This document shows positions 1-64,000 of a DNA stretch of 64,000 bases, piece after piece. The notes under the pieces are model-generated. The model saw only the letters and a program-made list of their open reading frames with translations. It had not been told where the DNA came from and did not search any database. Location: positions 62,001 to 126,000 of the forward strand of contig NZ_JAHVHT010000002.1 in the NCBI RefSeq assembly GCF_019802125.1, given 5' to 3'. Every line of letters begins with the position of its first letter. Within the stretch, counting starts at the first letter, position 1. A program made the translations under genes and the position numbers. The DNA comes from Tateyamaria omphalii. Its GTDB lineage: Bacteria > Pseudomonadota > Alphaproteobacteria > Rhodobacterales > Rhodobacteraceae.

Positions 1-2
1 TC

Positions 3-44
3 CTCCTCTCCCCCTACGGCTACTCGACCTATCGCGGCAGTTGA
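3..44 (+). CDS. C-terminal tail of an upstream gene (partial, uncertain)
   Basis: An open frame enters from the left edge and stops at TGA 42-44. It encodes 13 residues ending PYGYSTYRGS. The tail is too short to identify. It could be the end of a real plus-strand gene, since the next gene starts shortly after on the same strand, or it could be chance. Confidence 0.2.
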   Translation, partial: LLSPYGYSTYRGS

Positions 45-107
45 CGCGGGCGGCACCGGCAATACCTGCCGATGATGACCAACACACGCCCGCCCGTTGA
101 CCCAACC

Positions 108-725
108 ATGACCGCCACCGAGTTCGACCGCTGGTACTGGCCGGTCGAGGCGTTGAAGGAGTTCTGTGAGGCGCTCGACATTCCCGCCTCGGGCACCAAG
201 GCGACCCTGCGGGATCGCGTGGCTGCCGCTCTTGCGGGCGCGCCTTTGCCCAAGTCTCCGAAACAGCGCGGCACCAGCCGTTTCAACTGGGCCAAAGCCG
301 AGCTGACGCCCGATACGGTGATCACCGACAACATCTCCTTTGGTCCAAACGTGCGTGGCTACTTCAAAGCCGCCATAGGCCCCAGATTCTCCTGCCACGG
401 CGATTTCATGGACTGGATGCGCGCCAATGCAGGCGCGACATTGGCTGATGCCGAACAGGCATGGCGCACGCTTGAAGCGCGCAAGGACGACCCGACTTTC
501 CGGCGCGAGATCGCGACCTGCAACAACTACCTGCAATACCTGCGCGATGCCCGCGACATGCATCCCGACCTGACCCTCGATCAGGCCAAGGCGTGCTGGG
601 ACGCCAAGAAAATCCAACCCGCCCCCGGCGGCTACGTCCAATTCACCAGCAACGACCTGACCGCCCTCAACAGCGAAGACACCGGACCGGTGGATGAGCG
701 CCCCCGTGCATTAACCTCTCGCTAA
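108..725 (+). CDS. SAP-domain protein (DUF6434-like)
   Basis: Protein of about 205 residues. The N-terminal 45 residues (FDRWYWPVEALKEFC, then SGTKATLRDRVAAAL) look like a SAP helix-turn-helix fold, a putative nucleic-acid-binding module. The following region (FNWAKAELTPDTVITD, then NVRGYF) resembles the DUF6434 domain that usually accompanies it. No catalytic motif is visible. The start is uncertain: ATGs at 72 and 75 would add 11 to 12 residues, but the SAP homology begins just after the ATG at 108. No strong Shine-Dalgarno sequence distinguishes them. The gene converges on the metal-transport operon. Function is unknown; DNA or RNA binding is inferred from the SAP fold only. Confidence 0.75.
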   Translation: MTATEFDRWYWPVEALKEFCEALDIPASGTKATLRDRVAAALAGAPLPKSPKQRGTSRFNWAKAELTPDTVITDNISFGPNVRGYFKAAIGPRFSCHGDFMDWMRANAGATLADAEQAWRTLEARKDDPTFRREIATCNNYLQYLRDARDMHPDLTLDQAKACWDAKKIQPAPGGYVQFTSNDLTALNSEDTGPVDERPRALTSR

Positions 726-865
726 CCTTTGCCACCGCACGCACCGTTAACCCGTCAAAATCACCCCATACGGCATCGAAGGGGTGCACAGGGGGTGACA
801 GCGGCATTTCCCAGCAAAATAAGGGGTTAACGCAGCAATGCGTGACGTCGCGGCAGATCGCGCCG

Positions 866-1780
866 TTAACCGTTGCGCGTACGGTGCGGTCCCGCCACGG
901 CCGCAACACCCAGAATGATGCCCGATACGGTCGCAATCATCCCCGCCGCACTGACCGAGTCGGAGGCGCCGATCCACAGCGGCCCGTACCCCGCCAGCAC
1001 ATATCCGAGCACGGCAGCCAAGGCCGCAAACAGCACCGACCACGCCACCTGATGGCCCAGCCGGTTGGTCATCATCCGCGCCGCAGCAGGCGGACAAATG
1101 AACATCGCGATCACGATGATCGACCCCACCGCGTCAAAGGCGGCCACGGCGGCAATCGCCGACATGATGACTAGCGCCAACCCCAGCGGCCCGGTGCGAA
1201 TGCCCAGCCCACGGGCAAACCCCTCGTCGAAAGTGGACAAGGCCAGCGGACGCCAAAACAGCCATAAAAACAAACCGATAACGACCAACGCCAGCGCCAT
1301 CCGCGGCAGCTCCACCGGCAGTCCTGCCAATGCCACAGGGTCCGTCAGGGACGCCCAACCGGTCGCATCCAGCCAGATCAGACTCTCCAGATTGCCATAA
1401 AGCGCATGCTCCACATCCAGGTGCACATTGGACGTATCCGACTGCTCCAACAGCAGCACGCCGCCCGCAAACATGGCGGTGAAAATCACCCCCATCGCGG
1501 CGCCGGATTCAATGCGCCCCAGCCGCCGCACGGCATCAATCGCAACCACGGCGATCACCGCCGCACCGGCAGCACCAAGCAACATCGGCCCCGTCGCCAC
1601 AAGCCCGGTCAGCAGGAATGCAACCACGATCCCAGGTAGTACAACATGGCTGATCGCATCCCCAATCAGCGCCTGCCCCCGCAACAACAAAAAGTTCCCC
1701 GGCAGCGCACAGGCAATGGCAACCAGCACCCCGATCACGATGGGGGGCAGGGACAGGGCCACGAACTCCGCCCCCATCAC
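866..1780 (-). CDS. Metal ABC transporter permease (TroD/SitD type)
   Basis: Inner-membrane permease of 304 residues with about eight hydrophobic segments, in the ABC-3 family that moves Mn, Zn or Fe. The conserved region RGQALIGDAISHVVLPG follows the first membrane segment, and SAIAAVAAFDAVGSIIVIAM lies in the conserved C-terminal half. It is the last gene of a four-gene operon. Its start overlaps the stop of the preceding permease by 4 bp (ATGA at 1777-1780), which suggests translational coupling. A second permease gene in one operon is typical of Mn/Fe-type Sit, Mnt and Tro systems. Most Znu systems have one permease. The transported metal is not proven by sequence. Confidence 0.93.
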   Translation of the reverse strand: MMGAEFVALSLPPIVIGVLVAIACALPGNFLLLRGQALIGDAISHVVLPGIVVAFLLTGLVATGPMLLGAAGAAVIAVVAIDAVRRLGRIESGAAMGVIFTAMFAGGVLLLEQSDTSNVHLDVEHALYGNLESLIWLDATGWASLTDPVALAGLPVELPRMALALVVIGLFLWLFWRPLALSTFDEGFARGLGIRTGPLGLALVIMSAIAAVAAFDAVGSIIVIAMFICPPAAARMMTNRLGHQVAWSVLFAALAAVLGYVLAGYGPLWIGASDSVSAAGMIATVSGIILGVAAVAGPHRTRNG

Positions 1781-2979
1781 GCAACGACCTCTGGCGCACT
1801 GATTTTCGTATCAATTTCAATCAGTTGATCCGGCGTCAAAACCGTCTCAATCGGCGTCAAACCATCGTACCGCGTCGCCGCCAGGGCATAGGCCTGATCC
1901 CCCCGCACAATCGCCCACCGCGTCTCATCAAGCAGCGCCTTCGACGCCGCCGCCTGCCCCTCAGCGGTGGGCACACCGTCCGGCAAAATCAGCCCCGCGC
2001 GGGTCAGCAATCGCTGCGTCAACGTCTCATAAATCGGCTGGCCTTGCGCCAGCGCAAGCAGCCCCTGCCGGACATGCACCCGGCGTTGGTAGCGCAAGTG
2101 GGTCAGCACCGATGCCAGCACCCCGCGACGCGGGGAAAAGAGCAGGGAAAACAGAAAGATACCAAAGCCAACCAGCACGACAATCGGCCCCGTGGGCAAT
2201 GCGGGCGCAGTGGCAGAGACCGCCGCTCCAACAAAACCCGACAGCCCACCCACTATGCCTGCAATGATCACCACATGATCCGCGCGTTCTGTCCAGAACC
2301 GCGCCGTGACCGCGGGCACGATCAGCAAGGCAACAATCAGGATCAGCCCCACAACCTTCAGCCCCACGACCGTGACCACCAGCACGATCCCCATCATCGC
2401 CAGATCAATGCGCGGCAGCGACCACCCCGTCGCTTCGGCATAGCCGGGATCAAAGGCCGCCAGCGCCAGCGGCCTCCGCAGGATCAGGACCAGCGCCAGC
2501 ACCGCAGCCGCGGACGCGGCCAGCAGGATCGCATCACCGCGCAGCATGCCTGCGGTCGAGCCGAGCAAGAAGCTTTCGAGCCCCGCCTGGCGGCCCGCAT
2601 TCATGGTCTGGATCACGGTCAACATGACCACACCGAAACCAAAAAACACTGATAAAACAGCGCCTATAGCCGCGTCTTCGCCCAGCCGTGTCCGCCGGGT
2701 CAGCCACTGCACGCAGAGCAGGCCAATCGCGGCAGATACACCCGCACCCAGCAGCAATCCCAAGAGCGATCGGCCCTCCCCACCCATCGCCACCATGATG
2801 ACAAAGGCAAGGCCGACACCGGGTAGTGTGGCATGTGAAATCGCGTCGCTCACCAGCGCCCGCTTGCGCAAAAAAAGGAAGGTGCCCGCGACACCGGAGG
2901 CGATGCCCAACAAGCACGCCCCAATCGCCACAAGTGTCGCGTTATAGCCAAGCTGCAGCAGCAGCGCGTCGGCCAACAT
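1777..2979 (-). CDS. Metal ABC transporter permease with C-terminal DtxR-like extension (TroC/SitC type)
   Basis: A 400-residue ABC-3 permease. Residues 1 to about 285 form the membrane domain (RKRALVSDAISHATLPG near residue 40; VGLKVVGLILIVALLIVPAV in the C-terminal half). After the last membrane helix (LFSPRRGVL, about 280) comes a soluble tail of roughly 115 residues. It resembles the winged-helix and metal-binding/dimerisation part of DtxR/MntR repressors (LTRAGLILPDG, then TAEGQAAASKALLDETRW). It ends in YDGLTPIETVLTPDQLIEI. The usual permease length is about 285, so this is a real extension. The tail could sense metal and gate transport; that is inference. It lies 3 nt after the ATPase stop and overlaps the next permease by 4 bp. 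Confidence 0.92.
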   Translation of the reverse strand: MLADALLLQLGYNATLVAIGACLLGIASGVAGTFLFLRKRALVSDAISHATLPGVGLAFVIMVAMGGEGRSLLGLLLGAGVSAAIGLLCVQWLTRRTRLGEDAAIGAVLSVFFGFGVVMLTVIQTMNAGRQAGLESFLLGSTAGMLRGDAILLAASAAAVLALVLILRRPLALAAFDPGYAEATGWSLPRIDLAMMGIVLVVTVVGLKVVGLILIVALLIVPAVTARFWTERADHVVIIAGIVGGLSGFVGAAVSATAPALPTGPIVVLVGFGIFLFSLLFSPRRGVLASVLTHLRYQRRVHVRQGLLALAQGQPIYETLTQRLLTRAGLILPDGVPTAEGQAAASKALLDETRWAIVRGDQAYALAATRYDGLTPIETVLTPDQLIEIDTKISAPEVVA

Positions 2980-2982
2980 GGC

Positions 2983-3780
2983 TTAGCCCGCCACGCTTTC
3001 CGGGTCCGCCCGTGCCGTGGTCAGACGCCCGCCATAGGCGGCGTTCAGGTTATCTTCGGTAAATGTATCGGCCACGGGTCCGGCGGCGACGACCTGCGTA
3101 TTCAACAACACAACATCGTCGAAGTAATCCGGCACCGTGGCAAGGTCATGATGCACGGCCAAAACCGTCTTGCCTGCATCGCGAAGCCCTTGAAGAACCG
3201 CAACAATCGCCTTCTCCGTCGCGGCATCCACACCGGCAAAGGGTTCGTCCAGAACATAAATATCAGCCTCTTGCGCGAGCGCGCGAGCGAGGAATACACG
3301 CTGTTGCTGACCACCGGACAATTGTCCGATCTGACGGTGGGCGAAATCAGCCATGCCCACCCGATCCAAACAGTCACGGGCCAGCGCCCGATGGCGTCCG
3401 CGCACCCGGCCCAGAAGACCGAGTTGCCGATACATCCCCATCATCACCACGTCGATCACGCGCACCGGGAAATCCCAATCCACGCTGGCGCGCTGCGGCA
3501 CATAGGCAATGCGATCCCGCATGTCGGCCATGGTGCCGCCAAAGACCGTAACCGAACCTGCAAGTGGTGTGATCACGCCCAGCGCGGCCTTGAGCAAAGT
3601 CGATTTGCCCGCACCGTTCGGACCCACAATCGCGGTCATCGCGCCCGCCCGCAGGGTCATATCGACGGAAAAGATCGCAGGCGTCTGACCATAGGAAACG
3701 GTCATGCCCCGCACCGCCAGCGGGCTTGCTGCGCGCACTGCCTGATCGGTATCGCGGTCGGTGACGAGGGTCAGGTTCAT
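2983..3780 (-). CDS. Metal ABC transporter ATP-binding protein (TroB/SitB type)
   Basis: Cytoplasmic ATPase of 265 residues that powers the Mn/Zn importer. Walker A GPNGAGKST is at residues 53-61, the signature LSGGQ at 154-158 and Walker B IYVLDEP at 174-180. The switch histidine lies in LAVHHDL. The chosen start MNLTLV at 3780 overlaps the stop of the binding-protein gene by 4 bp (ATGA at 3777-3780). A longer reading to 3879 would run into that gene and has no homology in its first 33 residues. It is the second gene of the operon. Confidence 0.95.
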   Translation of the reverse strand: MNLTLVTDRDTDQAVRAASPLAVRGMTVSYGQTPAIFSVDMTLRAGAMTAIVGPNGAGKSTLLKAALGVITPLAGSVTVFGGTMADMRDRIAYVPQRASVDWDFPVRVIDVVMMGMYRQLGLLGRVRGRHRALARDCLDRVGMADFAHRQIGQLSGGQQQRVFLARALAQEADIYVLDEPFAGVDAATEKAIVAVLQGLRDAGKTVLAVHHDLATVPDYFDDVVLLNTQVVAAGPVADTFTEDNLNAAYGGRLTTARADPESVAG

Positions 3781-4751
3781 GCCGCGGCCCTCAACTTGCC
3801 AAGGCGTCCACCGGCGGGCGTGTCCACGCCCAGCGCACGGGCGATGGTGGTCACGTTGTGGTCGATCATACCGAGCCACGTCCCTTCGTAGGTGCCGTCC
3901 GGCCCCATCGCGTCGCTGAACAGCGACCCGCCAATTCGGACCTCGTGCCCTTGGGCAGCAGCGCCTTCGACAAGCGCGCGGATGTTGCGATCAGATACGG
4001 ATGTCTCGACAAAGACAGCCGGCAGCTGCCGCTCCACCAGGAAATCCACAAGTGTGCGAATCCGGTTCAACCCCGCCTCGCTTTCGGTCGAAATGCCCTG
4101 AATGCCCATCACCTCGAAGTCGTAGGCCGTGCCGAAGTAGCCAAAGGCATCATGGGCTGTCAAAAGCACTCGCCGCTCAGCCGGAACGCTGGTCAGCAGA
4201 TCGCGGGCATAGGTTGCCAGCGCTTGCGCTTCTTCCTGAAATGCGGCGGCATTGGCGTCGAACTGTGGGCGAGCGTCCGGGCGCAGTTCGACCAGCGCAT
4301 CGATCACGGCAGGCACGCATTGCACCCACAGGTCCGGGTCCATCCAGATATGCGGATCAAAGCGACCTTCGTAGTCTTCGTGCGCAACCAAGAGGTCGGA
4401 GTTAACCGTCTCTGCAATGGCATAGACCGGCTGCCTGCTTCCAAGATCCAGCAGGAAGTCTTCCATCTGCGCCTCAAGATACAGACCATGCCACATGACC
4501 GCGTCCGCACGTGTCATGGCGACAATGTCGCTACGGGTCTGACGATAAGCATGCGGGTCCACACCAGCACCCATTAGACCCGTGACCGCAACCTGATCAC
4601 CACCAATAGAACGCACCAGATCGGCAATCATGCCCGTTGTGGACACGATGTTGAGCGGAGAGGACGCGGCATAAGCGGGTGCGGCGACCAGGGCGCCAAG
4701 ACCTGCAAGGACGGCGCGACGAGACGGTGCAAAGGCAAGTGTCTGTGTCAT
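3777..4751 (-). CDS. Metal ABC transporter substrate-binding protein (TroA-like)
   Basis: Periplasmic binding protein of 324 residues. An N-terminal signal peptide (SRRAVLAGLGALVAAPAYA, about residues 10-28) includes an RR pair that could make it a Tat substrate. Predicted metal ligands are His67 (GVDPHAY), His134 (FDPHIWMDP), His200 (TAHDAFGYF) and Asp280 (SLFSDAMG). This is the three-histidine-plus-aspartate set of Treponema TroA (Zn/Mn), not the Glu-containing set of PsaA/MntC. The start at 4751 is preferred over the upstream in-frame codon at 4778, which lies in the operator region. It is the first gene of the A-B-C-D operon and is preceded by two Fur-family-like boxes. Confidence 0.94.
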   Translation of the reverse strand: MTQTLAFAPSRRAVLAGLGALVAAPAYAASSPLNIVSTTGMIADLVRSIGGDQVAVTGLMGAGVDPHAYRQTRSDIVAMTRADAVMWHGLYLEAQMEDFLLDLGSRQPVYAIAETVNSDLLVAHEDYEGRFDPHIWMDPDLWVQCVPAVIDALVELRPDARPQFDANAAAFQEEAQALATYARDLLTSVPAERRVLLTAHDAFGYFGTAYDFEVMGIQGISTESEAGLNRIRTLVDFLVERQLPAVFVETSVSDRNIRALVEGAAAQGHEVRIGGSLFSDAMGPDGTYEGTWLGMIDHNVTTIARALGVDTPAGGRLGKLRAAA

Positions 4752-4762
4752 GAGATTGAATA

Positions 4763-4807
4763 TGAGAACCATTCGCAAGAAGTCAATGGAATGAGAATGA
4801 CTCGCAA
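4763..4807 (-). promoter_or_regulatory. Two Fur-family (Mur/Zur/Fur-like) boxes upstream of the metal transporter
   Basis: Two imperfect dyads repeat the pattern TGAGAA-4 nt-TCGCAA, at 4763-4778 (TGAGAACCATTCGCAA) and 4792-4807 (TGAGAATGACTCGCAA). They start 29 bp apart, just upstream of the binding-protein start codon at 4751. Each fits a TGnGAnTnAnTCnCA-like palindrome in the style of Fur-superfamily operators. In alphaproteobacteria, sit/mnt-type operons are commonly repressed by Mur. Which regulator binds here is inference. Confidence 0.6.
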
Positions 4808-4833
4808 TAACATTTTCGCGCGCAGCGGGTGGA

Positions 4834-5778
4834 TCAGCCCATTCTGATCAAGAATCGGGCACCGAGACCGCCCTCAAGCAGCTCGATCTGCCCACCGCGG
4901 GCCTGCACCAAACTGCGCACGATGCTCAAACCCATGCCGGTACCACCCTGTTCCCTGCGGGTGGTAAAAAATGGATCGAAGATGCGGTCTCGGTTGCCTG
5001 CGCTGATGCCCGGGCCATTGTCGGCGATTTCGAGCGAGCCGCTCGTCACCGTAAGCGTCATCTCTGTCGCGCCGTGAGCCTCGGCATTTCCCGCAAGCTG
5101 TGTGAGCACGGTCCGCAGCTCATCTGAGCTCAGCCCGACGACCCCGTCGTGGGCGACCGTCACCTTCAGCGGAACATTCAAAGCCTCCGCAACATCTGAT
5201 ACCCGCGACGCACCTGGCCCTGACGAAGTGGCCGCCTGCGCGTGCCGTGTCAGATCGTCCAGCAGGGTCTGCATCCGCGCCGACGCATCCTTGATAGTGA
5301 TGTTCAGAGCCTGCGCATCGGCCGGAGCAACCTCACCTTCCAGCAACTCTGCCGCACCGCGAATTGCGGTCAGCGGTGACTTCAATTCGTGTGTCACGTG
5401 ATTGGCATAGGCTTGCAGAGTGTCCGCGCGGCTTTGCAGGCTTTCGCTCATCCCCATGACGCTGGTCGCGAGTGTCGTGAACTCGGGCGTGCCAAAGTGC
5501 ACGGGGGCTTCTGGCCGCGCACCCGCGCGGACGGCACGCGCGTATCGGTCCAGCATCCAAACCGGGCGCAACACCAGCCGCCACAGCAGAAAGGCAAGGG
5601 CCACCGTCGACACCACGGCAATGCCCACGACAATCGCTGCCGCTTCGCCCCAGCCCAACACGTTGCCCCACAGGCGCAGGTTCACGATACCGATCAATGG
5701 CAGAGCCAGCACAGCCACAAGCGTGCCGCCCAGAACAAAGGCAAGCGGCGGGCGCCACTTCCTTACGATCCCGCGCAT
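4834..5778 (-). CDS. Sensor histidine kinase
   Basis: Kinase of 314 residues. Two membrane helices (about 11-33 and 45-68) enclose only a short periplasmic loop of about 10 residues. A HAMP-like linker follows, then the dimerisation domain with phospho-acceptor His130 (THELKSPLTAIR). The ATP-binding lobe has N box Asn231, G1 DNGPG (253-257) and G2 GGTGMGLSIV (about 278-287). It overlaps its response regulator by 16 bp and is the last gene of a three-gene operon. With almost no extracellular sensor domain, its input may come through the membrane or from the DUF4173 membrane protein encoded first in the operon. That is inference. Confidence 0.93.
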   Translation of the reverse strand: MRGIVRKWRPPLAFVLGGTLVAVLALPLIGIVNLRLWGNVLGWGEAAAIVVGIAVVSTVALAFLLWRLVLRPVWMLDRYARAVRAGARPEAPVHFGTPEFTTLATSVMGMSESLQSRADTLQAYANHVTHELKSPLTAIRGAAELLEGEVAPADAQALNITIKDASARMQTLLDDLTRHAQAATSSGPGASRVSDVAEALNVPLKVTVAHDGVVGLSSDELRTVLTQLAGNAEAHGATEMTLTVTSGSLEIADNGPGISAGNRDRIFDPFFTTRREQGGTGMGLSIVRSLVQARGGQIELLEGGLGARFLIRMG

Positions 5779-6446
5779 GGGCCCATCCGAATGCCGACGC
5801 CGTGCACCGTTTCAATGGCGTCCGCGCAACCCGCCTCTGCCAGCTTGGCCCGCAGATTGCGCAAATGGCTGTCGAGTGTCCGGTCGCTGACCACAGCACC
5901 GCCGTAGACAGCATCGACCAGCGCAGGCCGCGCCGCGACATGATCGGGCCGGGCCATCAAATGCGCCAATATCTCCATCTCACGCGCCGTGAGTGTAAGC
6001 GGTCTGCCCGCCACCTCGCAAAGATGTCGAGACGGGTCGAGACGCAACACTCCCCGCGCCAGATCAGGTCTCGACCCGGGGCGTGCACGCTTCAGAATTG
6101 CGCCGATCCGCGCGACCAACTCGCGTGGGGAAAAGGGTTTGGTCACGTAGTCGTCGCCACCCAACTCGAACCCCAGAACGCGATCAATCTCGTCCTCGCG
6201 CGCGGTTAGAAACAGTACCGGCGTCTCGTCGGTTTGGCGCAATGCGCGACACAGGGCGAGGCCGTCCATCTCGGGCAACCCAATGTCCAAAACGATCAGA
6301 TCGTAGCGCCCCGTGCGGGCCTTGGTCAGCCCCTCGGCCCCATCGCCCGCCTCGTCCACCGCATGTCCAGCTTGTTGCAGGGCAACTCGCAGGACCGACC
6401 GGATATGCGGGTCGTCATCGATCACCAACAGATGCGTCTGCGTCAT
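5763..6446 (-). CDS. OmpR-family response regulator
   Basis: A 227-residue transcription factor. The receiver domain (1-115) has acidic residues Asp11/Asp12, phospho-acceptor Asp54 (IVLDIGLPEMDG), Thr81 and Lys103 (VTKPFSPREL). A C-terminal winged-helix DNA-binding domain spans about 130-225 (LTAREMEILAHL; SDRTLDSHLRNLRAKL). It is the middle gene of the operon: its start overlaps the stop of the DUF4173 gene by 4 bp (6443-6446), and its end overlaps the kinase start by 16 bp. It should be phosphorylated by that kinase. Its target genes cannot be told from the sequence. Confidence 0.96.
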   Translation of the reverse strand: MTQTHLLVIDDDPHIRSVLRVALQQAGHAVDEAGDGAEGLTKARTGRYDLIVLDIGLPEMDGLALCRALRQTDETPVLFLTAREDEIDRVLGFELGGDDYVTKPFSPRELVARIGAILKRARPGSRPDLARGVLRLDPSRHLCEVAGRPLTLTAREMEILAHLMARPDHVAARPALVDAVYGGAVVSDRTLDSHLRNLRAKLAEAGCADAIETVHGVGIRMGPCAGS

Positions 6447-7936
6447 GGAACGGCGGCCTCGGTAGTCATGGCGCGCAGGCTATTGCGCGTGCGCCAGTTG
6501 CGAAACCCCCATTCGCGCCAGTCCGCGGGCTCGAACACTTCGGGTGTGTCGTAGAAGGAAACGCAGGCCGCACGCCAGCTTGGGCCATATACCGCAGCCA
6601 TGGCCGGGATCACGTCCTCCGACGAACGGCACAGCAGGGCGAGGTCCGGCGCATCCTTGACAGACAGATTGTGCGCCGCAACCCGGCCGTCGAAGCTGTA
6701 GAACGCGCAGGCATAGAGCGCAGCTGCGCCCAATGCCCCGCTGCGCAGCATCATCCAGCTTGTCGGCTTGTCCTTCCAGATCTGCCAAACAACCAGTCCC
6801 AGACCGATCGCCACCAGCCACATCCAGATATGCGCGGCAATGCGCAGGCGCGTGAGGCCAAAGGCATCGATGTAAAGATCAAGCCGCCACATCGACGCCA
6901 CCACCAGCGCCAACGTCTGGGCCAGCCACAACAGCATCAACCCGCGCAGCATGGGCTTGCCCGCCAGAAACGGTTGCGCAACGACGGCAAACAGCCCGGC
7001 CAGCAGGGCCGTGGCAAGCAATGGATAGGCGCCGCGATGCGCATAGGTCGCCGGGCTGATCCCCTCGGGCAGGGTCGCGTCGCCATAAAGAAACAGCACG
7101 TCCATGCCGGTCTGCACGGCAAAGAGCAGGTTGAAGGCCACAAGCGACCGCGCAACCGACCCCGCATTGACGAGGCCCGGGCGGCGCACAGTCATCCGCA
7201 CCGGCTTGCGCGCCCGCAGGCGTTCCCGCATCCGGTAGGTCACGAGGGCGGGCCAAATCGCAGCAGACAGAACACCCCAGAACCAGACGCGCCCCCATCC
7301 GGGGCCCGATATGTCAAACGCGAGCACATCAGCCACCCAGCGATCCAGAACCGGGTTGGCCGCCAGAATGAGAACGGCGAACAAAACGCTCGCGGCCACC
7401 GGCACCACCCAGGCCAGTGCGATGTTGCGCATGTCAGAACGGGCGAGGCTGACCTCACCCACACGCCTGACGCACCCCGCACCGTCCGACACGGATTGTA
7501 CCGGCGCCACCCACCAAAGCCGTGCCGCACCGCGCAGCACATCGGCGCGGGACAGGCCGGCAACCGCAGCCATGCACAGCGACAGCCCGACCAGCGCGAT
7601 TAAAACGGACAGAGGCTGCACCAAATCGACCAGTGGCAATAGGCTCAGGACACCGCCTGCTGCAATAGCGAAGCGCGTCCGGGCGGACAGACGTGGCCAG
7701 GCGAGGCCCAGCCCCGCCATCAGGACGACACCTGCGAACAGGGCCAAGTTGATCCCCGGTGCCGCATCCCACACCAGAACATCGCCCAGAGCAATCAGCG
7801 CCAGCAGCAGCAACACCTTGCCACTGTCCCGCCTGCGCACCGCATGCCGTCGGCCGATGGGATCGACCGGATCATCCAGCCACCACCCGTCCTGCTGCAT
7901 CCTGACCGGCACACCCGGTATCACGTTCGCCTGCAT
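6443..7936 (-). CDS. DUF4173 integral membrane protein
   Basis: A 497-residue polytopic inner-membrane protein with roughly ten to twelve hydrophobic segments. The second half carries the DUF4173-type signature: VAFNLLFAVQTGMDVLFL, GAYPLLATALLAGLFAV, then LDLYIDAFGLTRLRI. The C-terminal 80 residues are soluble (DLALLCRSSEDVIPAM). The start at 7936 (MQANVIPGVPVRMQ) has an AGGGA ribosome-binding sequence just upstream; the longer open frame upstream lacks homology. It is the first gene of an operon with a response regulator and a histidine kinase, joined by an ATGA overlap. Biochemical function is unknown. The genetic coupling suggests it senses for, or is supervised by, the two-component system. 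Confidence 0.88.
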   Translation of the reverse strand: MQANVIPGVPVRMQQDGWWLDDPVDPIGRRHAVRRRDSGKVLLLLALIALGDVLVWDAAPGINLALFAGVVLMAGLGLAWPRLSARTRFAIAAGGVLSLLPLVDLVQPLSVLIALVGLSLCMAAVAGLSRADVLRGAARLWWVAPVQSVSDGAGCVRRVGEVSLARSDMRNIALAWVVPVAASVLFAVLILAANPVLDRWVADVLAFDISGPGWGRVWFWGVLSAAIWPALVTYRMRERLRARKPVRMTVRRPGLVNAGSVARSLVAFNLLFAVQTGMDVLFLYGDATLPEGISPATYAHRGAYPLLATALLAGLFAVVAQPFLAGKPMLRGLMLLWLAQTLALVVASMWRLDLYIDAFGLTRLRIAAHIWMWLVAIGLGLVVWQIWKDKPTSWMMLRSGALGAAALYACAFYSFDGRVAAHNLSVKDAPDLALLCRSSEDVIPAMAAVYGPSWRAACVSFYDTPEVFEPADWREWGFRNWRTRNSLRAMTTEAAVP

Positions 7937-8099
7937 CGCTCTGTCCCTTTTCGCTGCTTTGCTTCGGGACGGGTATGGCAGCCGCTCGTGCACATCCTCA
8001 GCGGCGTTTGTGCAGGGCGTGTGCAGAGCGCATGTGGTTGCCAAACGGTGCGGCACATGCCACTCCCTAGGTCTGTCTCTGTCCGCGAGGATCCCGACC

Positions 8100-9098
8100 A
8101 TGCAGACCACGACCACCGCCACTGCAACGACAAAAGCGCAATTGCCGCAGGTCACCGAACCGCGCAATCCGGGCACCAAGCTTGATCTCGATTGGGTCGC
8201 GCGGGTTCAGGCGAACACCTCAGCCATCGAACGGCGATGCGCCACGCTGCCGGGGCGCCGGTCGATCAAGAAAGACCACCAGGCAGCGTGGCTGTTGAAG
8301 GCGATCAGTTGCATCGACCTGACCACCCTGTCGGGCGATGACACGGAACGACGGGTCCAGAGGCTCTGCGCCAAGGCGCGCCAACCGGTCCGGGCCGAGA
8401 TGCTGGAGGCGCTCGGCATGCCCGGACTTACCACGGGCGCTGTCTGCGTCTATCACGAGATGATCCCGGCGGCAGTGTCGGCGCTGAAGGGCACCGGCAT
8501 CCCCGTGGCGGCCGTCTCGACCGGCTTCCCGGCAGGCCTATCCCCCTTCCATCTGCGCATCCAGGAAATCCGCGAAAGCGTCGCGGCGGGCGCGGAAGAG
8601 ATCGACATCGTCATCTCGCGCCGCCACGTGCTGAGCGGCAATTGGCAGGCGCTCTATGACGAAATGGCCGAAATGCGCGAAGCCTGCGACGACGCGCATG
8701 TCAAAGCCATCCTCGCGACCGGAGAGCTGGGCAGCCTGCGCAACGTCGCCCGCGCGTCGCTGGTCTGCATGATGGCCGGTGCCGACTTCATCAAGACCTC
8801 GACCGGCAAGGAAAGCGTAAACGCGACCCTGCCCGTCACCCTGGTGATGATCCGCGCCATCCGGGACTATTTCGAGCACACAGGCTACCGCGTCGGCTAC
8901 AAACCTGCAGGCGGGATTTCCAAGGCCAAGGACGCGCTCGTCTACCTGTCGCTGATCAAGGAAGAGCTGGGCGACCGCTGGTTGCAACCGGACCTGTTCC
9001 GCTTTGGTGCGTCGTCCCTACTGGGCGACATTGAGAGGCAGTTGGAACATCACCTGACCGGCGCCTATTCCGCCGGGTACCGCCACGCGATCGGCTGA
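8100..9098 (+). CDS. deoC: Deoxyribose-phosphate aldolase
   Basis: Class I aldolase of 332 residues that splits 2-deoxyribose 5-phosphate into glyceraldehyde 3-phosphate and acetaldehyde in deoxynucleoside catabolism. The Schiff-base lysine is Lys232 (DFIKTSTGK). The second active-site lysine is Lys268 (VGYKPAGGI), and Asp169 (EIDIVI) is the usual acid. It is longer than E. coli DeoC (259 residues) because of an N-terminal extension of about 60 residues, as in the eukaryote-like DERA branch. It starts at 8100, divergent from the DUF4173 operon. The next gene encodes aldehyde dehydrogenase domains that could oxidise the acetaldehyde released. Confidence 0.95.
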   Translation: MQTTTTATATTKAQLPQVTEPRNPGTKLDLDWVARVQANTSAIERRCATLPGRRSIKKDHQAAWLLKAISCIDLTTLSGDDTERRVQRLCAKARQPVRAEMLEALGMPGLTTGAVCVYHEMIPAAVSALKGTGIPVAAVSTGFPAGLSPFHLRIQEIRESVAAGAEEIDIVISRRHVLSGNWQALYDEMAEMREACDDAHVKAILATGELGSLRNVARASLVCMMAGADFIKTSTGKESVNATLPVTLVMIRAIRDYFEHTGYRVGYKPAGGISKAKDALVYLSLIKEELGDRWLQPDLFRFGASSLLGDIERQLEHHLTGAYSAGYRHAIG

Positions 9099-9146
9099 CC
9101 GGAATTTTCAGAAAAATTCCGGACCGTTTTCTGTGTCAGAAAACGG
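9099..9146. repeat. Paired-hairpin intergenic repeat, copy 1
   Basis: Two perfect hairpins lie back to back directly after the deoC stop codon. The first is at 9099-9122 (10-bp arms CCGGAATTTT and AAAATTCCGG, 4-nt loop). The second is at 9124-9146 (10-bp arms CCGTTTTCTG and CAGAAAACGG, 3-nt loop). The second hairpin recurs with identical arms at 42050-42072. Copy 1 sits between two genes that look co-transcribed, so it may stabilise or attenuate the mRNA. Confidence 0.85.
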
Positions 9147-9173
9147 CACCCGGATGACACGAAGGACGACATC

Positions 9174-11516
9174 ATGACCGTGAAGGAAATCTTCGAAACC
9201 ATGGACTACGGCACGGCCCCCGAAGCCGCCGGTGACGCGCTCGCCTGGATCGTGGACCAGGGCGCCGCCTTTGGCCATTTCATCAACGGTCAATTCACCG
9301 ACCCGACGAAGGAGTTCGAAAGCAAGAACCCCGCCACCGGCGAGGTGCTGGCCAACCTGTCGCAAGCCACCCAAGCCGACGTCAATGCCGCGGTCAAAGC
9401 CGCCCGCGCGGCCCAGCCCAGATGGGCCAAATCCGGCGGCCACGCCCGCGCCCGCGTTCTCTACGCCATTGCCCGGCTTCTGCAGAAGCACAGCCGCCTC
9501 TTTGCCGTGCTCGAAACCCTCGACAACGGCAAACCCATCCGCGAAAGCCGCGACATCGACATCCCGCTCGCACAGCGACACTTCTACTACCACGCGGGCA
9601 TGGCCCAACTCATGGACGCCGAACTGCCGGACCGCGAAGCACTCGGAGTCTGCGGCCAGATCATCCCTTGGAACTTCCCGCTGCTCATGCTCGCATGGAA
9701 GATCGCCCCCGCCCTCGCGATGGGCAACACGGTGGTGTTGAAGCCTGCGGAATACACATCCCTGACGGCACTTCTGTTCGCCGACATCTGCCGCCAGGCC
9801 GGTGTGCCAAAGGGCGTGGTGAACATCGTCACCGGCGATGGCGCGGTCGGCGAAATGATCGTGAACGCTGACGTGGACAAGATCGCCTTTACGGGCTCGA
9901 CATCAGTCGGTCGCCGCATCCGCGAAGCAACCGCAGGCACCGGGAAAGCACTGACGCTCGAACTGGGCGGCAAGTCCCCCTACATCGTCTTCGATGATGC
10001 TGACCTTGACTCAGCAGTCGAAGGGCTGGTCGACGCCATCTGGTTCAACCAAGGCCAGGTCTGTTGCGCAGGCTCCCGCCTTCTGGTGCACGAACCCGTG
10101 GCTGACGCCTTTTACAGGAAGTTGCGCGCGCGCATGGACAAGCTCCGCATCGGTGACCCATTAGACAAATCCATCGACGTAGGCGCCGTGGTCGACCCCG
10201 TGCAGCTCGACACCATCACCCGTATGGTCAGCGACAACAGCGCAGGCGAAATCCACCAAGCCCAAGGCCCATTGCCGGCCGAGGGCTGCTACTATCCGCC
10301 CACCCTCATCACCGGCCTCAACACCGCCGAACCTCTGATGCAGGAAGAAATCTTCGGCCCCGTCCTCGTCTCGACCACCTTCCGCACCCCGGCAGAGGCG
10401 GTCGAACTGGCAAACAACACCCGCTACGGGCTGGCCGCCACGCTCTGGACCGAAAATGTGAACCTCGCACTGGATGTCGCGCCCAAACTGGCGGCAGGGG
10501 TCGTCTGGGTGAACGCCACCAATCTCTTTGACGCGGCCGCAGGCTTCGGCGGTGTGCGCGAAAGCGGCTTTGGTCGCGAAGGCGGCTGGGAGGGGCTCTT
10601 GGCCTACACCAAGCCCAAGGGCACGGCCAAGACGCTGAAACCCATCGCGGCATACACTGGCGAAGACACCCCAACCGACCCGCTCGACCGCACCGCGAAA
10701 CTTTACATCGGCGGCAAGCAGGCACGCCCGGACAGCGGTTACTCCCGCAACGTCTATGGCAAGAACGGCGCGCTGCTGGGGCAGACCAGCCTCGCAAATC
10801 GCAAGGACGTCCGCAATGCGGTGGAAGCCGCTGCAGCGGCCAAGGGCTGGGCCAAAACTACCGGCCACCTGCGGGCACAAATCCTCTACTACATCGCCGA
10901 AAACCTCGCCGCGCGTGCCGACGAATTCGCAAACCGCCTGAACGCGCTCCAGGGCGGACGCTCGGGCGACAAGGAAGTCGAGGCCACGATCCAACGCCTC
11001 TTCACCTATGCCGCCTGGGCCGACAAGTTCGACGGCGCGGCCAAAGGCGTCCCGATCCGCGGCGTGGCGCTGGCCATGAACGAACCCACAGGCATCATCG
11101 CCGGGCTCTGCCCGGACGACGCCCCGCTGCTGGGCCTCGTATCCCTCATGGCGCCGGCCATCGCCATGGGCAACCGCGTGGTGCTGGCCGCATCACAACC
11201 GTTCCCGCTCGCGGCCACAGACTTCTACCAGGTGCTCGAAACCTCAGATGTGCCAGCCGGGGTGGTCAACATCCTGACCGGAGACCACAAGGACGTCGCC
11301 CCACACATGGCCAAACACCTGAACGTGGACGCGGTCTGGTCCTTCTCCGGCAGCGACCTGTCCGCCACCATCGAACGCGAAGCCGCTGGCGACCTCAAAC
11401 GCACCTGGGTCAACCACGGCAAGGCGCGCGACTGGATGGGTCCAGAAGGCGAAGGCAAACTGTTCCTTCAAGCCGCCACAGAGATCAAAACCATCTGGAT
11501 CCCCTACGGCGAATAG
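9174..11516 (+). CDS. Double-domain aldehyde dehydrogenase family protein
   Basis: A 780-residue protein. Residues about 30-500 are a complete NAD(P)-dependent aldehyde dehydrogenase with IPWNFP (164-169), general base Glu263 (LELGGKSP) and catalytic Cys297 (FNQGQVCCAGSR). Residues about 515-780 are a second, truncated dehydrogenase-like module (LYIGGKQARPDSGYSRNVYG; VPAGVVNILTGD). It covers only the cofactor-binding part and has no glutamate/cysteine active-site segment. It follows deoC by 75 bp on the same strand. Oxidation of acetaldehyde from the aldolase reaction is the likely role. The second module may be structural or regulatory; that is inference. Confidence 0.92.
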   Translation: MTVKEIFETMDYGTAPEAAGDALAWIVDQGAAFGHFINGQFTDPTKEFESKNPATGEVLANLSQATQADVNAAVKAARAAQPRWAKSGGHARARVLYAIARLLQKHSRLFAVLETLDNGKPIRESRDIDIPLAQRHFYYHAGMAQLMDAELPDREALGVCGQIIPWNFPLLMLAWKIAPALAMGNTVVLKPAEYTSLTALLFADICRQAGVPKGVVNIVTGDGAVGEMIVNADVDKIAFTGSTSVGRRIREATAGTGKALTLELGGKSPYIVFDDADLDSAVEGLVDAIWFNQGQVCCAGSRLLVHEPVADAFYRKLRARMDKLRIGDPLDKSIDVGAVVDPVQLDTITRMVSDNSAGEIHQAQGPLPAEGCYYPPTLITGLNTAEPLMQEEIFGPVLVSTTFRTPAEAVELANNTRYGLAATLWTENVNLALDVAPKLAAGVVWVNATNLFDAAAGFGGVRESGFGREGGWEGLLAYTKPKGTAKTLKPIAAYTGEDTPTDPLDRTAKLYIGGKQARPDSGYSRNVYGKNGALLGQTSLANRKDVRNAVEAAAAAKGWAKTTGHLRAQILYYIAENLAARADEFANRLNALQGGRSGDKEVEATIQRLFTYAAWADKFDGAAKGVPIRGVALAMNEPTGIIAGLCPDDAPLLGLVSLMAPAIAMGNRVVLAASQPFPLAATDFYQVLETSDVPAGVVNILTGDHKDVAPHMAKHLNVDAVWSFSGSDLSATIEREAAGDLKRTWVNHGKARDWMGPEGEGKLFLQAATEIKTIWIPYGE

Positions 11517-11574
11517 AACTTCTTCTGACGAAAAATACGATCGGGGGAGCTCGAGGGGGCAGACAGCCCCCTCG
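11517..11574 (+). repeat. Dispersed TTCTTCT/AAAATAC repeat, copy A
   Basis: Begins directly after the dehydrogenase stop codon: CTTCTTCTGACGAAAAATAC, then a GGGGG run and a hairpin with arms CGAGGGGGC and GCCCCCTCG (11552-11574). It shares its head and its GC-rich hairpin tail with elements at 34579, 46631 (reverse) and 57441. It lies between convergent genes and could act as a terminator. Confidence 0.7.
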
Positions 11575-11606
11575 TCAGCAAAAACAGATCGCGTGCGCGC
11601 CAGCGC

Positions 11607-12926
11607 TCAATTGGCGACGGTGCTCTCAAGACCCTCGGGCTGCCCCACGACAACAAAGTGCAGCCCCTCGGGGTCCAGCAACTCACCAGCGACGCGACGC
11701 ACATCCTCCATCGTCACCGCCTCGACCTTGTCGTTGCGGGTGGCGATGTAGTCGATGGGCAGGCCCAGCATCTGCATGCCCACCATGATGCGGGCAATCG
11801 GCCCGTTGCCGTCAAAGCGCAGCGGATAGGCGCCGGTTACGTAGAGCTTGGCGGCCTCCAACTCCTCTTCCGTCACACCATCTGCCGCAGCACGCGCCCA
11901 TTCATCGCGAATGACGGACACGGCCTCGGCGACAGTCTCGTTCGAAGAGGCCACCTGCCCCTGAATGGTCGCCGCATGATCCTGCGGCACAAGGAATGAA
12001 TAGACACCATAGGTCAGCCCGCGCTTCTCGCGCACCTCGGTCATCAGACGGCTCTCGAACCCACCCGCGCCAATCACCTGGTTCAGCACGCGGGCAGCAA
12101 AAAAGTCGGGATCATCCTGTTCAATCCCGGGCTGGCCAAAGATGGCCACTGATTGCGGCGTGTCAAAGGGCACGACAGTCGTGCCGCCCTCAATCAAGAT
12201 CTCCGCCGGACCGGGCTGCGGTGCGCCCTCTTCCGGCAGGGCGCCCAACAGGTCATCCAGCAAAGGCCCCAGTTCCTCGGGCGTGATGTCACCGACCGCG
12301 CCCACATAGAGGCGATCCTTGGCAAAAACCGCGGCGTGGGCGTCCAGCATGTCCTCACGGGTCAGTGCTTGCACGCTTTCGATCGTGCCACGGTAATTCG
12401 AGCCATACGGATGATCGCCATAGGCCATCTTGTCGAACGCGGCGCGCGCGATCTCGTCCGGATCGGTGGAATCGGCACGCAGGCCCGTCAGCACCTGCTC
12501 CCGCACACGGTCCAGCGCCACCTGATCAAATGTCGGCTCAAGGATCGAGGTGCGCAGCAACTCCACGGCCTCATCACGGTTCTCGGTCAGAAACCGGGCC
12601 GAGACAGCCAGGGCATCGTCGCTCACATCGTAGTCAAAGGATGCTGCCAGTGCCTCCAGCTCGCGGGCAAAGCCCTGCGCATCCAGATCGGCAGCGCCTT
12701 CCTCGAGAAGACCGGTCATCAGGTTGATCGCCCCGCGCTTGTCCGGCGCATCCAGCGATGCACCCCCGCGAAAGCGCAACTCTAGCGCCATGAAGGGGAT
12801 CGACGGTTCCTGCACAAGCCACGCGGTGATGCCGCCGGGGCTGGTGACTTCGGTGATCTCGACCTCGGCCCGCGCGGGCAGGCTGGCGAAAAGGGCGATG
12901 GTCAGAGCTGCAAACAGGCGGATCAT
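11607..12926 (-). CDS. M16-family peptidase homologue lacking the HxxEH zinc motif
   Basis: A 439-residue exported protein with an N-terminal signal peptide (MIRLFAALTIALFASLPARA). It has the two-lobe M16 (insulinase/processing-peptidase) fold, with the conserved C-terminal segment LMTEVREKRGLTYGVYSFL. Where an active M16 enzyme has HxxEH, this sequence has NLMTGLLEEG, so it should not bind catalytic zinc. It overlaps the active M16 gene by 4 bp (ATGA around 12926). Such pairs of active and inactive subunits commonly form a heterodimer, and this one is probably the non-catalytic partner in the periplasm. An in-frame codon at 12962 lies inside the neighbour and was not used. Confidence 0.93.
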   Translation of the reverse strand: MIRLFAALTIALFASLPARAEVEITEVTSPGGITAWLVQEPSIPFMALELRFRGGASLDAPDKRGAINLMTGLLEEGAADLDAQGFARELEALAASFDYDVSDDALAVSARFLTENRDEAVELLRTSILEPTFDQVALDRVREQVLTGLRADSTDPDEIARAAFDKMAYGDHPYGSNYRGTIESVQALTREDMLDAHAAVFAKDRLYVGAVGDITPEELGPLLDDLLGALPEEGAPQPGPAEILIEGGTTVVPFDTPQSVAIFGQPGIEQDDPDFFAARVLNQVIGAGGFESRLMTEVREKRGLTYGVYSFLVPQDHAATIQGQVASSNETVAEAVSVIRDEWARAAADGVTEEELEAAKLYVTGAYPLRFDGNGPIARIMVGMQMLGLPIDYIATRNDKVEAVTMEDVRRVAGELLDPEGLHFVVVGQPEGLESTVAN

Positions 12927-14272
12927 CAGTTCACCTCCTCGGTCAGCGGACGGGTCAGCCACCCGGTCACGGATGCGTTGCGGTCCAGCACCATGCGGGC
13001 GGCCTCCATGATGTCGTCTTCGGTCACGGCCTGCAGGATGTCAGGCCAGGCCTGCACATCCTCAATGGTCAATCCAACAGACAGGGCCATGCCATACCGG
13101 CGAGCGATCCCATCCACGTTGTCCCGCTCATAAATCTGGCTGGCTCGGAACTGGTACTTGATCCGCTCCAGCTGTTCGCTGTCGACACCGTCCTGCAGGA
13201 ACTGCTCCAGAGTTTCGTCCATGGCGGCTTCGGCCTCTTCCAGGCTGACACCGGGCACCGGCACGATCACCACGTCAAAGGTCGCGTCATCCAGAGATGT
13301 GCCGCGATAAAATGCACCAGAGAACACGGCCTTCTGCTGCTCGAATTGCAGCTTTTCGGTCATGTAGCTCGTCTGCCCGCCACCCAGCACCTCGGCCAGA
13401 AGGGTCAGCGCGGCGGCCGCTTCCTGATCACCGGGGTCACGTTCGGGGGCAAGGTAGGACCGGCTCACATATTCCTGCGCCACACGCGCGTCACGAAAGA
13501 CAAGGCGACGCTCCGCATTCTGCGGCGGCTCTTCGACACGAACCCGCTCGGCGAGGTCAGGCTTGGCCGGGATGACGCCGTAATACTGGTCTGCGAGGGT
13601 CCGCACCTCTTCGGGCGTCACATCACCGGAAACGACAAGGATCGCGTTATTGGGGTGATAATAGGCGTCATAGTAGCTGCGCAGATCTTCCATGCTCAGC
13701 TCTTCCATTTCATGCCGCCAGCCGATGATCGGGATGCCGTAGCGATGGTTCAGATACTGCGCCGCGTTCATCTGCTCGGACAGCAGCGCACGCGGGTTGC
13801 TGTCGGTGCGCTGGTTGCGCTCTTCCAGGATCACGCCGCGCTCGGTGCGCACGTTTTCATCCGTGAAGTTGATGTTGCGCATCCGGTCCGCTTCCATGCG
13901 CATCATCAGCTCCAACCGGTCGGCGGCGACGCGCTGGAAATAGGCGGTGTAGTCGTAGCTGGTGAATGCGTTGTCGCGTCCGCCATTGGCCGCCACAACA
14001 GACGAAAACTCGCCATCAGCCATCTGATCGGTCGCCTTGAACATCAGGTGTTCCAGGAAATGCGCCACCCCGGATGCGCCTGCCGGCTCATCTGCGGACC
14101 CCGCCTTGTACCAGATCATATGTTGCAGCACCGGCGCCCGGTGATCCTCAACCACCACGACCTGCATCCCGTTGTCGAGCGTAAAGCTGGTGACCGCCTC
14201 ATCCGCCGCCTGCAGGGCGAGGGGTGACACAGTCAGGACAAGACCGGCAAGTGCGGCACGCAATCGGGACAT
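12926..14272 (-). CDS. M16-family zinc metallopeptidase (catalytic subunit)
   Basis: A 448-residue exported peptidase. The signal peptide is about residues 1-22 (LVLTVSPLALQA). The inverted zinc motif HFLEH is at 71-75. The distal ligand glutamate is in ERGVILEERNQR (about 150). The C-terminal lobe contains VIVPVPGVSLEEAEAAMD. It probably degrades peptides in the periplasm. It is followed by the inactive M16 partner with a 4-bp overlap. It is preceded, 95 bp upstream on the same strand, by a lipoprotein gene and lspA, which suggests a link with envelope protein processing. That link is inference. Confidence 0.95.
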   Translation of the reverse strand: MSRLRAALAGLVLTVSPLALQAADEAVTSFTLDNGMQVVVVEDHRAPVLQHMIWYKAGSADEPAGASGVAHFLEHLMFKATDQMADGEFSSVVAANGGRDNAFTSYDYTAYFQRVAADRLELMMRMEADRMRNINFTDENVRTERGVILEERNQRTDSNPRALLSEQMNAAQYLNHRYGIPIIGWRHEMEELSMEDLRSYYDAYYHPNNAILVVSGDVTPEEVRTLADQYYGVIPAKPDLAERVRVEEPPQNAERRLVFRDARVAQEYVSRSYLAPERDPGDQEAAAALTLLAEVLGGGQTSYMTEKLQFEQQKAVFSGAFYRGTSLDDATFDVVIVPVPGVSLEEAEAAMDETLEQFLQDGVDSEQLERIKYQFRASQIYERDNVDGIARRYGMALSVGLTIEDVQAWPDILQAVTEDDIMEAARMVLDRNASVTGWLTRPLTEEVN

Positions 14273-14367
14273 GGAACAACAACCTCACGCAAATTTCGTT
14301 GCACAAGACATACGGCCACCGCACAGCGGATCAAGCGCAACTGGCAGTTTTGTGAGCGATGCGACGC

Positions 14368-14889
14368 TTAGCGGCGTCCGCGGCGCACATTGCGCGGCGG
14401 CGCAAGCGGCGTCGGCACCCCGGCCCGCTGGAACTGGCGCGCGGTCTGGACCGGGTCCAATGCCTGACGGCGATAGGCCTGATTATAGATGTCTTCACGC
14501 ACGATGCGGATCTGGGTCAGGCGGGATTGGCGTTGGCGGAATTCTGCATCCGCCGCAGCAAGTGTTGCGCGAATATTGGCGTCGCGCCCGAACCGACTGG
14601 CGTGGTTGACCAACGCGCCATCGGCACCGGGAACGGGCGCATTTGGCGATGTTCGTTGACCCCCAAGTGCGGCGACACTGTCCTCAAGCGGCCGCTGGTC
14701 GGTGCGATTAAACCCACCGGGCGTAGGTTGCGGCAGAGCCGAAAAGCTCTCGGGCTGCTCAAGCGGCTTGGCCGGCACGACAATAAATTCGTCCGGCCCA
14801 TCGCCCCGCGACGTGATCTGGCGCAGGCCCTGGTTCTCGCACGCGGCAAGAAAGGTCACAGCAATCATGGCACATGCGATCAGCCGCAT
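14368..14889 (-). CDS. DUF3035-type lipoprotein
   Basis: A 173-residue lipoprotein. The signal sequence MRLIACAMIAVTFLAAC ends in a LAAC lipobox with Cys17 as the lipidation site. After it comes a low-complexity, Pro/Gln-rich region. A charged C-terminal region follows (FRQRQSRLTQIRIVREDIYN) and the tail is rich in arginine (PRNVRRGRR). It resembles the DUF3035 family found beside lspA in Rhodobacterales. The start at 14889 is set by the signal peptide; a longer open frame upstream overlaps lspA. Being encoded 49 bp after the lipoprotein signal peptidase makes it a natural LspA substrate. Its role is unknown. Confidence 0.82.
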   Translation of the reverse strand: MRLIACAMIAVTFLAACENQGLRQITSRGDGPDEFIVVPAKPLEQPESFSALPQPTPGGFNRTDQRPLEDSVAALGGQRTSPNAPVPGADGALVNHASRFGRDANIRATLAAADAEFRQRQSRLTQIRIVREDIYNQAYRRQALDPVQTARQFQRAGVPTPLAPPRNVRRGRR

Positions 14890-14938
14890 CGGAAGTCTCC
14901 CATTTCTCGCATGCAATATCGCAGCTTCGCCCCCCTTG

Positions 14939-15415
14939 TCACGCGCCCTTTTTCTGCGCGGTCCCTTCCTGTCCAAAGAAGACAAGACCAATGGCCCCCG
15001 CAAAGATAAAGATGTCGGCGACATTGAAAACAAAGGGGTTGTCGATCCCGCAGCACGACATGTTGAGGAAATCGAGCACAAAGCCATAGACCAGACGGTC
15101 AAACACATTCGCGAGCGCGCCGCCAATCAGCAGGCCCGCACTAACATAGGCCAGCCGCCCCTGCGGATGCTTCCAAACCCACCACAGCACACCGATGCAG
15201 ATCACCAGCGCCACGGCGATCAACGCCCAAACACTGGTGCCGTCCCCGAACAGGCCAAAGTTGATGCCCCGGTTCTCGCCGTACCGGAAATTCAGAAGCG
15301 GCGGGAATACATCAATCGGATTGAACTGCGACACGCCCAACACATGGATCACCCAGTATTTCGACGCCTGGTCGAGCAAAAAGGCGATGGCCGCAGAGAT
15401 CCAGAGAAGTTTCAT
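14939..15415 (-). CDS. lspA: Lipoprotein signal peptidase (signal peptidase II)
   Basis: Inner-membrane aspartyl protease of 158 residues with four membrane helices. It cleaves signal peptides from prolipoproteins after diacylglyceryl transfer. Conserved boxes are DQASKYWV (15-22), NRGINFG (48-54), GGALANVFDR with DFL (catalytic Asp115), and FNVADIFI (catalytic Asp134). Length is normal for the family. It starts 7 nt after the purH stop, so the two are almost certainly co-transcribed. Confidence 0.97.
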   Translation of the reverse strand: MKLLWISAAIAFLLDQASKYWVIHVLGVSQFNPIDVFPPLLNFRYGENRGINFGLFGDGTSVWALIAVALVICIGVLWWVWKHPQGRLAYVSAGLLIGGALANVFDRLVYGFVLDFLNMSCCGIDNPFVFNVADIFIFAGAIGLVFFGQEGTAQKKGA

Positions 15416-15422
15416 TCAGCGC

Positions 15423-17006
15423 TTAATGCCGGAAATGCCGCATGCCCGTAAAGACCATGGCAAGCCCCGCCTCGTCAGCGGCGGCAATCACCTCATCATC
15501 ACGCATGGACCCGCCGGGCTGGATCACAGCCGTCGCACCTGCCTCTGCCGCGGCGAGCAGGCCGTCGGCAAAGGGAAAGAACGCATCCGACGCAACAACT
15601 GACCCCTTGGCCGTCGTCTCGGACAGCCCAAGATCGTCTGCCATCCGGCCCGCCTTCGTCGCCGCGATGGTCGAGCTGTCCAAGCGGCTCATCTGCCCCG
15701 CGCCGACACCCACAGTCGCACCGTCTTTCACGTAGATGATGGCGTTCGACTTCACATGCTTGGCGACAGTCCAGGCGAAAAGCATGTCGCTCATCTCCTG
15801 CTCGGATGGCTGGCGCTTGGTCACAACCTTCAGATCATCGCGGGCAATTCGCCCCACGTCCTTGTCCTGCACCAAAAACCCACCGGACACCTGTTTGACC
15901 GCAAGCGCGGCAGCCGACGCATCGGCAAGCCCGTCGGTGGTCAGCAAACGCAGGTTCTTCTTGGCCGCAAACACCTCGCGCGCCGCGTCGCTTGCGCCGG
16001 GCGCAATGACGACCTCGGTAAAGATGCCCGTAATCTCGCGGGCCGTGTCCTCGTCCAGCTCATGGTTCAGCGCGATGATCCCGCCAAAGGCCGAGGTCCG
16101 GTCGCAGTCAAAGGCACGAGAATACGCTTCTTTCAACGTGGCCCCGGTCGCGACACCGCAGGGGTTGGCGTGCTTGATGATAGCACAGGCCGGTCCCTGC
16201 CCCGCAAACTCGCTCACCAACTCGAACGCGGCATCGGTGTCGTTGATGTTGTTGTAAGACAGCTCCTTGCCCTGATGCTGGGTCGCCGTCGCCACACCCG
16301 GACGGGCCGAGCCATCAGTATAGAACGCGGCCGCCTGATGCGGGTTCTCACCGTAGCGCAGGGTCTGCGCCACCTGCCCGCCAAATGTGCGGCGGCGGGG
16401 CGTCTCGCCGACCTGTGCCGCCATCCAGGCGCTGACAGCGGTATCGTAAGCGGCCGTGCGAGCATAGGCCGTCTGGGCCAGCCGCTGACGCAGCGCATAG
16501 GTGGTCTGCCCGTCATTGGCACTCATTTCAGCCAGCACAACATCGTAATCCTCGACATCCACCACGATGTTCACAAAGCCATGGTTCTTGGCTGCCGACC
16601 GGATCATCGCCGGGCCGCCAATATCGATATTCTCGATCACCTCGGCATATTCCGCGCCTTTGGCGACCGTTTCCTCGAACGGGTAAAGGTTCACCACCAC
16701 CAGGTCGATGGCGCCAATCCCATGCTCGTCCATCGACGCCACATGATCATCATTGTCCCGCAGCGCCAACAGACCGCCATGCACCACCGGGTGCAGCGTC
16801 TTGACCCGGCCATCCATCATCTCGGGAAAGCCCGTGACCTCGCTCACATCCTTCACGCTCAGTCCCGCGTCACGCAGCGTCCGCGCAGTGCCGCCCGTGC
16901 TCAGCAACTCAACCCCATGCCCGGCCAAAGCGGTCGCAAACTCAACGAGCCCGGACTTGTCGGAAACGGAAATCAGCGCGCGGCGGACGGGGTAGAGGTC
17001 GGTCAT
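15423..17006 (-). CDS. purH: Bifunctional AICAR transformylase / IMP cyclohydrolase
   Basis: A 527-residue enzyme for the last two steps of purine synthesis. The N-terminal MGS-like IMP cyclohydrolase domain is about 1-150 ([34 protein letters not shown]). The C-terminal formyltransferase domain uses 10-formyl-tetrahydrofolate and carries [10 protein letters not shown] with the catalytic Lys-His pair. It ends [19 protein letters not shown]. Length matches the family. The gene starts 15 nt after the heparinase-like gene and is followed 7 nt later by lspA. Confidence 0.98.
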
Positions 17007-17021
17007 AGGGGCAGCAATCCT

Positions 17022-18767
17022 TCAGTCATAGACCTCGCCCGGCTCATCCCGATTGAGGTCGCGGATGCCCATGGCAGTTTCCTGCGCCTTGGACAAGGAC
17101 CACCGCACGCGGGTGGCAAAAGTCATCGCACGCCCCGAAAGAACAATCTGTTGGGTCGCTCGCGGTTTCAGCCGCCCCTTTTCCAGATACACGCTTGGTT
17201 CCAGCGACAGGTTTTGCGTCCCGTCATGGCGGAACACCCAGATCTCACCGCTCTTCAGCGCCATGGACACAGCAGAGCCGCCCATGTCCAACTCGGCATT
17301 CACCTCCGGGTGCAGATGAAAGCGGATGTCAAAAGGAATGCCCGCCAGTTTCTTGGCGTCCATCACCTTGTCAAACAACCGTTTTTCAGCGTCCTCCAGG
17401 GCCAGCAGCATGTCCTCGCCCGCCATGCCGCGCCCGTCAAAGGTTAGTTCCAACTGCCGCGCATGGGTCAGCCCATGGGTGTGCACATAGCCATTATGCC
17501 CGCCCTGAAAGCGCAGACCATCCGGGGCATGATTGATCTCGATCGGCACATGGGTCGGCGCGTCGATCAGGCTTTCATGGGCCGTGGCGCGGTCGGCGTC
17601 ACCGAGCCGCGCGCTGGAATAACCATCGACGGTCATCGCTGAATGCGACGGTGTGGCGCGCCCCGCGCGGCGCCAATCGGCCCCGAAACTGGCACCCGAC
17701 CCGCAATTCACGATCAGTGGGCGGCGACCGGACGTGACCTCAAATGCAAGCGTCGAGGCGTGTGCGTTGTACCCAGCTTCTGGCTTCGGCGGGGTCGACG
17801 CATCAATGATCACGCTGGTCCGCCCCGAACTCAGCCGGGCATAGCCCATCGACAAGCCATCGGGCTGCCGCGTCTTGACCTCACACGCCGCCAAAGCGTG
17901 ATCCAGCCACCCTTCCTGCCCGCGCCCGCCACCATGAAACCGGGCCAAGCCGCCATCGGAATGACGCAAGGTGCGCAGTGTCGGTGCGATGCGTTCAATG
18001 GCAGCGGTATGCGCCTCCGGCACAGGCTTCTCCGCCTCCTCCAGCGCCGCCGCCGCCCAGGTGAGCAGGGTAAAGACGTCCAGCAATTCTTCGGGATTGC
18101 GGGTCGGCAACCCGCCCTGCTGGTCGATCTGATCCTCACACTCCTTGGCCAGCGCGGCGACAGCAGGCGGCGCCAGATCCTCCATCCCTTCCAGGGACGC
18201 ACCGGCATAAATCAGGCCGGTCAGCGCCTCGAACCGAGGCAAACCCGGCGCCGCCGCATGCCAGCGCTTCGAAAGAAAGCGGGTCTGCTGCGCCAGACTG
18301 CGATAAAACGCATCGGACGCAGGCGCTTCCTGCCCCCGCAACAGAAAAATCGCGTGGTTGATCCACCGGATCAGGCGCCGCCCGGTCAGGTCAGGCGTCC
18401 AGCCGGGACCACCGCCGCGCCCGAACTTGGCAATCCACGCCCAAAGCCACTCCTGCGCAAGCCCGCGCGTTGACGGATCGCCGACGGCGGCAAGATCATC
18501 CAGCCATGCAAAGCCATGGATCTCGTTCAGATAGGCACGGTCCGGCGCATCAACCTGCCAAACCGGCGTGCCCTTCGCCTCGATCAGCGCGCCGGCAAAC
18601 AGGTAGTTTCCTGCCACCAACTGCCGCCCCTTGGCAAAGCTGCCAATCGTCCGGGGTTCGGGCGAAGACAAAAAGGCCGTCGCGGCCTTGGCCTGTGTCG
18701 CGCGATGCGCGTGCCAACGGTTCAGCAACCGTGCTTTTCGTGCGGTCAAGCCGCTCAGGGTGGACAT
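17022..18767 (-). CDS. Heparinase II/III-family protein
   Basis: A 581-residue protein. An alpha-helical N-terminal half (about 1-300: ARKARLLNRWHAHRATQAK; IRWINHAIFLLRG) is followed by a beta-rich heparinase II/III-type C-terminal domain. The latter contains LIVNCGSGASFGADWRRAGR, PSHSAMTVDG and FRFHLHPEV-like (DIRFHLHPEVNAELD) segments. The His in TPSHSAM and those in the RFHLHP motif match the polysaccharide-lyase layout. I see no signal peptide. The gene sits between rsmB and purH, an order recurrent in alphaproteobacteria. A uronic-acid polysaccharide lyase is the family expectation. A housekeeping cell-envelope role is equally possible given its neighbours. Confidence 0.88.
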   Translation of the reverse strand: MSTLSGLTARKARLLNRWHAHRATQAKAATAFLSSPEPRTIGSFAKGRQLVAGNYLFAGALIEAKGTPVWQVDAPDRAYLNEIHGFAWLDDLAAVGDPSTRGLAQEWLWAWIAKFGRGGGPGWTPDLTGRRLIRWINHAIFLLRGQEAPASDAFYRSLAQQTRFLSKRWHAAAPGLPRFEALTGLIYAGASLEGMEDLAPPAVAALAKECEDQIDQQGGLPTRNPEELLDVFTLLTWAAAALEEAEKPVPEAHTAAIERIAPTLRTLRHSDGGLARFHGGGRGQEGWLDHALAACEVKTRQPDGLSMGYARLSSGRTSVIIDASTPPKPEAGYNAHASTLAFEVTSGRRPLIVNCGSGASFGADWRRAGRATPSHSAMTVDGYSSARLGDADRATAHESLIDAPTHVPIEINHAPDGLRFQGGHNGYVHTHGLTHARQLELTFDGRGMAGEDMLLALEDAEKRLFDKVMDAKKLAGIPFDIRFHLHPEVNAELDMGGSAVSMALKSGEIWVFRHDGTQNLSLEPSVYLEKGRLKPRATQQIVLSGRAMTFATRVRWSLSKAQETAMGIRDLNRDEPGEVYD

Positions 18768-18840
18768 GCTCTCTGCCTCGACGCGTCTACGGCGTTTTGC
18801 GCAGCACTCTAGCGGGTACCGCCCTGCGAGTCACGCAATG

Positions 18841-20112
18841 TCAGCCGTCCTTGCGCAGGCAAATGACATAGAAGCCATCCATGCCGCCCCGATCTGCCCA
18901 ATGATCAGGCCGCAGACGCAACCCACCCTCATAGGTGATCCACGCCGGATCAATGCCGGGCCGATCCAGCGCCTCACGATCCACGCTCAGCGACGGATGC
19001 CGCGCAAGCGCCTCTTCCGCCTGCACCTCGCCCTCATCCGGCAACAGCGAACAGGTGCAAAATACCATCCGCCCGCCGGGTTTCAGCAGGGTCACGGCAT
19101 GATCAATCATGCGGCTCTGCATCTCGATCAGCGCACCAAACTCCGACCCATCCTTGGCAAAGGGCAGATCCGGGTGCCGCCGTATGGTCCCGGTCGCGGA
19201 ACAAGGCGCATCCAGCAAGATCGCATCGTATTGCCCGGTCACCTCAAAGGCATCAGAGACAACGGTCTTCGCCTCCAACTTCGTGCGGATCAGGTTCTGC
19301 TTCACCCGCTCCATCCGCCCTTCGGAGACGTCAACAGCGGTTACATCCGCACCGGTCGCCGCCAATTGCAGCGTCTTGCCGCCGGGCGCCGAACACAGGT
19401 CCAGCACCGCCTCACCGGGTCGTGCATCCAGCACACGGGCAGGGATCGCAGCTGCAGCATCCTGCACCCACCAGTCACCGGCGGTGTATCCCGGCAGAGC
19501 CGACACCTGCCCGGCATCGGCCAAACGCACCGAGCCTGTGGGCAAAACCTCGCCCCCGATGGCTGCCGCGACAGCATCGGCATCAGTCTTACAGCTCAAA
19601 TCCAGCGGTGCGCCTGCAAATTGCGCGGCTTCCATCGCCAGCACAGCCTCACCGCCCCAGGCATCCACCAAAGGCCCGCGTAGCCACTTGGGCAAGCGTG
19701 GCGTCCTCAAAACAGGCCACTGCTCCGGCCCCTTATCGGCAACCTTGCGCAGCACTGCATTGGTCAGGCCCTTCAAATGCCCGTAGCGCTTGTGCCGCGA
19801 CACGATGTTGACCATCGAATTCACGACGCCATGCGCAGCCTCACCCGCGCACAGCTCAACCGTGCCCACGCGCAACGCATTGCGCACGGTCAGCGGCGGA
19901 TACTTCTGCAAATGCTTCTGCAGGATACGGTCGGCCCGCTCCATTCCTCGCAGCGTCTCCGTCGCCAGACGCTGCGCACGCGCACGGTCTGCAGGCTCCA
20001 ACCGGTCCAGCGCCCCCGCACCGATCAACTCAGGCAACAGCTTGCCCTCACCGATGATCTGATCCAGCAGGTAGATCGCGCTGCGCCGCGCGGGCAGTCC
20101 CGTATCGCTCAT
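18841..20112 (-). CDS. rsmB: 16S rRNA cytosine-C5 methyltransferase (RsmB-like)
   Basis: A 423-residue enzyme. A NusB-like RNA-binding domain spans about 1-135 (ARRSAIYLLDQI; VNSMVNIVSRHKRYGHLKGL). The SAM-dependent methyltransferase domain has LDLCSAPGGK (237-246) and the two cysteines of RNA m5C methyltransferases: Cys304 in DAPCSATG and Cys354 in CTCSLLPDEGE. It is predicted to methylate 16S rRNA. The start MSDTGLPARR at 20112 is preferred over a codon at 20139, which lies in the divergent promoter region. It leads a minus-strand run of seven genes ending at 11607. Confidence 0.93.
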   Translation of the reverse strand: MSDTGLPARRSAIYLLDQIIGEGKLLPELIGAGALDRLEPADRARAQRLATETLRGMERADRILQKHLQKYPPLTVRNALRVGTVELCAGEAAHGVVNSMVNIVSRHKRYGHLKGLTNAVLRKVADKGPEQWPVLRTPRLPKWLRGPLVDAWGGEAVLAMEAAQFAGAPLDLSCKTDADAVAAAIGGEVLPTGSVRLADAGQVSALPGYTAGDWWVQDAAAAIPARVLDARPGEAVLDLCSAPGGKTLQLAATGADVTAVDVSEGRMERVKQNLIRTKLEAKTVVSDAFEVTGQYDAILLDAPCSATGTIRRHPDLPFAKDGSEFGALIEMQSRMIDHAVTLLKPGGRMVFCTCSLLPDEGEVQAEEALARHPSLSVDREALDRPGIDPAWITYEGGLRLRPDHWADRGGMDGFYVICLRKDG

Positions 20113-20198
20113 GTATGTTCCCGGTCGTTCCTGTCGCACCCGCTTGCCGGGGCGAAGGTCGCGCGTATATCAAGGGTCAAGCGTAAGAGGAACCCACC

Positions 20199-20390
20199 AT
20201 GTCCGACGACCAGCAGCCCGAACAGGCCAAGGATCTGCCTCCAGCCGCCCGGCGCGCACTGGCCGAGGCCGAGGAACGGCGCAAGGCCGCCAAGGCGGTG
20301 GAACTGCCAACGGAACTGGGTGGCCGCGACGGGCCGGAACCCGTGCGCTTTGGCGATTGGGAAAAGAAGGGTATCGCGGTCGACTTCTAG
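20199..20390 (+). CDS. DUF1674 / SDHAF4-family succinate dehydrogenase assembly factor
   Basis: A small 63-residue protein. The N-terminal half is charged (PPAARRALAEAEERRKAAKA). The conserved C-terminal motif GGRDGPEPVRFGDWEKKGI ends in DF, the hallmark of the DUF1674/SDHAF4 family. SDHAF4 helps assemble the flavinated succinate dehydrogenase subunit. The gene has a good ribosome-binding site (AAGAGGAA about 6 nt before ATG) and is divergent from rsmB. Confidence 0.88.
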   Translation: MSDDQQPEQAKDLPPAARRALAEAEERRKAAKAVELPTELGGRDGPEPVRFGDWEKKGIAVDF

Positions 20391-20393
20391 CGC

Positions 20394-20747
20394 CTAGCGC
20401 AGCCGGAACATCGCACTGTCACCGGCACCCCGATCCGACGTGAACTTGATGCGCCCATCTGCCGTGGCCTGCACTTCCTGACAGTTATAGCCCAACGGAT
20501 CACCGCCCCAGAACAGATCACGGCAGAAATACCCGTTCTGCCAAGACCACGTCCCCTCGACATCCCAACGCGCACCGCGCCCGGCAATCTTGCCATCGGG
20601 CGTCACGTTCAGTTTCACAAAAGGGCGCGTCAGCGTCTTGCCGTTCACAAGCTGCACAAACCGGTTCTGATCATCGACTTTGACCAATTCAGCCAGAGCT
20701 GGTCCAGCAGACAAAGCCGCAGCGGCAGCAAACATCATCATACGCAT
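20394..20747 (-). CDS. Small secreted protein of unknown function
   Basis: About 117 residues with a signal peptide (MRMMMFAAAAALSAGPALA). The mature part of about 95 residues is rich in aromatics and has a pair of cysteines (WSWQNGYFCRDLFWGG and LGYNCQEVQA) that may form a disulfide. I do not recognise a catalytic motif. Several in-frame starts exist; ATG at 20747 lies 7 nt after an AGGGG ribosome-binding sequence, so it is preferred over GTG at 20762 and ATG at 20750. It converges on the SDHAF4 gene with only 3 nt between them, and lies before dapB on the map. Confidence 0.8.
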   Translation of the reverse strand: MRMMMFAAAAALSAGPALAELVKVDDQNRFVQLVNGKTLTRPFVKLNVTPDGKIAGRGARWDVEGTWSWQNGYFCRDLFWGGDPLGYNCQEVQATADGRIKFTSDRGAGDSAMFRLR

Positions 20748-20843
20748 CATACATCCCCTCACGCAGTGGCAAGAATACCAGAGGTACGGGGGATGACGGC
20801 GTTTGGTTCACTCGAACCGATGTTTAGGTAAACAAAGTGGCGC

Positions 20844-21659
20844 TTATCCGCCCAAACCCAAGACATCGAGCATGTCATACTGCCCGGGCGCCTTGTCCTG
20901 CGCCCAAAGGGCAGCCTTCAATGCGCCCTTGGCAAACAGGGCCCGATCCGTCGCCATGTGCTTCAGGGTGATGCGCTCTCCCGCGCCAGCAAAGATCACC
21001 TCATGCTCGCCTACGATGTCGCCACCACGAATGACGGAAAAGCCAATGTCGCCGCGGTTGCGCGCACCCGTGATCCCGTCACGGGCTGCATCGCGCACCT
21101 TTTGCAAATCAACACCACGACCCTCCGCCGCAGCTTCACCCAGCATCAACGCAGTGCCCGACGGCGCGTCGACCTTGTGATGATGATGCGCCTCGACCAC
21201 CTCGATGTCGAAATCCTCGTCCAGCGCCGCCGACACCTGTTTGACCAGTTGGGTCAGCAAGTTTACGCCAAGGCTCATGTTGCCCGCCCGCACAATGGGG
21301 CTGTGGCGCGCCGCAGGTTCCAGCCGCGCAATCTGTTCGTCGCTCATGCCGGTGGTGCCAATAATATGCGCCGCTCGCGCCTGCGCCGCGATGCCGGACA
21401 AGGCAATCGTCGCCTCAGGCGCGGTAAAGTCGATCACCGCCTGCGCCTGCGCCATCGGCTCCAACGGATCGTCATAGACAGATACGCCCAGCGCAACGCC
21501 ACCCATCGCCTCTCCCAGATCGCGACCGATCCAGTCATGGCCCTCACGCTCCAGCGCGCCGACCAGCCGCATCCTGTCGCTCTCCAGCACCGACCTGATC
21601 AACATCTGGCCCATCCGGCCCGACGCCCCTGCAATCACGATCCCCGGCAATTCAGACAT
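20844..21659 (-). CDS. dapB: 4-hydroxy-tetrahydrodipicolinate reductase
   Basis: A 271-residue enzyme of the diaminopimelate/lysine pathway that reduces hydroxy-tetrahydrodipicolinate with NAD(P)H. The N-terminal Rossmann motif is [21 protein letters not shown] and [11 protein letters not shown] follow. The catalytic motif [16 protein letters not shown] holds the active-site histidine and lysine. The start at 21659 gives the normal family length; the open frame extends 34 codons further into the divergent promoter region without homology. It is divergent from rbfA with 88 bp between starts. Confidence 0.97.
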
Positions 21660-21747
21660 GTCCCTCACCCCTTTTTGGCGACTTCCCGCCTCCCTAGCCT
21701 GCCGCGCGCCGCTTGGCAAAGGGCAGTGGAGGGCGTAGACCGAGGCC

Positions 21748-22143
21748 ATGGCAAAGAACAAGTTTCACGATGGCCCCGGCCCCTCGCAACGGCAGCTTCG
21801 CGTGGGCGAGTTGATCCGCCGGACATTGTCCGAGGTGCTGGCGCGCGGCGACGTGCATGACCCCGACCTCAACCGCATGTCGATCACCGTGGGCGAGGTG
21901 CGAACGTCACCCGACCTCAAGGTCGCGACGGCCTATGTCCTGCCGCTGGGTGGTCAGGGGCAAGAGGACGTGCTCAAGCTGCTGGCCCGCAACAAAGGCG
22001 AGCTGCGGCGCGCGGTGTCCAAGAAACTGACGCTCAAATTCGCCCCCGACCTGCGCTTCCAACTGGACGAAACCTTTGACCGGATGGACGACACACGGCG
22101 GATGCTGAACCAGGACGCCGTGCGGCGGGATATCCAGGAATGA
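21748..22143 (+). CDS. rbfA: Ribosome-binding factor A
   Basis: A 131-residue KH-fold protein that acts late in 30S ribosome maturation and in cold adaptation. Recognisable segments are [20 protein letters not shown], the central [20 protein letters not shown] and the C-terminal [19 protein letters not shown]. It overlaps the next gene by 4 bp (ATGA at 22140-22143). In many bacteria rbfA sits with truB, rpsO and pnp. Here those genes follow in the same order but with other genes in between. Confidence 0.96.
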
Positions 22144-22877
22144 TCCGAGCGGCGGCGCTACTGCTGCTGATGTGGACGCTGCCTGCCTGGGCGGTGACCT
22201 GCGAAAACATCCGTTACAAAGAGAACCGCTACACGATCTGCACCGTCGATCCCGCGACCGAAGAACTGCGGCTCTTTCTGAACGACGAGGGCGGCGCGCC
22301 CTACGGGCAGTTCAGCGCGGTGGACGAAGCACTGAAGGACGAAGGCAAGTCACTCAGCTTCGCCATGAACGCCGGCATGTACCACGACAACCGCGCGCCC
22401 GTCGGCCACTACGTCGAAAACGGGCAAGAGATCATGCGCGTGATCTCAAACCCAGGCCCCGGCAATTTCGGCCTTCTGCCCAACGGAGTGCTGTGCCTGC
22501 GCCCCGGCCGCGCGGATGTGTTCGAAACGCTCGACTTCGTGGACCAAGCGCCGGATTGTAGCTTCGCCACCCAATCCGGCCCCATGCTGGTGATCGACGG
22601 CGACCTGCACCCCCGCTTCCTGCCCGACAGCACGTCGCGCTACATCCGCAACGGGGTCGGCACCTCCGCCGACGGGACCAAGGCGATCTTCGCCATCTCC
22701 AACAACGCCGTCACATTCCACGAGTTCGGCAGCCTCTTCCGCGACGCGCTCGACCTGCCCAACGCGCTGTTCTTCGACGGAAACATCTCGCGCCTCTACG
22801 CCCCGCAGATGAACCGCGACGATTTCGGCTTCGCTTTGGGACCGATCATCGGGACGGTGGAAACCATCCCACAATAA
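22140..22877 (+). CDS. Phosphodiester glycosidase-family (DUF2233) secreted protein
   Basis: A 245-residue protein with a signal peptide ([18 protein letters not shown]). Its domain resembles DUF2233/NAGPA (phosphodiester glycosidase): [20 protein letters not shown] near residue 80, then [31 protein letters not shown] and the C-terminal [12 protein letters not shown]. The family includes the mammalian enzyme that uncovers mannose 6-phosphate; bacterial members are mostly uncharacterised envelope proteins. It is translationally coupled to rbfA by a 4-bp overlap. Its substrate is unknown. Confidence 0.9.
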
Positions 22878-22892
22878 CCCTTGCTCGGCCCG

Positions 22893-24077
22893 TCACCCAA
22901 AACGGGCGGTCCATACATCTCGACGCGCCTGATCCCGGCTTTCGTAAGCTGCGATGGCTGCCTCCAATTCATCCGGGCCAAGCGCGGCTTCGCCCTTGGC
23001 AATCCGCGTGATCTGCATCGTGAACCACGCGGTCACGCCCCCTTCGGGCGGATTGTGAAACCGCGGGAACAGCGGCGCCTCACGCGCGCCCGACAACCAA
23101 AAGGACGGCAGATCCGGATCAACGATCAAAGCGCGCGCCAGCCCGACCAGATCGGCCTTGCCCTCGGCCACGGCACTCTCGGCCTGGGCCAGCGTTTTGA
23201 ACCCGCCCGTCACCATCAGGGGAATGGCGGTCTTTGCACGGGCCCGCGCTGCAAAATCGAGGAAATAGGGGCCGGAGCCCGCACGATCAGACGAAGATGC
23301 CGCGCCAGGAAAATAAGTGCCGCCGCTGATGTCGATCAGATCAACCGCGGTTTTGTCCACAGCGGCGATAACCTCAAGCGCCTCATCCTCTGCAAACCCG
23401 CCCTCCAGTTGATCCGTCGCATTCAGCTTCAGCCCCACCGGAAACGCAGGCCCGACCGCATCACGGACGGCACTGATCACCTCCAACAACAGGCGCATCC
23501 TGTTTTGCAGGGACCCGCCATAGGCATCCTCACGCTTGTTGAACAACGGTGACAGAAACTGGTTCAGCAGGAACCCATGCGCCGCGTGCAATTCCACACC
23601 GTGGAACCCGCGCTGCTTGGCCAGACTGGCCGTGCGCGCAAATTCAGCGGGCAAGGCCTGTATCTCATCCAACGACAAGGCACCGCATGTCAGGCCCGAC
23701 AGATCAAGCGCGCTCGGCCCCTTCGGCGCACTGATGGGTGCATCAGCCATCGCCCCGGCATGCCCGAGTTGCAGCCAAAGCCCCGCGCCGTTGGTTGCCC
23801 CGGCCCGTGCCAGACGTTCGAACATGCCGTGATCCGACTGATCGTTCAAAACAAGGTTCCCGGGCTTCTCCGGAAAATCGGGGGTGCCCTGAACCTCGCC
23901 AATCATCGACACCGCCAGACCACCCGTGGCCCAGCGTTCATACAGCCTGATCTGATCCTCTGTCGGATTGCCCGCACCATCGCCCAGCGAGTCAGACATC
24001 GCCGACTTCGCGATCCGGTTCTTGAGCGTTGCGCCACATGGCAGGGTCAGGGGTGCGCTGAGTGCGGAATGAGACAT
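22893..24077 (-). CDS. NADH:flavin oxidoreductase (Old Yellow Enzyme family)
   Basis: A 394-residue TIM-barrel FMN enzyme. Recognisable parts are the N-terminal LPCGATLKNRIAKSAMSDSL, the substrate-binding QLGHAGAMAD, the OYE core GFHGVELHAAHGFLLNQFLS with SPLFNKREDAYGGS, and the FMN phosphate-binding end MVTGGFKTLAQAESAV followed by GLARALIVDPDLP. It should reduce activated alkenes using NAD(P)H; the natural substrate is unknown. The start at 24077 is chosen because family homology begins within a few residues of it; the open frame runs 66 codons further without homology. It is on the opposite strand to the surrounding rbfA-truB genes, so it is an insertion in that cluster. Confidence 0.92.
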   Translation of the reverse strand: MSHSALSAPLTLPCGATLKNRIAKSAMSDSLGDGAGNPTEDQIRLYERWATGGLAVSMIGEVQGTPDFPEKPGNLVLNDQSDHGMFERLARAGATNGAGLWLQLGHAGAMADAPISAPKGPSALDLSGLTCGALSLDEIQALPAEFARTASLAKQRGFHGVELHAAHGFLLNQFLSPLFNKREDAYGGSLQNRMRLLLEVISAVRDAVGPAFPVGLKLNATDQLEGGFAEDEALEVIAAVDKTAVDLIDISGGTYFPGAASSSDRAGSGPYFLDFAARARAKTAIPLMVTGGFKTLAQAESAVAEGKADLVGLARALIVDPDLPSFWLSGAREAPLFPRFHNPPEGGVTAWFTMQITRIAKGEAALGPDELEAAIAAYESRDQARRDVWTARFG

Positions 24078-24293
24078 GGCAGATGCAACCTTGGGTCCAG
24101 TCGGACTTTGGTACGCAAAAGCCGTCATGCGTGCAAATCGGGTCGTCTGCCACGACGGGCAATGCCCAAAGCGCACCCGCCAGCCCGAACGGATCTGCCG
24201 TATCACCGGGCAAGTTGCTGACGCGCTGCACCAATTGACAAACGCCGCGGCCCTGCGATACGCGGCAGCCCTCATTCACAGGGCGAGGGTATC

Positions 24294-25199
24294 ATGGGCC
24301 GTTCACGCAAAGGGCGCGACATTTCCGGGTGGTTGGTGGTGGACAAGCCCGCGGGTCTGACCTCGACCGCCGTCGTGAACAAGGTGCGCTGGGCGCTGCA
24401 GGCTAAAAAGGCGGGCCATGCAGGCACGCTGGATCCGGAGGCGACCGGCGTTCTGGCTGTGGCCCTCGGCGAAGCAACCAAGACGGTCCCCTATATCACC
24501 GACGCGCTCAAAGCCTACCGTTTCACGGTCCGCCTCGGCCAAGCCACGAACACCGACGACGCCGAAGGCGAGGTGATCGCCCAATCCGACACGCGGCCCA
24601 GCGACACACAGATCAAGGCCGCCCTCAGCCACTTCATCGGCGACATCATGCAGGTGCCGCCCAAGTTCTCGGCGGTCAAGATCGACGGCCAGCGCGCCTA
24701 TAAACTCGCCCGCGACGGCGAAGATGTCGAAATCGCCGCCCGCCCGCTATGGGTGGATGAGTTGGTACTGACAGACCGCCCCGACCCCGATCATGTCGAG
24801 CTTGAAATGGTCTGCGGCAAAGGCGGCTATGTCCGGTCCATCGCCCGCGATCTGGGCGAAGCGCTCGGTTGCCACGGTCACGTGCGCGAGCTGCGCCGCA
24901 TCTGGTCCGGCCCCTTTGACGCCGAAGACGGCCTGACCGTCGACCAGATCGAAGAGATGGCGCACACACCCGCGCTCGACGACCACCTGCGCCCCACGGC
25001 TGACGGCCTTGCCGACCTGCCCGAACTGCGCGCGACCGCCGAAGGGGCCGCGCGGCTGCGCAACGGCAATCCGGGCATGGTGATGGCCGCCGATGTTGAG
25101 TACGGGACAGAATGCTGGGCGTCGCTTGATGGCGTACCGGTGGCTGTGGGCCGCTACAAGGCAGGCGAATTGCATCCCGCGCGGGTCTTCAACCTGTAA
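24294..25199 (+). CDS. truB: tRNA pseudouridine-55 synthase
   Basis: A 301-residue enzyme that makes pseudouridine 55 in the T loop of tRNAs. The catalytic motif [14 protein letters not shown] holds the nucleophile Asp47. Other family boxes are [13 protein letters not shown] (12-24), [20 protein letters not shown] and [17 protein letters not shown]. The C-terminal domain is short and ends [10 protein letters not shown]. It is part of the dispersed rbfA-truB-rpsO-pnp set. Confidence 0.97.
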
Positions 25200-25374
25200 C
25201 AATTCGGCGCAGCCCGCTGAAATTCTACCGGAATCCCATACCCGAAATGCCGTGGATTGTTACAAATCCAGCGGTTTCAATAAGCGTTCCGTGAGCACTC
25301 TTCTCAAAAGGAACCATTCGGTCCACATCTATCCCATCACAACGCCCCAACCGTCCTCGAAAGGGAGAGATGAC

Positions 25375-25878
25375 ATGACCAACCAAGCACTCCGCACCGC
25401 CGGCACCGTCCTGACCGCTGGCGCCTTCGCCACCATCGCATTCGACGTCTTCGGACAGGCCCTTAGCCCGCTCTTCGGCTACGCCAAACTCGCCCCCGTC
25501 GGCCTTGCCGGGGCCTCAATCAAGGCGATCTTCGGCGCGAACCCCTCCGGGGCCGCCTACCTGCTGCACGCGCTGACCGGCCTCATTTTCTACGCGGTGG
25601 GCTACTTCGCCATCGCCCGCCCGATCCAGCGCGCCGTGCTGCCAAATCTGCACTGGTCGCTGACCGCTGTGGCCTACGGTGTCGCCCTCTGGGTCTTCGC
25701 CCTCTACGTCATGGCGCACCTCGTGACCGGCAACAAACCCTTCCTCGGCTTCACCGGCATCACCTGGGTCGCACTCTGGGGGCACATCGTCTACGCCCTG
25801 ATCGCCGCGGGCATCATGGAGGCCAAGGGCGCCGTCCTGAATATCCGCCGCACGCCAGTGGCCGTGCCCGCCGAATAA
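25375..25878 (+). CDS. Integral membrane protein of unknown function
   Basis: A 167-residue protein with four or five predicted membrane segments (TVLTAGAFATIAFDVFG; LLHALTGLIFYAVGYFAI; LTAVAYGVALWVFALYVMA; ITWVALWGHIVYALIAAGIM). No enzymatic motif is visible. The start at 25375 has a good ribosome-binding site (AAGGGAGAG, 6 nt before ATG). An in-frame extension upstream reaches back into truB and lacks homology. A 175-bp gap after truB suggests it has its own promoter. I do not recognise a named family with certainty. Confidence 0.85.
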   Translation: MTNQALRTAGTVLTAGAFATIAFDVFGQALSPLFGYAKLAPVGLAGASIKAIFGANPSGAAYLLHALTGLIFYAVGYFAIARPIQRAVLPNLHWSLTAVAYGVALWVFALYVMAHLVTGNKPFLGFTGITWVALWGHIVYALIAAGIMEAKGAVLNIRRTPVAVPAE

Positions 25879-25932
25879 GCGATACGACATAAACCGATTG
25901 ATGGGGCGGTCTGCGGCTGGCAGAACCGCCCC

Positions 25933-26463
25933 ATGATCACTCGAACCCACACCAAAGGCGACGCGCCCTCAACCGCCATCTACTCGGACTGCGAACGCTA
26001 CCGCTACAGCCTGACACGTGTGTGGGACGACAGCGGAAGACGGGTGAATTTCGTCATGCTCAACCCCTCGACTGCAACGGAAATCCAGAACGACCCGACG
26101 GTCGAACGCTGCGAACGCCGCGCACGGACCTTGGGCTACGGCAGCTTTGCAGTCACCAACATCTTCGCATGGCGCGACACGGATCCCCGCGCCATGCGCG
26201 CCGCCCAAGACCCGATTGGCCCGGACAACGACGCAGCCATCCACGAACGGGCGCAATGGGCAAACGACGTGATCGCGGCATGGGGCACCCACGGCGAACA
26301 CATGGAAAGAGGCCCCGCGGTCGCAACACTTCTGCAAGGCGTCGAACGCCCCCTGTTCCACCTCGGGCTGTCCAAGGCCGGGCATCCCAAGCACCCGCTC
26401 TACCTGCCCTACGCGCAGCAACCCGAACCTTGGGTGCAGGTCCCGATCGACACAAACTGTTAA
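25933..26463 (+). CDS. DUF1643 domain-containing protein
   Basis: A 176-residue soluble protein that fits DUF1643: an N-terminal YRYSLTRVWDD, then the conserved VNFVMLNPSTATEIQNDPT, RCERRARTLGYGSFAVTNIF and the C-terminal LGLSKAGHPKHPLYLPY. Members of this family are scattered through bacteria and phages, and their activity is unknown. It is a single-domain protein with no signal peptide. It lies 54 bp after a membrane-protein gene on the same strand. Confidence 0.92.
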   Translation: MITRTHTKGDAPSTAIYSDCERYRYSLTRVWDDSGRRVNFVMLNPSTATEIQNDPTVERCERRARTLGYGSFAVTNIFAWRDTDPRAMRAAQDPIGPDNDAAIHERAQWANDVIAAWGTHGEHMERGPAVATLLQGVERPLFHLGLSKAGHPKHPLYLPYAQQPEPWVQVPIDTNC

Positions 26464-26467
26464 CCAT
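26460..26467 (+). promoter_or_regulatory. CtrA-type half site (candidate)
   Basis: The octamer TTAACCAT overlaps the DUF1643 stop codon and lies 84 bp before the RTX gene start. It matches the half-site consensus of the alphaproteobacterial regulator CtrA. A single short match is weak evidence. Confidence 0.25.
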
Positions 26468-26550
26468 TTCGCTCAAATGCCTTTGTTTCAAAGGCTGGTC
26501 TACGGTATTTGTCCCTTGGGCAATTCCGCCCTGTTGTTTGGACGTGTGTC

Positions 26551-27552
26551 ATGTTGTGGCTTGCTGGTTTGATGGGAATAGTGGCCGTTGGTGCCGTCGG
26601 GGTCATGGACATGACCGGCACCACGGATGAGCAGGAAGACGGAACCGACGCCGACGCCAAGCCCGACACCACACCGGAAAGCGACAATGTCGCCGCGCCG
26701 TCCGAAGCGGCAACGCTACCCGACGCTCTCGAAATCGACGACCGGTCAGTCCAGGTCGATGATACGCCAACCCCGACAGAAGAACCGCTCGTTCTCGGGA
26801 CAGAGAGTGACGACAACCTGATCGGGACAGACGGGACCGACACACTGCACGGCGAAGAGGGTGACGACACGATCAACGGCGAAGCAGGCGACGATACGCT
26901 TGAGGGGGAAAGCGGTGATGACGTTATCCTTGGCAGCAGTGGCAACGACGAAATGTTTGGTCACAACGATGACGACCAACTTGATGGCGGGGATGGCGAT
27001 GATCAGATGCACGGCGGCATGGGCGACGACAGCCTTGCCGGGGGTGCTGGCGATGACGCGGTGCACGGCGGACTGGACGACGACACGCTCACCGGTGGTG
27101 CTGGGCAGGACACGCTCTTTGGTGGCTGGGGCAATGACGTCCTGAACGGGGTCGAAGACGACCCGGAGACCGAAGCGACGGACGATACGGATGACAAGGA
27201 TTTTCTGAACGGCGGCGGCGGTGACGACGTCGTGATCGCAGGACAGGCAGATGTCGTGACCGCAGGCGAGGGTGAAGACACCATCGTCGCAGGCAGTTGG
27301 TTCGACGGCGGCACGGCAGCGACGATCATGGACTTCAACGCGGACGACGACAACATCCTGCTCGTGTATGACGATCACGAGGAAGAGCCCGAAGTATCGC
27401 TGGAAGTGGACCCTGAAAACCCGGACACCATGCGCGTCATGATGAATGGCGTTGCCGTGGCAAATGTCGCCAACGGGGCGGAGATCGGTATGGACAACAT
27501 CGCCGTAATGCCGCTCAGCCTGGCACAAAGCGCGGGAATGGCGCCGCTCTGA
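26551..27552 (+). CDS. RTX-like calcium-binding repeat protein with N-terminal membrane segment
   Basis: A 333-residue, highly acidic protein. Residues 1-20 are a hydrophobic segment (MLWLAGLMGIVAVGAVGV), so it is either anchored in the inner membrane or exported by Sec. A Thr/Glu/Asp-rich linker spans about 21-75. About ten glycine/aspartate nonapeptide repeats of the GGxGxDxLx type follow, from 76 to 235 (GTESDDNLIGTDGTDTLHGE; GGDGDDQMHGG). The C-terminal domain has the DFNADDDNILLVYDD segment seen after many RTX blocks. Such repeats bind Ca2+ and fold outside the cell. Typical RTX proteins have no N-terminal signal and use type I secretion, so the N-terminal helix is unusual. A TTG start at 26509 is possible but less likely. 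Confidence 0.88.
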   Translation: MLWLAGLMGIVAVGAVGVMDMTGTTDEQEDGTDADAKPDTTPESDNVAAPSEAATLPDALEIDDRSVQVDDTPTPTEEPLVLGTESDDNLIGTDGTDTLHGEEGDDTINGEAGDDTLEGESGDDVILGSSGNDEMFGHNDDDQLDGGDGDDQMHGGMGDDSLAGGAGDDAVHGGLDDDTLTGGAGQDTLFGGWGNDVLNGVEDDPETEATDDTDDKDFLNGGGGDDVVIAGQADVVTAGEGEDTIVAGSWFDGGTAATIMDFNADDDNILLVYDDHEEEPEVSLEVDPENPDTMRVMMNGVAVANVANGAEIGMDNIAVMPLSLAQSAGMAPL

Positions 27553-27702
27553 TCCAGTCCGGTGTCGGCAAGCTGCCCGTTGCCAAGTCGCCGAATCTCT
27601 CCTATACGCGCGCATCTCCGGTCTCTTGCCGGACATTTTGGCCCCGTGCTGGACGACATCCCGGCCGGCGGCGTCTCACTCTAACCTGAAAAGGAGACAC
27701 CG

Positions 27703-27972
27703 ATGTCGATCACTGCTGAAGATAAAGCGCGCGTGATGAAGGAATACGGCACCAAGGACGGCGACACCGGTTCGCCCGAAGTCCAGGTCGCCATCCTGTC
27801 CTCGCGCATCGCCACCCTGACCGAGCACTTCAAGACGCACAAGAAAGACAACCACGGCCGCCGCGGCCTGCTGAAAATGGTTGCCCAGCGCCGCAAGCTG
27901 CTCGACTACCTCAAGGGCAAGGACGAGGCGCGCTACACCGACCTCATCAAACGTCTGGGCCTGCGCCGCTAA
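27703..27972 (+). CDS. rpsO: 30S ribosomal protein S15
   Basis: An 89-residue ribosomal protein that binds the 16S rRNA central domain. Family sequence is evident in [39 protein letters not shown] and [20 protein letters not shown]. The length is standard. A clear ribosome-binding site (AAAAGGAGA) precedes the ATG. It is followed by a strong intrinsic terminator at 28000-28031, so it does not simply read through into pnp. Confidence 0.98.
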
Positions 27973-27999
27973 TACGGCTCATCGCTACAGTAAGATTTC

Positions 28000-28031
28000 A
28001 GGCCGCGCCTCGATGAGCGCGGCCTTTCTGT
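28000..28031 (+). terminator. Intrinsic terminator after rpsO
   Basis: A hairpin with 9-bp arms AGGCCGCGC (28000-28008) and GCGCGGCCT (28017-28025) is followed by TTCTGTTT. It lies 28 nt after the rpsO stop codon. Confidence 0.85.
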
Positions 28032-28130
28032 TTGCGCATCCTCGAAAGCACCCGCGCATAGCTGTCCGCTTCCGATGGCATCACACGCAGAAACCACCCA
28101 CTGTCAGTCTCACAAGGCACCGCGCGGCAA

Positions 28131-28149
28131 AAAACCGCCGGACGGTTTT
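28131..28149. repeat. Small perfect hairpin in the rpsO-downstream gap
   Basis: Arms AAAACCG and CGGTTTT with a 5-nt loop. The A-rich left side and T-rich right side would suit a terminator in either direction, but no gene clearly ends here. The whole gap 27973-28255 (283 bp) holds only this hairpin and the rpsO terminator. Confidence 0.5.
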
Positions 28150-28255
28150 CGGCGCACCCCGCTCTCTTGAACCGTCCCCCGAAACAGCCATCTCGATGGT
28201 GCAGGCGCAGACGTGACTGCGCGAATTGGAAACCTGTCAAGAAAGGGAATTTGCG

Positions 28256-28420
28256 ATGAACCACGAAACCAAGTCCCCGACTGCTGAAGCACGGGCAAAC
28301 ACCGCTCCACAAGACATCTCCACCTGGCTCAAAAAGCCGCTCACAATTTCCGCGCCCACTTGGGCATTCCTTGCCGCCGGACTGGTGGCGCTGGCTTTGT
28401 TCGGCCTCGCTCTGGACTAA
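28256..28420 (+). CDS. Small single-span membrane protein
   Basis: A 54-residue protein: a polar N-terminal half (MNHETKSPTAEARANTAPQD) followed by one hydrophobic helix (APTWAFLAAGLVALALFGLA) and a two-residue tail. The ribosome-binding site AGAAAGGGA stands about 7 nt before the ATG. An upstream in-frame start at 28226 is less well placed. I do not recognise the family. The gene lies between rpsO and an ASCH-like gene and has its own terminator-bounded space, so it probably has its own promoter. Confidence 0.65.
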   Translation: MNHETKSPTAEARANTAPQDISTWLKKPLTISAPTWAFLAAGLVALALFGLALD

Positions 28421-28566
28421 ACCAACGGCGGCGATGGCCTGTCTCGAAAAGCCACTGGCAGCTGTGTAATCCCTCGGGTCGGCGGGTGGGCACCTTTGCG
28501 CGCAGGCGCAAACAGAGCCACCCGGCGACGGTTGGACTCGCATACCGCGCGGCCTACCATCGCCGC

Positions 28567-29088
28567 ATGCCCACCCTGCCCCGCATCGCCCTCTCCGTCC
28601 GCCAGCCCTCAGCCTGGGCCATCATCGCGGGGCACAAACCCATAGAAAACCGCACCATGGGTTCCATCCGCGCAGGGCGTATGGGACCCGGGCGCATCGC
28701 GCTCCACGCCGCCGCCGGACTGAAGGAAGAAGAATTCCGCTACCTCTACTGGCGCCTCGAAAAACACGGCGTGCAATGCCCCCATCCGCTCGACCTGCCA
28801 CGCGGCGCCATCATCGGCTCGGTCGAGGTCACAGGCATCATCACGGACTCAGACAACGAATGGTTCGGCGGCCAAGCCGGACTGACACTGAAAGACCCAA
28901 AACCCTGCGACCCGATCGCGGCCCCGGGCGCGCTCGGCTACTTCGAGTGGTCCCCCGGCGGGACCCTCGCCCCGCCGACCCGCTGGATGCAGAAATGGGG
29001 CACCGCAACACCCGACGCCCAAACTGGCGACCTCTTTCCCGACGCGCCCATCGCCTTTGCCAAGCCGCCCAAGCGCCCCTGGTCCTGA
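28567..29088 (+). CDS. ASCH/PUA-like domain protein
   Basis: A 173-residue soluble protein. The N-terminal LSVRQPSAWAIIAGHKPIEN, with a following RT, is the typical start of ASCH-type PUA-like domains, which are predicted to bind RNA or modified nucleotides. GRIALHAAAG and DLPRGAIIGSVEVTGII follow in the expected order. The C-terminal half contains GALGYFEWSPGG. Some ASCH proteins hydrolyse modified cytidines; no activity is assured here. The ATG at 28567 is chosen because homology begins at once; the open frame continues upstream without support. Confidence 0.82.
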   Translation: MPTLPRIALSVRQPSAWAIIAGHKPIENRTMGSIRAGRMGPGRIALHAAAGLKEEEFRYLYWRLEKHGVQCPHPLDLPRGAIIGSVEVTGIITDSDNEWFGGQAGLTLKDPKPCDPIAAPGALGYFEWSPGGTLAPPTRWMQKWGTATPDAQTGDLFPDAPIAFAKPPKRPWS

Positions 29089-29203
29089 GCGCGGATGCGC
29101 CGCAGCCGCGACGCTTTCATTTGCGACCAAAGTGCTGTATGCGCGCACAATCTGAAAGCACGGCGCCCGGACCCCAGCGCCCGCAAAAAAAGATACAGGG
29201 GTC

Positions 29204-29221
29204 AGGGGGAATACGCCCCCT
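29204..29221 (+). promoter_or_regulatory. Hairpin in the pnp leader
   Basis: Arms AGGGGG (29204-29209) and CCCCCT (29216-29221) around AATACG, 36 nt before the pnp start. In E. coli a leader hairpin upstream of pnp is processed by RNase III for autoregulation. A similar role here is inference. Confidence 0.35.
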
Positions 29222-29257
29222 ACGCAAATGGCCATCCGGCCAACTTAGGAAACATGT

Positions 29258-31393
<2,136 letters not shown>

Positions 31394-31415
31394 TCCACCG
31401 CCAGTCCTACAAAAC

Positions 31416-31447
31416 AGGCCCCGGCAGCGATGCCGGGGCCTTCTTGT
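31416..31447 (+). terminator. Intrinsic terminator after pnp
   Basis: A perfect 9-bp stem GGCCCCGGC / GCCGGGGCC (31417-31425 and 31432-31440) with a 6-nt loop, preceded by AAAACA and followed by TTCTTGTTT. Confidence 0.9.
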
Positions 31448-31502
31448 TTCATGCATCCGTTTGTGGTCTCACGACCTCGACCCAAGAACACCAAGGCGCC
31501 TT

Positions 31503-32354
31503 ATGCCCAGCCTCACCGACATCCAGATCGTCACCGTCGCCTACAACAGCACCGGCGTGATCGGCGACATGCTCACCTGCGTCCCAGAAGGCGTGCAGGT
31601 GGTCATCGTGGACAACGCCAGCACCGACGCGGACACACTGGCCTCACTGGCCGCACAACACGGCGCGACCATCGTCACGAACCCGGAAAACAAAGGCTTC
31701 GGCGCCGCCTGCAACATCGGCGCCGCTCATTGCGACCGGACGTGGCTGATGTTCCTCAACCCCGACGCAAGGCTCGAACCCGGCTGCCTCGACACGCTCT
31801 GCGCGGCGGCAGACGCGCACACCAACGCCTGCGCCTTCACCCCCCGCGTCCTCGACGGCAAAGGAAAACAAGCCTTCCGCCGCCGCTCCCGTCTGCTGCC
31901 GAAAAGCAAACACTGGACCGGACCGGCACCAGAGCAGGACACGAACGTCCCACTCCTCAACGGCGCCGCGATCTTCGTAAAAGCCTCAAACTTCAACACC
32001 GTCGGCGGCTTCGACGACCGCATCTTCCTCTACCACGAAGACGACGACCTCAGCCTCCGCCTTGCAGCCGCCCACGGCCCCATCCGCTTCGTCCACGACG
32101 CCGTCGTCACACACGCCGAAGGGCGCAGCACCGCCCGCACGCCCGCCACGGCTGCCTTCAAGGCCAGGCACATGGCCCAATCGGCCATCTACACAATGGA
32201 CAAACACGGACAGTCCGGCGCCCGCACCCGCATCATCGCCCACGGCGTGATGCAACTCATCTCACCCATCAACCTGTTCTCGGCCCGCAAACGGGCCAAG
32301 GCACTGGGCTTTCTCAAAGGGGCGCTCTCCAAAGGGATCGCGCCCCAAAGCTAA
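31503..32354 (+). CDS. Glycosyltransferase family 2 protein
   Basis: A 283-residue GT-A fold transferase. The N-terminal nucleotide-sugar-binding strand is IQIVTVAYNSTGVIGDML. VVIVDNASTDADTLA carries the first aspartate, and ENKGFGAACNIG and MFLNPDARLEPG (metal-binding Asp) follow. The acceptor region is LNGAAIFVKASNF with FLYHEDDDLSLRL. This pattern is typical of rhamnosyltransferase-like GT2 enzymes. No membrane segment is seen, so it is probably cytosolic or peripheral. The start at 31503 is preferred over a GTG at 31461. It has no glycan-synthesis neighbours here. Confidence 0.92.
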   Translation: MPSLTDIQIVTVAYNSTGVIGDMLTCVPEGVQVVIVDNASTDADTLASLAAQHGATIVTNPENKGFGAACNIGAAHCDRTWLMFLNPDARLEPGCLDTLCAAADAHTNACAFTPRVLDGKGKQAFRRRSRLLPKSKHWTGPAPEQDTNVPLLNGAAIFVKASNFNTVGGFDDRIFLYHEDDDLSLRLAAAHGPIRFVHDAVVTHAEGRSTARTPATAAFKARHMAQSAIYTMDKHGQSGARTRIIAHGVMQLISPINLFSARKRAKALGFLKGALSKGIAPQS

Positions 32355-32358
32355 GGGC

Positions 32359-33009
32359 TTACTCCGGCGCCTTCGTCTTGCGCAGATACGGCAGGACCGT
32401 CTCAAACTCGCCAAACTTCGCCTTCGCATCCTCATTCGACACGCTCGGCGGAATGATCACATCCTCACCCGGCACCCAGTTCGCAGGTGTCGCCACACCT
32501 TTGGCCGACATCTGCAGACCATCCAGCGCCCGTATCACCTCGGCAAAGTTCCGGCCCACGGTCATCGGATAGGTCATCGACAGCTTCAACTGCTTGTCGG
32601 GGCCAATGATGAACACCGACCGCACGGTCGCACTGTCCGCAGGCGTCCGACCATCGGGCAGGTAGGCTTCGGCGGGCAACATATCGAACGCCTTCGAAAC
32701 CGCCAAACCATCATCGGCAATGATCGGGAACCCGGCCTTGGCCCCGGCCACCTTCTCAATGTCACCCTTCCACTTCTTGTGGTCCTCAACCCCGTCCACG
32801 GACACACCAATCACCTTGGTCCCACGCTTCTCCCACTCGTCCGCCAACTGCGCCACAGCGCCAAATTCAGTCGTGCACACAGGCGTAAAATCCTTCGGAT
32901 GCGAAAACAGAATGGCCCAGCTGTCGCCGATCCACTCATGCAGCGAAAACGTGCCGTGGTCGGTTTCGACCGTCAAATCGGGAATGGTGTCGTTGATGCG
33001 CAAACCCAT
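32359..33009 (-). CDS. 1-Cys peroxiredoxin (Prx6 type)
   Basis: A 216-residue thiol peroxidase. The peroxidatic Cys45 lies in HPKDFTPVCTTEFG, and it is the only cysteine in the protein, so this is a 1-Cys enzyme needing an external reductant. The long C-terminal dimerisation region (VNWVPG-type: TPANWVPGEDVIIPPSVSNE) is characteristic of the Prx6 subfamily. The ATG at 33009 has a GGAGG ribosome-binding sequence 5 nt upstream. It is divergent from an aldehyde dehydrogenase gene and converges with the glycosyltransferase, with 4 nt between stops. Confidence 0.96.
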   Translation of the reverse strand: MGLRINDTIPDLTVETDHGTFSLHEWIGDSWAILFSHPKDFTPVCTTEFGAVAQLADEWEKRGTKVIGVSVDGVEDHKKWKGDIEKVAGAKAGFPIIADDGLAVSKAFDMLPAEAYLPDGRTPADSATVRSVFIIGPDKQLKLSMTYPMTVGRNFAEVIRALDGLQMSAKGVATPANWVPGEDVIIPPSVSNEDAKAKFGEFETVLPYLRKTKAPE

Positions 33010-33132
33010 GATGTCCTCCATCGGGATAGTAATGTCATGGGCAACCTATGCCATCGCACGCACCATTACATCCCCCGTCTTGTGGCGGGCCCATGCAGGT
33101 GCCACATTCCATTCAAACTCAGGGAGAGACAG

Positions 33133-34572
33133 ATGCTCGAAAAACGCGATTTCTACATCAACGGCCAATGGGTCGCCCCGCAGGACGGCACTGACCACCA
33201 CGTGATCGACCCCTCGACCGAGGAGCCGACAGCCGTTATCTCGCTCGGCGGAACCAAGGACGCCGAAGCCGCCATCGCCGCGGCCAAGGCCGCCTTCCCC
33301 GCCTGGATGGCGACCCCGGTCGAAGAGCGCATCGCCCTCGTCGAAAAGCTCATCGACATCTACCAAACCCGTGGCGAAGACCTCGCCCAAGCCATGTCCG
33401 CCGAAATGGGCGCCCCGCTCGACATGGCGCGCAGCCAGCAGGTCGGCGCAGGCACATGGCACCTGAAAAACTTCATCCGCGCCGCCAAATCCTTCGACTT
33501 CATCAAGCCGCTGGGCGACCACGCCCCGAATGACCGGATCATCCACGAACCCGTCGGCGTCGCGGCCCTGATCACCCCGTGGAACTGGCCGATGAACCAG
33601 GTCACGCTCAAGGTCGGCGCGGCGGCCATCGCAGGCTGCACCATGGTCCTGAAGCCATCCGAGGAATCCCCCCTCAACGCCATGATCTTTGCCGAGATGA
33701 TGGACGAGGCGGGCTTCCCCCCCGGCGTCTTCAACCTCGTCAACGGTGACGGCCCCGGCGTCGGCACGGTCCTGTCGGGTCACCCGGACGTCGACATGGT
33801 CAGCTTCACCGGCTCCTCCCGCGCGGGCCGCCTGATCTCGAAAAACGCCGCCGACACACTCAAGCGCGTGCACTTAGAACTCGGCGGCAAAGGGGCCAAT
33901 GTCATCTTCGACGACGCGGACGAAAAGGCCGTCAAACGCGGCGTCCTGCACATGATGAACAACACCGGCCAATCGTGTAACGCGCCCAGCCGCATGCTGG
34001 TGCAACGCGGCAAATACGACGCCGCCGTCGAAGAAGCCGCCGCCGTCGCAAACAAAGTCACCGTCGGCCCCGCCAGCGAAGAAGGGCGCCACATCGGCCC
34101 GGTCGTCAACGAAGTCCAATGGACCAAAATCCAGGACCTCATCCAAAAAGGCATCGACGAAGGGGCCAAGCTGGTCGCCGGTGGCACAGGCCGCCCCGAA
34201 GGGTTCAACAAGGGCTACTACGTCCGCCCCACCGTCTTCGCAGATGTCAACAACGACATGACCATCGCGCGCGAAGAAATCTTCGGCCCCGTCCTGTCGA
34301 TCATCCCGTTCGAGACCGAGGAAGAAGCGGTTCAAATCGCCAACGACACCCCCTACGGCCTCACCAACTACGTCCAGACCCAGGATGGCGCCAGACTGAA
34401 CCGCATGGCGCAAGCGCTCCGCTCCGGCATGGTCGAAATGAACGGCACCTCCCGCGCCGCAGGCTCCCCCTTCGGCGGCATGAAACAGTCCGGCAACGGG
34501 CGCGAAGGCGGCATCTGGGGGCTCGAAGACTTCCTCGAAGTCAAAGCCGTCTCCGGCTGGGCGGCCGAATAA
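33133..34572 (+). CDS. NAD(P)-dependent aldehyde dehydrogenase
   Basis: A 479-residue aldehyde dehydrogenase of standard length. TPWNWPMNQ (148-156) is the cofactor-binding segment, Glu249 (LELGGKG) the general base and Cys282 (NNTGQSCNAPSR) the nucleophile; EEIFGPVLSIIPF follows near residue 385. The substrate cannot be read from the sequence. The start at 33133 has a ribosome-binding sequence AGGGAGAG; the open frame extends upstream through the divergent promoter without homology. The stop is followed closely by repeat copy B. Confidence 0.95.
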   Translation: MLEKRDFYINGQWVAPQDGTDHHVIDPSTEEPTAVISLGGTKDAEAAIAAAKAAFPAWMATPVEERIALVEKLIDIYQTRGEDLAQAMSAEMGAPLDMARSQQVGAGTWHLKNFIRAAKSFDFIKPLGDHAPNDRIIHEPVGVAALITPWNWPMNQVTLKVGAAAIAGCTMVLKPSEESPLNAMIFAEMMDEAGFPPGVFNLVNGDGPGVGTVLSGHPDVDMVSFTGSSRAGRLISKNAADTLKRVHLELGGKGANVIFDDADEKAVKRGVLHMMNNTGQSCNAPSRMLVQRGKYDAAVEEAAAVANKVTVGPASEEGRHIGPVVNEVQWTKIQDLIQKGIDEGAKLVAGGTGRPEGFNKGYYVRPTVFADVNNDMTIAREEIFGPVLSIIPFETEEEAVQIANDTPYGLTNYVQTQDGARLNRMAQALRSGMVEMNGTSRAAGSPFGGMKQSGNGREGGIWGLEDFLEVKAVSGWAAE

Positions 34573-34578
34573 GCCCAT

Positions 34579-34640
34579 CCTTTCTTCGGGCTGAAAATAC
34601 CTCGGGGGGAGGCCGCAGGCCGGGGGGCTGGCCCCCTCCC
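34579..34640 (+). repeat. Dispersed TTCTTCT/AAAATAC repeat, copy B
   Basis: Starts 6 nt after the dehydrogenase stop: TTTCTTCGGGCTGAAAATAC, then CTCGGGGGG and a hairpin with arms GGGGGC and GCCCCC (34623-34636). It shares its layout with copies at 11517, 46631 and 57441. It lies between convergent genes. Confidence 0.7.
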
Positions 34641-34681
34641 ACACCGGCCTCCCAACACAAACGCACCGCACAACACGGTAC

Positions 34682-34700
34682 GGCGGGGTTTCACCCCGCC
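34682..34700. repeat. GGCGG-hairpin repeat, copy 1
   Basis: A perfect hairpin with arms GGCGGGG and CCCCGCC around TTTCA, preceded by GGTAC. The GFA gene on the minus strand ends inside it: its TGA stop (34693-34691) is made from the loop. An identical 19-bp hairpin occurs at 35888-35906, with related ones at 50577 and 60179. Confidence 0.75.
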
Positions 34701-35059
34701 ACCACTTCCGCCCAAACCGGCCGATCCCCCTCATGCTCGTGAAAGGAATTCCGCACGCCGGGATCGTCATCCAGACACTGCGCATTGATTGGAAAGGACG
34801 CATCCGGCGACAACGGCTCGCCCAATGATGTCCCGCACCTCCGACAAAACGACCGGTAATAGGTAAAGGGCGGCGCAGGCACCACCGTCTCGATCTCCCC
34901 CTCCCCCGCCAGCAAGGTGAATTGATCCCTCTCAACAAACACGATGGTCGACGTGCCCAGTTTGCGGCACCGCGAGCAATGGCACGTCCCCATCATCTTC
35001 GGCTGCCCCGCGATGACAAAACGCACCGCGCCGCACATGCAACTCCCCTCGATGTCCAT
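34691..35059 (-). CDS. GFA-family zinc protein
   Basis: A 122-residue protein of the glutathione-dependent formaldehyde-activating (Gfa/CENP-V) fold. Zinc ligands are visible as CMCGAVRF (7-14), CHCSRCRK (about 26-33) and CRRCG (about 72-76). Most members of this family have no proven activity; few act on S-hydroxymethyl-glutathione. Its last codons and stop lie in the GGCGG-hairpin repeat. It is divergent from a WYL regulator with a perfect inverted repeat between them, so the regulator may control it. Confidence 0.92.
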   Translation of the reverse strand: MDIEGSCMCGAVRFVIAGQPKMMGTCHCSRCRKLGTSTIVFVERDQFTLLAGEGEIETVVPAPPFTYYRSFCRRCGTSLGEPLSPDASFPINAQCLDDDPGVRNSFHEHEGDRPVWAEVVAG

Positions 35060-35105
35060 CCGACCTCTCCACTGTTCAATGATTGCAGGACAGGTCTATC
35101 GCCCC

Positions 35106-35131
35106 CATGCTGACAGCATGATGTCAGCATG
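35106..35131. promoter_or_regulatory. Perfect inverted repeat between GFA and WYL genes (candidate operator)
   Basis: Arms CATGCTGACA (35106-35115) and TGTCAGCATG (35122-35131) with a 6-nt spacer, centred in the 105-bp divergent intergenic region. The position fits the binding site of the adjacent WYL regulator, acting on itself and on the GFA gene. Confidence 0.6.
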
Positions 35132-35164
35132 TTTCCGGCACACTCATCGCAATGGGAGCACATC

Positions 35165-35887
35165 ATGCGCCGCGGCGACCGCCTGTTCGAAATCATCGAA
35201 ATCCTGCGCAGCGCCCGCGGGCCAATCTCGGCCGACACAATCGGGCAAAAGCTCGAAGTGACCAAGCGCACCGTCTACCGCGACATCGCAGCACTCATGG
35301 CCCAGCGCGTGCCGATCCGGGGCGAGGCTGGCATCGGTTACATCCTCGAAGCCGGGTTTCACATGCCGCCGCTGATGCTGACGGCGGATGAAATCGAAGC
35401 CGCCATTCTCGGCGCGCAATGGGTCCAGACCCGCGGTGAGCCTGAGCTGGCCGGTGCAGCGAAAAACCTGATCGCCAAGATCGAAGCCGTCGCACCCGAC
35501 AGCGCGCAAACAGCCTTTGTCGCCCCGGTCACAAGCGTCGCACCGGTCGACCCCCCGACCGAGGTCCTGAGCGCCGCCGACATCCGCACCGCCATCCGCC
35601 ACCGGCGCAAGATCAGGCTGACCTATGCAGACACAAACGGCACCGAAACCATCCGCGTCATCTGGCCCCTCCTGATCGGCTACCGCGACGCGGGCCGGAT
35701 CATCGCCGCGTGGTGCGAGCTGCGTGAAGGCTTCCGTTACTTCCGAACCGAGCGGATCACGCAGGCCGACTTGCTGCCCGACAAGATCCCCCGCCGCATG
35801 GATCTCCTGCGATCCGAATGGCGCGCCGCGTTGGACGCAGAACGCGCAACATTCCTCGAAAAGAGCCCCGGAACAGAAACGCCGTAA
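35165..35887 (+). CDS. HTH/WYL-domain transcriptional regulator (YafY family)
   Basis: A 240-residue regulator. The N-terminal HTH_11 winged helix spans about 1-60 (MRRGDRLFEIIEILRSA; TKRTVYRDIAALMAQRVPIR). The C-terminal WYL domain is about 140-225 (IRHRRKIRLTYAD; RVIWPLLIGYRDAGRIIAAW; FRYFRTERI). WYL domains are thought to bind nucleotides or small ligands. The start at 35165 is preferred over one at 35129, which overlaps the inverted repeat. It is divergent from a GFA gene, a pairing often seen for this family. Confidence 0.92.
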   Translation: MRRGDRLFEIIEILRSARGPISADTIGQKLEVTKRTVYRDIAALMAQRVPIRGEAGIGYILEAGFHMPPLMLTADEIEAAILGAQWVQTRGEPELAGAAKNLIAKIEAVAPDSAQTAFVAPVTSVAPVDPPTEVLSAADIRTAIRHRRKIRLTYADTNGTETIRVIWPLLIGYRDAGRIIAAWCELREGFRYFRTERITQADLLPDKIPRRMDLLRSEWRAALDAERATFLEKSPGTETP

Positions 35888-35906
35888 GGCGGGGTTTCAC
35901 CCCGCC
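35888..35906. repeat. GGCGG-hairpin repeat, copy 2
   Basis: Identical 19-bp hairpin to copy 1 (arms GGCGGGG and CCCCGCC, loop TTTCA), preceded by GTAA that includes the WYL stop codon. It lies between the convergent WYL and rluA genes. Confidence 0.75.
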
Positions 35907-36163
35907 GCGCCCGCCAAAATTCACCAAATCTCAACATGTCTTAACGCCAAGGCTCACGTAAACAGTCCGTTAACGGGATCCAGCCAGCCACGCAGACTCA
36001 AAACGCGCAGTTTCATCGCCAAAATGTGCACTTTCCGCAAAACCCACCGAAAACGGCCCATTCCAGGCCTCGCAAAACGCGCAGTTTCGGGCCCAAATTT
36101 CGCAGTTTAGCCTCGCACATCGCACCGCACGCCGCGTTAACCCCACCGCACGATGCCCCAGGA
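35907..36163. other. Gene-free gap with a repeated 16-mer
   Basis: No gene is visible. The gap is less GC-rich than its surroundings and contains a 16-bp direct repeat, CAAAACGCGCAGTTTC, at 35999-36014 and 36073-36088. A partial third copy (TTTCGCAGTTTAG) is at 36098-36110. GTTAAC occurs at 35969 and 36136. Confidence 0.5.
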
Positions 36164-36811
36164 TCAGAACGGCGCAGCCTTCCGAAACCGCATCATCTTC
36201 CCCGAATCCGGATGCTTGATCCGCAGCTCCTCCGAATGCAGCATCAACCGCTCAAAGTCGCGCGCAGGCCCCGTCGCATAGAACGGATCGCCCAATATCG
36301 GATGGCCCAATTCCGCCATATGCACCCGCAACTGATGGCTCCGCCCCGTCTGCGGCATCAACCGCACGCGGCTCTCCGTTTCAGTGTCCCGCAGCACCCG
36401 CCAATCGGTCACCGCAGGCTTGCCATTCTCATGATCCACATGCTGCTTAGGCCGGTTCGGCCAGTCCACGATCAAAGGCAGATCTACCCGCCCTGTCTTG
36501 GGCGTCATCCGCCCCCAAACCCTTGCCACATAAGTCTTTTTCGCCGCCCGTAGCTCGAACTGTTTCGACAAGAACCGCTGCGCGTGGGGCGTCAATCCGA
36601 ACACCATGACCCCACTCGTATCCCGGTCCAACCGATGCACCAACAAGGCCTGCGGCCACACCGCCTGCACCCGCGCGATCAGGCAATCCGACAGGTGTTT
36701 CCCCTTGCCCGGAACACTCAGCAGACCCGAGGGCTTGTCGACCACCAGCATCTCCGCATCATCATGCAGAATGTCCAAAGGATCATCGGGCGGGGCATAG
36801 ACATCATCCAT
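36164..36811 (-). CDS. rluA: RluA-family pseudouridine synthase
   Basis: A 215-residue enzyme without an S4 domain. The order of motifs follows E. coli RluA (219 residues): MLVVDKPSGLLSVPGKGKH, catalytic VHRLDRDTSGVMVFG with Asp62, KKTYVARVWG, DLPLIVDWPNRPKQ and GRSHQLRVHMAELGHPILGD. RluA modifies 23S rRNA U746 and tRNA U32. The start at 36811 (MDDVYAPPDD) has an AGGCGG ribosome-binding sequence and matches the family's N-terminus. Starts at 36853 or 37009 would add residues without homology. Confidence 0.93.
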   Translation of the reverse strand: MDDVYAPPDDPLDILHDDAEMLVVDKPSGLLSVPGKGKHLSDCLIARVQAVWPQALLVHRLDRDTSGVMVFGLTPHAQRFLSKQFELRAAKKTYVARVWGRMTPKTGRVDLPLIVDWPNRPKQHVDHENGKPAVTDWRVLRDTETESRVRLMPQTGRSHQLRVHMAELGHPILGDPFYATGPARDFERLMLHSEELRIKHPDSGKMMRFRKAAPF

Positions 36812-36917
36812 CCCGACCGCCTGACAAATGCGCAGCCAGATGGCAAGCCCCATCACGTTTGAGAGAGGCACACGGACAAGGATTGCCTGAATCGCTCTCC
36901 CATGATCTGCCAACAAT

Positions 36918-37715
36918 ATGAAATACTTAGCCGCCCTCCTCCTCGCCCTTCCCACTTTCGCCATGGCCCAATGCGGCCCGGATGCCGCCTGCGAAATCGA
37001 CGGCGGCACCTACCACATGGCGGGCGTCGAAAGCGGCGGAGCTCCCGCTCCCGCGCTCGTCTTTTTCCACGGCCACAACGCCACCGGACAGATGATTTTC
37101 CGGGGCGGCATCCAGTCGGAATTCGCCGACGCAGGCTACGTCGTCATCGCCCCCAACGGCCAACCCATCCCCGGCCGCCAAACCCGCGCCTGGCCGGGCC
37201 GCGAGGGAAGTGCGCGAGACGACGTGTCCTTCGTCATGGACGTTGTCGAGGACGCCAAAACCAAGGCGGGTATTGACCCAAACCGCATCTTTGTCGCGGG
37301 CTTTTCGGCTGGTGGATCAATGGCTTGGCTCATGGCATGCAGAGAAGCGGACGCCTTCGCCGGCTTCGTCTCCATCGCCGGAGCCCTCCGCGAACCCAAC
37401 GACACCGCGGACTGCCCCGATGCCCCCGTCCGCTTCCTCCAAATCCACGGTTTTGCAGACAACCAGGTCCCATTCGAAGGGCGCGCGATCCGCGACTGGC
37501 ACCAGGGCAGCCTGTGGGACAGCCTCGCCCTCGCCCGCACGGCAAACCAATGCCGCACACATCCCGACACCATCGAGATCGGCGACCAGTTTCGCTGTCG
37601 TGACTGGAACGTAAGCTGCGCAAATGGCGCGATAAAATTCTGCGAACATGACGGCGGCCACGGCATGCCGCGCGGCTGGACGACCCTCGCTAAAGAGTGG
37701 TTCGAGGGCTCCTAA
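36918..37715 (+). CDS. Secreted esterase / PHB-depolymerase-like alpha/beta hydrolase
   Basis: A 265-residue exported hydrolase. The signal peptide is MKYLAALLLALPTFAMA. The family resembles LpqC/CE1 carboxyl esterases: PALVFFHGHNATGQM (oxyanion-hole region), the nucleophile elbow GFSAGGS with Ser130, Asp181 in IHGFADNQVPF and His248 in DGGHGMPRG complete the triad. Two cysteine pairs may form disulfides. The substrate is probably a short ester or a polyhydroxyalkanoate- or feruloyl-type ester; that is a family inference. It overlaps the convergent rarD gene by 4 bp. Confidence 0.92.
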   Translation: MKYLAALLLALPTFAMAQCGPDAACEIDGGTYHMAGVESGGAPAPALVFFHGHNATGQMIFRGGIQSEFADAGYVVIAPNGQPIPGRQTRAWPGREGSARDDVSFVMDVVEDAKTKAGIDPNRIFVAGFSAGGSMAWLMACREADAFAGFVSIAGALREPNDTADCPDAPVRFLQIHGFADNQVPFEGRAIRDWHQGSLWDSLALARTANQCRTHPDTIEIGDQFRCRDWNVSCANGAIKFCEHDGGHGMPRGWTTLAKEWFEGS

Positions 37716-38605
37716 GCCGTCGCCCGCATCTGCCGCAACATCGACACGGAGTAGATCACCAGCGCCGCCCAGATCATCGGAAAGGCAATCATACGCGCCT
37801 GCCCAAACGGTTCCTTGAACACCACAACAGCGCACAGAAAAATCATCGTCGGCGCGATGTATTGCAGGATCGCGATTGTCGTCAATCGCAGCCCCTTCGC
37901 CCCGTTTGCGTACAAAATCAATGGTATAGCGGTCACCGCGCCACAACCAAGAAGCAGCCAGTCAGTGCCGGTATCGCCCACCAGAAACTGCCCCTGCCCG
38001 GTGCTCGACAGCCAACCGACATAAGCCAAGGCCGGGATCAACAGGATCAGCACCTCAAGCAGAAACCCTTGGTTGGGGCCGATGGGAAGCTGTTTCTTGG
38101 CGAGCGCATAGAACCCCCACGTCACCGTCAGACCCAAAGCAGCCCACGGTACAACCCCAGCAGACACAGTCAGAACCACCACGGCGCAGGCGGCCAATCC
38201 GATCGCCACCAGTTGCGCTCCGGTCAAACGCTCACGCAGCAGAACCGCGCCCAAAGCCACTGAAAACAAGGGGTTGATGTAGTAGCCCAAGGCTGCGTCC
38301 AGCGCGTGATCGTTGGTTATCGCCCAGACATAGATGCTCCAGTTCAACGTGATCAGCGTTGCGGTCACGCACCCCATCGCCAACATCCGCGGGTTGCGCA
38401 GCGCTGCCATCAGATCACCTGTGCGCCGCAATATGATCAGCAGCACAGCCGCAATCGGCACCGACCAGATAATACGATGCGCAACCACCTCAGCCGGTCC
38501 AAGATGATCCAGCAGCTTCATATAGAGCGGCAGGAAACCCCACAGAAAGTAAGCCGAAACAGCAAAGCCAAGCCCTTGGGGCGTGTCACCGGATGGTTGT
38601 GTCAT
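37712..38605 (-). CDS. rarD: RarD-type EamA transporter
   Basis: A 297-residue membrane protein with ten helices in two EamA repeats. The RarD signature is clear in FAVSAYFLWGFLPLYMKLLD and AEVVAHRIIWSVP at the N-terminus. NWSIYVWAITNDHALDAALG, GYYINPLFSVALGAVLLRER and LQYIAPTMIFLCAVVVFKE follow. The family exports metabolites of unknown identity. It ends overlapping the convergent esterase gene and begins 47 bp after the methyl-transfer operon on the same strand, so it might be co-expressed. Confidence 0.93.
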   Translation of the reverse strand: MTQPSGDTPQGLGFAVSAYFLWGFLPLYMKLLDHLGPAEVVAHRIIWSVPIAAVLLIILRRTGDLMAALRNPRMLAMGCVTATLITLNWSIYVWAITNDHALDAALGYYINPLFSVALGAVLLRERLTGAQLVAIGLAACAVVVLTVSAGVVPWAALGLTVTWGFYALAKKQLPIGPNQGFLLEVLILLIPALAYVGWLSSTGQGQFLVGDTGTDWLLLGCGAVTAIPLILYANGAKGLRLTTIAILQYIAPTMIFLCAVVVFKEPFGQARMIAFPMIWAALVIYSVSMLRQMRATA

Positions 38606-38652
38606 GGGGGTGGTCCTTTCGGATCCACCCCTAGCACCGGTTCACACCCGCG

Positions 38653-41100
38653 TCACGCCTTCACACGCTCGGATTTCGCGTCATACATCGGCTTCAAAGA
38701 CGCCTCAGCCACAACCCGTGTGCCTGCCACGTCGATCTCAAACGTGGACTCCAAAACCTCCGCCGCCGTCTCGCCCTTGCAGGGCACGTAGCCTAGGCCC
38801 ATGGCCGCACCCAGATGGTGTCCATACGCACCTGAACTGAGATAGCCGACGATGTCGCCGTTCCGCACAATCGGCTCGTTGTGATAGAGCAGCGGCTCCG
38901 GGTCCGTCAGCTTGAATTGCAACAGTCGATTTTCCAGCCCCTCGTCCCGCTTGCGCAGCACAGCGTCGCGCCCGATGAAGGACGGCTTGTCCTTCTTCAC
39001 CGCGAAGCCAAGCCCGGCTTCCAGCACGTGATCCTCGCAGGTGATGTCATGGCCGAAGTGGCGGAAGCCCTTTTCGATCCGGCAGGTGTCCATCATGTGC
39101 ATCCCGCACAGTGACATGCCCAAATCCTGCCCCGCCTCGTACAGCGTTTCGAACACGTGGCCCGCCATGTCAGAAGACACGTAGACCTCCCACCCAAGCT
39201 CGCCCACATAGGTCACACGGTGCACACGGGCGAGGCCCATGCCGATCTCGATCTCTTGCGCGGTGCCGAACGGGTTTACCTCGTTCGAGAAGTCGGCGGG
39301 GCTGACCATTTGCAAGAGTTTACGGGCATTTGGCCCCATCACGGCCAGCACGCCCTCGCCCGCCGTCACGTCGGTGATGACCACGTTGAAGTCGCCCACA
39401 TGCCGTTGCATCCACGTCTGGTCGGCCAGCCGCGTCGCTGCCGGAGTCACAACCAGATAGGCGGTTTCGGACAGGCGTGTGACGGTCACGTCCGCCTCTA
39501 TCCCGCCGGTGTTGTTCAGGAACTGGGTGTAGACGATCTTGCCCACTGGCACCGTATAGTTGCCGCCGCCCACGTAGTTCATGAACGCCTCGGCATCGCG
39601 CCCCTCGACCCGGATCTTGCCGAAGGAGGACATGTCATACATGCCCACATTCTCGCGGATGGCCTTGTGTTCGTCGGCGACGTTGCCAAAGAAGTTCTGC
39701 CGCTTCCATGAGTATTCGTAGGCCGGTTCCTGACCGTTCCGCGCGATCCAGTTGGCGCGCTCCCAACCTGCGAATTCGCCCATCACGGCACCATGCTGGA
39801 TCAGGTGGTTGTGGAACGGGCTGCGACGCACGCCGCGTGCCGTCGCCTTTTGCCGGTACGGGAAGTGGTCGGCGTAGAGCAGGCCCAGCGTCTCAGTCGA
39901 ACGTTCGGCGAGGTAGGTCTTGTTGCCCTGGAAGGGCTGCATCCGGCTGATGTCCACGTCGCCCAGATCGAAGGGCTTGTCGCCATCTTCCATCCACTGC
40001 GCCAGCGCCATACCGGCACCGCCCGCCGACTGGATACCGATGGAGTTGAAGCCGCAGGCGACCCAGACATTGTCCATCTCGGGCGCGAGGCCAAGGTGGT
40101 AGGCGTCGTCTGGGGTGAAGCTCTCCGGCCCGTTGAAGAAGGTGTGAATTCCCGCCTCTGCCAGCATCGGCATGCGGTTTACCGCCGCTTCGAGGATCGG
40201 CTCGAAGTGGTCGAAGTCTTCTGGCAGTTGGTCGAATTCAAAGTCCTTGGGGATGCCATTCAGCGCCCAGGGTTTGGCGTTCGGCTCGAACGCGCCGAGC
40301 AGCATTTTGCCTGCATCTTCCTTGTAGTAGGCACACTCGTCCGGGATGCGCAGCACGGGAAGTTGCTGCAAGCCCTGAATGGCCTCGGTCACGATGTAGA
40401 AGTGCTCGCAGGCTTGCAGCGGCACGTTCACGCCCGCCATCTTGCCCACTTCACGGCCCCACATACCTGCGCAGTTCACGATCATGTCGCAGGCGATATG
40501 ACCGCTGGTGCCATCTTCGCCCTGCCAGTCGACACCGGTTACCTTGCGGCCTTCGCGTACGATGTGGGTCACTGCAACGCGCTCCTGCACCTTCGCACCG
40601 CGCTGACGGGCACCTTTGGCCAAGGCCAACGCGATGTTGGCCGGATCGCCTTGCCCGTCCAGCGGCAGATACACACCGCCTGTCACATCATCGATGTTCA
40701 GATGGTCGTAGCGCGCCTTGACCTCGGTCGGAGAAATCTCCTCGACCTCAACGCCGAAGGCGCGCGCCATACCTGCCTGACGTCGGAGTTCCTCCAGCCG
40801 TTCGTCGGTCAGCGCGGCGGTGATCGAGCCTACACGCTTGAAGCCGGTCGCGACTCCGGTTTCCGCTTCCAGATCGCCGTAAAGCTCCTGAGAATAGCGT
40901 GCCAGCTTGGTCATGTTGGCCGTGGCCCGAAGCTGAGCGATCAGGCCAGCGGCATGCCAAGTGGTGCCGCAAGTGAGTTGCTTGCGCTCCAGCAAAACCA
41001 CATCTTTCCACCCCAGCTTGGTCAGGTGGTAGGCGACAGAACACCCAATGACACCGCCACCAATGATGACGACGCGGGCGTGGGAGGGAAGGTCAGGCAT
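38653..41100 (-). CDS. FAD-dependent dehydrogenase fused to GcvT domains (sarcosine/dimethylglycine dehydrogenase-like) 1
   Basis: An 815-residue enzyme. The N-terminal DAO-type flavin domain (about 1-375) has VVIIGGGVIGCSVAYHL at 10-26 and His49 in CGTTWHAAG, the histidine that carries covalent FAD in the dimethylglycine/sarcosine dehydrogenase family. A linker domain follows, then a GcvT-type folate-binding domain (about 420-815: GWERANWIARNGQEPAYEYS; NYVGGGNYTVPVGKIVYTQF; GYLSSGAYGHHLGAAMGLGY). The family oxidises N-methyl groups and passes the carbon to tetrahydrofolate. It is the last gene of a six-gene operon, 9 nt after the homocysteine methyltransferase gene. Exact substrate is not determined. 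Confidence 0.93.
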   Translation of the reverse strand: MPDLPSHARVVIIGGGVIGCSVAYHLTKLGWKDVVLLERKQLTCGTTWHAAGLIAQLRATANMTKLARYSQELYGDLEAETGVATGFKRVGSITAALTDERLEELRRQAGMARAFGVEVEEISPTEVKARYDHLNIDDVTGGVYLPLDGQGDPANIALALAKGARQRGAKVQERVAVTHIVREGRKVTGVDWQGEDGTSGHIACDMIVNCAGMWGREVGKMAGVNVPLQACEHFYIVTEAIQGLQQLPVLRIPDECAYYKEDAGKMLLGAFEPNAKPWALNGIPKDFEFDQLPEDFDHFEPILEAAVNRMPMLAEAGIHTFFNGPESFTPDDAYHLGLAPEMDNVWVACGFNSIGIQSAGGAGMALAQWMEDGDKPFDLGDVDISRMQPFQGNKTYLAERSTETLGLLYADHFPYRQKATARGVRRSPFHNHLIQHGAVMGEFAGWERANWIARNGQEPAYEYSWKRQNFFGNVADEHKAIRENVGMYDMSSFGKIRVEGRDAEAFMNYVGGGNYTVPVGKIVYTQFLNNTGGIEADVTVTRLSETAYLVVTPAATRLADQTWMQRHVGDFNVVITDVTAGEGVLAVMGPNARKLLQMVSPADFSNEVNPFGTAQEIEIGMGLARVHRVTYVGELGWEVYVSSDMAGHVFETLYEAGQDLGMSLCGMHMMDTCRIEKGFRHFGHDITCEDHVLEAGLGFAVKKDKPSFIGRDAVLRKRDEGLENRLLQFKLTDPEPLLYHNEPIVRNGDIVGYLSSGAYGHHLGAAMGLGYVPCKGETAAEVLESTFEIDVAGTRVVAEASLKPMYDAKSERVKA

Positions 41101-41109
41101 GGCGTATCC

Positions 41110-42006
41110 TCAGACGATTGTGTGGCCGTCCGCCCGCAGGCGTTTGGCGATTTCAGCAATATGGGCGGGGCCGACCTCGCAGCACCCACCGACGATGGTG
41201 GCGCCTGAGGCGACCCAGGTCATGACGTGGTCGGCGTAAAGCTCCGGTGTGAAGTCGCGGCGCAGGGTCAGGCTGTCGACGGTGGGTTTGTCGTCGAGAA
41301 AGCCTTCGGTGATTTGTTCGAAGCCGTTGGCATATCCACCGATGGGTAGTGTCGTGCCGCTCAGCGCGTTCAGTGCGGGCAGGATGGCTTCGGGCGTGGA
41401 GCAATTGATCAGGATGGCGCTGGCCCCGCCGTCTTGAGCGATGGGCACGGCATCAGCAACGGCCTCACCCGACCGCAGGCGTGATCCATCGCGGTCATCC
41501 ACCGTGAGCGCGAGCCACACGGGCAAGCCAAGCGGAACGGTGGCTGCAAGGATATCCCGGGCATGGTTGAGGGACGCCACCGTTTCACAGATCAGAATGT
41601 CACACGCAGGGGCAAGCAGCTCTGCCACCTCCGTAAAGAGCGCGACGGCCTCTTCGGACTCTGGATGCAAGTCTGGCCGGTAGCTTGCGCGCAATGGTCC
41701 GATGGCCCCGGCGATGCGGCCGGATCCATGTTCGCGCCGGGCAGTACGCGCCTCGTAAAGCGCGCTTTGATGCAGGGCAGAGAACGCTCCCTCGACCGGC
41801 GTACCGGTCAGACGGTCGTGGTGAATCGCATAGCTGTTGGTCGTGGCAATCGTGGCATCGGCAGCAAAGAAGTCCTTGTGCACAGCCGTGACCATGCCGG
41901 GGTGATCCAGCATGATCTGTGTCGACCACAGCGGCGTCGGCCTGTCCCCGGCGCGGTGCACCAGTTCCTGCCCCATACCACCATCCAGAAGTGTGATCTC
42001 TGCCAT
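41110..42006 (-). CDS. Homocysteine S-methyltransferase family protein
   Basis: A 298-residue TIM-barrel enzyme that uses zinc-bound homocysteine. Zinc ligands are Cys202 (ILINCSTPEA) and Cys275/Cys276 (IVGGCCEVGP), the standard set. Other boxes are LLDGGMGQELVHRAGD (6-21) and TNSYAIHHDRL. The methyl donor could be glycine betaine, S-methylmethionine or dimethylsulfoniopropionate. The two flanking dehydrogenases for dimethylglycine- or sarcosine-type substrates make glycine betaine attractive, giving dimethylglycine and methionine. That assignment is inference. Confidence 0.93.
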   Translation of the reverse strand: MAEITLLDGGMGQELVHRAGDRPTPLWSTQIMLDHPGMVTAVHKDFFAADATIATTNSYAIHHDRLTGTPVEGAFSALHQSALYEARTARREHGSGRIAGAIGPLRASYRPDLHPESEEAVALFTEVAELLAPACDILICETVASLNHARDILAATVPLGLPVWLALTVDDRDGSRLRSGEAVADAVPIAQDGGASAILINCSTPEAILPALNALSGTTLPIGGYANGFEQITEGFLDDKPTVDSLTLRRDFTPELYADHVMTWVASGATIVGGCCEVGPAHIAEIAKRLRADGHTIV

Positions 42007-42025
42007 CGCTCTTTCTCAAAGGGCG

Positions 42026-42072
42026 CCGGAAACCGACACGGTTTCCGGTCCGTTTTCTGGGTCAGAAAACGG
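42026..42072. repeat. Paired-hairpin intergenic repeat, copy 2
   Basis: Hairpin one is at 42026-42048 (arms CCGGAAACC and GGTTTCCGG, 5-nt loop). Hairpin two is at 42050-42072 (arms CCGTTTTCTG and CAGAAAACGG, 3-nt loop). It fills the 66-bp gap between two operon genes and abuts the stop codon of the upstream one. The second hairpin's arms are identical to those at 9124-9146. Confidence 0.85.
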
Positions 42073-44517
42073 CTACGCGCGCAGCCGTTCGTTCTCCGGA
42101 TCCCACAGGGGCTGATCGGGTTGCACGGTGGCGGCGTAGCGCTTGCCAAACATCTCGACCTCAAGCGTTGTGCCGGGCGAAGACAGGTCCGTCTGCACGA
42201 CACCCAACGCGACAGAGGCGTTGATACGGTGCCCCCATGCGCCCGAGGTTGTCTCGCCCACAACCTTGTCTCCGCTCCAGATCGTCGACATGTAGGGCGC
42301 GTCCTGTTCGCCCGCGTCCACCAGCATGGTGACAAAGCGCTTCTTCGATCCCTGCTGCTTTTCGTTCTGCAGCGCGGCCTTGCCCGGGAAGTCCTGCGGC
42401 TTGTCCAGCTTGACGAAGCGGTCAAGCCCGCCTTCGAACATGGTGTAGTCGGTCGACAAATCGCCCTTCCAGGTGCGGTAGCCTTTTTCGACCCGCATGG
42501 AGTTCAGGGCGTACATACCGAACGGCGTGGCTCCGGCATCGCGGATGGCGTCATAGACCTGTGCCGCCTGATCGGTCGGTGCGTGCACCTCCCAACCCAG
42601 TTCACCGACAAAGGACACGCGTGCCATGGTCACTGGCACGCCAGCAACGGTCGCGGATTGGTGCGTCAGCCAGCCAAGCGACAGGTCTGCGTCCGAGATA
42701 CCTGCGAACAGGTCGCGCGACTTGGGTCCGGTCACAAGCATGGTGGTGACGTCTTTGGACAGGTCCTTGATCTCCACGCCTTCCGGTGCGCGCGAAGCGA
42801 GCAGTTCGAAATCGTGCCACTGCGCGACGGCAGCCGTCATGATGGTGAAGTCGTCTTCGCCGTGACGGATCACCGACACTTCGGTCAGGATACGGCCTCG
42901 GCTGTCGGCAAAGTAGGACAGGTTCATCCGCCCCGCCTTGGGCAGTGCGCCGGTGATCTGGGTGCGCAGGAATTCCGCTGCACCTTCACCCTTCAGCGAA
43001 TAGCGCGAGAAGCCGCACATATCGATGACACCGACGCCATCGCGGACGGCTTCGACCTCTTCCTTAATCCGGATCTCCCACGGACCGGAGCGGTTCCAGG
43101 TCTGCGTCGACTCTTCGGAGATGTCATCGCCGTCCTTGGCAAACCAGTTGGCCCGCTCCCAACCGTTATACGCACCCATCTGGGCGCCATCGGCCTTGAG
43201 CCGCGCGTCGTTTGGCGACAGCTTCTTGTTCCGCCCCGCAGGCCATTCGTGATGTGGGAAGTGCATCGCGTATTCGTGGCCGTATGTTTCGAGCGCCTTC
43301 TTGAGGCTGTAGTCGTGATCCGCGTAGTCGGTGTAGCGGCGCGGATCGACGGCCCACATGTCCCACTCGGTCTCGCCGTGCATGATCCACTCGGACAACA
43401 CCTTGCCCGCGCCACCGCCTTGGGCGATGCCGAAGGTGAAGGAGTGCGCCTCGAACGCGTTTTTGACACCGGGCATCGGCCCGATCATCGGCAACCCGTC
43501 GGGTGCGTATGGGATTGGGCCGTTGATGTTGCGGCCCACACCAGCGGTGCCGAGCGCAGGCACACGCTCCATCGCGTCTTCGATGTAGAATTCGAGCCGC
43601 TCCAGATCATCGGGGTACAGCTGGAAGCTGAAGTCCTCTGGCATCGGATCATCGGGCGTGACCCAGTGCGCCTTGCAGTTCCGCTCGTACGGGCCGAGGT
43701 TCAGGCCGTTCTTGTCCTGGCGCAGGTAGTAGCTGATGTCCACGTCGCGGATCATCGGCATCTTGTGGCCCTTTTCCTTGGTCCACTCGGCCAGTTCGGG
43801 GATCTCTTCGGTCAGGAAATACTGGTGAGACATCACCACCATGGGCACGGTGCGCCCGCCGAAGGGCTTGAACATCTCGCCCACGCGCTGCGCGTAGTAG
43901 CCTGCACAGTTGGCGACATACTCGGCGCGGATGTCGCCCTTTTCTGTCTTCACGATCCACTCGTCACCGTCGCGGTCGATGCCGATCACGGGGCAGAAAC
44001 GTTCGATGCGACCACCGGCATCGCGCGCGCCTTTGGCCATCGCCTGGGTCAGCTGAGCGGGGTCGATGTCACCGTCAAGCGGATCCCACAGACCACCCGC
44101 CAAATCATGGGTTTCCATGAACGGGTTGAACTCTTTCAACTCATCCGGCGTGCACATCTGCATCTCAAGGCCCTGATAGCGGCCCATGCCTGCGACCCGC
44201 TCGAACTCCTGCATCCGCTCCTTTGAATGGGCCAGACGCAGCGCGCCCGTGACGTGGTAGTTCATCGGGTAGTCAACGTCGTCTGCCAGCGTCCGGTACA
44301 TCTCCAGACCGTAGCGCTGCATGTTCATCACCGCCCACGAGGACGAGAAGTTGGGGCAGTTGCCTGCGGCGTGCCAAGTGGAGCCTGCCGTCAACTCATT
44401 CTTTTCCAAGAGCACGCAGTCTGTCCAGCCCGCCTTGGCCAGATGGTAGAGTGCCGACGTGCCCACCGCACCGCCGCCGATGATGACCACGCGGGCCGTT
44501 GTTGGAAAATCGCTCAT
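42073..44517 (-). CDS. FAD-dependent dehydrogenase fused to GcvT domains (sarcosine/dimethylglycine dehydrogenase-like) 2
   Basis: An 814-residue paralogue of the enzyme at 38653-41100, with the same plan. The FAD motif VVIIGGGAVGTSALYHL is at 10-26, His49 (AGSTWHAAG) is in the covalent-FAD position, and a GcvT-type domain follows (GWERANWFAKDG; MTARVSFVGELGW-like MARVSFVGELGWEVH; ETTSGAWGHRINASVALGVV). The flavin domain differs clearly from its partner (NCPNFSSSWAVMNMQRYG in place of LIAQLRATANMTKLARYS), so the two probably act on successive or different N-methyl substrates. It begins 2 nt after the GFA gene and ends at the paired-hairpin repeat. Confidence 0.93.
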   Translation of the reverse strand: MSDFPTTARVVIIGGGAVGTSALYHLAKAGWTDCVLLEKNELTAGSTWHAAGNCPNFSSSWAVMNMQRYGLEMYRTLADDVDYPMNYHVTGALRLAHSKERMQEFERVAGMGRYQGLEMQMCTPDELKEFNPFMETHDLAGGLWDPLDGDIDPAQLTQAMAKGARDAGGRIERFCPVIGIDRDGDEWIVKTEKGDIRAEYVANCAGYYAQRVGEMFKPFGGRTVPMVVMSHQYFLTEEIPELAEWTKEKGHKMPMIRDVDISYYLRQDKNGLNLGPYERNCKAHWVTPDDPMPEDFSFQLYPDDLERLEFYIEDAMERVPALGTAGVGRNINGPIPYAPDGLPMIGPMPGVKNAFEAHSFTFGIAQGGGAGKVLSEWIMHGETEWDMWAVDPRRYTDYADHDYSLKKALETYGHEYAMHFPHHEWPAGRNKKLSPNDARLKADGAQMGAYNGWERANWFAKDGDDISEESTQTWNRSGPWEIRIKEEVEAVRDGVGVIDMCGFSRYSLKGEGAAEFLRTQITGALPKAGRMNLSYFADSRGRILTEVSVIRHGEDDFTIMTAAVAQWHDFELLASRAPEGVEIKDLSKDVTTMLVTGPKSRDLFAGISDADLSLGWLTHQSATVAGVPVTMARVSFVGELGWEVHAPTDQAAQVYDAIRDAGATPFGMYALNSMRVEKGYRTWKGDLSTDYTMFEGGLDRFVKLDKPQDFPGKAALQNEKQQGSKKRFVTMLVDAGEQDAPYMSTIWSGDKVVGETTSGAWGHRINASVALGVVQTDLSSPGTTLEVEMFGKRYAATVQPDQPLWDPENERLRA

Positions 44518-44519
44518 GG

Positions 44520-44891
44520 TCAGGTCTCCCTTTGCGGAACGTTGTCCGCGATGTCGTAATAGTCGCCCTTGTCGGCGGTGAAGATATGGGCGCGCAGGTG
44601 CAGCCCGGAGGGGCCGTCAACCGACCCCATGGAAAAGCTCATCCATTCCTCGGAATGGTCCTTCCAGAACAGGAAGGACCCGCATGTTGGGCAAAAGCCC
44701 CGCTTTGCCGTGTCGCTGGCCGCAAACCAGCGCACTTCGCCCTCGATCGTGATGTTTCCGTCGGGCGCATAGGACGATGCCCATGTGTGCCCGGACTGCT
44801 TGCGACACTGGTTGCAGTGGCAATTGGCCGGTTGCCCAACCTCACCCGTGACCGTGTAGCGAACGGCACCGCACAAACAACTGCCCTGCAT
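44520..44891 (-). CDS. GFA-family zinc protein (operon-borne)
   Basis: A 123-residue Gfa/CENP-V-fold protein. Zinc ligands are CLCGAVRY (5-12), CHCNQCRK (about 25-32) and CPTCG (about 67-71). It is encoded 1 nt after the LysE gene and 2 nt before the dehydrogenase gene, so it is firmly part of the operon. Demethylation by the dehydrogenases yields formaldehyde when tetrahydrofolate is not loaded. A formaldehyde-glutathione adduct role would fit, though activity of this family is doubtful in general. Confidence 0.92.
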   Translation of the reverse strand: MQGSCLCGAVRYTVTGEVGQPANCHCNQCRKQSGHTWASSYAPDGNITIEGEVRWFAASDTAKRGFCPTCGSFLFWKDHSEEWMSFSMGSVDGPSGLHLRAHIFTADKGDYYDIADNVPQRET

Positions 44892-44892
44892 C

Positions 44893-45513
44893 TCAGGTCC
44901 TCCCCGGTGTGGAGGACGCACCGAGCAGCACGCCGTAGATCACAAAGCATACGGCCATGACGCGGCGCACCCAGACATTGAAAACCGCGCCAAGTGCAGC
45001 GCGGCCGATGCCTGCACCCAGAGCCGTATAACCCGAGTAGCTGAGCGCGGTGATCGTCAGCGCGGTCGGCATGATCAGCCACATCTGGTCCCATACAGGC
45101 ACGTCTGGCTGTACGAACTGCGAAAAGGCAGCGAGGTAGCCAGCCACGCTTTTAGGGTTGATCGTCGCAATGGCAAAGGCGCGAAGATAGATTGACTGCC
45201 CGGACTGCGCCGACACCTTCGGCAGTGTCCGCGCCAGAAGCCAGCCACGCACGCCCAGATAGATCAGAAAACCTGCACCAATCAGCTTTGCCGCGAAGAA
45301 TAGCGTCGGCGATGCCGCAATGAGTGCCGTCACGCCCGCCGCCGACAGGATCAGGAACAGCGTGGCTTGTGTCAGGATGGCCAGGATCCCGGGAACGGAG
45401 CGGCGGAAGCCGAGGGTCATGCCGTTGGTGATGCAGTTGACCGCGTTGGGACCGGGCGTGGTGACAAAAACCACCCAGAACACCGCGAATATGATCCACC
45501 CCTCGATCGACAT
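44893..45513 (-). CDS. LysE-family translocator
   Basis: A 206-residue inner-membrane exporter with six predicted helices. The N-terminal TPGPNAVNCITNGMTLGFRR is the LysE/RhtB signature. GFLIYLGVRGWLLARTLPK and the NPKSVAGYLAAFSQFV segment follow in the usual order. The family exports amino acids or related metabolites. Its start codon overlaps the regulator's stop by one base (TGATG), and it precedes the GFA gene by 1 nt. It may export an amino acid or intermediate from the pathway encoded downstream. Confidence 0.93.
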   Translation of the reverse strand: MSIEGWIIFAVFWVVFVTTPGPNAVNCITNGMTLGFRRSVPGILAILTQATLFLILSAAGVTALIAASPTLFFAAKLIGAGFLIYLGVRGWLLARTLPKVSAQSGQSIYLRAFAIATINPKSVAGYLAAFSQFVQPDVPVWDQMWLIMPTALTITALSYSGYTALGAGIGRAALGAVFNVWVRRVMAVCFVIYGVLLGASSTPGRT

Positions 45514-46085
45514 CAGTAGACCGGTGGCGCGATGGCCCAGATCGCGACCGCAGGCGCGTCATAGGGGTTTTTCCAGCGGAACGGCTCGCCCCGTATGCGG
45601 AAACTGTCACCGGGCGCGATGGCAAAGGTCTGCCCTGCAATCTCAAGTTCCAAACGACCCGAAATCAGATAGCCAACCTCCTGCGTGGGGCGTGTGACCG
45701 CCTCAGTGATCTCGCTATGCGGCTCGAAGGTGGAATGCACCATCTCGAAATCGTCGGTAAGGTCGGGGGACAGGAGCTCTTCGACCAGACCGGCCGTACG
45801 CGATCCGATGGGGCGGCGGGCGCCGCTGCGCACGACATACCCTTCTTCGCGCGCGGGAGCCGCACCACGGCGGAACAAAGTCGAGACAGCGATGTCCAGC
45901 TTGACCGCGATGTGCCGCAGATCGGTGATCGAAGGTTCGGACAAATCACGCTCAACCTGACTGACCCACCCGACCGACCGGCCCAGAGCGTCTGCCATAT
46001 CCTGCAACGTCAACCCTCGTGCCTTGCGCAGTGCCCGCAGATCGGCGCCTAGGCTGTGGGCAATATTCGGATCAGATTGCAGCAT
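45513..46085 (-). CDS. XRE-family regulator with C-terminal cupin domain
   Basis: A 190-residue regulator. The helix-turn-helix is about 10-65 (LGADLRALRKARGLTLQDMA; SVGWVSQVERDLSEPSITD). The C-terminal cupin is about 105-185 (TRPTQEVGYLISGRLELEIA; APGDSFRIRGEPFRWKNP) and should bind a small effector. This architecture is common in regulators of amino-acid and amine catabolism. It is the first gene of the six-gene operon. A perfect inverted repeat sits directly before its start, so autoregulation is likely. Confidence 0.93.
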   Translation of the reverse strand: MLQSDPNIAHSLGADLRALRKARGLTLQDMADALGRSVGWVSQVERDLSEPSITDLRHIAVKLDIAVSTLFRRGAAPAREEGYVVRSGARRPIGSRTAGLVEELLSPDLTDDFEMVHSTFEPHSEITEAVTRPTQEVGYLISGRLELEIAGQTFAIAPGDSFRIRGEPFRWKNPYDAPAVAIWAIAPPVY

Positions 46086-46088
46086 GCG

Positions 46089-46115
46089 CGTGAAATTCCC
46101 TTTCCGAATTTCACG
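46089..46115. promoter_or_regulatory. Perfect inverted repeat before the XRE-cupin start (candidate operator)
   Basis: Arms CGTGAAATTC (46089-46098) and GAATTTCACG (46106-46115), 10 bp each, with a 7-nt spacer CCTTTCC. It ends 3 nt before the regulator's ATG on the minus strand. It would be a natural autoregulatory site for the whole operon, or could act as an mRNA hairpin covering the ribosome-binding site. Confidence 0.65.
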
Positions 46116-46150
46116 TAAGGGAAAGCAAAATGAAAAATCAAGCTAGTTTT

Positions 46151-46603
46151 TCACGGACGCGCAAAAACATCCCCGAGAATCGCCGACAGCGCATCCGCAT
46201 CGCCCTGAGAAAAGGCATCCGGCTGGTCGCTGTCGATGTCGAAGACGGCAATCAAATCTCCAGCAGCATTTCGGACCGGCAGCACCAGTTCGGAGCGTGT
46301 GGAACTGGCACATGCGATGTGACCGGGAAAGACATCGACATCCGCCACGAGCTGCACCTCACCCGTGCGCGCGGCAGCACCGCAGACGCCGCGCGAGAAC
46401 GGGATCTGCAGGCACCCATGGCCGCCCTGATATGGGCCGATCTTCAGCAGCTCAGGCCCGGTCACGCGATAGAATCCGGTCCAGTCAAACCGGTCATCGC
46501 TATGATGCACCTCGCAAGTGACAGTCGCCATCAGGGAGACGGGGTCATCTTCGCCTTCGGTCAGGCTTTGAATCGTTTTTGCAAGAGTCGTGTAGTCTGG
46601 CAC
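46151..46603 (-). CDS. Free methionine-(R)-sulfoxide reductase (GAF domain)
   Basis: A 150-residue GAF-fold enzyme that reduces free methionine-R-sulfoxide. FDWTGFYRV, KIGPYQGGHGCLQIPFSRGV and DVFPGHIACASSTRSELVLP are the family signature. Cys64, Cys74 and Cys98 have the same spacing (10 and 24 residues) as Cys84, Cys94 and Cys118 of the E. coli enzyme. It lies upstream of the methyl-transfer operon on the same strand, but with a 65-bp gap that contains the operator, so it is probably transcribed separately. Confidence 0.93.
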   Translation of the reverse strand: MPDYTTLAKTIQSLTEGEDDPVSLMATVTCEVHHSDDRFDWTGFYRVTGPELLKIGPYQGGHGCLQIPFSRGVCGAAARTGEVQLVADVDVFPGHIACASSTRSELVLPVRNAAGDLIAVFDIDSDQPDAFSQGDADALSAILGDVFARP

Positions 46604-46630
46604 TGGCGGTTCCTGTTTTGGATGGATGGA

Positions 46631-46679
46631 CTGGGGTGCTGCCCCAGACCCCGTCGTACTTTTAGTCAGAAGAAACCTT
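46631..46679 (-). repeat. Dispersed TTCTTCT/AAAATAC repeat, copy D (minus orientation)
   Basis: Read on the minus strand it begins at the thiolase stop: TTTCTTCTGACTAAAAGTAC, then GACGGGG and a hairpin with arms CTGGGG and CCCCAG (46631-46647). The core differs slightly from the others (AAAAGTAC in place of AAAATAC). Confidence 0.6.
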
Positions 46680-47850
46680 AGGCGCGTTCGATGGCAATGG
46701 CCGTTCCCTCGCCCCCACCAATACAGATGGCCGCGATCCCACGCTTGAGGTTCCGCTTTTCCAGCGCATTGAGCAGCGTCACAACAATGCGCGCACCCGA
46801 AGCGCCTATCGGATGACCCAGCGCGCAGGCACCCCCATTGACGTTCACCACATCGTGGCTCAACCCCATTTCCCGCATGAAGGCGAGGGGAACAACGGCA
46901 AAGGCTTCGTTGACTTCCCAGATGTCGACATCGTCCTTGCTCCAGCCGATGCGGTCGAGCAGCTTTTGCGCTGCCGGAACTGGAGCCGTCGTGAACAGAC
47001 CCGGTGCCTGAGCGTGGCTGGCATGGCCTAGAATGCGCGCCCGCACGGTCAGGCCCTGAGCCTCGGCTGCCTCTTCCGAGGCAAGAACCAAGGCTGCTGC
47101 GCCGTCCGAGATCGAAGATGAGTTGGCCGCCGTCACCGTACCCCCGTCGCGAAAGGCGGGTTTCAGATGCGGAATCTTGTCGGGACGCGCGGTACCCGGC
47201 TGTTCATCCGCGCTGATCGTGACGCTGCCCTTGCGCGTCTTGACCTCAACGGCTGTCACTTCGCCGTCAAAGGCGCCCGAGTCGATCGCCGATTGCGCCC
47301 GGCTCAGCGAGGTCAGTGCGAATTCGTCCTGCACGTCGCGCGTGAACTGATAGGTCTCGGCGCAATCCTCGGCAAATGTGCCCATCAGGCGACCCTTGTC
47401 ATATGCGTCCTCCAACCCGTCCAGAAACATGTGGTCGATGACCTGACCATGACCGAGGCGCGCGCCGCCCCGCATCTTCGGGAGCATGTAGGGCGCATTT
47501 GTCATGCTCTCCATCCCGCCGGCGATCATGGTGTCGGCATGACCAAGTGCGATCCGGTCAAAGGCCATCATGGCCGCCTTCATCCCCGATCCGCACATCT
47601 TGTTGAGCGTGGTGGCAGGCACATCTTCGTCCAGACCGGCAGCAAAGCCCGCCTGCCGTGCGGGTGCCTGGCCCTGGCCGGCAGGCAGCACGCAGCCCAT
47701 CAGCACCTCGTCCACCGTCAATGCTCCCGCGCCGTCCAGCGCTGCTTTGATCGCAATCCCGCCCAGCGCGGATGCGGACATATCGGACAGCGCTCCCTGA
47801 AACCCACCCATGGGGGTACGGGCGGCTCCGGCAATCACGACTGGTTTCAT
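46678..47850 (-). CDS. Acetyl-CoA C-acetyltransferase (thiolase)
   Basis: A 390-residue thiolase. The acyl-accepting Cys86 is in TLNKMCGSGMKA. The histidine is in CALGHPIGASG (about 346), and the second cysteine is in AICIGGGEGTA (about 377). It condenses two acetyl-CoA to acetoacetyl-CoA, or runs in reverse, in PHB or fatty-acid metabolism; which one is not decidable from the neighbours. The start at 47850 (MKPVVIAGAARTPMGG) is set by homology; the open frame extends far upstream over the divergent STAS gene as a shadow. Confidence 0.96.
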   Translation of the reverse strand: MKPVVIAGAARTPMGGFQGALSDMSASALGGIAIKAALDGAGALTVDEVLMGCVLPAGQGQAPARQAGFAAGLDEDVPATTLNKMCGSGMKAAMMAFDRIALGHADTMIAGGMESMTNAPYMLPKMRGGARLGHGQVIDHMFLDGLEDAYDKGRLMGTFAEDCAETYQFTRDVQDEFALTSLSRAQSAIDSGAFDGEVTAVEVKTRKGSVTISADEQPGTARPDKIPHLKPAFRDGGTVTAANSSSISDGAAALVLASEEAAEAQGLTVRARILGHASHAQAPGLFTTAPVPAAQKLLDRIGWSKDDVDIWEVNEAFAVVPLAFMREMGLSHDVVNVNGGACALGHPIGASGARIVVTLLNALEKRNLKRGIAAICIGGGEGTAIAIERA

Positions 47851-47938
47851 GGCTCTCTCCCCTCGGACAATGGCAACAGAATAGTAAGGATTGGCTCCTA
47901 GACAGACAATGTAACCAGAGAATTGCAAGAGGGCGCGC

Positions 47939-48277
47939 ATGGATCTTCGCAGCCGATCAGAAGACAGTCTGCAGGTGGTGTCGGTACATGACAGCCGCAT
48001 CGACGCAGCCGTCGCCATTGAATTCAAGGAAGCGATGCGCAGCGCGACCGATAGCGGCAACGATACCGTCGTGCTGGACCTGAGCGAGGTGCAGTTCATC
48101 GACTCAAGTGGACTGGGTGCCATCGTCGCGGCAATGAAGCAGATGGGACAATCCCGCAAGCTGGCCCTGGCTGGCCTGACGCCAACCGTGGAAAAGGTTT
48201 TCCGCCTGACCCGTATGGACAGTGTGTTCCCCGTCTTTCCCACACTCGACGGCGCACTTACCGAGTTGAAAACCTGA
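47939..48277 (+). CDS. STAS-domain anti-sigma factor antagonist
   Basis: A 112-residue single STAS domain. The phosphorylation loop VQFIDSSGLGAIVAAM places the conserved serine at 56/57, as in SpoIIAA and RsbV. It is encoded 2 nt to about 29 nt before an HATPase gene, depending on the start of that gene, and so forms the usual antagonist/anti-sigma pair. The unphosphorylated form would bind and neutralise the kinase. No PP2C phosphatase gene is adjacent. Confidence 0.92.
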   Translation: MDLRSRSEDSLQVVSVHDSRIDAAVAIEFKEAMRSATDSGNDTVVLDLSEVQFIDSSGLGAIVAAMKQMGQSRKLALAGLTPTVEKVFRLTRMDSVFPVFPTLDGALTELKT

Positions 48278-48306
48278 TTGTGTCGCCCCAGATGAAGGCG
48301 CTTTCG

Positions 48307-48756
48307 ATGACCCGCACCACATTCCTGCCAGCCTTTCACATCTCGGTCGTCAGTGGCCGCTTGGCCGTCCGGCACGCGCTCGCGCAACTCCTGGATGGCT
48401 TGAAACCTCTGGCCCTGGACGTGGAAGAGGCGGGTACGGTCGAGCTGGTCATGGCAGAGGCACTGAACAACATTGTTGAACATGCCTACCCTGAAACAGA
48501 TGCCAGCGGTCCGATCGACATCACCTGCGCGCACGAAGATGACGGTTTGCACCTGACAGTGACCGATTCGGGCCGTGCGATGCCAGATGGACAAACACCT
48601 GTTGGCACGGCAGCAGAAATTGATGTCGATTTCTGTGATATGCCAGAGGGAGGGTTTGGCTGGTTCCTGATCAAGGATTTGGCCAAGGACGTGACCTACC
48701 AACGGCAGGACAACCAGAACCGTTTGCGCCTGCGTCTCGCAGTAGCGCTCGCATAG
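48307..48756 (+). CDS. RsbW/SpoIIAB-like serine kinase (anti-sigma factor type)
   Basis: About 149 residues with an HATPase_c_2 domain. The N box ELVMAEALNNIVEHAY gives the ATP/Mg ligand Asn, G1 is in LTVTDSGRAMP, and GGFGWFLIKDLAKDV is the G2/ATP-lid region. The fold is that of an anti-sigma serine kinase that phosphorylates a STAS protein. ATG at 48307 has an AAGG sequence 8 nt before it; GTG at 48280 and ATG at 48292 are also in frame. It pairs with the STAS gene directly upstream. Confidence 0.88.
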   Translation: MTRTTFLPAFHISVVSGRLAVRHALAQLLDGLKPLALDVEEAGTVELVMAEALNNIVEHAYPETDASGPIDITCAHEDDGLHLTVTDSGRAMPDGQTPVGTAAEIDVDFCDMPEGGFGWFLIKDLAKDVTYQRQDNQNRLRLRLAVALA

Positions 48757-48863
48757 CGAGAAAATCTGGCTTGTCGGGCACCGTTTTCGCAAAAGCGACG
48801 CTGATCCACCACATTCCTGCCCGAATCCGACGGCATAACGACACCCGTAGCTGCATTAGCTTC

Positions 48864-48910
48864 CCTCGGTGTCGTGCGTAATTGCCCCCACCCAGTGCGC
48901 GACACCGAGG
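48864..48910. repeat. 11-bp inverted repeat upstream of the gamma-glutamyltransferase gene
   Basis: Arms CCTCGGTGTCG (48864-48874) and CGACACCGAGG (48900-48910) are perfect, with a 25-nt spacer. The element sits in the 233-bp gap between the anti-sigma kinase gene and the gamma-glutamyltransferase gene. It has no T-run, so an operator is as likely as a terminator. Confidence 0.5.
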
Positions 48911-48989
48911 AACTTCTTCTCAAATTCGAGTAGACACTGCCTCGCCGCACTTTACTTTTCGCCGGGCACAACGATCTCGGGGACATATC

Positions 48990-50564
48990 ATGCGCGATTT
49001 TCACTTGCCTGGCCGCTCACCGGTACTCGCGACATCCGGCATGTGTGCTACGTCGCACCCCCTGGCAACCCAGGTCGCAGTCGACATCATGAAAGCAGGC
49101 GGCAACGCCATGGATGCCGCTATCGCCGGGGCGGTCCTACTGGGTATTTGTGAGCCGCAAATGACCGGCATCGGCGGAGATTGCTTTGTGCTCTGGTCAA
49201 CACCCGATGGTGAAATCCACGGCCTCAACGGATCGGGCCGCGCACCGGCAGCCCTTGATGCAGCAGACTTACGCGCCGCGGGCGAAACAACCGTCCCCAC
49301 CTACAGCGCGCATGCGGTAACGATCCCCGGCGCCATCGACGCTTTTTGCACACTGTCAGACCGCGTCGGAACTCTCGGCATTGAGCGCCTGCTTGCACCC
49401 GCCATCCACTATGCGGACGCGGGCGTGCCAGTTGCGCCACGCGTTGCCTTTGACTGGGCGAACGATCAAGGCGGCCTGCAAGGGGCCGCGCGCGATGCAT
49501 TTTTGCTGAATGACGCCGCCCCAACCACCGGGCAAATTTTTGCAGCCCCCGGCCAGGCACAGGTTTTGCGCCGCATCGCCAAAGAGGGGCGCGATGGCTT
49601 CTATACCGGCGAAGTGGCCGAGGATATGCTGGCCGCCCTGACCGCAGCCGGGGGCAAACATACCGCAGACGATTTTGCCGCCACAGCGTGCACAGACACC
49701 TCACCAATCCGCAGCAGTTACAACGACATAGACCTGGTTGAGCATCCACCGAATGGGCATGGCGCCACCGCCAACCTGATGCTGAACATCCTCAAGCATT
49801 TCGACATCGCGAACATGGATCCTTGGGGCACGCAACGGACGCATATCGAAGCCGAAGCTGCCAAGCTCGCCTATGACGCACGCAACCGCTTCCTGGCGGA
49901 CGCGGACTACACCACGCGGCTTGACCACATGATGGCGCCCGAAACCGCCGCCCAACTCGCCGCCCTGATCGATCCCCAAAAGGCGATGCCAAGCGCCACG
50001 ACGCTCAGCGAGCAGGTGCACAAGGACACGATTTACATCACGGTGGTGGACCGCGATGGGATGGCTGTGTCGCTCATCTACTCCATCTTCCACGGCTTTG
50101 GTTCGGGCATTGCGACCGACAAGTTCGGCATCCTGTTTCAGAACCGCGGCGCGGGGTTCACGCTGGAAGAGGGGCACCCCAACGAACTCAAGGGCGGCAA
50201 GCGGCCGATGCACACGATCATCCCTGGTATGCTGGCAAAGAATGGCAAACCGGTCATGCCCTTCGGGGTTATGGGTGGCGCTTACCAGCCCAATGGGCAT
50301 GCGCGCTTCGTCTCCAACCTCACCGATTTCGGGCTCGATCCGCAAAGCGCCATCGACGCACCGCGCGCTTTCTCGGATGCGGGCGACATGAAGGTCGAGC
50401 GGGGGTATTCAGATCAAGTGCGCGCCGAATTGTCCGACATGGGGCATGCCGTCAGTATCCCCGACACGGCCATCGGTGGCGCGCAAGCGATCCTGATCCG
50501 CGATGACGGCGTGCTGGAAGGCGCAAGTGACCCGCGCAAAGACGGCTGCGCTTTGGGATATTGA
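48990..50564 (+). CDS. Gamma-glutamyltransferase family protein
   Basis: A 524-residue Ntn-hydrolase. The large-subunit region carries ATQVAVDIMKAGGNAMDAAI and the MTGIGGDCFVL segment. The predicted self-cleavage site precedes Thr347 (KDTIYITVVDRDGMAVS), which aligns with the nucleophile Thr of the TTHxSVVD motif. The small-subunit region has the conserved NELKGGKRPMHTIIPGMLAK. It has no signal peptide, so it may be cytosolic, whereas classical GGT is periplasmic. Members of this branch are often annotated only by family. It converges on hspQ. Confidence 0.9.
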   Translation: MRDFHLPGRSPVLATSGMCATSHPLATQVAVDIMKAGGNAMDAAIAGAVLLGICEPQMTGIGGDCFVLWSTPDGEIHGLNGSGRAPAALDAADLRAAGETTVPTYSAHAVTIPGAIDAFCTLSDRVGTLGIERLLAPAIHYADAGVPVAPRVAFDWANDQGGLQGAARDAFLLNDAAPTTGQIFAAPGQAQVLRRIAKEGRDGFYTGEVAEDMLAALTAAGGKHTADDFAATACTDTSPIRSSYNDIDLVEHPPNGHGATANLMLNILKHFDIANMDPWGTQRTHIEAEAAKLAYDARNRFLADADYTTRLDHMMAPETAAQLAALIDPQKAMPSATTLSEQVHKDTIYITVVDRDGMAVSLIYSIFHGFGSGIATDKFGILFQNRGAGFTLEEGHPNELKGGKRPMHTIIPGMLAKNGKPVMPFGVMGGAYQPNGHARFVSNLTDFGLDPQSAIDAPRAFSDAGDMKVERGYSDQVRAELSDMGHAVSIPDTAIGGAQAILIRDDGVLEGASDPRKDGCALGY

Positions 50565-50576
50565 GCAGACTCGCAA

Positions 50577-50595
50577 GGCGGAGGTGTCCTCCGCC
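50577..50595. repeat. GGCGG-hairpin repeat, copy 3
   Basis: Arms GGCGGAGG and CCTCCGCC with a 3-nt TGT loop, preceded by GCAA. It lies between the convergent gamma-glutamyltransferase and hspQ genes and is a candidate bidirectional terminator. Confidence 0.7.
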
Positions 50596-50603
50596 CCCGC
50601 GTG

Positions 50604-50930
50604 TCAGTTCAACTGAAAATGCAGGGGATAGGCGCCGTCCTCGAACGGGCCAAACAAGTCGGGAATGTCCGGGTGATCTACTGGCTCACCGGAATAGTCG
50701 GCGACAAGGTTCTGCTCGGACACATAAGCCACGTAGTAGCTTTGGTCGTTTTCAGCGAGCAGATGGTAGAACGGCTGCGCCTTTTTCGGGCGGCTGTCCT
50801 CTGGGATGGCCTCGTACCACTCTTCGGTGTTCGCGAACTCGGGGTCGACATCAAAGATCACACCACGGAACGGGTGCTTCTTGTGGCGGACCACTTGGCC
50901 CAGATGATATTTAGCGCGAGTTCTCAGCAT
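50604..50930 (-). CDS. hspQ: HspQ heat-shock protein (YccV-like)
   Basis: A 108-residue protein of the hemimethylated-DNA-binding YccV family. RAKYHLGQVVRHKKHPFRGV, FDVDPEFANTEEWYEAIP, QPFYHLLAENDQSYYVAYVS and GPFEDGAYPLHFQ are characteristic. HspQ acts in proteolysis control; in Yersinia it is a Lon adaptor and specificity enhancer. The start at 50930 gives the usual length; an in-frame start 18 codons upstream lacks homology. It converges on the gamma-glutamyltransferase gene across the copy-3 repeat. Confidence 0.93.
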   Translation of the reverse strand: MLRTRAKYHLGQVVRHKKHPFRGVIFDVDPEFANTEEWYEAIPEDSRPKKAQPFYHLLAENDQSYYVAYVSEQNLVADYSGEPVDHPDIPDLFGPFEDGAYPLHFQLN

Positions 50931-51015
50931 AGCGTTGCGCCCCCTATCGCTCGTGACTACACGGTGCAAGGGATACTTGTCCAATAATTGAGCACAAATT
51001 CGCTGGAAACAGTTT

Positions 51016-51897
51016 GTGAACCTTGCCTTAACAGTCCTTCAAATCGTTGCCCCTGTGTTCCTGTTGGCCGGTATCGGCTTTGCGTGGGTAAAGGCGGGGC
51101 TGGAGTACCGCATCCAGTTCGTCACGCAACTGGCCATGACCCTTTCGCTGCCGTGCCTGATCTTCGTATCGCTGATGCAGACGGACATCGACCCAAGCTC
51201 GCTTGCCGCACTGTCCATGGCGTCAGTCGTAGCTTACGGAGCAGTCACCATAGCGATCCTGACCCTGGTGCGATTGATCCGCCTCGACACGCGCACCTAC
51301 GCGGCGCCGCTGATCTTCGGCAACACGGGCAACCTCGGCCTGCCTCTGGCGCTGTTTGCGTTTGGGGACATCGGGCTCAGCTATGCGATCATCGTTTTCG
51401 CGATCATGGCGCTGTGGTCCTATACGTTTGGCATCTGGCTGGTAGCAGGTGCGGGTTCCTTCGGCAAGGTTTTGCGCGAGCCGCTGGTCTGGGGGACGGT
51501 GCTGGGCGCGTTGTTTTTGTGGCAAGGCTGGGAAACACCCGCCTTCCTGACCAACGCGCTGGACCTCGTGGGACAGATGGCGATCCCCATGATGCTGATC
51601 ACTCTTGGCGTTGCGGTCGCGCGCCTGTCCGCAAAGGGGTTGATGCAGGCTGCGGTCCTATCGGCACTAAAACTTGGGCTTTGCACCGGTATTGCGTGGA
51701 GTGTCGGCCAGTATTTCACACTCGATCCGACGGCCTTTGGGGTACTGGTTCTGCAGGTCGCGACGCCCGTTGCTGTCACTTCGTACCTGCTCGCTGAAAA
51801 ATACGGCGCCCAGTCGGAACGGGTTGCGGGCCTCGTTGTCGCCTCAACACTCATGTCGGTGGCCGCCTTGCCCCTGATCCTCGCCCTTGTGCTGTGA
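51016..51897 (+). CDS. AEC-family (auxin efflux carrier-like) transporter
   Basis: A 293-residue membrane protein with about ten helices in two repeats (LTVLQIVAPVFLLAGIGFAW; LPCLIFVSLMQTDIDPSS; FGNTGNLGLPLALFAFG; QMAIPMMLITLGVAVARLS; LQVATPVAVTSYLLAEKYGA). The paired Asn/Pro and Thr/Pro breaks in helices match the family. These carriers export organic anions; the substrate is unknown. The start is GTG at 51016 with GGAAAC upstream. It is divergent from hspQ with 85 bp between starts. Confidence 0.92.
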   Translation: MNLALTVLQIVAPVFLLAGIGFAWVKAGLEYRIQFVTQLAMTLSLPCLIFVSLMQTDIDPSSLAALSMASVVAYGAVTIAILTLVRLIRLDTRTYAAPLIFGNTGNLGLPLALFAFGDIGLSYAIIVFAIMALWSYTFGIWLVAGAGSFGKVLREPLVWGTVLGALFLWQGWETPAFLTNALDLVGQMAIPMMLITLGVAVARLSAKGLMQAAVLSALKLGLCTGIAWSVGQYFTLDPTAFGVLVLQVATPVAVTSYLLAEKYGAQSERVAGLVVASTLMSVAALPLILALVL

Positions 51898-51967
51898 CAA
51901 AACGTGATTTCCACAAACGCGAAATTCCGCTAAACTGTCAAAAAACATAAAAAAGCGAGTGAGGCAG

Positions 51968-52543
51968 ATGAGCAGACTCTTTCGCGCTTTGGCATTGGTT
52001 CTTTTGGCTGCCAGTTGTGGCGGCGGGTCAGGTACGGCCCCCGACCGGCTGGACAACGCCTGTTCCATTGTCAGCGAGCGCCCGGAATACCTTCGCGCCT
52101 TTCGGGCGGTTGAGCGCAAGTATGGCGTGCCGGTGCATGTCCAGATGGCGACGATCTACCAGGAAAGCAAATTCATATCCGATGCACGCCCCCCTTACCG
52201 CTATGCGGCGGGTGTGATCCCAACAGGCCGCATTTCCAGCGCGTTCGGCTACAGTCAGGCTTTGGATGGCACGTGGGATGAATATCTCGACCAGACCGGC
52301 AAGCGCCGCGCGCGCAGGGACAGCATCCGCGACGCCACAGATTTCATGGGCTGGTACATGGCGGAAACGAACCGGCGGCTTGGCATATCCCTCAGTGACA
52401 CGCGCAACCAATACCTTGCCTATCACGAGGGCCGCACGGGTTACACACGCGGCTCCTACCGCAACAAGGCTTGGCTGATGCGCGTCGCGGGTGAGGTGGA
52501 CGAGCGTTCAGCCATGTACGCGGCCCAGTTGCGGTCCTGCTGA
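51968..52543 (+). CDS. Lytic-transglycosylase-like lipoprotein
   Basis: A 191-residue lipoprotein. The signal MSRLFRALALVLLAASC makes Cys17 the lipid attachment point. The mature part is an SLT-like fold: YGVPVHVQMATIYQESKFIS places the predicted catalytic Glu66 in the usual ES motif. GYSQALDGTWDEYLDQTG and YLAYHEGRTGYTRGSYRNKAW follow. It should cleave peptidoglycan or bind it. The ATG at 51968 with a GAGG sequence 4 nt before it is preferred over GTG at 51959. Confidence 0.88.
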   Translation: MSRLFRALALVLLAASCGGGSGTAPDRLDNACSIVSERPEYLRAFRAVERKYGVPVHVQMATIYQESKFISDARPPYRYAAGVIPTGRISSAFGYSQALDGTWDEYLDQTGKRRARRDSIRDATDFMGWYMAETNRRLGISLSDTRNQYLAYHEGRTGYTRGSYRNKAWLMRVAGEVDERSAMYAAQLRSC

Positions 52544-53137
52544 TCAGTCGGTCGTCCGTCGCGGCGCATCGAACAGGCGGTTGGAGATACTACCGCCTGT
52601 TTTAACCTCCGCCAGAATTACAGTTGTTTGACCACCACCGCTGTCATTTACCACCCACTGGCGCAACTGCACGGGACTACCTGTGAATTTCATCTGGATA
52701 TTGCCATATTCCGGATGCTCTGGATCCTGGGCGGTCACAATCGTCGCCGTGCCGTCAAAGTCGTGCCCAACAACCATGTTGGCCTGAGATAAATTCACAT
52801 TCCGCGCCAGGATCAGCGACAGCGGGGTGCGCCGCAGGGGATATGTCTCTGGGGGTTGGTTGGATTTGGAATCGACAATGTAGACTGCATTGGCCGACGC
52901 AATAACGAGACCTTCGTTCGGGGCATCATACTCAAATCGCATTTTGCCCGGGCGTTTAATGTAGATCTTGCCGGTATCCGCGGTTCCATCATCGTTGATT
53001 TGCGTGAAAGTGCCCTCAACGGTCCGAAGATCATTCAGATAGCTCGAAATTGTGTTCAGCGGCAGCTTGTCCGCCAATGCGGCCTGTGCCGTCACAACTG
53101 CTACGGCCACAGCCGCCATCCGGGTCCAAAGGGTCAT
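52544..53137 (-). CDS. lolA: Outer-membrane lipoprotein carrier protein LolA
   Basis: A 197-residue periplasmic chaperone. The signal peptide is MTLWTRMAAVAVAVVTAQAALA. The LolA-type half-barrel is visible in LRTVEGTFTQINDDGTADTG, KRPGKMRFEYDAPNEGLVI and YIVDSKSNQPPETYPLRRTP. LolA carries lipoproteins from the LolCDE exporter to the outer membrane. The ATG at 53137 has an AAGGTGAG ribosome-binding sequence; GTG at 53146 is less likely. It lies 100 bp after ftsK on the same strand. Confidence 0.92.
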   Translation of the reverse strand: MTLWTRMAAVAVAVVTAQAALADKLPLNTISSYLNDLRTVEGTFTQINDDGTADTGKIYIKRPGKMRFEYDAPNEGLVIASANAVYIVDSKSNQPPETYPLRRTPLSLILARNVNLSQANMVVGHDFDGTATIVTAQDPEHPEYGNIQMKFTGSPVQLRQWVVNDSGGGQTTVILAEVKTGGSISNRLFDAPRRTTD

Positions 53138-53237
53138 ACCGCTCACCTTCCATGGTCTGGTCTTGGCAACAGTATATAAGCCGCGACCGCGTGTTATGCG
53201 ATATCAACCATCCGCGACGGCGGGCAGTTCCCGCCGA

Positions 53238-56123
53238 TCACTGCTCAGGCACCAGAATCTCGCGCTTGCCCACGTGGTTGGCCGATGACACAACACCTTC
53301 GTCCTCCATCTGCTCCACCAACCGCGCGGCCTTGTTGTAGCCGATGGCCAGTTTCCGCTGGATGTAAGAGGTCGAGCATTTGCGATCCTTGATCACGATA
53401 GCAACCGCCTGATCATAGAGCGCATCCTCTCCATCCGTGTTGCCACCCAGACCAAGAACAGCATCAATGTTGCTTTCCTTATCCTCATCCGGCCCATCAA
53501 CCACGCCCGACACATAATCCGGCGCGCCAAAGGCCTTGAGGTGGTTCACGATCTCTTCGACTTCCTCGTCGCTCACGAACGGTCCATGACAACGGGTTAT
53601 CTTCGCCCCGCCGGCCATATAGAGCATGTCGCCCATACCAAGGAGCTGTTCGGCCCCCATCTCGCCCAGAATAGTGCGCGAGTCGATTTTCGAGGTCACC
53701 TGGAAGGAAATGCGCGTCGGGAAGTTCGCCTTGATCGTGCCGGTGATCACATCGACCGAAGGACGCTGTGTCGCCATGATCAGGTGAATGCCGGACGCCC
53801 GCGCCATCTGCGCCAGCCGCTGGATGCACGCCTCGATCTCTTTACCCGCAACCATCATCAGGTCGGCCATCTCGTCCACGATAACGACGATGTAGGGCAT
53901 CGCCTCGGGCGCGAACTCCTCGGTCTCGAACACGGGTTCGCCCGTCTCGTCGTCAAAACCGGTTTGAACGGTGCGCGAGAACATCTCGTCCTTGGCGAGC
54001 GCCTCTTTCACCCGGCCATTGTAGCCGTCGATATTGCGCACACCCATTTTGGACATCTTGCGGTAGCGTTCCTCCATCTCTCCCACGACCCATTTCAGGG
54101 CCACAACCGCCTTTTTCGGGTCGGTCACAACTGGGGAGAGCAGGTGCGGAATGCCGTCATAGACGCTCAGTTCCAGCATCTTCGGGTCGATCATGATCAA
54201 CCGGCATTCCTCCGGCGTCAGCTTGTAGAGCAGCGACAGGATCATCGTGTTGATCGCCACCGACTTACCCGACCCCGTGGTCCCTGCGATCAGCAAGTGA
54301 GGCATCTTGGCCAGGTTCGCCACAACCGGATCACCACCAATGTCCTTGCCCAGCGCAAGCGGCAGTTTGTGGTTGCCATCGCCAAAGTCACGGCTGGCGA
54401 GAATCTCGCGCAAGACAACCTTTTCCCGGTTTTCGTTTGGCAGTTCGATACCGATGACCGAACGGCCCGGCACGGTCGAGACACGCGCGGACAACGCAGC
54501 CATGGACCGCGCAATGTCATCGGCCAAGCCGATCACACGGCTCGCCTTCAGACCGGGCGCAGGTTCCAGCTCGTACATGGTGACGACGGGGCCAGGGCGA
54601 ACCGATACGATCTCACCTTTCACGCCGTAGTCATCAAGGACATTTTCCAGCATCCGCGCATTCTCTTCCAACGCTTCATCGCTCAGATGATGGCGTTGCA
54701 CGGCGCTCGGGCTTTCCAACAGGTTCAGGGGTGGCAGTTCGAAGCCGGGATGCGTGTCCTCAAAACTCAGCTTTGGCTGCGCTTCAAGCTGTGCGCGGGT
54801 GCTCGGTTGCACCGGCTTGCGCGTGGGTTGCTGCACGACCTTGCGCAGCTCAGCGACAGGAATCGCAGGCGCAGCCGGGGCTGGTTCCGGAATGGGCGCG
54901 TACAACTGTTCCGACGTTTCTTCAACATGCGGCTCGGGCGCATAGGCGTGAACCGGGTCGGTCTGTTCCACTGGTTCATGCGCCGCAGTCAAAGGCGGCT
55001 CAGACCGCACAACGGCTGGCCCTGTCAGGGGTGGCTCAGGCGGCAAGGCATGTTGAGGCGTTGTATTCAAAACCAACGGATCCGGCCCACGGCCCCGCCC
55101 CTTGGTCAACGGCGCCACGCTCTCGGCCTGCACTGCGGGGTTCGACCGCACGCGTGCCTTGATCACATCGGCGATCTTCGACTTGATCCGCTCGTCTCCG
55201 GGCCCCTCGCCCACATCAACATCACTATAGGTCTCGACCAGCTCCTGCTCCGGCATCTCATCCGGCACAGGCTCCGACCGCTTGATCAGGGTCGGCATGC
55301 GCGACAGGAGGCTCGGCTTTGCGGGCTCTTCGACAATCTCGTCATACTCATAAGCGTGCACATCCGGCACGGCCGCGGCATAGGCTTCAGCCTCCGCTGC
55401 CTCAGCCTCGCGCGCTGCGCGGCGCTCGGCCTGCCGCTCCTGCATCGTGCGCGCCGCCTGGACGGCACCGCTCGCCCCACGACCCAACAGGGTCATCAAT
55501 AGCGCATAGGCCATGACCAGCCCCACAAGCATGAACCGCGCCAAACGCGCAACTTCAGAGCGGGTAAATCCCAGAACAAAGGCGCCAAAAACGACAATCC
55601 CAATGCCCATCAGCAGCGACATCAACTTGACGGCAAGGCTCGAGCCGACAGGTAGAACGGTCAGAATGAACGCCATGACCGTATCGCCAAAAAGGCCACC
55701 CAAGCCAAAACCATGCGTCGACAGCCACAGGTTACCGGGCTGCAAGGTCGCGGCATAAATCGACCCAAACGCAATCGCGATCGGGGCAAAGATCAGACGG
55801 CCCAACGCCCGCTCGGTCCCGATATGCAGGCCAAAGCGCGCACCCCAGGCCATCAGCACAATGGCAATGCCAAACACACCCCAACCGCCAATCATGAACA
55901 GCGGCGCGGCAATAGACGCACCGGTCCGCCCCAGCCAGTTCTGCACCGGTGCATCGGTCGACGCCATCCAGTTCGGATCGTCAGGGCTGTAGCTCAGCAT
56001 CATGGCCGCCGCCATCAGGCCCGCGATCAGCAGGCCGATGCCCACCAACTCGCGGCCGCGCTTTTCAAGCGCCACCTGCATCCCTTGATCAAAAAGCGGA
56101 TCCCGCCGTGTCTGATATGCCAT
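53238..56123 (-). CDS. ftsK: DNA translocase FtsK
   Basis: A 961-residue protein. The N-terminal domain has about four to five membrane helices (30-220). A long acidic, proline-rich linker spans about 230-460. The motor has alpha and beta subdomains from about 480, with Walker A GTTGSGKS near residue 615 and Walker [13 protein letters not shown] near 745. The C-terminal winged-helix gamma domain spans about 890-961 ([20 protein letters not shown]), which in other FtsK proteins reads KOPS sequences. The [13 protein letters not shown] box is conserved. It moves the terminus region during division. Confidence 0.97.
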
Positions 56124-56140
56124 GCTCGCCTCGTCTTTTC

Positions 56141-57319
56141 TTATGTGGCGTAAAGTACGTCGCGAATGGCCGTCAGGCCCCGCTCCGTCTCTGCCTTTGG
56201 GGCCACTAGGGCGGCCCTGATAAACTCATGTCCCGGGTTCAACCCGTCGATCTCACGCGCCAGATAAGCGCCCGGCAGCACCCGTACGCCGGTCTCTGTC
56301 CACAACTTCAGCGCCGCCGCCTCACCATCCCCAACCGGCAGCCACAGAAAAAAGCCTGCCTCGGGCGACATGTATCCCGGCGCGTTGCCAAGGATGCGAT
56401 CCGCCATGTCGTATTTCTCGTGGTACTGCACCCGGTTCTCGATCACATGCTCTTCATCCGCCCAGACCGCCGCCGCCGCGTGCTGAAGCGGCGTGGGCAA
56501 GGGCGTGCCCGCGTAGGTCCGAAGCTGCTTCGCCTCACGAATGGTCGCAGGGCCACCGACAATAAAACCCGACCGCAAGCCAGGCAGGTTTGACCGCTTC
56601 GACAAAGAGTGAAAGGCAACAACCCGCTCAGGATCCGCATCACCGATACACTCGAGCACACCAATAGGCGGCACATCGCGATAGATCTCGGAATAACACT
56701 CGTCGGCAAAGACCTGAAAGTCATACTGCTCGGCCAGCGCGATCAGATCCTGCCAGTAGTCCTTGCCCGCCACAGCCCCCTGGGGGTTCGCGGGCGAACA
56801 CATGTAGCAGGCCACCGTCCTGTTCAAAATCGCCGGATCAACCGAGCCGTAGTCCGGCAAATGCCCCGTCTCGGCAGTCGCAGGCACCAGCACAGGCTCC
56901 GCCCCCGCCGAAATCGCCGCCAACATATAGACTTGGTAAAACGGGTTCGGCATCAGCACGACCGGCTGCTGCCCATTCTTCACCTCGGGGCACAGCGCCA
57001 TACCAGCGTTGTACAGGCCCTCGCGCGTGCCGTTCAGCGGCATTACATTGGCATCGGCGTCCATCGTCACGCCATACCGACGGCCCAGCCAATCACAAAA
57101 CGCCTGCCGCAACTCTGGCAGACCTTCATTTGGGGGATAGTTGTTGAACCCGGCGGCATGCTCCGTAATCACATCAGTGACCCAGGCCGGAAAGGCATGT
57201 TTCGGCTCGCCAATGGTCATATGCACGACATCGCCACCGGGCTCGATATGATCGAGCAAAGCGCGCAGACGCGGGAAAGCATAAGCCGGAAGGTTCGAAA
57301 ACCGCTCGGGAAACTTCAT
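56141..57319 (-). CDS. PLP-dependent aminotransferase (DapC-like)
   Basis: A 392-residue fold-type I aminotransferase. The PLP lysine is Lys241 ([17 protein letters not shown]), and the SLSKRSN motif is typical of succinyldiaminopimelate aminotransferase DapC. Other family boxes are [36 protein letters not shown] (Asn178 region) and [10 protein letters not shown]. With dapB at 20844 in the same window, a role in lysine or peptidoglycan synthesis is plausible, though not proved. The ATG at 57319 is used. The gene is on the ftsK strand, 17 bp upstream of the ftsK start. Confidence 0.88.
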
Positions 57320-57440
57320 CAAACTGCCTCAGGTTCGGGATCATTCACGCCCCGTTTGAAACAAGGATACCCCAACCGCGACTCCGCCGTCCAGAAAAAC
57401 CGGGCCAAATCGACAGCTTGTGGCAAATCCGCCAATGAAC

Positions 57441-57485
57441 CCTTCTTCTGGCTGAAAATACTTCGGGGTTTGGGGCAGAGCCCCA
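57441..57485 (+). repeat. Dispersed TTCTTCT/AAAATAC repeat, copy C
   Basis: CCTTCTTCTGGCTGAAAATAC followed by TTCGGGG and a hairpin with arms TGGGGC and GCCCCA (57471-57485). It is in plus orientation between two minus-strand genes, so here it does not follow a stop codon of its own strand. Confidence 0.7.
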
Positions 57486-57525
57486 TTCAAAAAATGAAAC
57501 GCGTCGCCGCCAGGCGTCCGTCGGA

Positions 57526-58854
57526 TCAGCTCAACGCCAGTTCCGCCGCTGCACCCAGCCGCAAAAGCGCTTCTTCGCCGTCACGAAACCCCATGAGCAT
57601 AATCCCGCAACTCGGCACGCCAGTCGGCAGTGTCAGCGCACAAATCCCCATCAGATTGCCGACGCGGGTATTGCGCAAGGCCATCAGGTTCTCGGTCTTG
57701 TAGTAGTCGCTGTCGCTGTTCAGCCGCTCAAGGTTCGGCGGCAAGATGGGCGCAGACGGCGCCAGAACCGCATCGTAGGACGCCACCGCCGCATCCCAGG
57801 CTTGGCGCACTGCCTCGAGCTTGGCCCATGCCGCGTTGTAATCCGGCGCGCTGAACTCCTTGCCCAACCGGAACCGCTGCAAAATCTCTGCATACATGGC
57901 TTCAGGCTGCGCTTCGATCACATCCCGCCACAGCCCATAGACCTCGCCCGGCATCAGCGGTCCGGCTTGCGCCATCGCCTCTTCAAGCTCGGGCACTTCC
58001 AATGGTTCGACAACCGCGCCCGCTGCACAAAGCCGCTCAATCGCGTTTTCATAAGCCGCACGCGGTGCATCGCGTATGTCATCAAGAACGACGGACTTCA
58101 GCGCCGCAAACCGCCGCCCTTTCAACGACGCACCTCGCAAATCACAAGGAAGGCGCCCCTCCATCACCGCCATCAACAACGCCGCATCTTCCACCGTCCG
58201 GGTCAACGGCCCGACCGTGTCAAACTTCAGCGACAGCGGCACGCACCCTTCCAGCGATAACCGCCCCTGGGTTGTCTTCAACCCAACCAGATCGTTCCAC
58301 GCCGCAGGAATACGCACCGACCCACCAGTATCCGACCCGATGGCCGCAGGCGCCAATCCAAAAGCTACCGATGCCGCCGCGCCCGAAGAGGACCCACCCG
58401 GAACAGCATCCGCGTCATTCACACACGGCGGCGTCGCAGTAGACGGATTGTACCCCAGCCCCGAAAACGCCAGCTCGCTCATATGGGTCTTGCCGAGGCA
58501 CACCAGTCCCACCGCCGTCGCATTCTGCACCACCACCGCATCCCGATCCGGAACACGTCCGGTAAGCAGCTTCGATCCCGCCTCGGTCCCATCGCCAGCG
58601 GTATCGAAAAGATCTTTCCAGCTGATCGGCACACCATCCAGAACGGACAATCGCTGCCCTGCCTTCGCCCGGTCAGCGGCGGCCTGCGCCTCGGCCATCG
58701 CACGCGCCCGTGTCAACCGGGCATAAATCCGGTCCCGCAAATCATGCCCTTCGATCCGTTCGAAAAAAGCCTCTGCCAGATCAACCGGATCAATCTCACC
58801 GGCCCCAATGGCGCGGCCCACATCCGCGGCGCTCTTGCCTAACCACTCCTGCAT
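57526..58854 (-). CDS. Amidase (amidase signature family)
   Basis: A 442-residue amidase-signature hydrolase. The Ser-cisSer-Lys triad is visible: Lys80 in GVPISWKDLFD, the cis-serine in VPGGSSSGAAASVA (155-156) and nucleophile Ser179 in IGSDTGGSVRIPAAWN. VGLKTTQGRLSLEG and DTVGPLTRTVEDAALL follow. The substrate is not predictable. The start at 58854 is chosen because the homology begins at once. It is divergent from the UbiH-family gene. It has no GatB or GatC neighbour, so it is not glutamyl-tRNA amidotransferase subunit A. Confidence 0.93.
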   Translation of the reverse strand: MQEWLGKSAADVGRAIGAGEIDPVDLAEAFFERIEGHDLRDRIYARLTRARAMAEAQAAADRAKAGQRLSVLDGVPISWKDLFDTAGDGTEAGSKLLTGRVPDRDAVVVQNATAVGLVCLGKTHMSELAFSGLGYNPSTATPPCVNDADAVPGGSSSGAAASVAFGLAPAAIGSDTGGSVRIPAAWNDLVGLKTTQGRLSLEGCVPLSLKFDTVGPLTRTVEDAALLMAVMEGRLPCDLRGASLKGRRFAALKSVVLDDIRDAPRAAYENAIERLCAAGAVVEPLEVPELEEAMAQAGPLMPGEVYGLWRDVIEAQPEAMYAEILQRFRLGKEFSAPDYNAAWAKLEAVRQAWDAAVASYDAVLAPSAPILPPNLERLNSDSDYYKTENLMALRNTRVGNLMGICALTLPTGVPSCGIMLMGFRDGEEALLRLGAAAELALS

Positions 58855-58937
58855 ACCTGCCCTCCGACCTGTTGCCCCAAACGGTAGCGACACCGCAGCA
58901 TATGGACAATCCCGGGGGCATGGCCATATTGCGCGAC

Positions 58938-60164
58938 ATGACCAATGACAGTGACATCCTGATCGTCGGCGGCGGGCTCTCTGGCCCGATCCTCGCTCTT
59001 GCTCTGGCCCAAAGCGGGCACACGGTCACGGTCATCGACGCGCTTAGCGACAAGGTGCGCAAGAACGCCGCCTTCGACGGGCGGAGTTACGCGGTGGCGC
59101 TCACGTCGCAACGGCTGCTCGACGGGATCGGCGTGTGGGACGACATCGCCGACCACAGCCAACCCATGCTGGAAATCAAGGTCTCGGACGGGCGCGCGGG
59201 CGAAGGGCCGTCGCCCTTCTTCATGCACTTCGATCATGCCGAGATCGAGGAAGGGCCAATGGGCTACATGGTGCAGGACCGGCACATTCGCCGCGCCCTG
59301 CTCGACGCGATGGCGACGACAACAGGCATCCATCACCTTGCCGGCGAAACAGTCACGGCGCAGGATATCGCACCGGGCTCGGTCAAAGTCACACTCGGCT
59401 CAGGTAAGTCCCTCACAGGCAAGCTGCTGATCGGCGCCGATGGGCGCGGGAGCGGCACGGCAACACGGGCCGGGATCAAACGCACTGGCTGGGGCTACGG
59501 CCAAACCGCGTTGGTCTGCGCCATCGCCCATGAAAAGCCGCATCACGGCATCGCGCACCAGTTCTTCATGCCGCCCGGTCCGCTTGCGATCCTGCCGCTG
59601 CCCGGCAACGTGTCGTCGATTGTCTGGAGCGAGACGGACGAGAACGCCAAACGCTTCAACGCCCTTTCGGATGCGGACTACCTGACCATGCTGCGCCCCC
59701 GCTTCGGCGATTTTCTGGGAGAGATCAGCTTGGCCGGACAACGGTTCACCTACCCCCTGTCTCTCTCGCTTGCCCAGAACATCGCCGCCGACCGGCTGGC
59801 GTTGATCGGCGACGCCGCCCATGGCGTCCACCCCATCGCGGGACAGGGTCTGAACGCAGGCATGCGAGACATCGCAGCGCTGGCCGAGGTCATCACCGAC
59901 GCCACCCGCCGGGGCGAAGACATCGGCAGCATCGCCGTGCTGAAACGCTACGAAGAATGGCGCCGCTTCGACAACACGGCACTTGCGATGGCGACGGATG
60001 GGTTTAACCGGCTCTTTTCAAATGACAATTCCCTGATCCGCGGCCTACGCGACATCGGCATGGGCGTGGTGAATGCCCTGCCCGGCCTGCGCCGCAGCTT
60101 TATCCGAGAAGCGGCGGGGCTGACCGGAGACCTACCACGCCTGATGCAAGGTCAGCGCCTCTGA
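58938..60164 (+). CDS. UbiH/UbiF/Coq6-family FAD-dependent hydroxylase
   Basis: A 408-residue class A flavoprotein monooxygenase. The N-terminal FAD motif is DILIVGGGLSGPILALALAQ, the middle motif is LLIGADGRGSGTA and the second FAD box is LALIGDAAHGVHPIAGQGLN. Residues 320-408 form the C-terminal cap (YEEWRRFDNTALAMATDGFN). The family hydroxylates the ubiquinone ring; which position is not clear, so no symbol is given. It is divergent from the amidase gene. Confidence 0.93.
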   Translation: MTNDSDILIVGGGLSGPILALALAQSGHTVTVIDALSDKVRKNAAFDGRSYAVALTSQRLLDGIGVWDDIADHSQPMLEIKVSDGRAGEGPSPFFMHFDHAEIEEGPMGYMVQDRHIRRALLDAMATTTGIHHLAGETVTAQDIAPGSVKVTLGSGKSLTGKLLIGADGRGSGTATRAGIKRTGWGYGQTALVCAIAHEKPHHGIAHQFFMPPGPLAILPLPGNVSSIVWSETDENAKRFNALSDADYLTMLRPRFGDFLGEISLAGQRFTYPLSLSLAQNIAADRLALIGDAAHGVHPIAGQGLNAGMRDIAALAEVITDATRRGEDIGSIAVLKRYEEWRRFDNTALAMATDGFNRLFSNDNSLIRGLRDIGMGVVNALPGLRRSFIREAAGLTGDLPRLMQGQRL

Positions 60165-60178
60165 TCGGCCGATCGTAA

Positions 60179-60197
60179 GGCGAAGGTGTCCTCCGCC
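60179..60197. repeat. GGCGG-hairpin repeat, copy 4
   Basis: Arms GGCGAAGG and CCTCCGCC with a 3-nt TGT loop and one mismatch, preceded by GTAA. It lies between the convergent hydroxylase and Trm112 genes. Confidence 0.65.
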
Positions 60198-60205
60198 AAA
60201 CACGA

Positions 60206-60382
60206 TCAATCCAGCTTGCGCGCCTCGTCTTCCAGCATGACAGGAATACCGTTGCGAATGGGATAGGCGAGGTTCGCCGCTTCCGACACCAGCTCTTGCT
60301 TATCGGCATCGTAACGCAAAGTCGTCTGCGTCAGCGGGCAAATCAGCGCCTCAAGCACACGCCGATCAATCTCAATGCTCAT
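60206..60382 (-). CDS. Trm112-family protein (YcaR-like)
   Basis: A 58-residue protein: [19 protein letters not shown] at the start, [20 protein letters not shown] in the middle and [18 protein letters not shown] at the end. The pattern ICPLTxxxLxYD and YPIRxGIPVMLxDEAR defines the Trm112/YcaR family. Eukaryotic Trm112 activates methyltransferases; bacterial members are small proteins of unclear role. Its start overlaps the stop of the LON-domain gene by 4 bp (ATGA at 60379-60382), so they are translationally coupled. Confidence 0.93.
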
Positions 60383-61020
60383 TGCATCATCTCCCCTTCG
60401 CCACCGCGCAACGCAAACTCGATCAAGGTGATCAAGGTCTCGCGACGGGTACTCAGCGACGGGGCCTCAAGCAAGGCCTGTTTGTCCTCGGGATCAAAAT
60501 CCAGCATCATCGACAACGAGTTGATCAGCAGCTCGTCGTCGGCGTCCTTCAACGTGTCCCAATCGGCTGACAGCGACTGCGCAGCAAAGTAGCGACCAAG
60601 CAAATCCAGAAACATCGGCCGATCGAAACTGGGGTCTTCTTCCGTGCGACCCTGGTCCCGGTCGAACCCGCTCCAGGATACCTCGCAGCGGCGGTACGGG
60701 GTGAACCCATCCACTTCGGTCTGAACGCGAAAGCGTGAAATGCCGGTAAGCGTGATCAGATAGCGATTGTCCTCGGTTTCGGAAAACTGCGTGACACGTC
60801 CGGCACACCCAATGGTATGCAGGCCATTGCCCTTGCGCCCCTCAACCTCGTTGGGCTGCACCATACCGATCAACCGACCGGGCGTTTTCAGCGCGTCATC
60901 CAGCATCTGCAGATAACGCGGCTCAAAAATGTGCAGAGGCAGGCGTGCGCGCGGCAAAAGCAACGCTCCCGGAAGCGGAAAAACCGGGATTACACCGGGA
61001 AGGTCAGCCACTTTGATCAT
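60379..61020 (-). CDS. LON-peptidase-substrate-binding (LON N-terminal) domain protein
   Basis: A 213-residue protein consisting only of the substrate-binding domain of Lon. [37 protein letters not shown] and the [20 protein letters not shown] region are characteristic. There is no ATPase or protease domain. It lies 27 nt after a thioredoxin gene and overlaps the Trm112 gene by 4 bp, an order recurrent in alphaproteobacteria. Its function is unknown; a chaperone-like or adaptor role is a guess. Confidence 0.92.
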
Positions 61021-61047
61021 GAGGGGTCAGCTAGCCCGCAAAGCGGT

Positions 61048-61965
61048 TCAGGCAAATATCATCGACGACAGTTTGCGCCGCCCGTTCAACACCACCGGAT
61101 CGTTGGGTTTCAGCGCATCGAATATAGTAAAAAGCTGCTCTTTCGCAGCACCGTCATTCCACTCGCGATCCCGCCGAAAAATCTCCAGCAATTCGTTCAC
61201 TGCACCTTCGGCATCACCGCTTGCATGCAGCGCCTGCGCCAGATCGAACCGGGCTTGCAAATTGCCCTCATCCGCCTCGACTGCTGCGCGCAGTTCAGCC
61301 ACCGGACCGGCATCGGCAGCCTGTCGCGCCAATTGCAATTGCGCATGGGCCGCTTCCAGTTCAGCGCTGTCAGAAATCTCCGCCGGCGCGCCTTTCAGGA
61401 TCGCCTCTGCCTGATCCAGGTCTTCCATGGCGATATGCGCACGGACAAGCCCGCCATACGCGCCTGCATGGTTTGGGTCTTCACCCAGGATCGCGGCAAA
61501 GGTCTGCGCCGCATCCACGGCAGCCCCTTCGGCCAGCATTTCTTCGGCGGCGGCGACAGCGTCGTTCAACGTGTCACCCGGTGCCTCGCCACCCGCAGCC
61601 TTGATGACGCGGTCAATGAATGCCGTGATTTCCGAGGCGGGCAAAGCACCTTGGAACCCATCCAATGGCTGCCCTTTGAAAAATGCGTAGACGGTCGGGA
61701 TCGACTGGATCTGCAACTGGCCCGCGATCATCTGGGCCTCGTCGACGTTGACCTTGACCATTTTCACAGCGCCCTTTGCGGCCTTGACCGCATCCTCGAG
61801 CATCGGACCAAGTGTCTTGCAGGGGCCGCACCACGGTGCCCAAAAGTCAACGATAACGGGCACGGTCTGCGACGTTTCGATGACATCCTGCATGAACGTT
61901 GCTTCGGATCCGTCCTTGATCAGGTCGGCGTCGTCGGGTCCGGCGGACAGTCCCAAATCGATCAT
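61048..61965 (-). CDS. Thioredoxin-TPR fusion protein (CnoX/YbbN-like)
   Basis: A 305-residue protein. The thioredoxin domain is about 20-125 with active site WCGPC (Cys46/Cys49) in IVDFWAPWCGPCKTLGPML and the cis-proline in QSIPTVYAFFKG. A TPR-like helical region (about 145-300: LNDAVAAAEEMLAEGA; AAVEADEGNLQARFDLAQAL) completes the CnoX/YbbN architecture. CnoX is a chaperedoxin that protects client proteins from oxidation and transfers them to chaperones. It leads an operon with the LON-domain and Trm112 genes. Confidence 0.93.
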   Translation of the reverse strand: MIDLGLSAGPDDADLIKDGSEATFMQDVIETSQTVPVIVDFWAPWCGPCKTLGPMLEDAVKAAKGAVKMVKVNVDEAQMIAGQLQIQSIPTVYAFFKGQPLDGFQGALPASEITAFIDRVIKAAGGEAPGDTLNDAVAAAEEMLAEGAAVDAAQTFAAILGEDPNHAGAYGGLVRAHIAMEDLDQAEAILKGAPAEISDSAELEAAHAQLQLARQAADAGPVAELRAAVEADEGNLQARFDLAQALHASGDAEGAVNELLEIFRRDREWNDGAAKEQLFTIFDALKPNDPVVLNGRRKLSSMIFA

Positions 61966-62009
61966 CTCGTCATTCCTTCGTCGGGCGTTTGTGAGCGGCA
62001 GATGGCGCT

Positions 62010-62486
62010 TTATATGGACCTCAATCCACCCGCTGCCAAGTCGGTAAGGTCAATCTGCATCAGCGGCAAGGTACGGCCTGCGATCGCCTCGGATGGCACA
62101 CGCCCGACCTCGCGCGCGCCCATGCGCTGATAAAACCGAACGGCATCCGGGTCGGCTTCAATCTCCATCCGGGTCGCACCGGCCGCCCGGGCAGTTTCGA
62201 TGGCCCATTGCACCAATGCCCGACCAACACCCTTGCCCATCCCTTCAGGCGCCACAAACAGCTTGTCCAATTCGGCTGTCTCGCCGTGAATGAGAAGCTT
62301 GCACAAGCCCTGCGGCCCGTCGGCATCATAAACAAAAAGCCGACCCGTTTCGACGTCGTGGTCAGAAAGCTGCAGCACGGCGCGCGCCGCAGCCATGAAG
62401 TTTTCGTCATAGCCCCAGTAGGCTTTGGACCGGTGCATCAGCCCGGTCAAAGCCTCTAGCTCATCAAGCCGCGCAGGACGGATCAC
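62010..62486 (-). CDS. GNAT-family N-acetyltransferase
   Basis: A 158-residue acetyltransferase. The acetyl-CoA-binding motif is AELDKLFVAPEGMGKGVGRA (motif A: GMGKGVGRAL). AIETARAAGATRMEIEADPD and VRFYQRMGAREVGRVPSE follow. The substrate is unknown. I take GTG at 62486 as the start because it overlaps the stop of the exonuclease gene as GTGA; an upstream ATG at 62597 lies well inside that gene. The start choice rests on this overlap. Confidence 0.9.
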   Translation of the reverse strand: MIRPARLDELEALTGLMHRSKAYWGYDENFMAAARAVLQLSDHDVETGRLFVYDADGPQGLCKLLIHGETAELDKLFVAPEGMGKGVGRALVQWAIETARAAGATRMEIEADPDAVRFYQRMGAREVGRVPSEAIAGRTLPLMQIDLTDLAAGGLRSI

Positions 62487-63271
62487 AGGTCGAACGTTGC
62501 GAAAACCGGGGCGTGATCGCTTGGCTTCTCCCAACCGCGAGCGTCCCGCAGAATGCGGCTGGAATGCGCTGCATTCGAGATGTCCGGCGTTGCCCAAACG
62601 TGGTCAAGCCGGCGTCCCTTGTCGGCGGCGTCCCAATCCTTGGCCCTGTAGGACCACCAAGAGTAAAGCTGACCGTCCGGGATGTCAGCGCGCGTGACAT
62701 CGACCCAATTTCCCGCATCCTGTGTTTCGGCGAGGTGCTCCACTTCGATAGGTGTGTGACTGACGACCTTCAGAAGCTGCTTGTGCGACCACACATCGTC
62801 TTCGCGCGGCGCGATGTTTAGGTCACCGACAAGGATGGATTTCTGCGGTTTGTCCCCATGGAACCAGTCGCGCATGTCGGTCAGGTAGTCGAGCTTCTGG
62901 CCGAACTTCACGTTCTTCTCACGATCCGGCACGTCACCCCCTGCGGGGACGTAGAAGTTGTGGACAATCACGCCGTTTTCGAGCTGTCCCGCGATATGAC
63001 GCGCGTGGCCAAGGCCAGCGAAATCCTGGGCACTGGTTTCCACCATCGGAATTTTCGACAAGATCGCAACGCCGTTGTACCCCTTGTCTCCGCGCGCCAC
63101 CATGTGGGTGTATCCCAGAGCTTCGAATCCTTCGCGCGGGATCTTGTCGACCGGGCTCTTGCACTCTTGCAGGCAAAGCACGTCGGGCGCTTCTTCCTGT
63201 AGCAGCTTCAGAACGATAGGTTCTCGCAAACGGACGGAATTGATGTTCCAAGTGGCAAGGGTGAAGGGCAT
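62483..63271 (-). CDS. xth: Exodeoxyribonuclease III
   Basis: A 262-residue AP endonuclease/3'-5' exonuclease for base-excision repair. The metal ligand Glu36 is in LCLQECKS and GYNGVAILSK follows. The catalytic GDLNIAP (Asp and Asn) is near 145-155, RRLDHVWAT is near 220 and the C-terminal SDHAPVFATF contains the Asp-His pair. The length is normal for the family. It is followed by a GTG-started GNAT gene with a 4-bp overlap. Confidence 0.95.
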   Translation of the reverse strand: MPFTLATWNINSVRLREPIVLKLLQEEAPDVLCLQECKSPVDKIPREGFEALGYTHMVARGDKGYNGVAILSKIPMVETSAQDFAGLGHARHIAGQLENGVIVHNFYVPAGGDVPDREKNVKFGQKLDYLTDMRDWFHGDKPQKSILVGDLNIAPREDDVWSHKQLLKVVSHTPIEVEHLAETQDAGNWVDVTRADIPDGQLYSWWSYRAKDWDAADKGRRLDHVWATPDISNAAHSSRILRDARGWEKPSDHAPVFATFDL

Positions 63272-63587
63272 GAGACGGCTCCGGAATTCAGGAATTGGCT
63301 ACAGAGTAGACAGGTCACCCCGGTGCCTCCACCGATAAAATGACATTTTGCGCAGACAAGTACATCGACCAGAAGAGCACGCCCGCCCGGGGGCAACAGG
63401 GCAAGACAATACATGATGCCAAGACTTTGGGCACGTCTCCGCCTTAAGATCCGGCAAGGACTCTATATCTTCGGCAGCACTAACAAGACACCACAACATG
63501 CTGAAGCGATACAACCAGAGGTTCTCTTTCTTGGGTTACGGTCACCGCACCTGCGTGTTACGATTCCGGTGATTTTCAACACAGCGA
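63272..63587. other. Gene-free gap
   Basis: No convincing coding frame on either strand: the longest open frames are short and lack homology or signal features. It carries the exonuclease promoter on the left. I see no hairpin, tRNA or repeat. Confidence 0.5.
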
Positions 63588-64000
63588 ATGATTGAACCAG
63601 TGACCAATCCTTTCACCCGTTTTCCAGCCTGTATCGCCCTGCCTCTCACGATGATCGGACAGTTTGCAGAGGCAGACCCATTTGAAGCACGCGACCCGTC
63701 CTGGGTGGCGCGCGGATATATCGACACCACGGATCGCATTGTCGATCAGGGCAACAGTTCCGTGGCAAGTGAACTGCTGTATGGGCCCATACTCGAATTG
63801 AATGGTCGATACGAATGGCGCAACGACCGGGGCGGTCGCATATTTGTTGATCCCCTGGCGGTCACAAGACTGTTTCCTGATGATTCCGACGTGAACGATC
63901 TGCGCGTCGGTCTGTTTGGCGAATACCGTTTCAGGCCGGACCAGTCCGAGAATACGGAGTTTCGTCTGCGCACCGGAGTGGAAAGAACCACCAGCTTCCC
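63588..64000 (+). CDS. Probable outer-membrane/exported protein (partial, continues past the window)
   Basis: An open frame that does not stop before the right edge, 137 residues visible. An N-terminal segment (PFTRFPACIALPLTMIGQFA) looks like a signal peptide, ending EADP near the mature start. The rest alternates polar and hydrophobic residues with many aromatics (GYIDTTDRIVDQGN; LYGPILELNGRYEWRND; VGLFGEYRFRPD; TEFRLRTGVERTTSF), as in a beta-barrel. I do not recognise a family. GTG at 63600 is an alternative start. Confidence 0.6.
   Translation, partial: MIEPVTNPFTRFPACIALPLTMIGQFAEADPFEARDPSWVARGYIDTTDRIVDQGNSSVASELLYGPILELNGRYEWRNDRGGRIFVDPLAVTRLFPDDSDVNDLRVGLFGEYRFRPDQSENTEFRLRTGVERTTSF

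Follow-up and report, generated by a model that had tools for sequence, protein, structure and literature searches.

Among marine osmolytes glycine betaine is abundant, yet it was not until 2025 that the first step of its demethylation was reported for roseobacters (PMC12478193). The stretch of the Tateyamaria omphalii genome analyzed here (64,000 nucleotides, hereafter the window) contains a six-gene cluster in which a homocysteine S-methyltransferase family protein (HMT) is encoded between two flavoenzymes, DH2 and DH1. Does this cluster carry glycine betaine to glycine by itself, or does it only take over after the first methyl group has been removed? The core of the cluster has already been described in related bacteria and the cluster is common among marine bacteria, while the tandem palindromic operator predicted in front of its regulatory gene appears to be new here.

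Gene Content and Layout of the Cluster

All six open reading frames (XRE-cupin, LysE, GFA, DH2, HMT and DH1) are present on the minus strand (Table 1). The preliminary description, which reported six same-strand genes with four tight junctions and one longer gap, is confirmed by the coordinates: the gaps are −1 bp (XRE-cupin/LysE), 1 bp (LysE/GFA, counted with ATG 44891 as the GFA start), 2 bp (GFA/DH2), 66 bp (DH2/HMT) and 9 bp (HMT/DH1). The paired hairpins described in the 66-bp gap were recovered as well, both of them perfect, namely a 9-bp stem with a 3-nt loop (42071-42051) followed by a 10-bp stem with a 3-nt loop (42048-42026). The idea that the second hairpin belongs to a high-copy repeat of the genome was considered and rejected, since the genome holds 2 exact and 2 one-mismatch places, against 1 for a reversed-pattern control.

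Table 1. Features of the cluster and its flanks, with positions in the window.
Feature	Coordinates	Strand	Evidence
RarD/EamA transporter gene, flanking	37712..38605	(-)	47 bp downstream; near in 25/100 family loci
DH1, second flavoenzyme with fused THF domain	38653..41100	(-)	four Pfam domains, DMGDH/DMGO matches, residues
HMT, homocysteine S-methyltransferase family, 298 aa	41110..42006	(-)	PF02574, 194 bits
Two hairpins, DH2-HMT gap	42026..42071	(-)	sequence
DH2, DMGDH-like flavoenzyme with fused THF (GcvT-like) domain	42073..44517	(-)	four Pfam domains, DMGDH match, residues
GFA-family protein, 123 aa from ATG 44891	44520..44891	(-)	PF04828, 78 bits; ORF read from upstream GTG
LysE/RhtB-type putative exporter, 206 aa	44893..45513	(-)	PF01810, 63 bits
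XRE-cupin transcriptional regulator, 190 aa	45513..46085	(-)	HTH_31, HTH_3, Cupin_2 over cut-off; operator directly in front
Predicted operator site 2, perfect CGTGAAAWW-N9-WWTTTCACG palindrome	46089..46115	(.)	3 bp before XRE start codon
Predicted operator site 1, two mismatches	46129..46155	(.)	40 bp upstream of site 2, overlaps GAF gene end
GAF-domain gene, flanking	46151..46603	(-)	65 bp upstream; near in 43/100 family loci

On the downstream side, the RarD/EamA gene probably lies outside the six-gene unit. The upstream GAF-domain gene, which we take to be fRMsr-like, was rejected as a necessary functional member; it stays in 8 of its 43 loci without HMT, so that vertical synteny is enough to account for its presence. 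The GFA protein matches the glutathione-dependent formaldehyde-activating family, and LysE scores too low to pass any of the five NCBIfam models that it matched. In the literature available to us, a search for LysE or GFA with betaine in Rhodobacteraceae found nothing on the control of the cluster.

Two Flavoenzymes of Identical Domain Make-Up

The two dehydrogenases had been thought to differ in their flavin domain. A difference in domain make-up was rejected, as DH2 and DH1 both consist of DAO, FAO_M, GCV_T and GCV_T_C, all over the Pfam cut-off; their full-length identity is 32%. The top PDB match of DH2 is mammalian dimethylglycine dehydrogenase (DMGDH, 570 bits), and DH1 scores 468 bits against DMGDH and 401 bits against DMGO. 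Mammalian DMGDH (4pab, 4p9s, 5l46) and Arthrobacter DMGO (1pj5) match DH2 and DH1 over nearly the whole length, and the FAD-bearing His, the His/Tyr dyad and the tetrahydrofolate (THF) domain are common to all. At DMGO position 552, DH2 differs from DMGO in carrying Glu, as in the mammalian DMGDH alignment, whereas DMGO and DH1 have Asp; the acidic residue presumably serves THF chemistry. The FAD-linking His is aligned in both proteins with human His91, to which FAD is bound covalently (PMC5082570), and both possess the equivalents of the DMGO catalytic dyad, His225 and Tyr259, residues named in a reference title within the same paper. DH2 is thus probably a dimethylglycine dehydrogenase, assigned by its closeness to mammalian DMGDH, and DH1 is probably a sarcosine dehydrogenase (SARDH), the sequences compared being those of DMGDH and DMGO.

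Genomic context outside Rhodobacteraceae was surveyed in 19 loci, from 19 of 27 matching genomes. An MtgB-like gene lies near DH2 in 16 of these loci and HMT in none (0/19); within the sample, HMT accompanies the DH2/DH1 pair only in Rhodobacteraceae. On a Neorhizobium plasmid, a dioxygenase alpha subunit is encoded after DH2-DH1 and carnitine genes lie nearby. Rhizobium and A. vitis have related pairs that are accompanied by an ABC transporter and an aminotransferase in place of MtgB. Demethylation of dimethylglycine and sarcosine is supported because both enzymes carry the DMGDH/DMGO catalytic residues and an MtgB-like neighbor recurs. The earlier view of two THF-linked demethylating flavoenzymes therefore holds by family and context, and their action in series on dimethylglycine and sarcosine is plausible, given also that 93 of the 100 family loci have DH1 close to DH2 and that genes of a similarly annotated R. 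pomeroyi cluster bear DMGDH and SARDH names.

Nevertheless, sarcosine need not pass through DH1, because the genome holds two SoxA-type (sarcosine oxidase alpha) genes among its 14 GCV_T matches (1103 and 1110 bits for frames truncated where the locus ends, against a cut-off of 1164). A Donghicola study, in the accessible text, assigned the sarcosine step of Rhodobacteraceae to soxBDAG (PMC7574528). R. litoralis and R. denitrificans carry genes like those of the cluster, yet according to the accessible part of the report dimethylglycine is not used as carbon or nitrogen source, for which its authors give an explanation (PMC3141670). It is conceivable that DH2 and/or DH1 act on N-methyl compounds beyond these two and leave sarcosine to the SoxA-type oxidases, as the many GCV_T matches and the MtgB-free pairs of Rhizobium and A. 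vitis would allow. We consider this unlikely in view of the recurrent MtgB-like partner, the carnitine and dioxygenase context, and the R. pomeroyi proteome, in which proteins of the predicted dimethylglycine and sarcosine steps, listed without locus tags in the accessible text, increase on N-osmolytes (PMC12478193).

Related Clusters and Distribution in Rhodobacteraceae

The same three core genes are found side by side in Roseobacter litoralis (RLO149_c039090-c039110, encoding SARDH, a homocysteine methyltransferase and DMGDH4) and in R. denitrificans (RD1_0018) (PMC3141670), a likeness judged here by gene content. In this 2011 paper the DMGDH-homocysteine methyltransferase-SARDH core was proposed to act on glycine betaine, and the methyltransferase was taken for a bacterial betaine:homocysteine methyltransferase (BHMT) of a new class because of its location, its domain and the ability to grow on betaine; the paper's accessible text is without mention of XRE-cupin, LysE and GFA genes or an operator. 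The role given to HMT in the preliminary description was already in print in that year. In Ruegeria pomeroyi, SPO3400 is named DMGDH and SPO3396 SARDH (PMC4744692), and SPO3398 is annotated as homocysteine S-methyltransferase. SPO3400 and SPO3396 were matched to DH2 and DH1 through their annotation and their place in the gene order, and two further genes, SPO3397 and SPO3399, lie within SPO3396-SPO3400.

The gene-neighborhood search suggested earlier was carried out on 100 Rhodobacteraceae loci, hand-picked from about 150 listed rows, with most genera represented by a single genome. Of the 27 arrangements seen, none is more frequent than the six-gene order, which recurs in 21 of the 100 loci and so is not rare; among 36 named loci, the six genes stand in order in 20, of which 14 are from Tateyamaria. 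The arrangement is beyond chance. HMT sits after DH2 and before DH1 in every arrangement with all three. LysE occurs with HMT in 31 loci and without it in 8 (raw p=0.0008, the loci in this and the other co-occurrence statistics being counted with shared ancestry left in), but a tie between the two was rejected, since p=0.085 within XRE-type loci falls short of significance.

HMT and the First Demethylation Step

Candidates for every part of the split methionine synthase/betaine methyltransferase, MtgB, MtgC, MtgD and MtgE (PF06253, PF02310, PF00809 and PF02574, respectively), are encoded in the genome outside the window, away from the cluster. Profile searches returned five PF06253, two PF02574 and two PF00809 genes, the second PF02574 gene being located beside a PF02310 gene and near a DUF1638 gene; HMT is a PF02574 protein distinct from it. 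The notion of a self-contained cluster is accordingly not supported. MtgB was also found in 56 of 58 genomes with an HMT locus, and together with these candidates this makes it doubtful that HMT performs the first step from betaine and homocysteine, as had been proposed. In R. pomeroyi, betaine is demethylated by MtgBCD, MtgE being SPO1884, and mtgC and mtgD mutants do not use betaine, as far as the accessible text reports (PMC12478193). Purified Bmt (MtgE) of P. inhibens, however, forms methionine from betaine without cobalamin (PMC12366255); a direct homocysteine route may therefore still operate, and HMT could provide an extra betaine- or sulfonium-using route.

HMT has the PF02574 fold with the Cys, Cys-Cys metal site of BHMT-type enzymes, as judged from Pfam, alignment and an AlphaFold model (pLDDT 91.5), and Cys202, Cys275 and Cys276 are kept in 95 of 95 relatives. 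The fold was rejected as a guide to the methyl donor, MmuM, MetH and BHMT being in a near-tie. In a tree, MmuM and MtgE stand on very long branches and deep support is weak, so that it only places HMT apart from both.

Sequence scores lean to MmuM: HMT matches E. coli MmuM with 80 bits, Thermotoga MetH with 46 and human BHMT with 34 in the PDB, and its best NCBIfam model is MmuM (homocysteine S-methyltransferase PRK09485; 129.8 bits, below the cut-off of 215). It is possible, and we put it tentatively, that the methyl donor of HMT is a sulfonium compound, S-methylmethionine or DMSP, so that methionine would be made from algal sulfonium compounds taken in along with betaine. E. coli MmuM (5dml/5dmm) is 31% identical to HMT over the structure alignment, and HMT, besides scoring under the family cut-off, differs in having no mmuP partner and in its own invariant motif, R178-S-G-E181. 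If HMT were instead a true BHMT of a new bacterial class, the operon would be a full betaine-to-glycine route. Its constant place between DH2 and DH1 fits this reading, as does the rarity of loci shared with MtgB-like genes (6 with both, 52 with HMT only, 20 with MtgB only and 22 with neither). But the exclusion lacks significance when the count is restricted to the 77 XRE-type loci (p=0.20), MtgB is encoded in nearly all such genomes, HMT reaches 67.7 bits against the betaine-homocysteine model (cut-off 338), and one methionine per betaine would far exceed the need. Moreover, the columns of human BHMT Tyr77 and Tyr160, which we take to be betaine-binding, are Ala in 80 of 95 HMTs and Thr in 93 of 95. 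This last test is weak because the MtgE of the genome itself has Gly and Thr there, and MtgE of P. inhibens uses betaine in vitro, though it is also a MetH module (PMC12366255), which in turn favors the BHMT reading. On balance we find that reading doubtful.

HMT might also be a pathway-induced second MtgE that takes its methyl from methyl-cobalamin on MtgC and so directs part of the betaine methyls to methionine. The co-occurrence with MtgB and the cysteine set shared with MmuM and MtgE are in line with this, and in R. pomeroyi on N-osmolytes MtgE is slightly down and MtgBCD is up in the accessible text (PMC12478193); yet HMT is closer in sequence to MmuM than to MtgE, and we regard the idea as unlikely.

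The XRE-Cupin Regulator and Its Predicted Operator

The XRE-cupin protein is a probable repressor or sensor of the operon, and a conserved palindrome at its own gene marks it, by sequence, as a candidate autoregulator. Of the 79 stretches examined upstream of XRE genes in the family, 74 contain at least one site (up to 2 mismatches), against an expectation of 0.01 from shuffles that preserved base composition alone (for XRE and ETF-QO stretches alike), and 44 contain two. The pattern was derived from these same stretches before they were scored, so that the count is not independent and the genome-wide placement is the fairer test. All 71 exact copies in 248 genomes stand before an XRE-cupin-type gene, 70 of them found by script (XRE match starting within 200 bp) and the remaining one being the window's own site. 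A sigma-70 scan of the operator region found no promoter. Within the literature at our disposal, nothing on the control of the cluster came up when we looked for XRE-cupin regulators acting on dimethylglycine/sarcosine genes, for an ETF/betaine regulon or for BHMT residue numbers.

The only other operator site in the genome (up to 2 mismatches) precedes the gene for ETF-ubiquinone oxidoreductase (ETF-QO), the expected electron exit of the pathway. Of the 20 genomes of the genus, 11 (counting this one) retain the site, and its arms are 99% identical against 82% in the rest of the 150 bp, with the adjoining stretches about equally conserved. As a family-wide target ETF-QO was rejected (2 of 30 family ETF-QO loci).

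Proposed Role in Glycine Betaine Catabolism

As judged from sequence and context, the cluster very probably serves to remove the final two methyl groups of glycine betaine. We consider it rather probable, as a whole, that it forms the inducible lower part of the pathway that breaks down glycine betaine (choline, carnitine), with MtgB/C/D acting upstream, HMT as an accessory and the XRE-cupin protein in control. Betaine itself would most likely be demethylated by the MtgB/C/D proteins encoded elsewhere. DH2 would then most likely oxidize dimethylglycine, yielding sarcosine, which DH1 would in turn oxidize to glycine, each enzyme handing a one-carbon unit to THF in its own GcvT-like domain and passing electrons to ETF and on to ETF-QO. 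HMT may make methionine while the pathway runs, and the XRE-cupin protein would control its own operon through the two tandem operators and might also act on ETF-QO in some members of the genus. A more elaborate version, in which HMT is a methionine module fed by methyl-cobalamin/MtgC or directly by algal sulfonium or betaine, LysE vents surplus methionine and one repressor sensing a methylated intermediate switches the whole arm, up to ETF-QO in part of the genus, seems to us quite improbable.

The cluster thus shows where the dimethylglycine and sarcosine steps of Rhodobacteraceae probably lie. The predicted operator is a precise regulatory signature open to testing, and HMT bears directly on the link between betaine breakdown and methionine synthesis.

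Organization and conservation of the cluster

The six genes lie on one strand as the preliminary description had it, and the four tight junctions and single 66-bp gap with hairpins that it claimed were recovered, with intergenic distances of -1, 1, 2, 66 and 9 bp in gene order. The own genome (4.49 Mb, 12 contigs) has Tateyamaria as its nearest named relatives by HMT, the homocysteine S-methyltransferase-family protein (PF02574; 90-91% identity).

Features of the cluster and its surroundings (window positions)
Feature	Position	Strand	Remarks
Six-gene cluster	38653-46085	minus	XRE-cupin, LysE-type exporter, GFA-family protein, DH2, HMT, DH1
Two adjoining hairpins	42026-42071		perfect; DH2-HMT 66-bp gap; coding strand without T run
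Predicted operator	46089-46115		27-bp palindrome CGTGAAAWW-N9-WWTTTCACG; perfect; 5' of XRE gene, 3 bp before it
Predicted operator, second copy	46129-46155		two mismatches
GAF-domain gene	46151-46603		adjoins operon
Second GFA-family gene	34691-35059	minus	PF04828, 61 bits; ~9 kb from first

A DH2 search of 248 Rhodobacteraceae genomes gave matches at 1e-50 in 236, paralogues included, and 100 loci were chosen among the DH2 matches listed. A neighbourhood search for the six-gene order found it at 21 of these 100, the most frequent of 27 arrangements, and at 20 of 36 HMT loci in named genomes (14 in Tateyamaria, others including Roseobacter, Sulfitobacter and Pseudooctadecabacter). Near DH2, partners were XRE (77 loci), LysE (39), GFA (46), HMT (58), DH1 (93) and MtgB-like (PF06253) genes (26); HMT followed DH2 in 58/58 loci with HMT, ahead of DH1 wherever DH1 was present. 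Beside MtgB-like genes, LysE was found at 0/26 loci and GFA at 1/26, a scarcity that within XRE-type loci gave p=0.012 and p=0.015, respectively, uncorrected for ancestry. One might guess that the LysE-type protein exports methionine or sarcosine and that the GFA-family protein guards against formaldehyde.

The GAF-domain gene, which we take to be free methionine sulfoxide reductase-like, adjoins the operon at 43 of the 100 family loci and at none of the 26 MtgB-type loci; its stop codon is overlapped by the second operator copy (46129-46155). Two loci (L030, L038) carry the GAF gene and HMT without a DH2 or DH1 match, L030 with two GFA matches in between.

Flavoenzymes and the source of the first methyl group

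We read the operon as the lower arm of betaine catabolism, with DH2 probably acting on dimethylglycine and DH1 on sarcosine, and betaine itself most likely demethylated by Mtg proteins encoded elsewhere in the genome. DH2 and DH1 are flavoenzymes fused to a GcvT-like domain and share 32% identity. Each aligns along almost its entire length with mammalian DMGDH and with Arthrobacter DMGO. Both contain the His that links FAD as well as the His225/Tyr259 pair of DMGO, residues whose roles are described in PMC5082570. DH2 is closer to mammalian DMGDH than DH1 is (570 and 468 bits) and shares with it Glu at DMGO position 552, where DH1 has Asp. Judged from sequence, DH2 is likely a dimethylglycine dehydrogenase and DH1 a sarcosine dehydrogenase.

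Two SoxA-type genes (sarcosine oxidase alpha family) occur in the own genome (L002, G000:C3:197868; L004, G000:C1:181713) and possibly provide a second sarcosine route beside the predicted DH1 step; because of them, our fairly good confidence in the lower-arm reading fell slightly. The preliminary description took the operon as self-contained, with betaine plus homocysteine as a possible first step; in that form it was not supported. The own genome holds five PF06253 genes, one protein being 67% identical to an S. meliloti PF06253 protein, two PF00809 genes and, besides HMT, a second PF02574 gene, close to which lie PF02310 and DUF1638 genes. Since an MtgB orthologue was present in 56/58 genomes with HMT in the locus (35/42 without), HMT probably adds to the Mtg route rather than substituting for it. 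At two further places of the own genome, outside the window (G000:C2:646255-648893 and G000:C4:110666-114413), an MTTB-family gene lies <2 kb from a GCV_T open frame of considerable length, 812 aa at one and 829 aa at the other; these are possibly demethylation modules for other quaternary amines.

Outside the family, 19 DH2 loci were fetched from 27 matching genomes (a twentieth, L184, belongs to the family). An MtgB-like gene was near DH2 at 16/19 and HMT at 0/19, and a DH1 match was absent at 5/19. The S. meliloti plasmid carries DH2, a two-piece DH1 match and an MtgB-like gene, and on that of Neorhizobium NCHU2750 DH2-DH1 precedes a dioxygenase alpha subunit and carnitine genes lie nearby. 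ETF, FolD, PurU and ABC transporter genes accompany DH2 on Rhizobium, A. vitis and Paracoccus plasmids, the first two also with an aminotransferase. Such neighbours agree with demethylation that supplies tetrahydrofolate and ETF.

A predicted operator at the XRE-cupin gene

Sites with <=2 mismatches occurred at 74 of 79 family XRE loci (two sites in 44), a count scored on the same upstream stretches from which the pattern was derived; base-composition shuffles gave 0.01 loci on average. The exact pattern was found at 71 places in 59/248 genomes (reversed-pattern control, 0). An XRE-cupin match begins <=200 bp from 70 of them; the remaining one is the perfect site in the window, 3 bp before the XRE gene there. 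The palindrome is thus predicted to be a dedicated, local operator.

Beyond the XRE-upstream pair, just one further place in the own genome matched with <=2 mismatches: a one-mismatch site 93 bp 5' of a 549-aa ORF encoding ETF-ubiquinone oxidoreductase (ETF-QO; PF05187, 162 bits; PF21162, 147 bits), the expected electron exit for DH2/DH1-type dehydrogenases. Such a site, with <=2 mismatches, is present in 11/20 genomes of the genus, own counted, with identities of 99% in the arms, 87% in the spacer and 82% in the rest of 150 bp; stretches directly beside the arms are about equally conserved, and the upstream region differs in the other nine. ETF-QO matches were found in 118 of 120 family genomes searched, and the site at just 2/30 ETF-QO loci examined, own counted. 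A putative connection between the XRE-cupin operator and ETF-QO is plausible at lineage level. At L212:5104-6041, the ETF-QO operator site is adjoined by a gene of the glyoxalase family and by one for a SoxR-type regulator, which scores above the NCBIfam SoxR cut-off.

Relation to earlier work

The R. litoralis genome study of 2011 named the DMGDH/HMT/SARDH trio, proposed the methyltransferase as a new bacterial BHMT class and reported dimethylglycine as unusable as carbon or nitrogen source for both Roseobacter (PMC3141670). For R. pomeroyi, SPO3400 and SPO3396 were given in 2015 as DMGDH and SARDH (PMC4744692). PMC4809877 gives SPO3398 as a homocysteine S-methyltransferase and assigns it an antisense RNA.

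The cluster is real and conserved, most probably serves betaine catabolism, and is in most respects ordinary, its core having been published before; the remaining interest lies in its dedicated, predicted operator and in the role of HMT.
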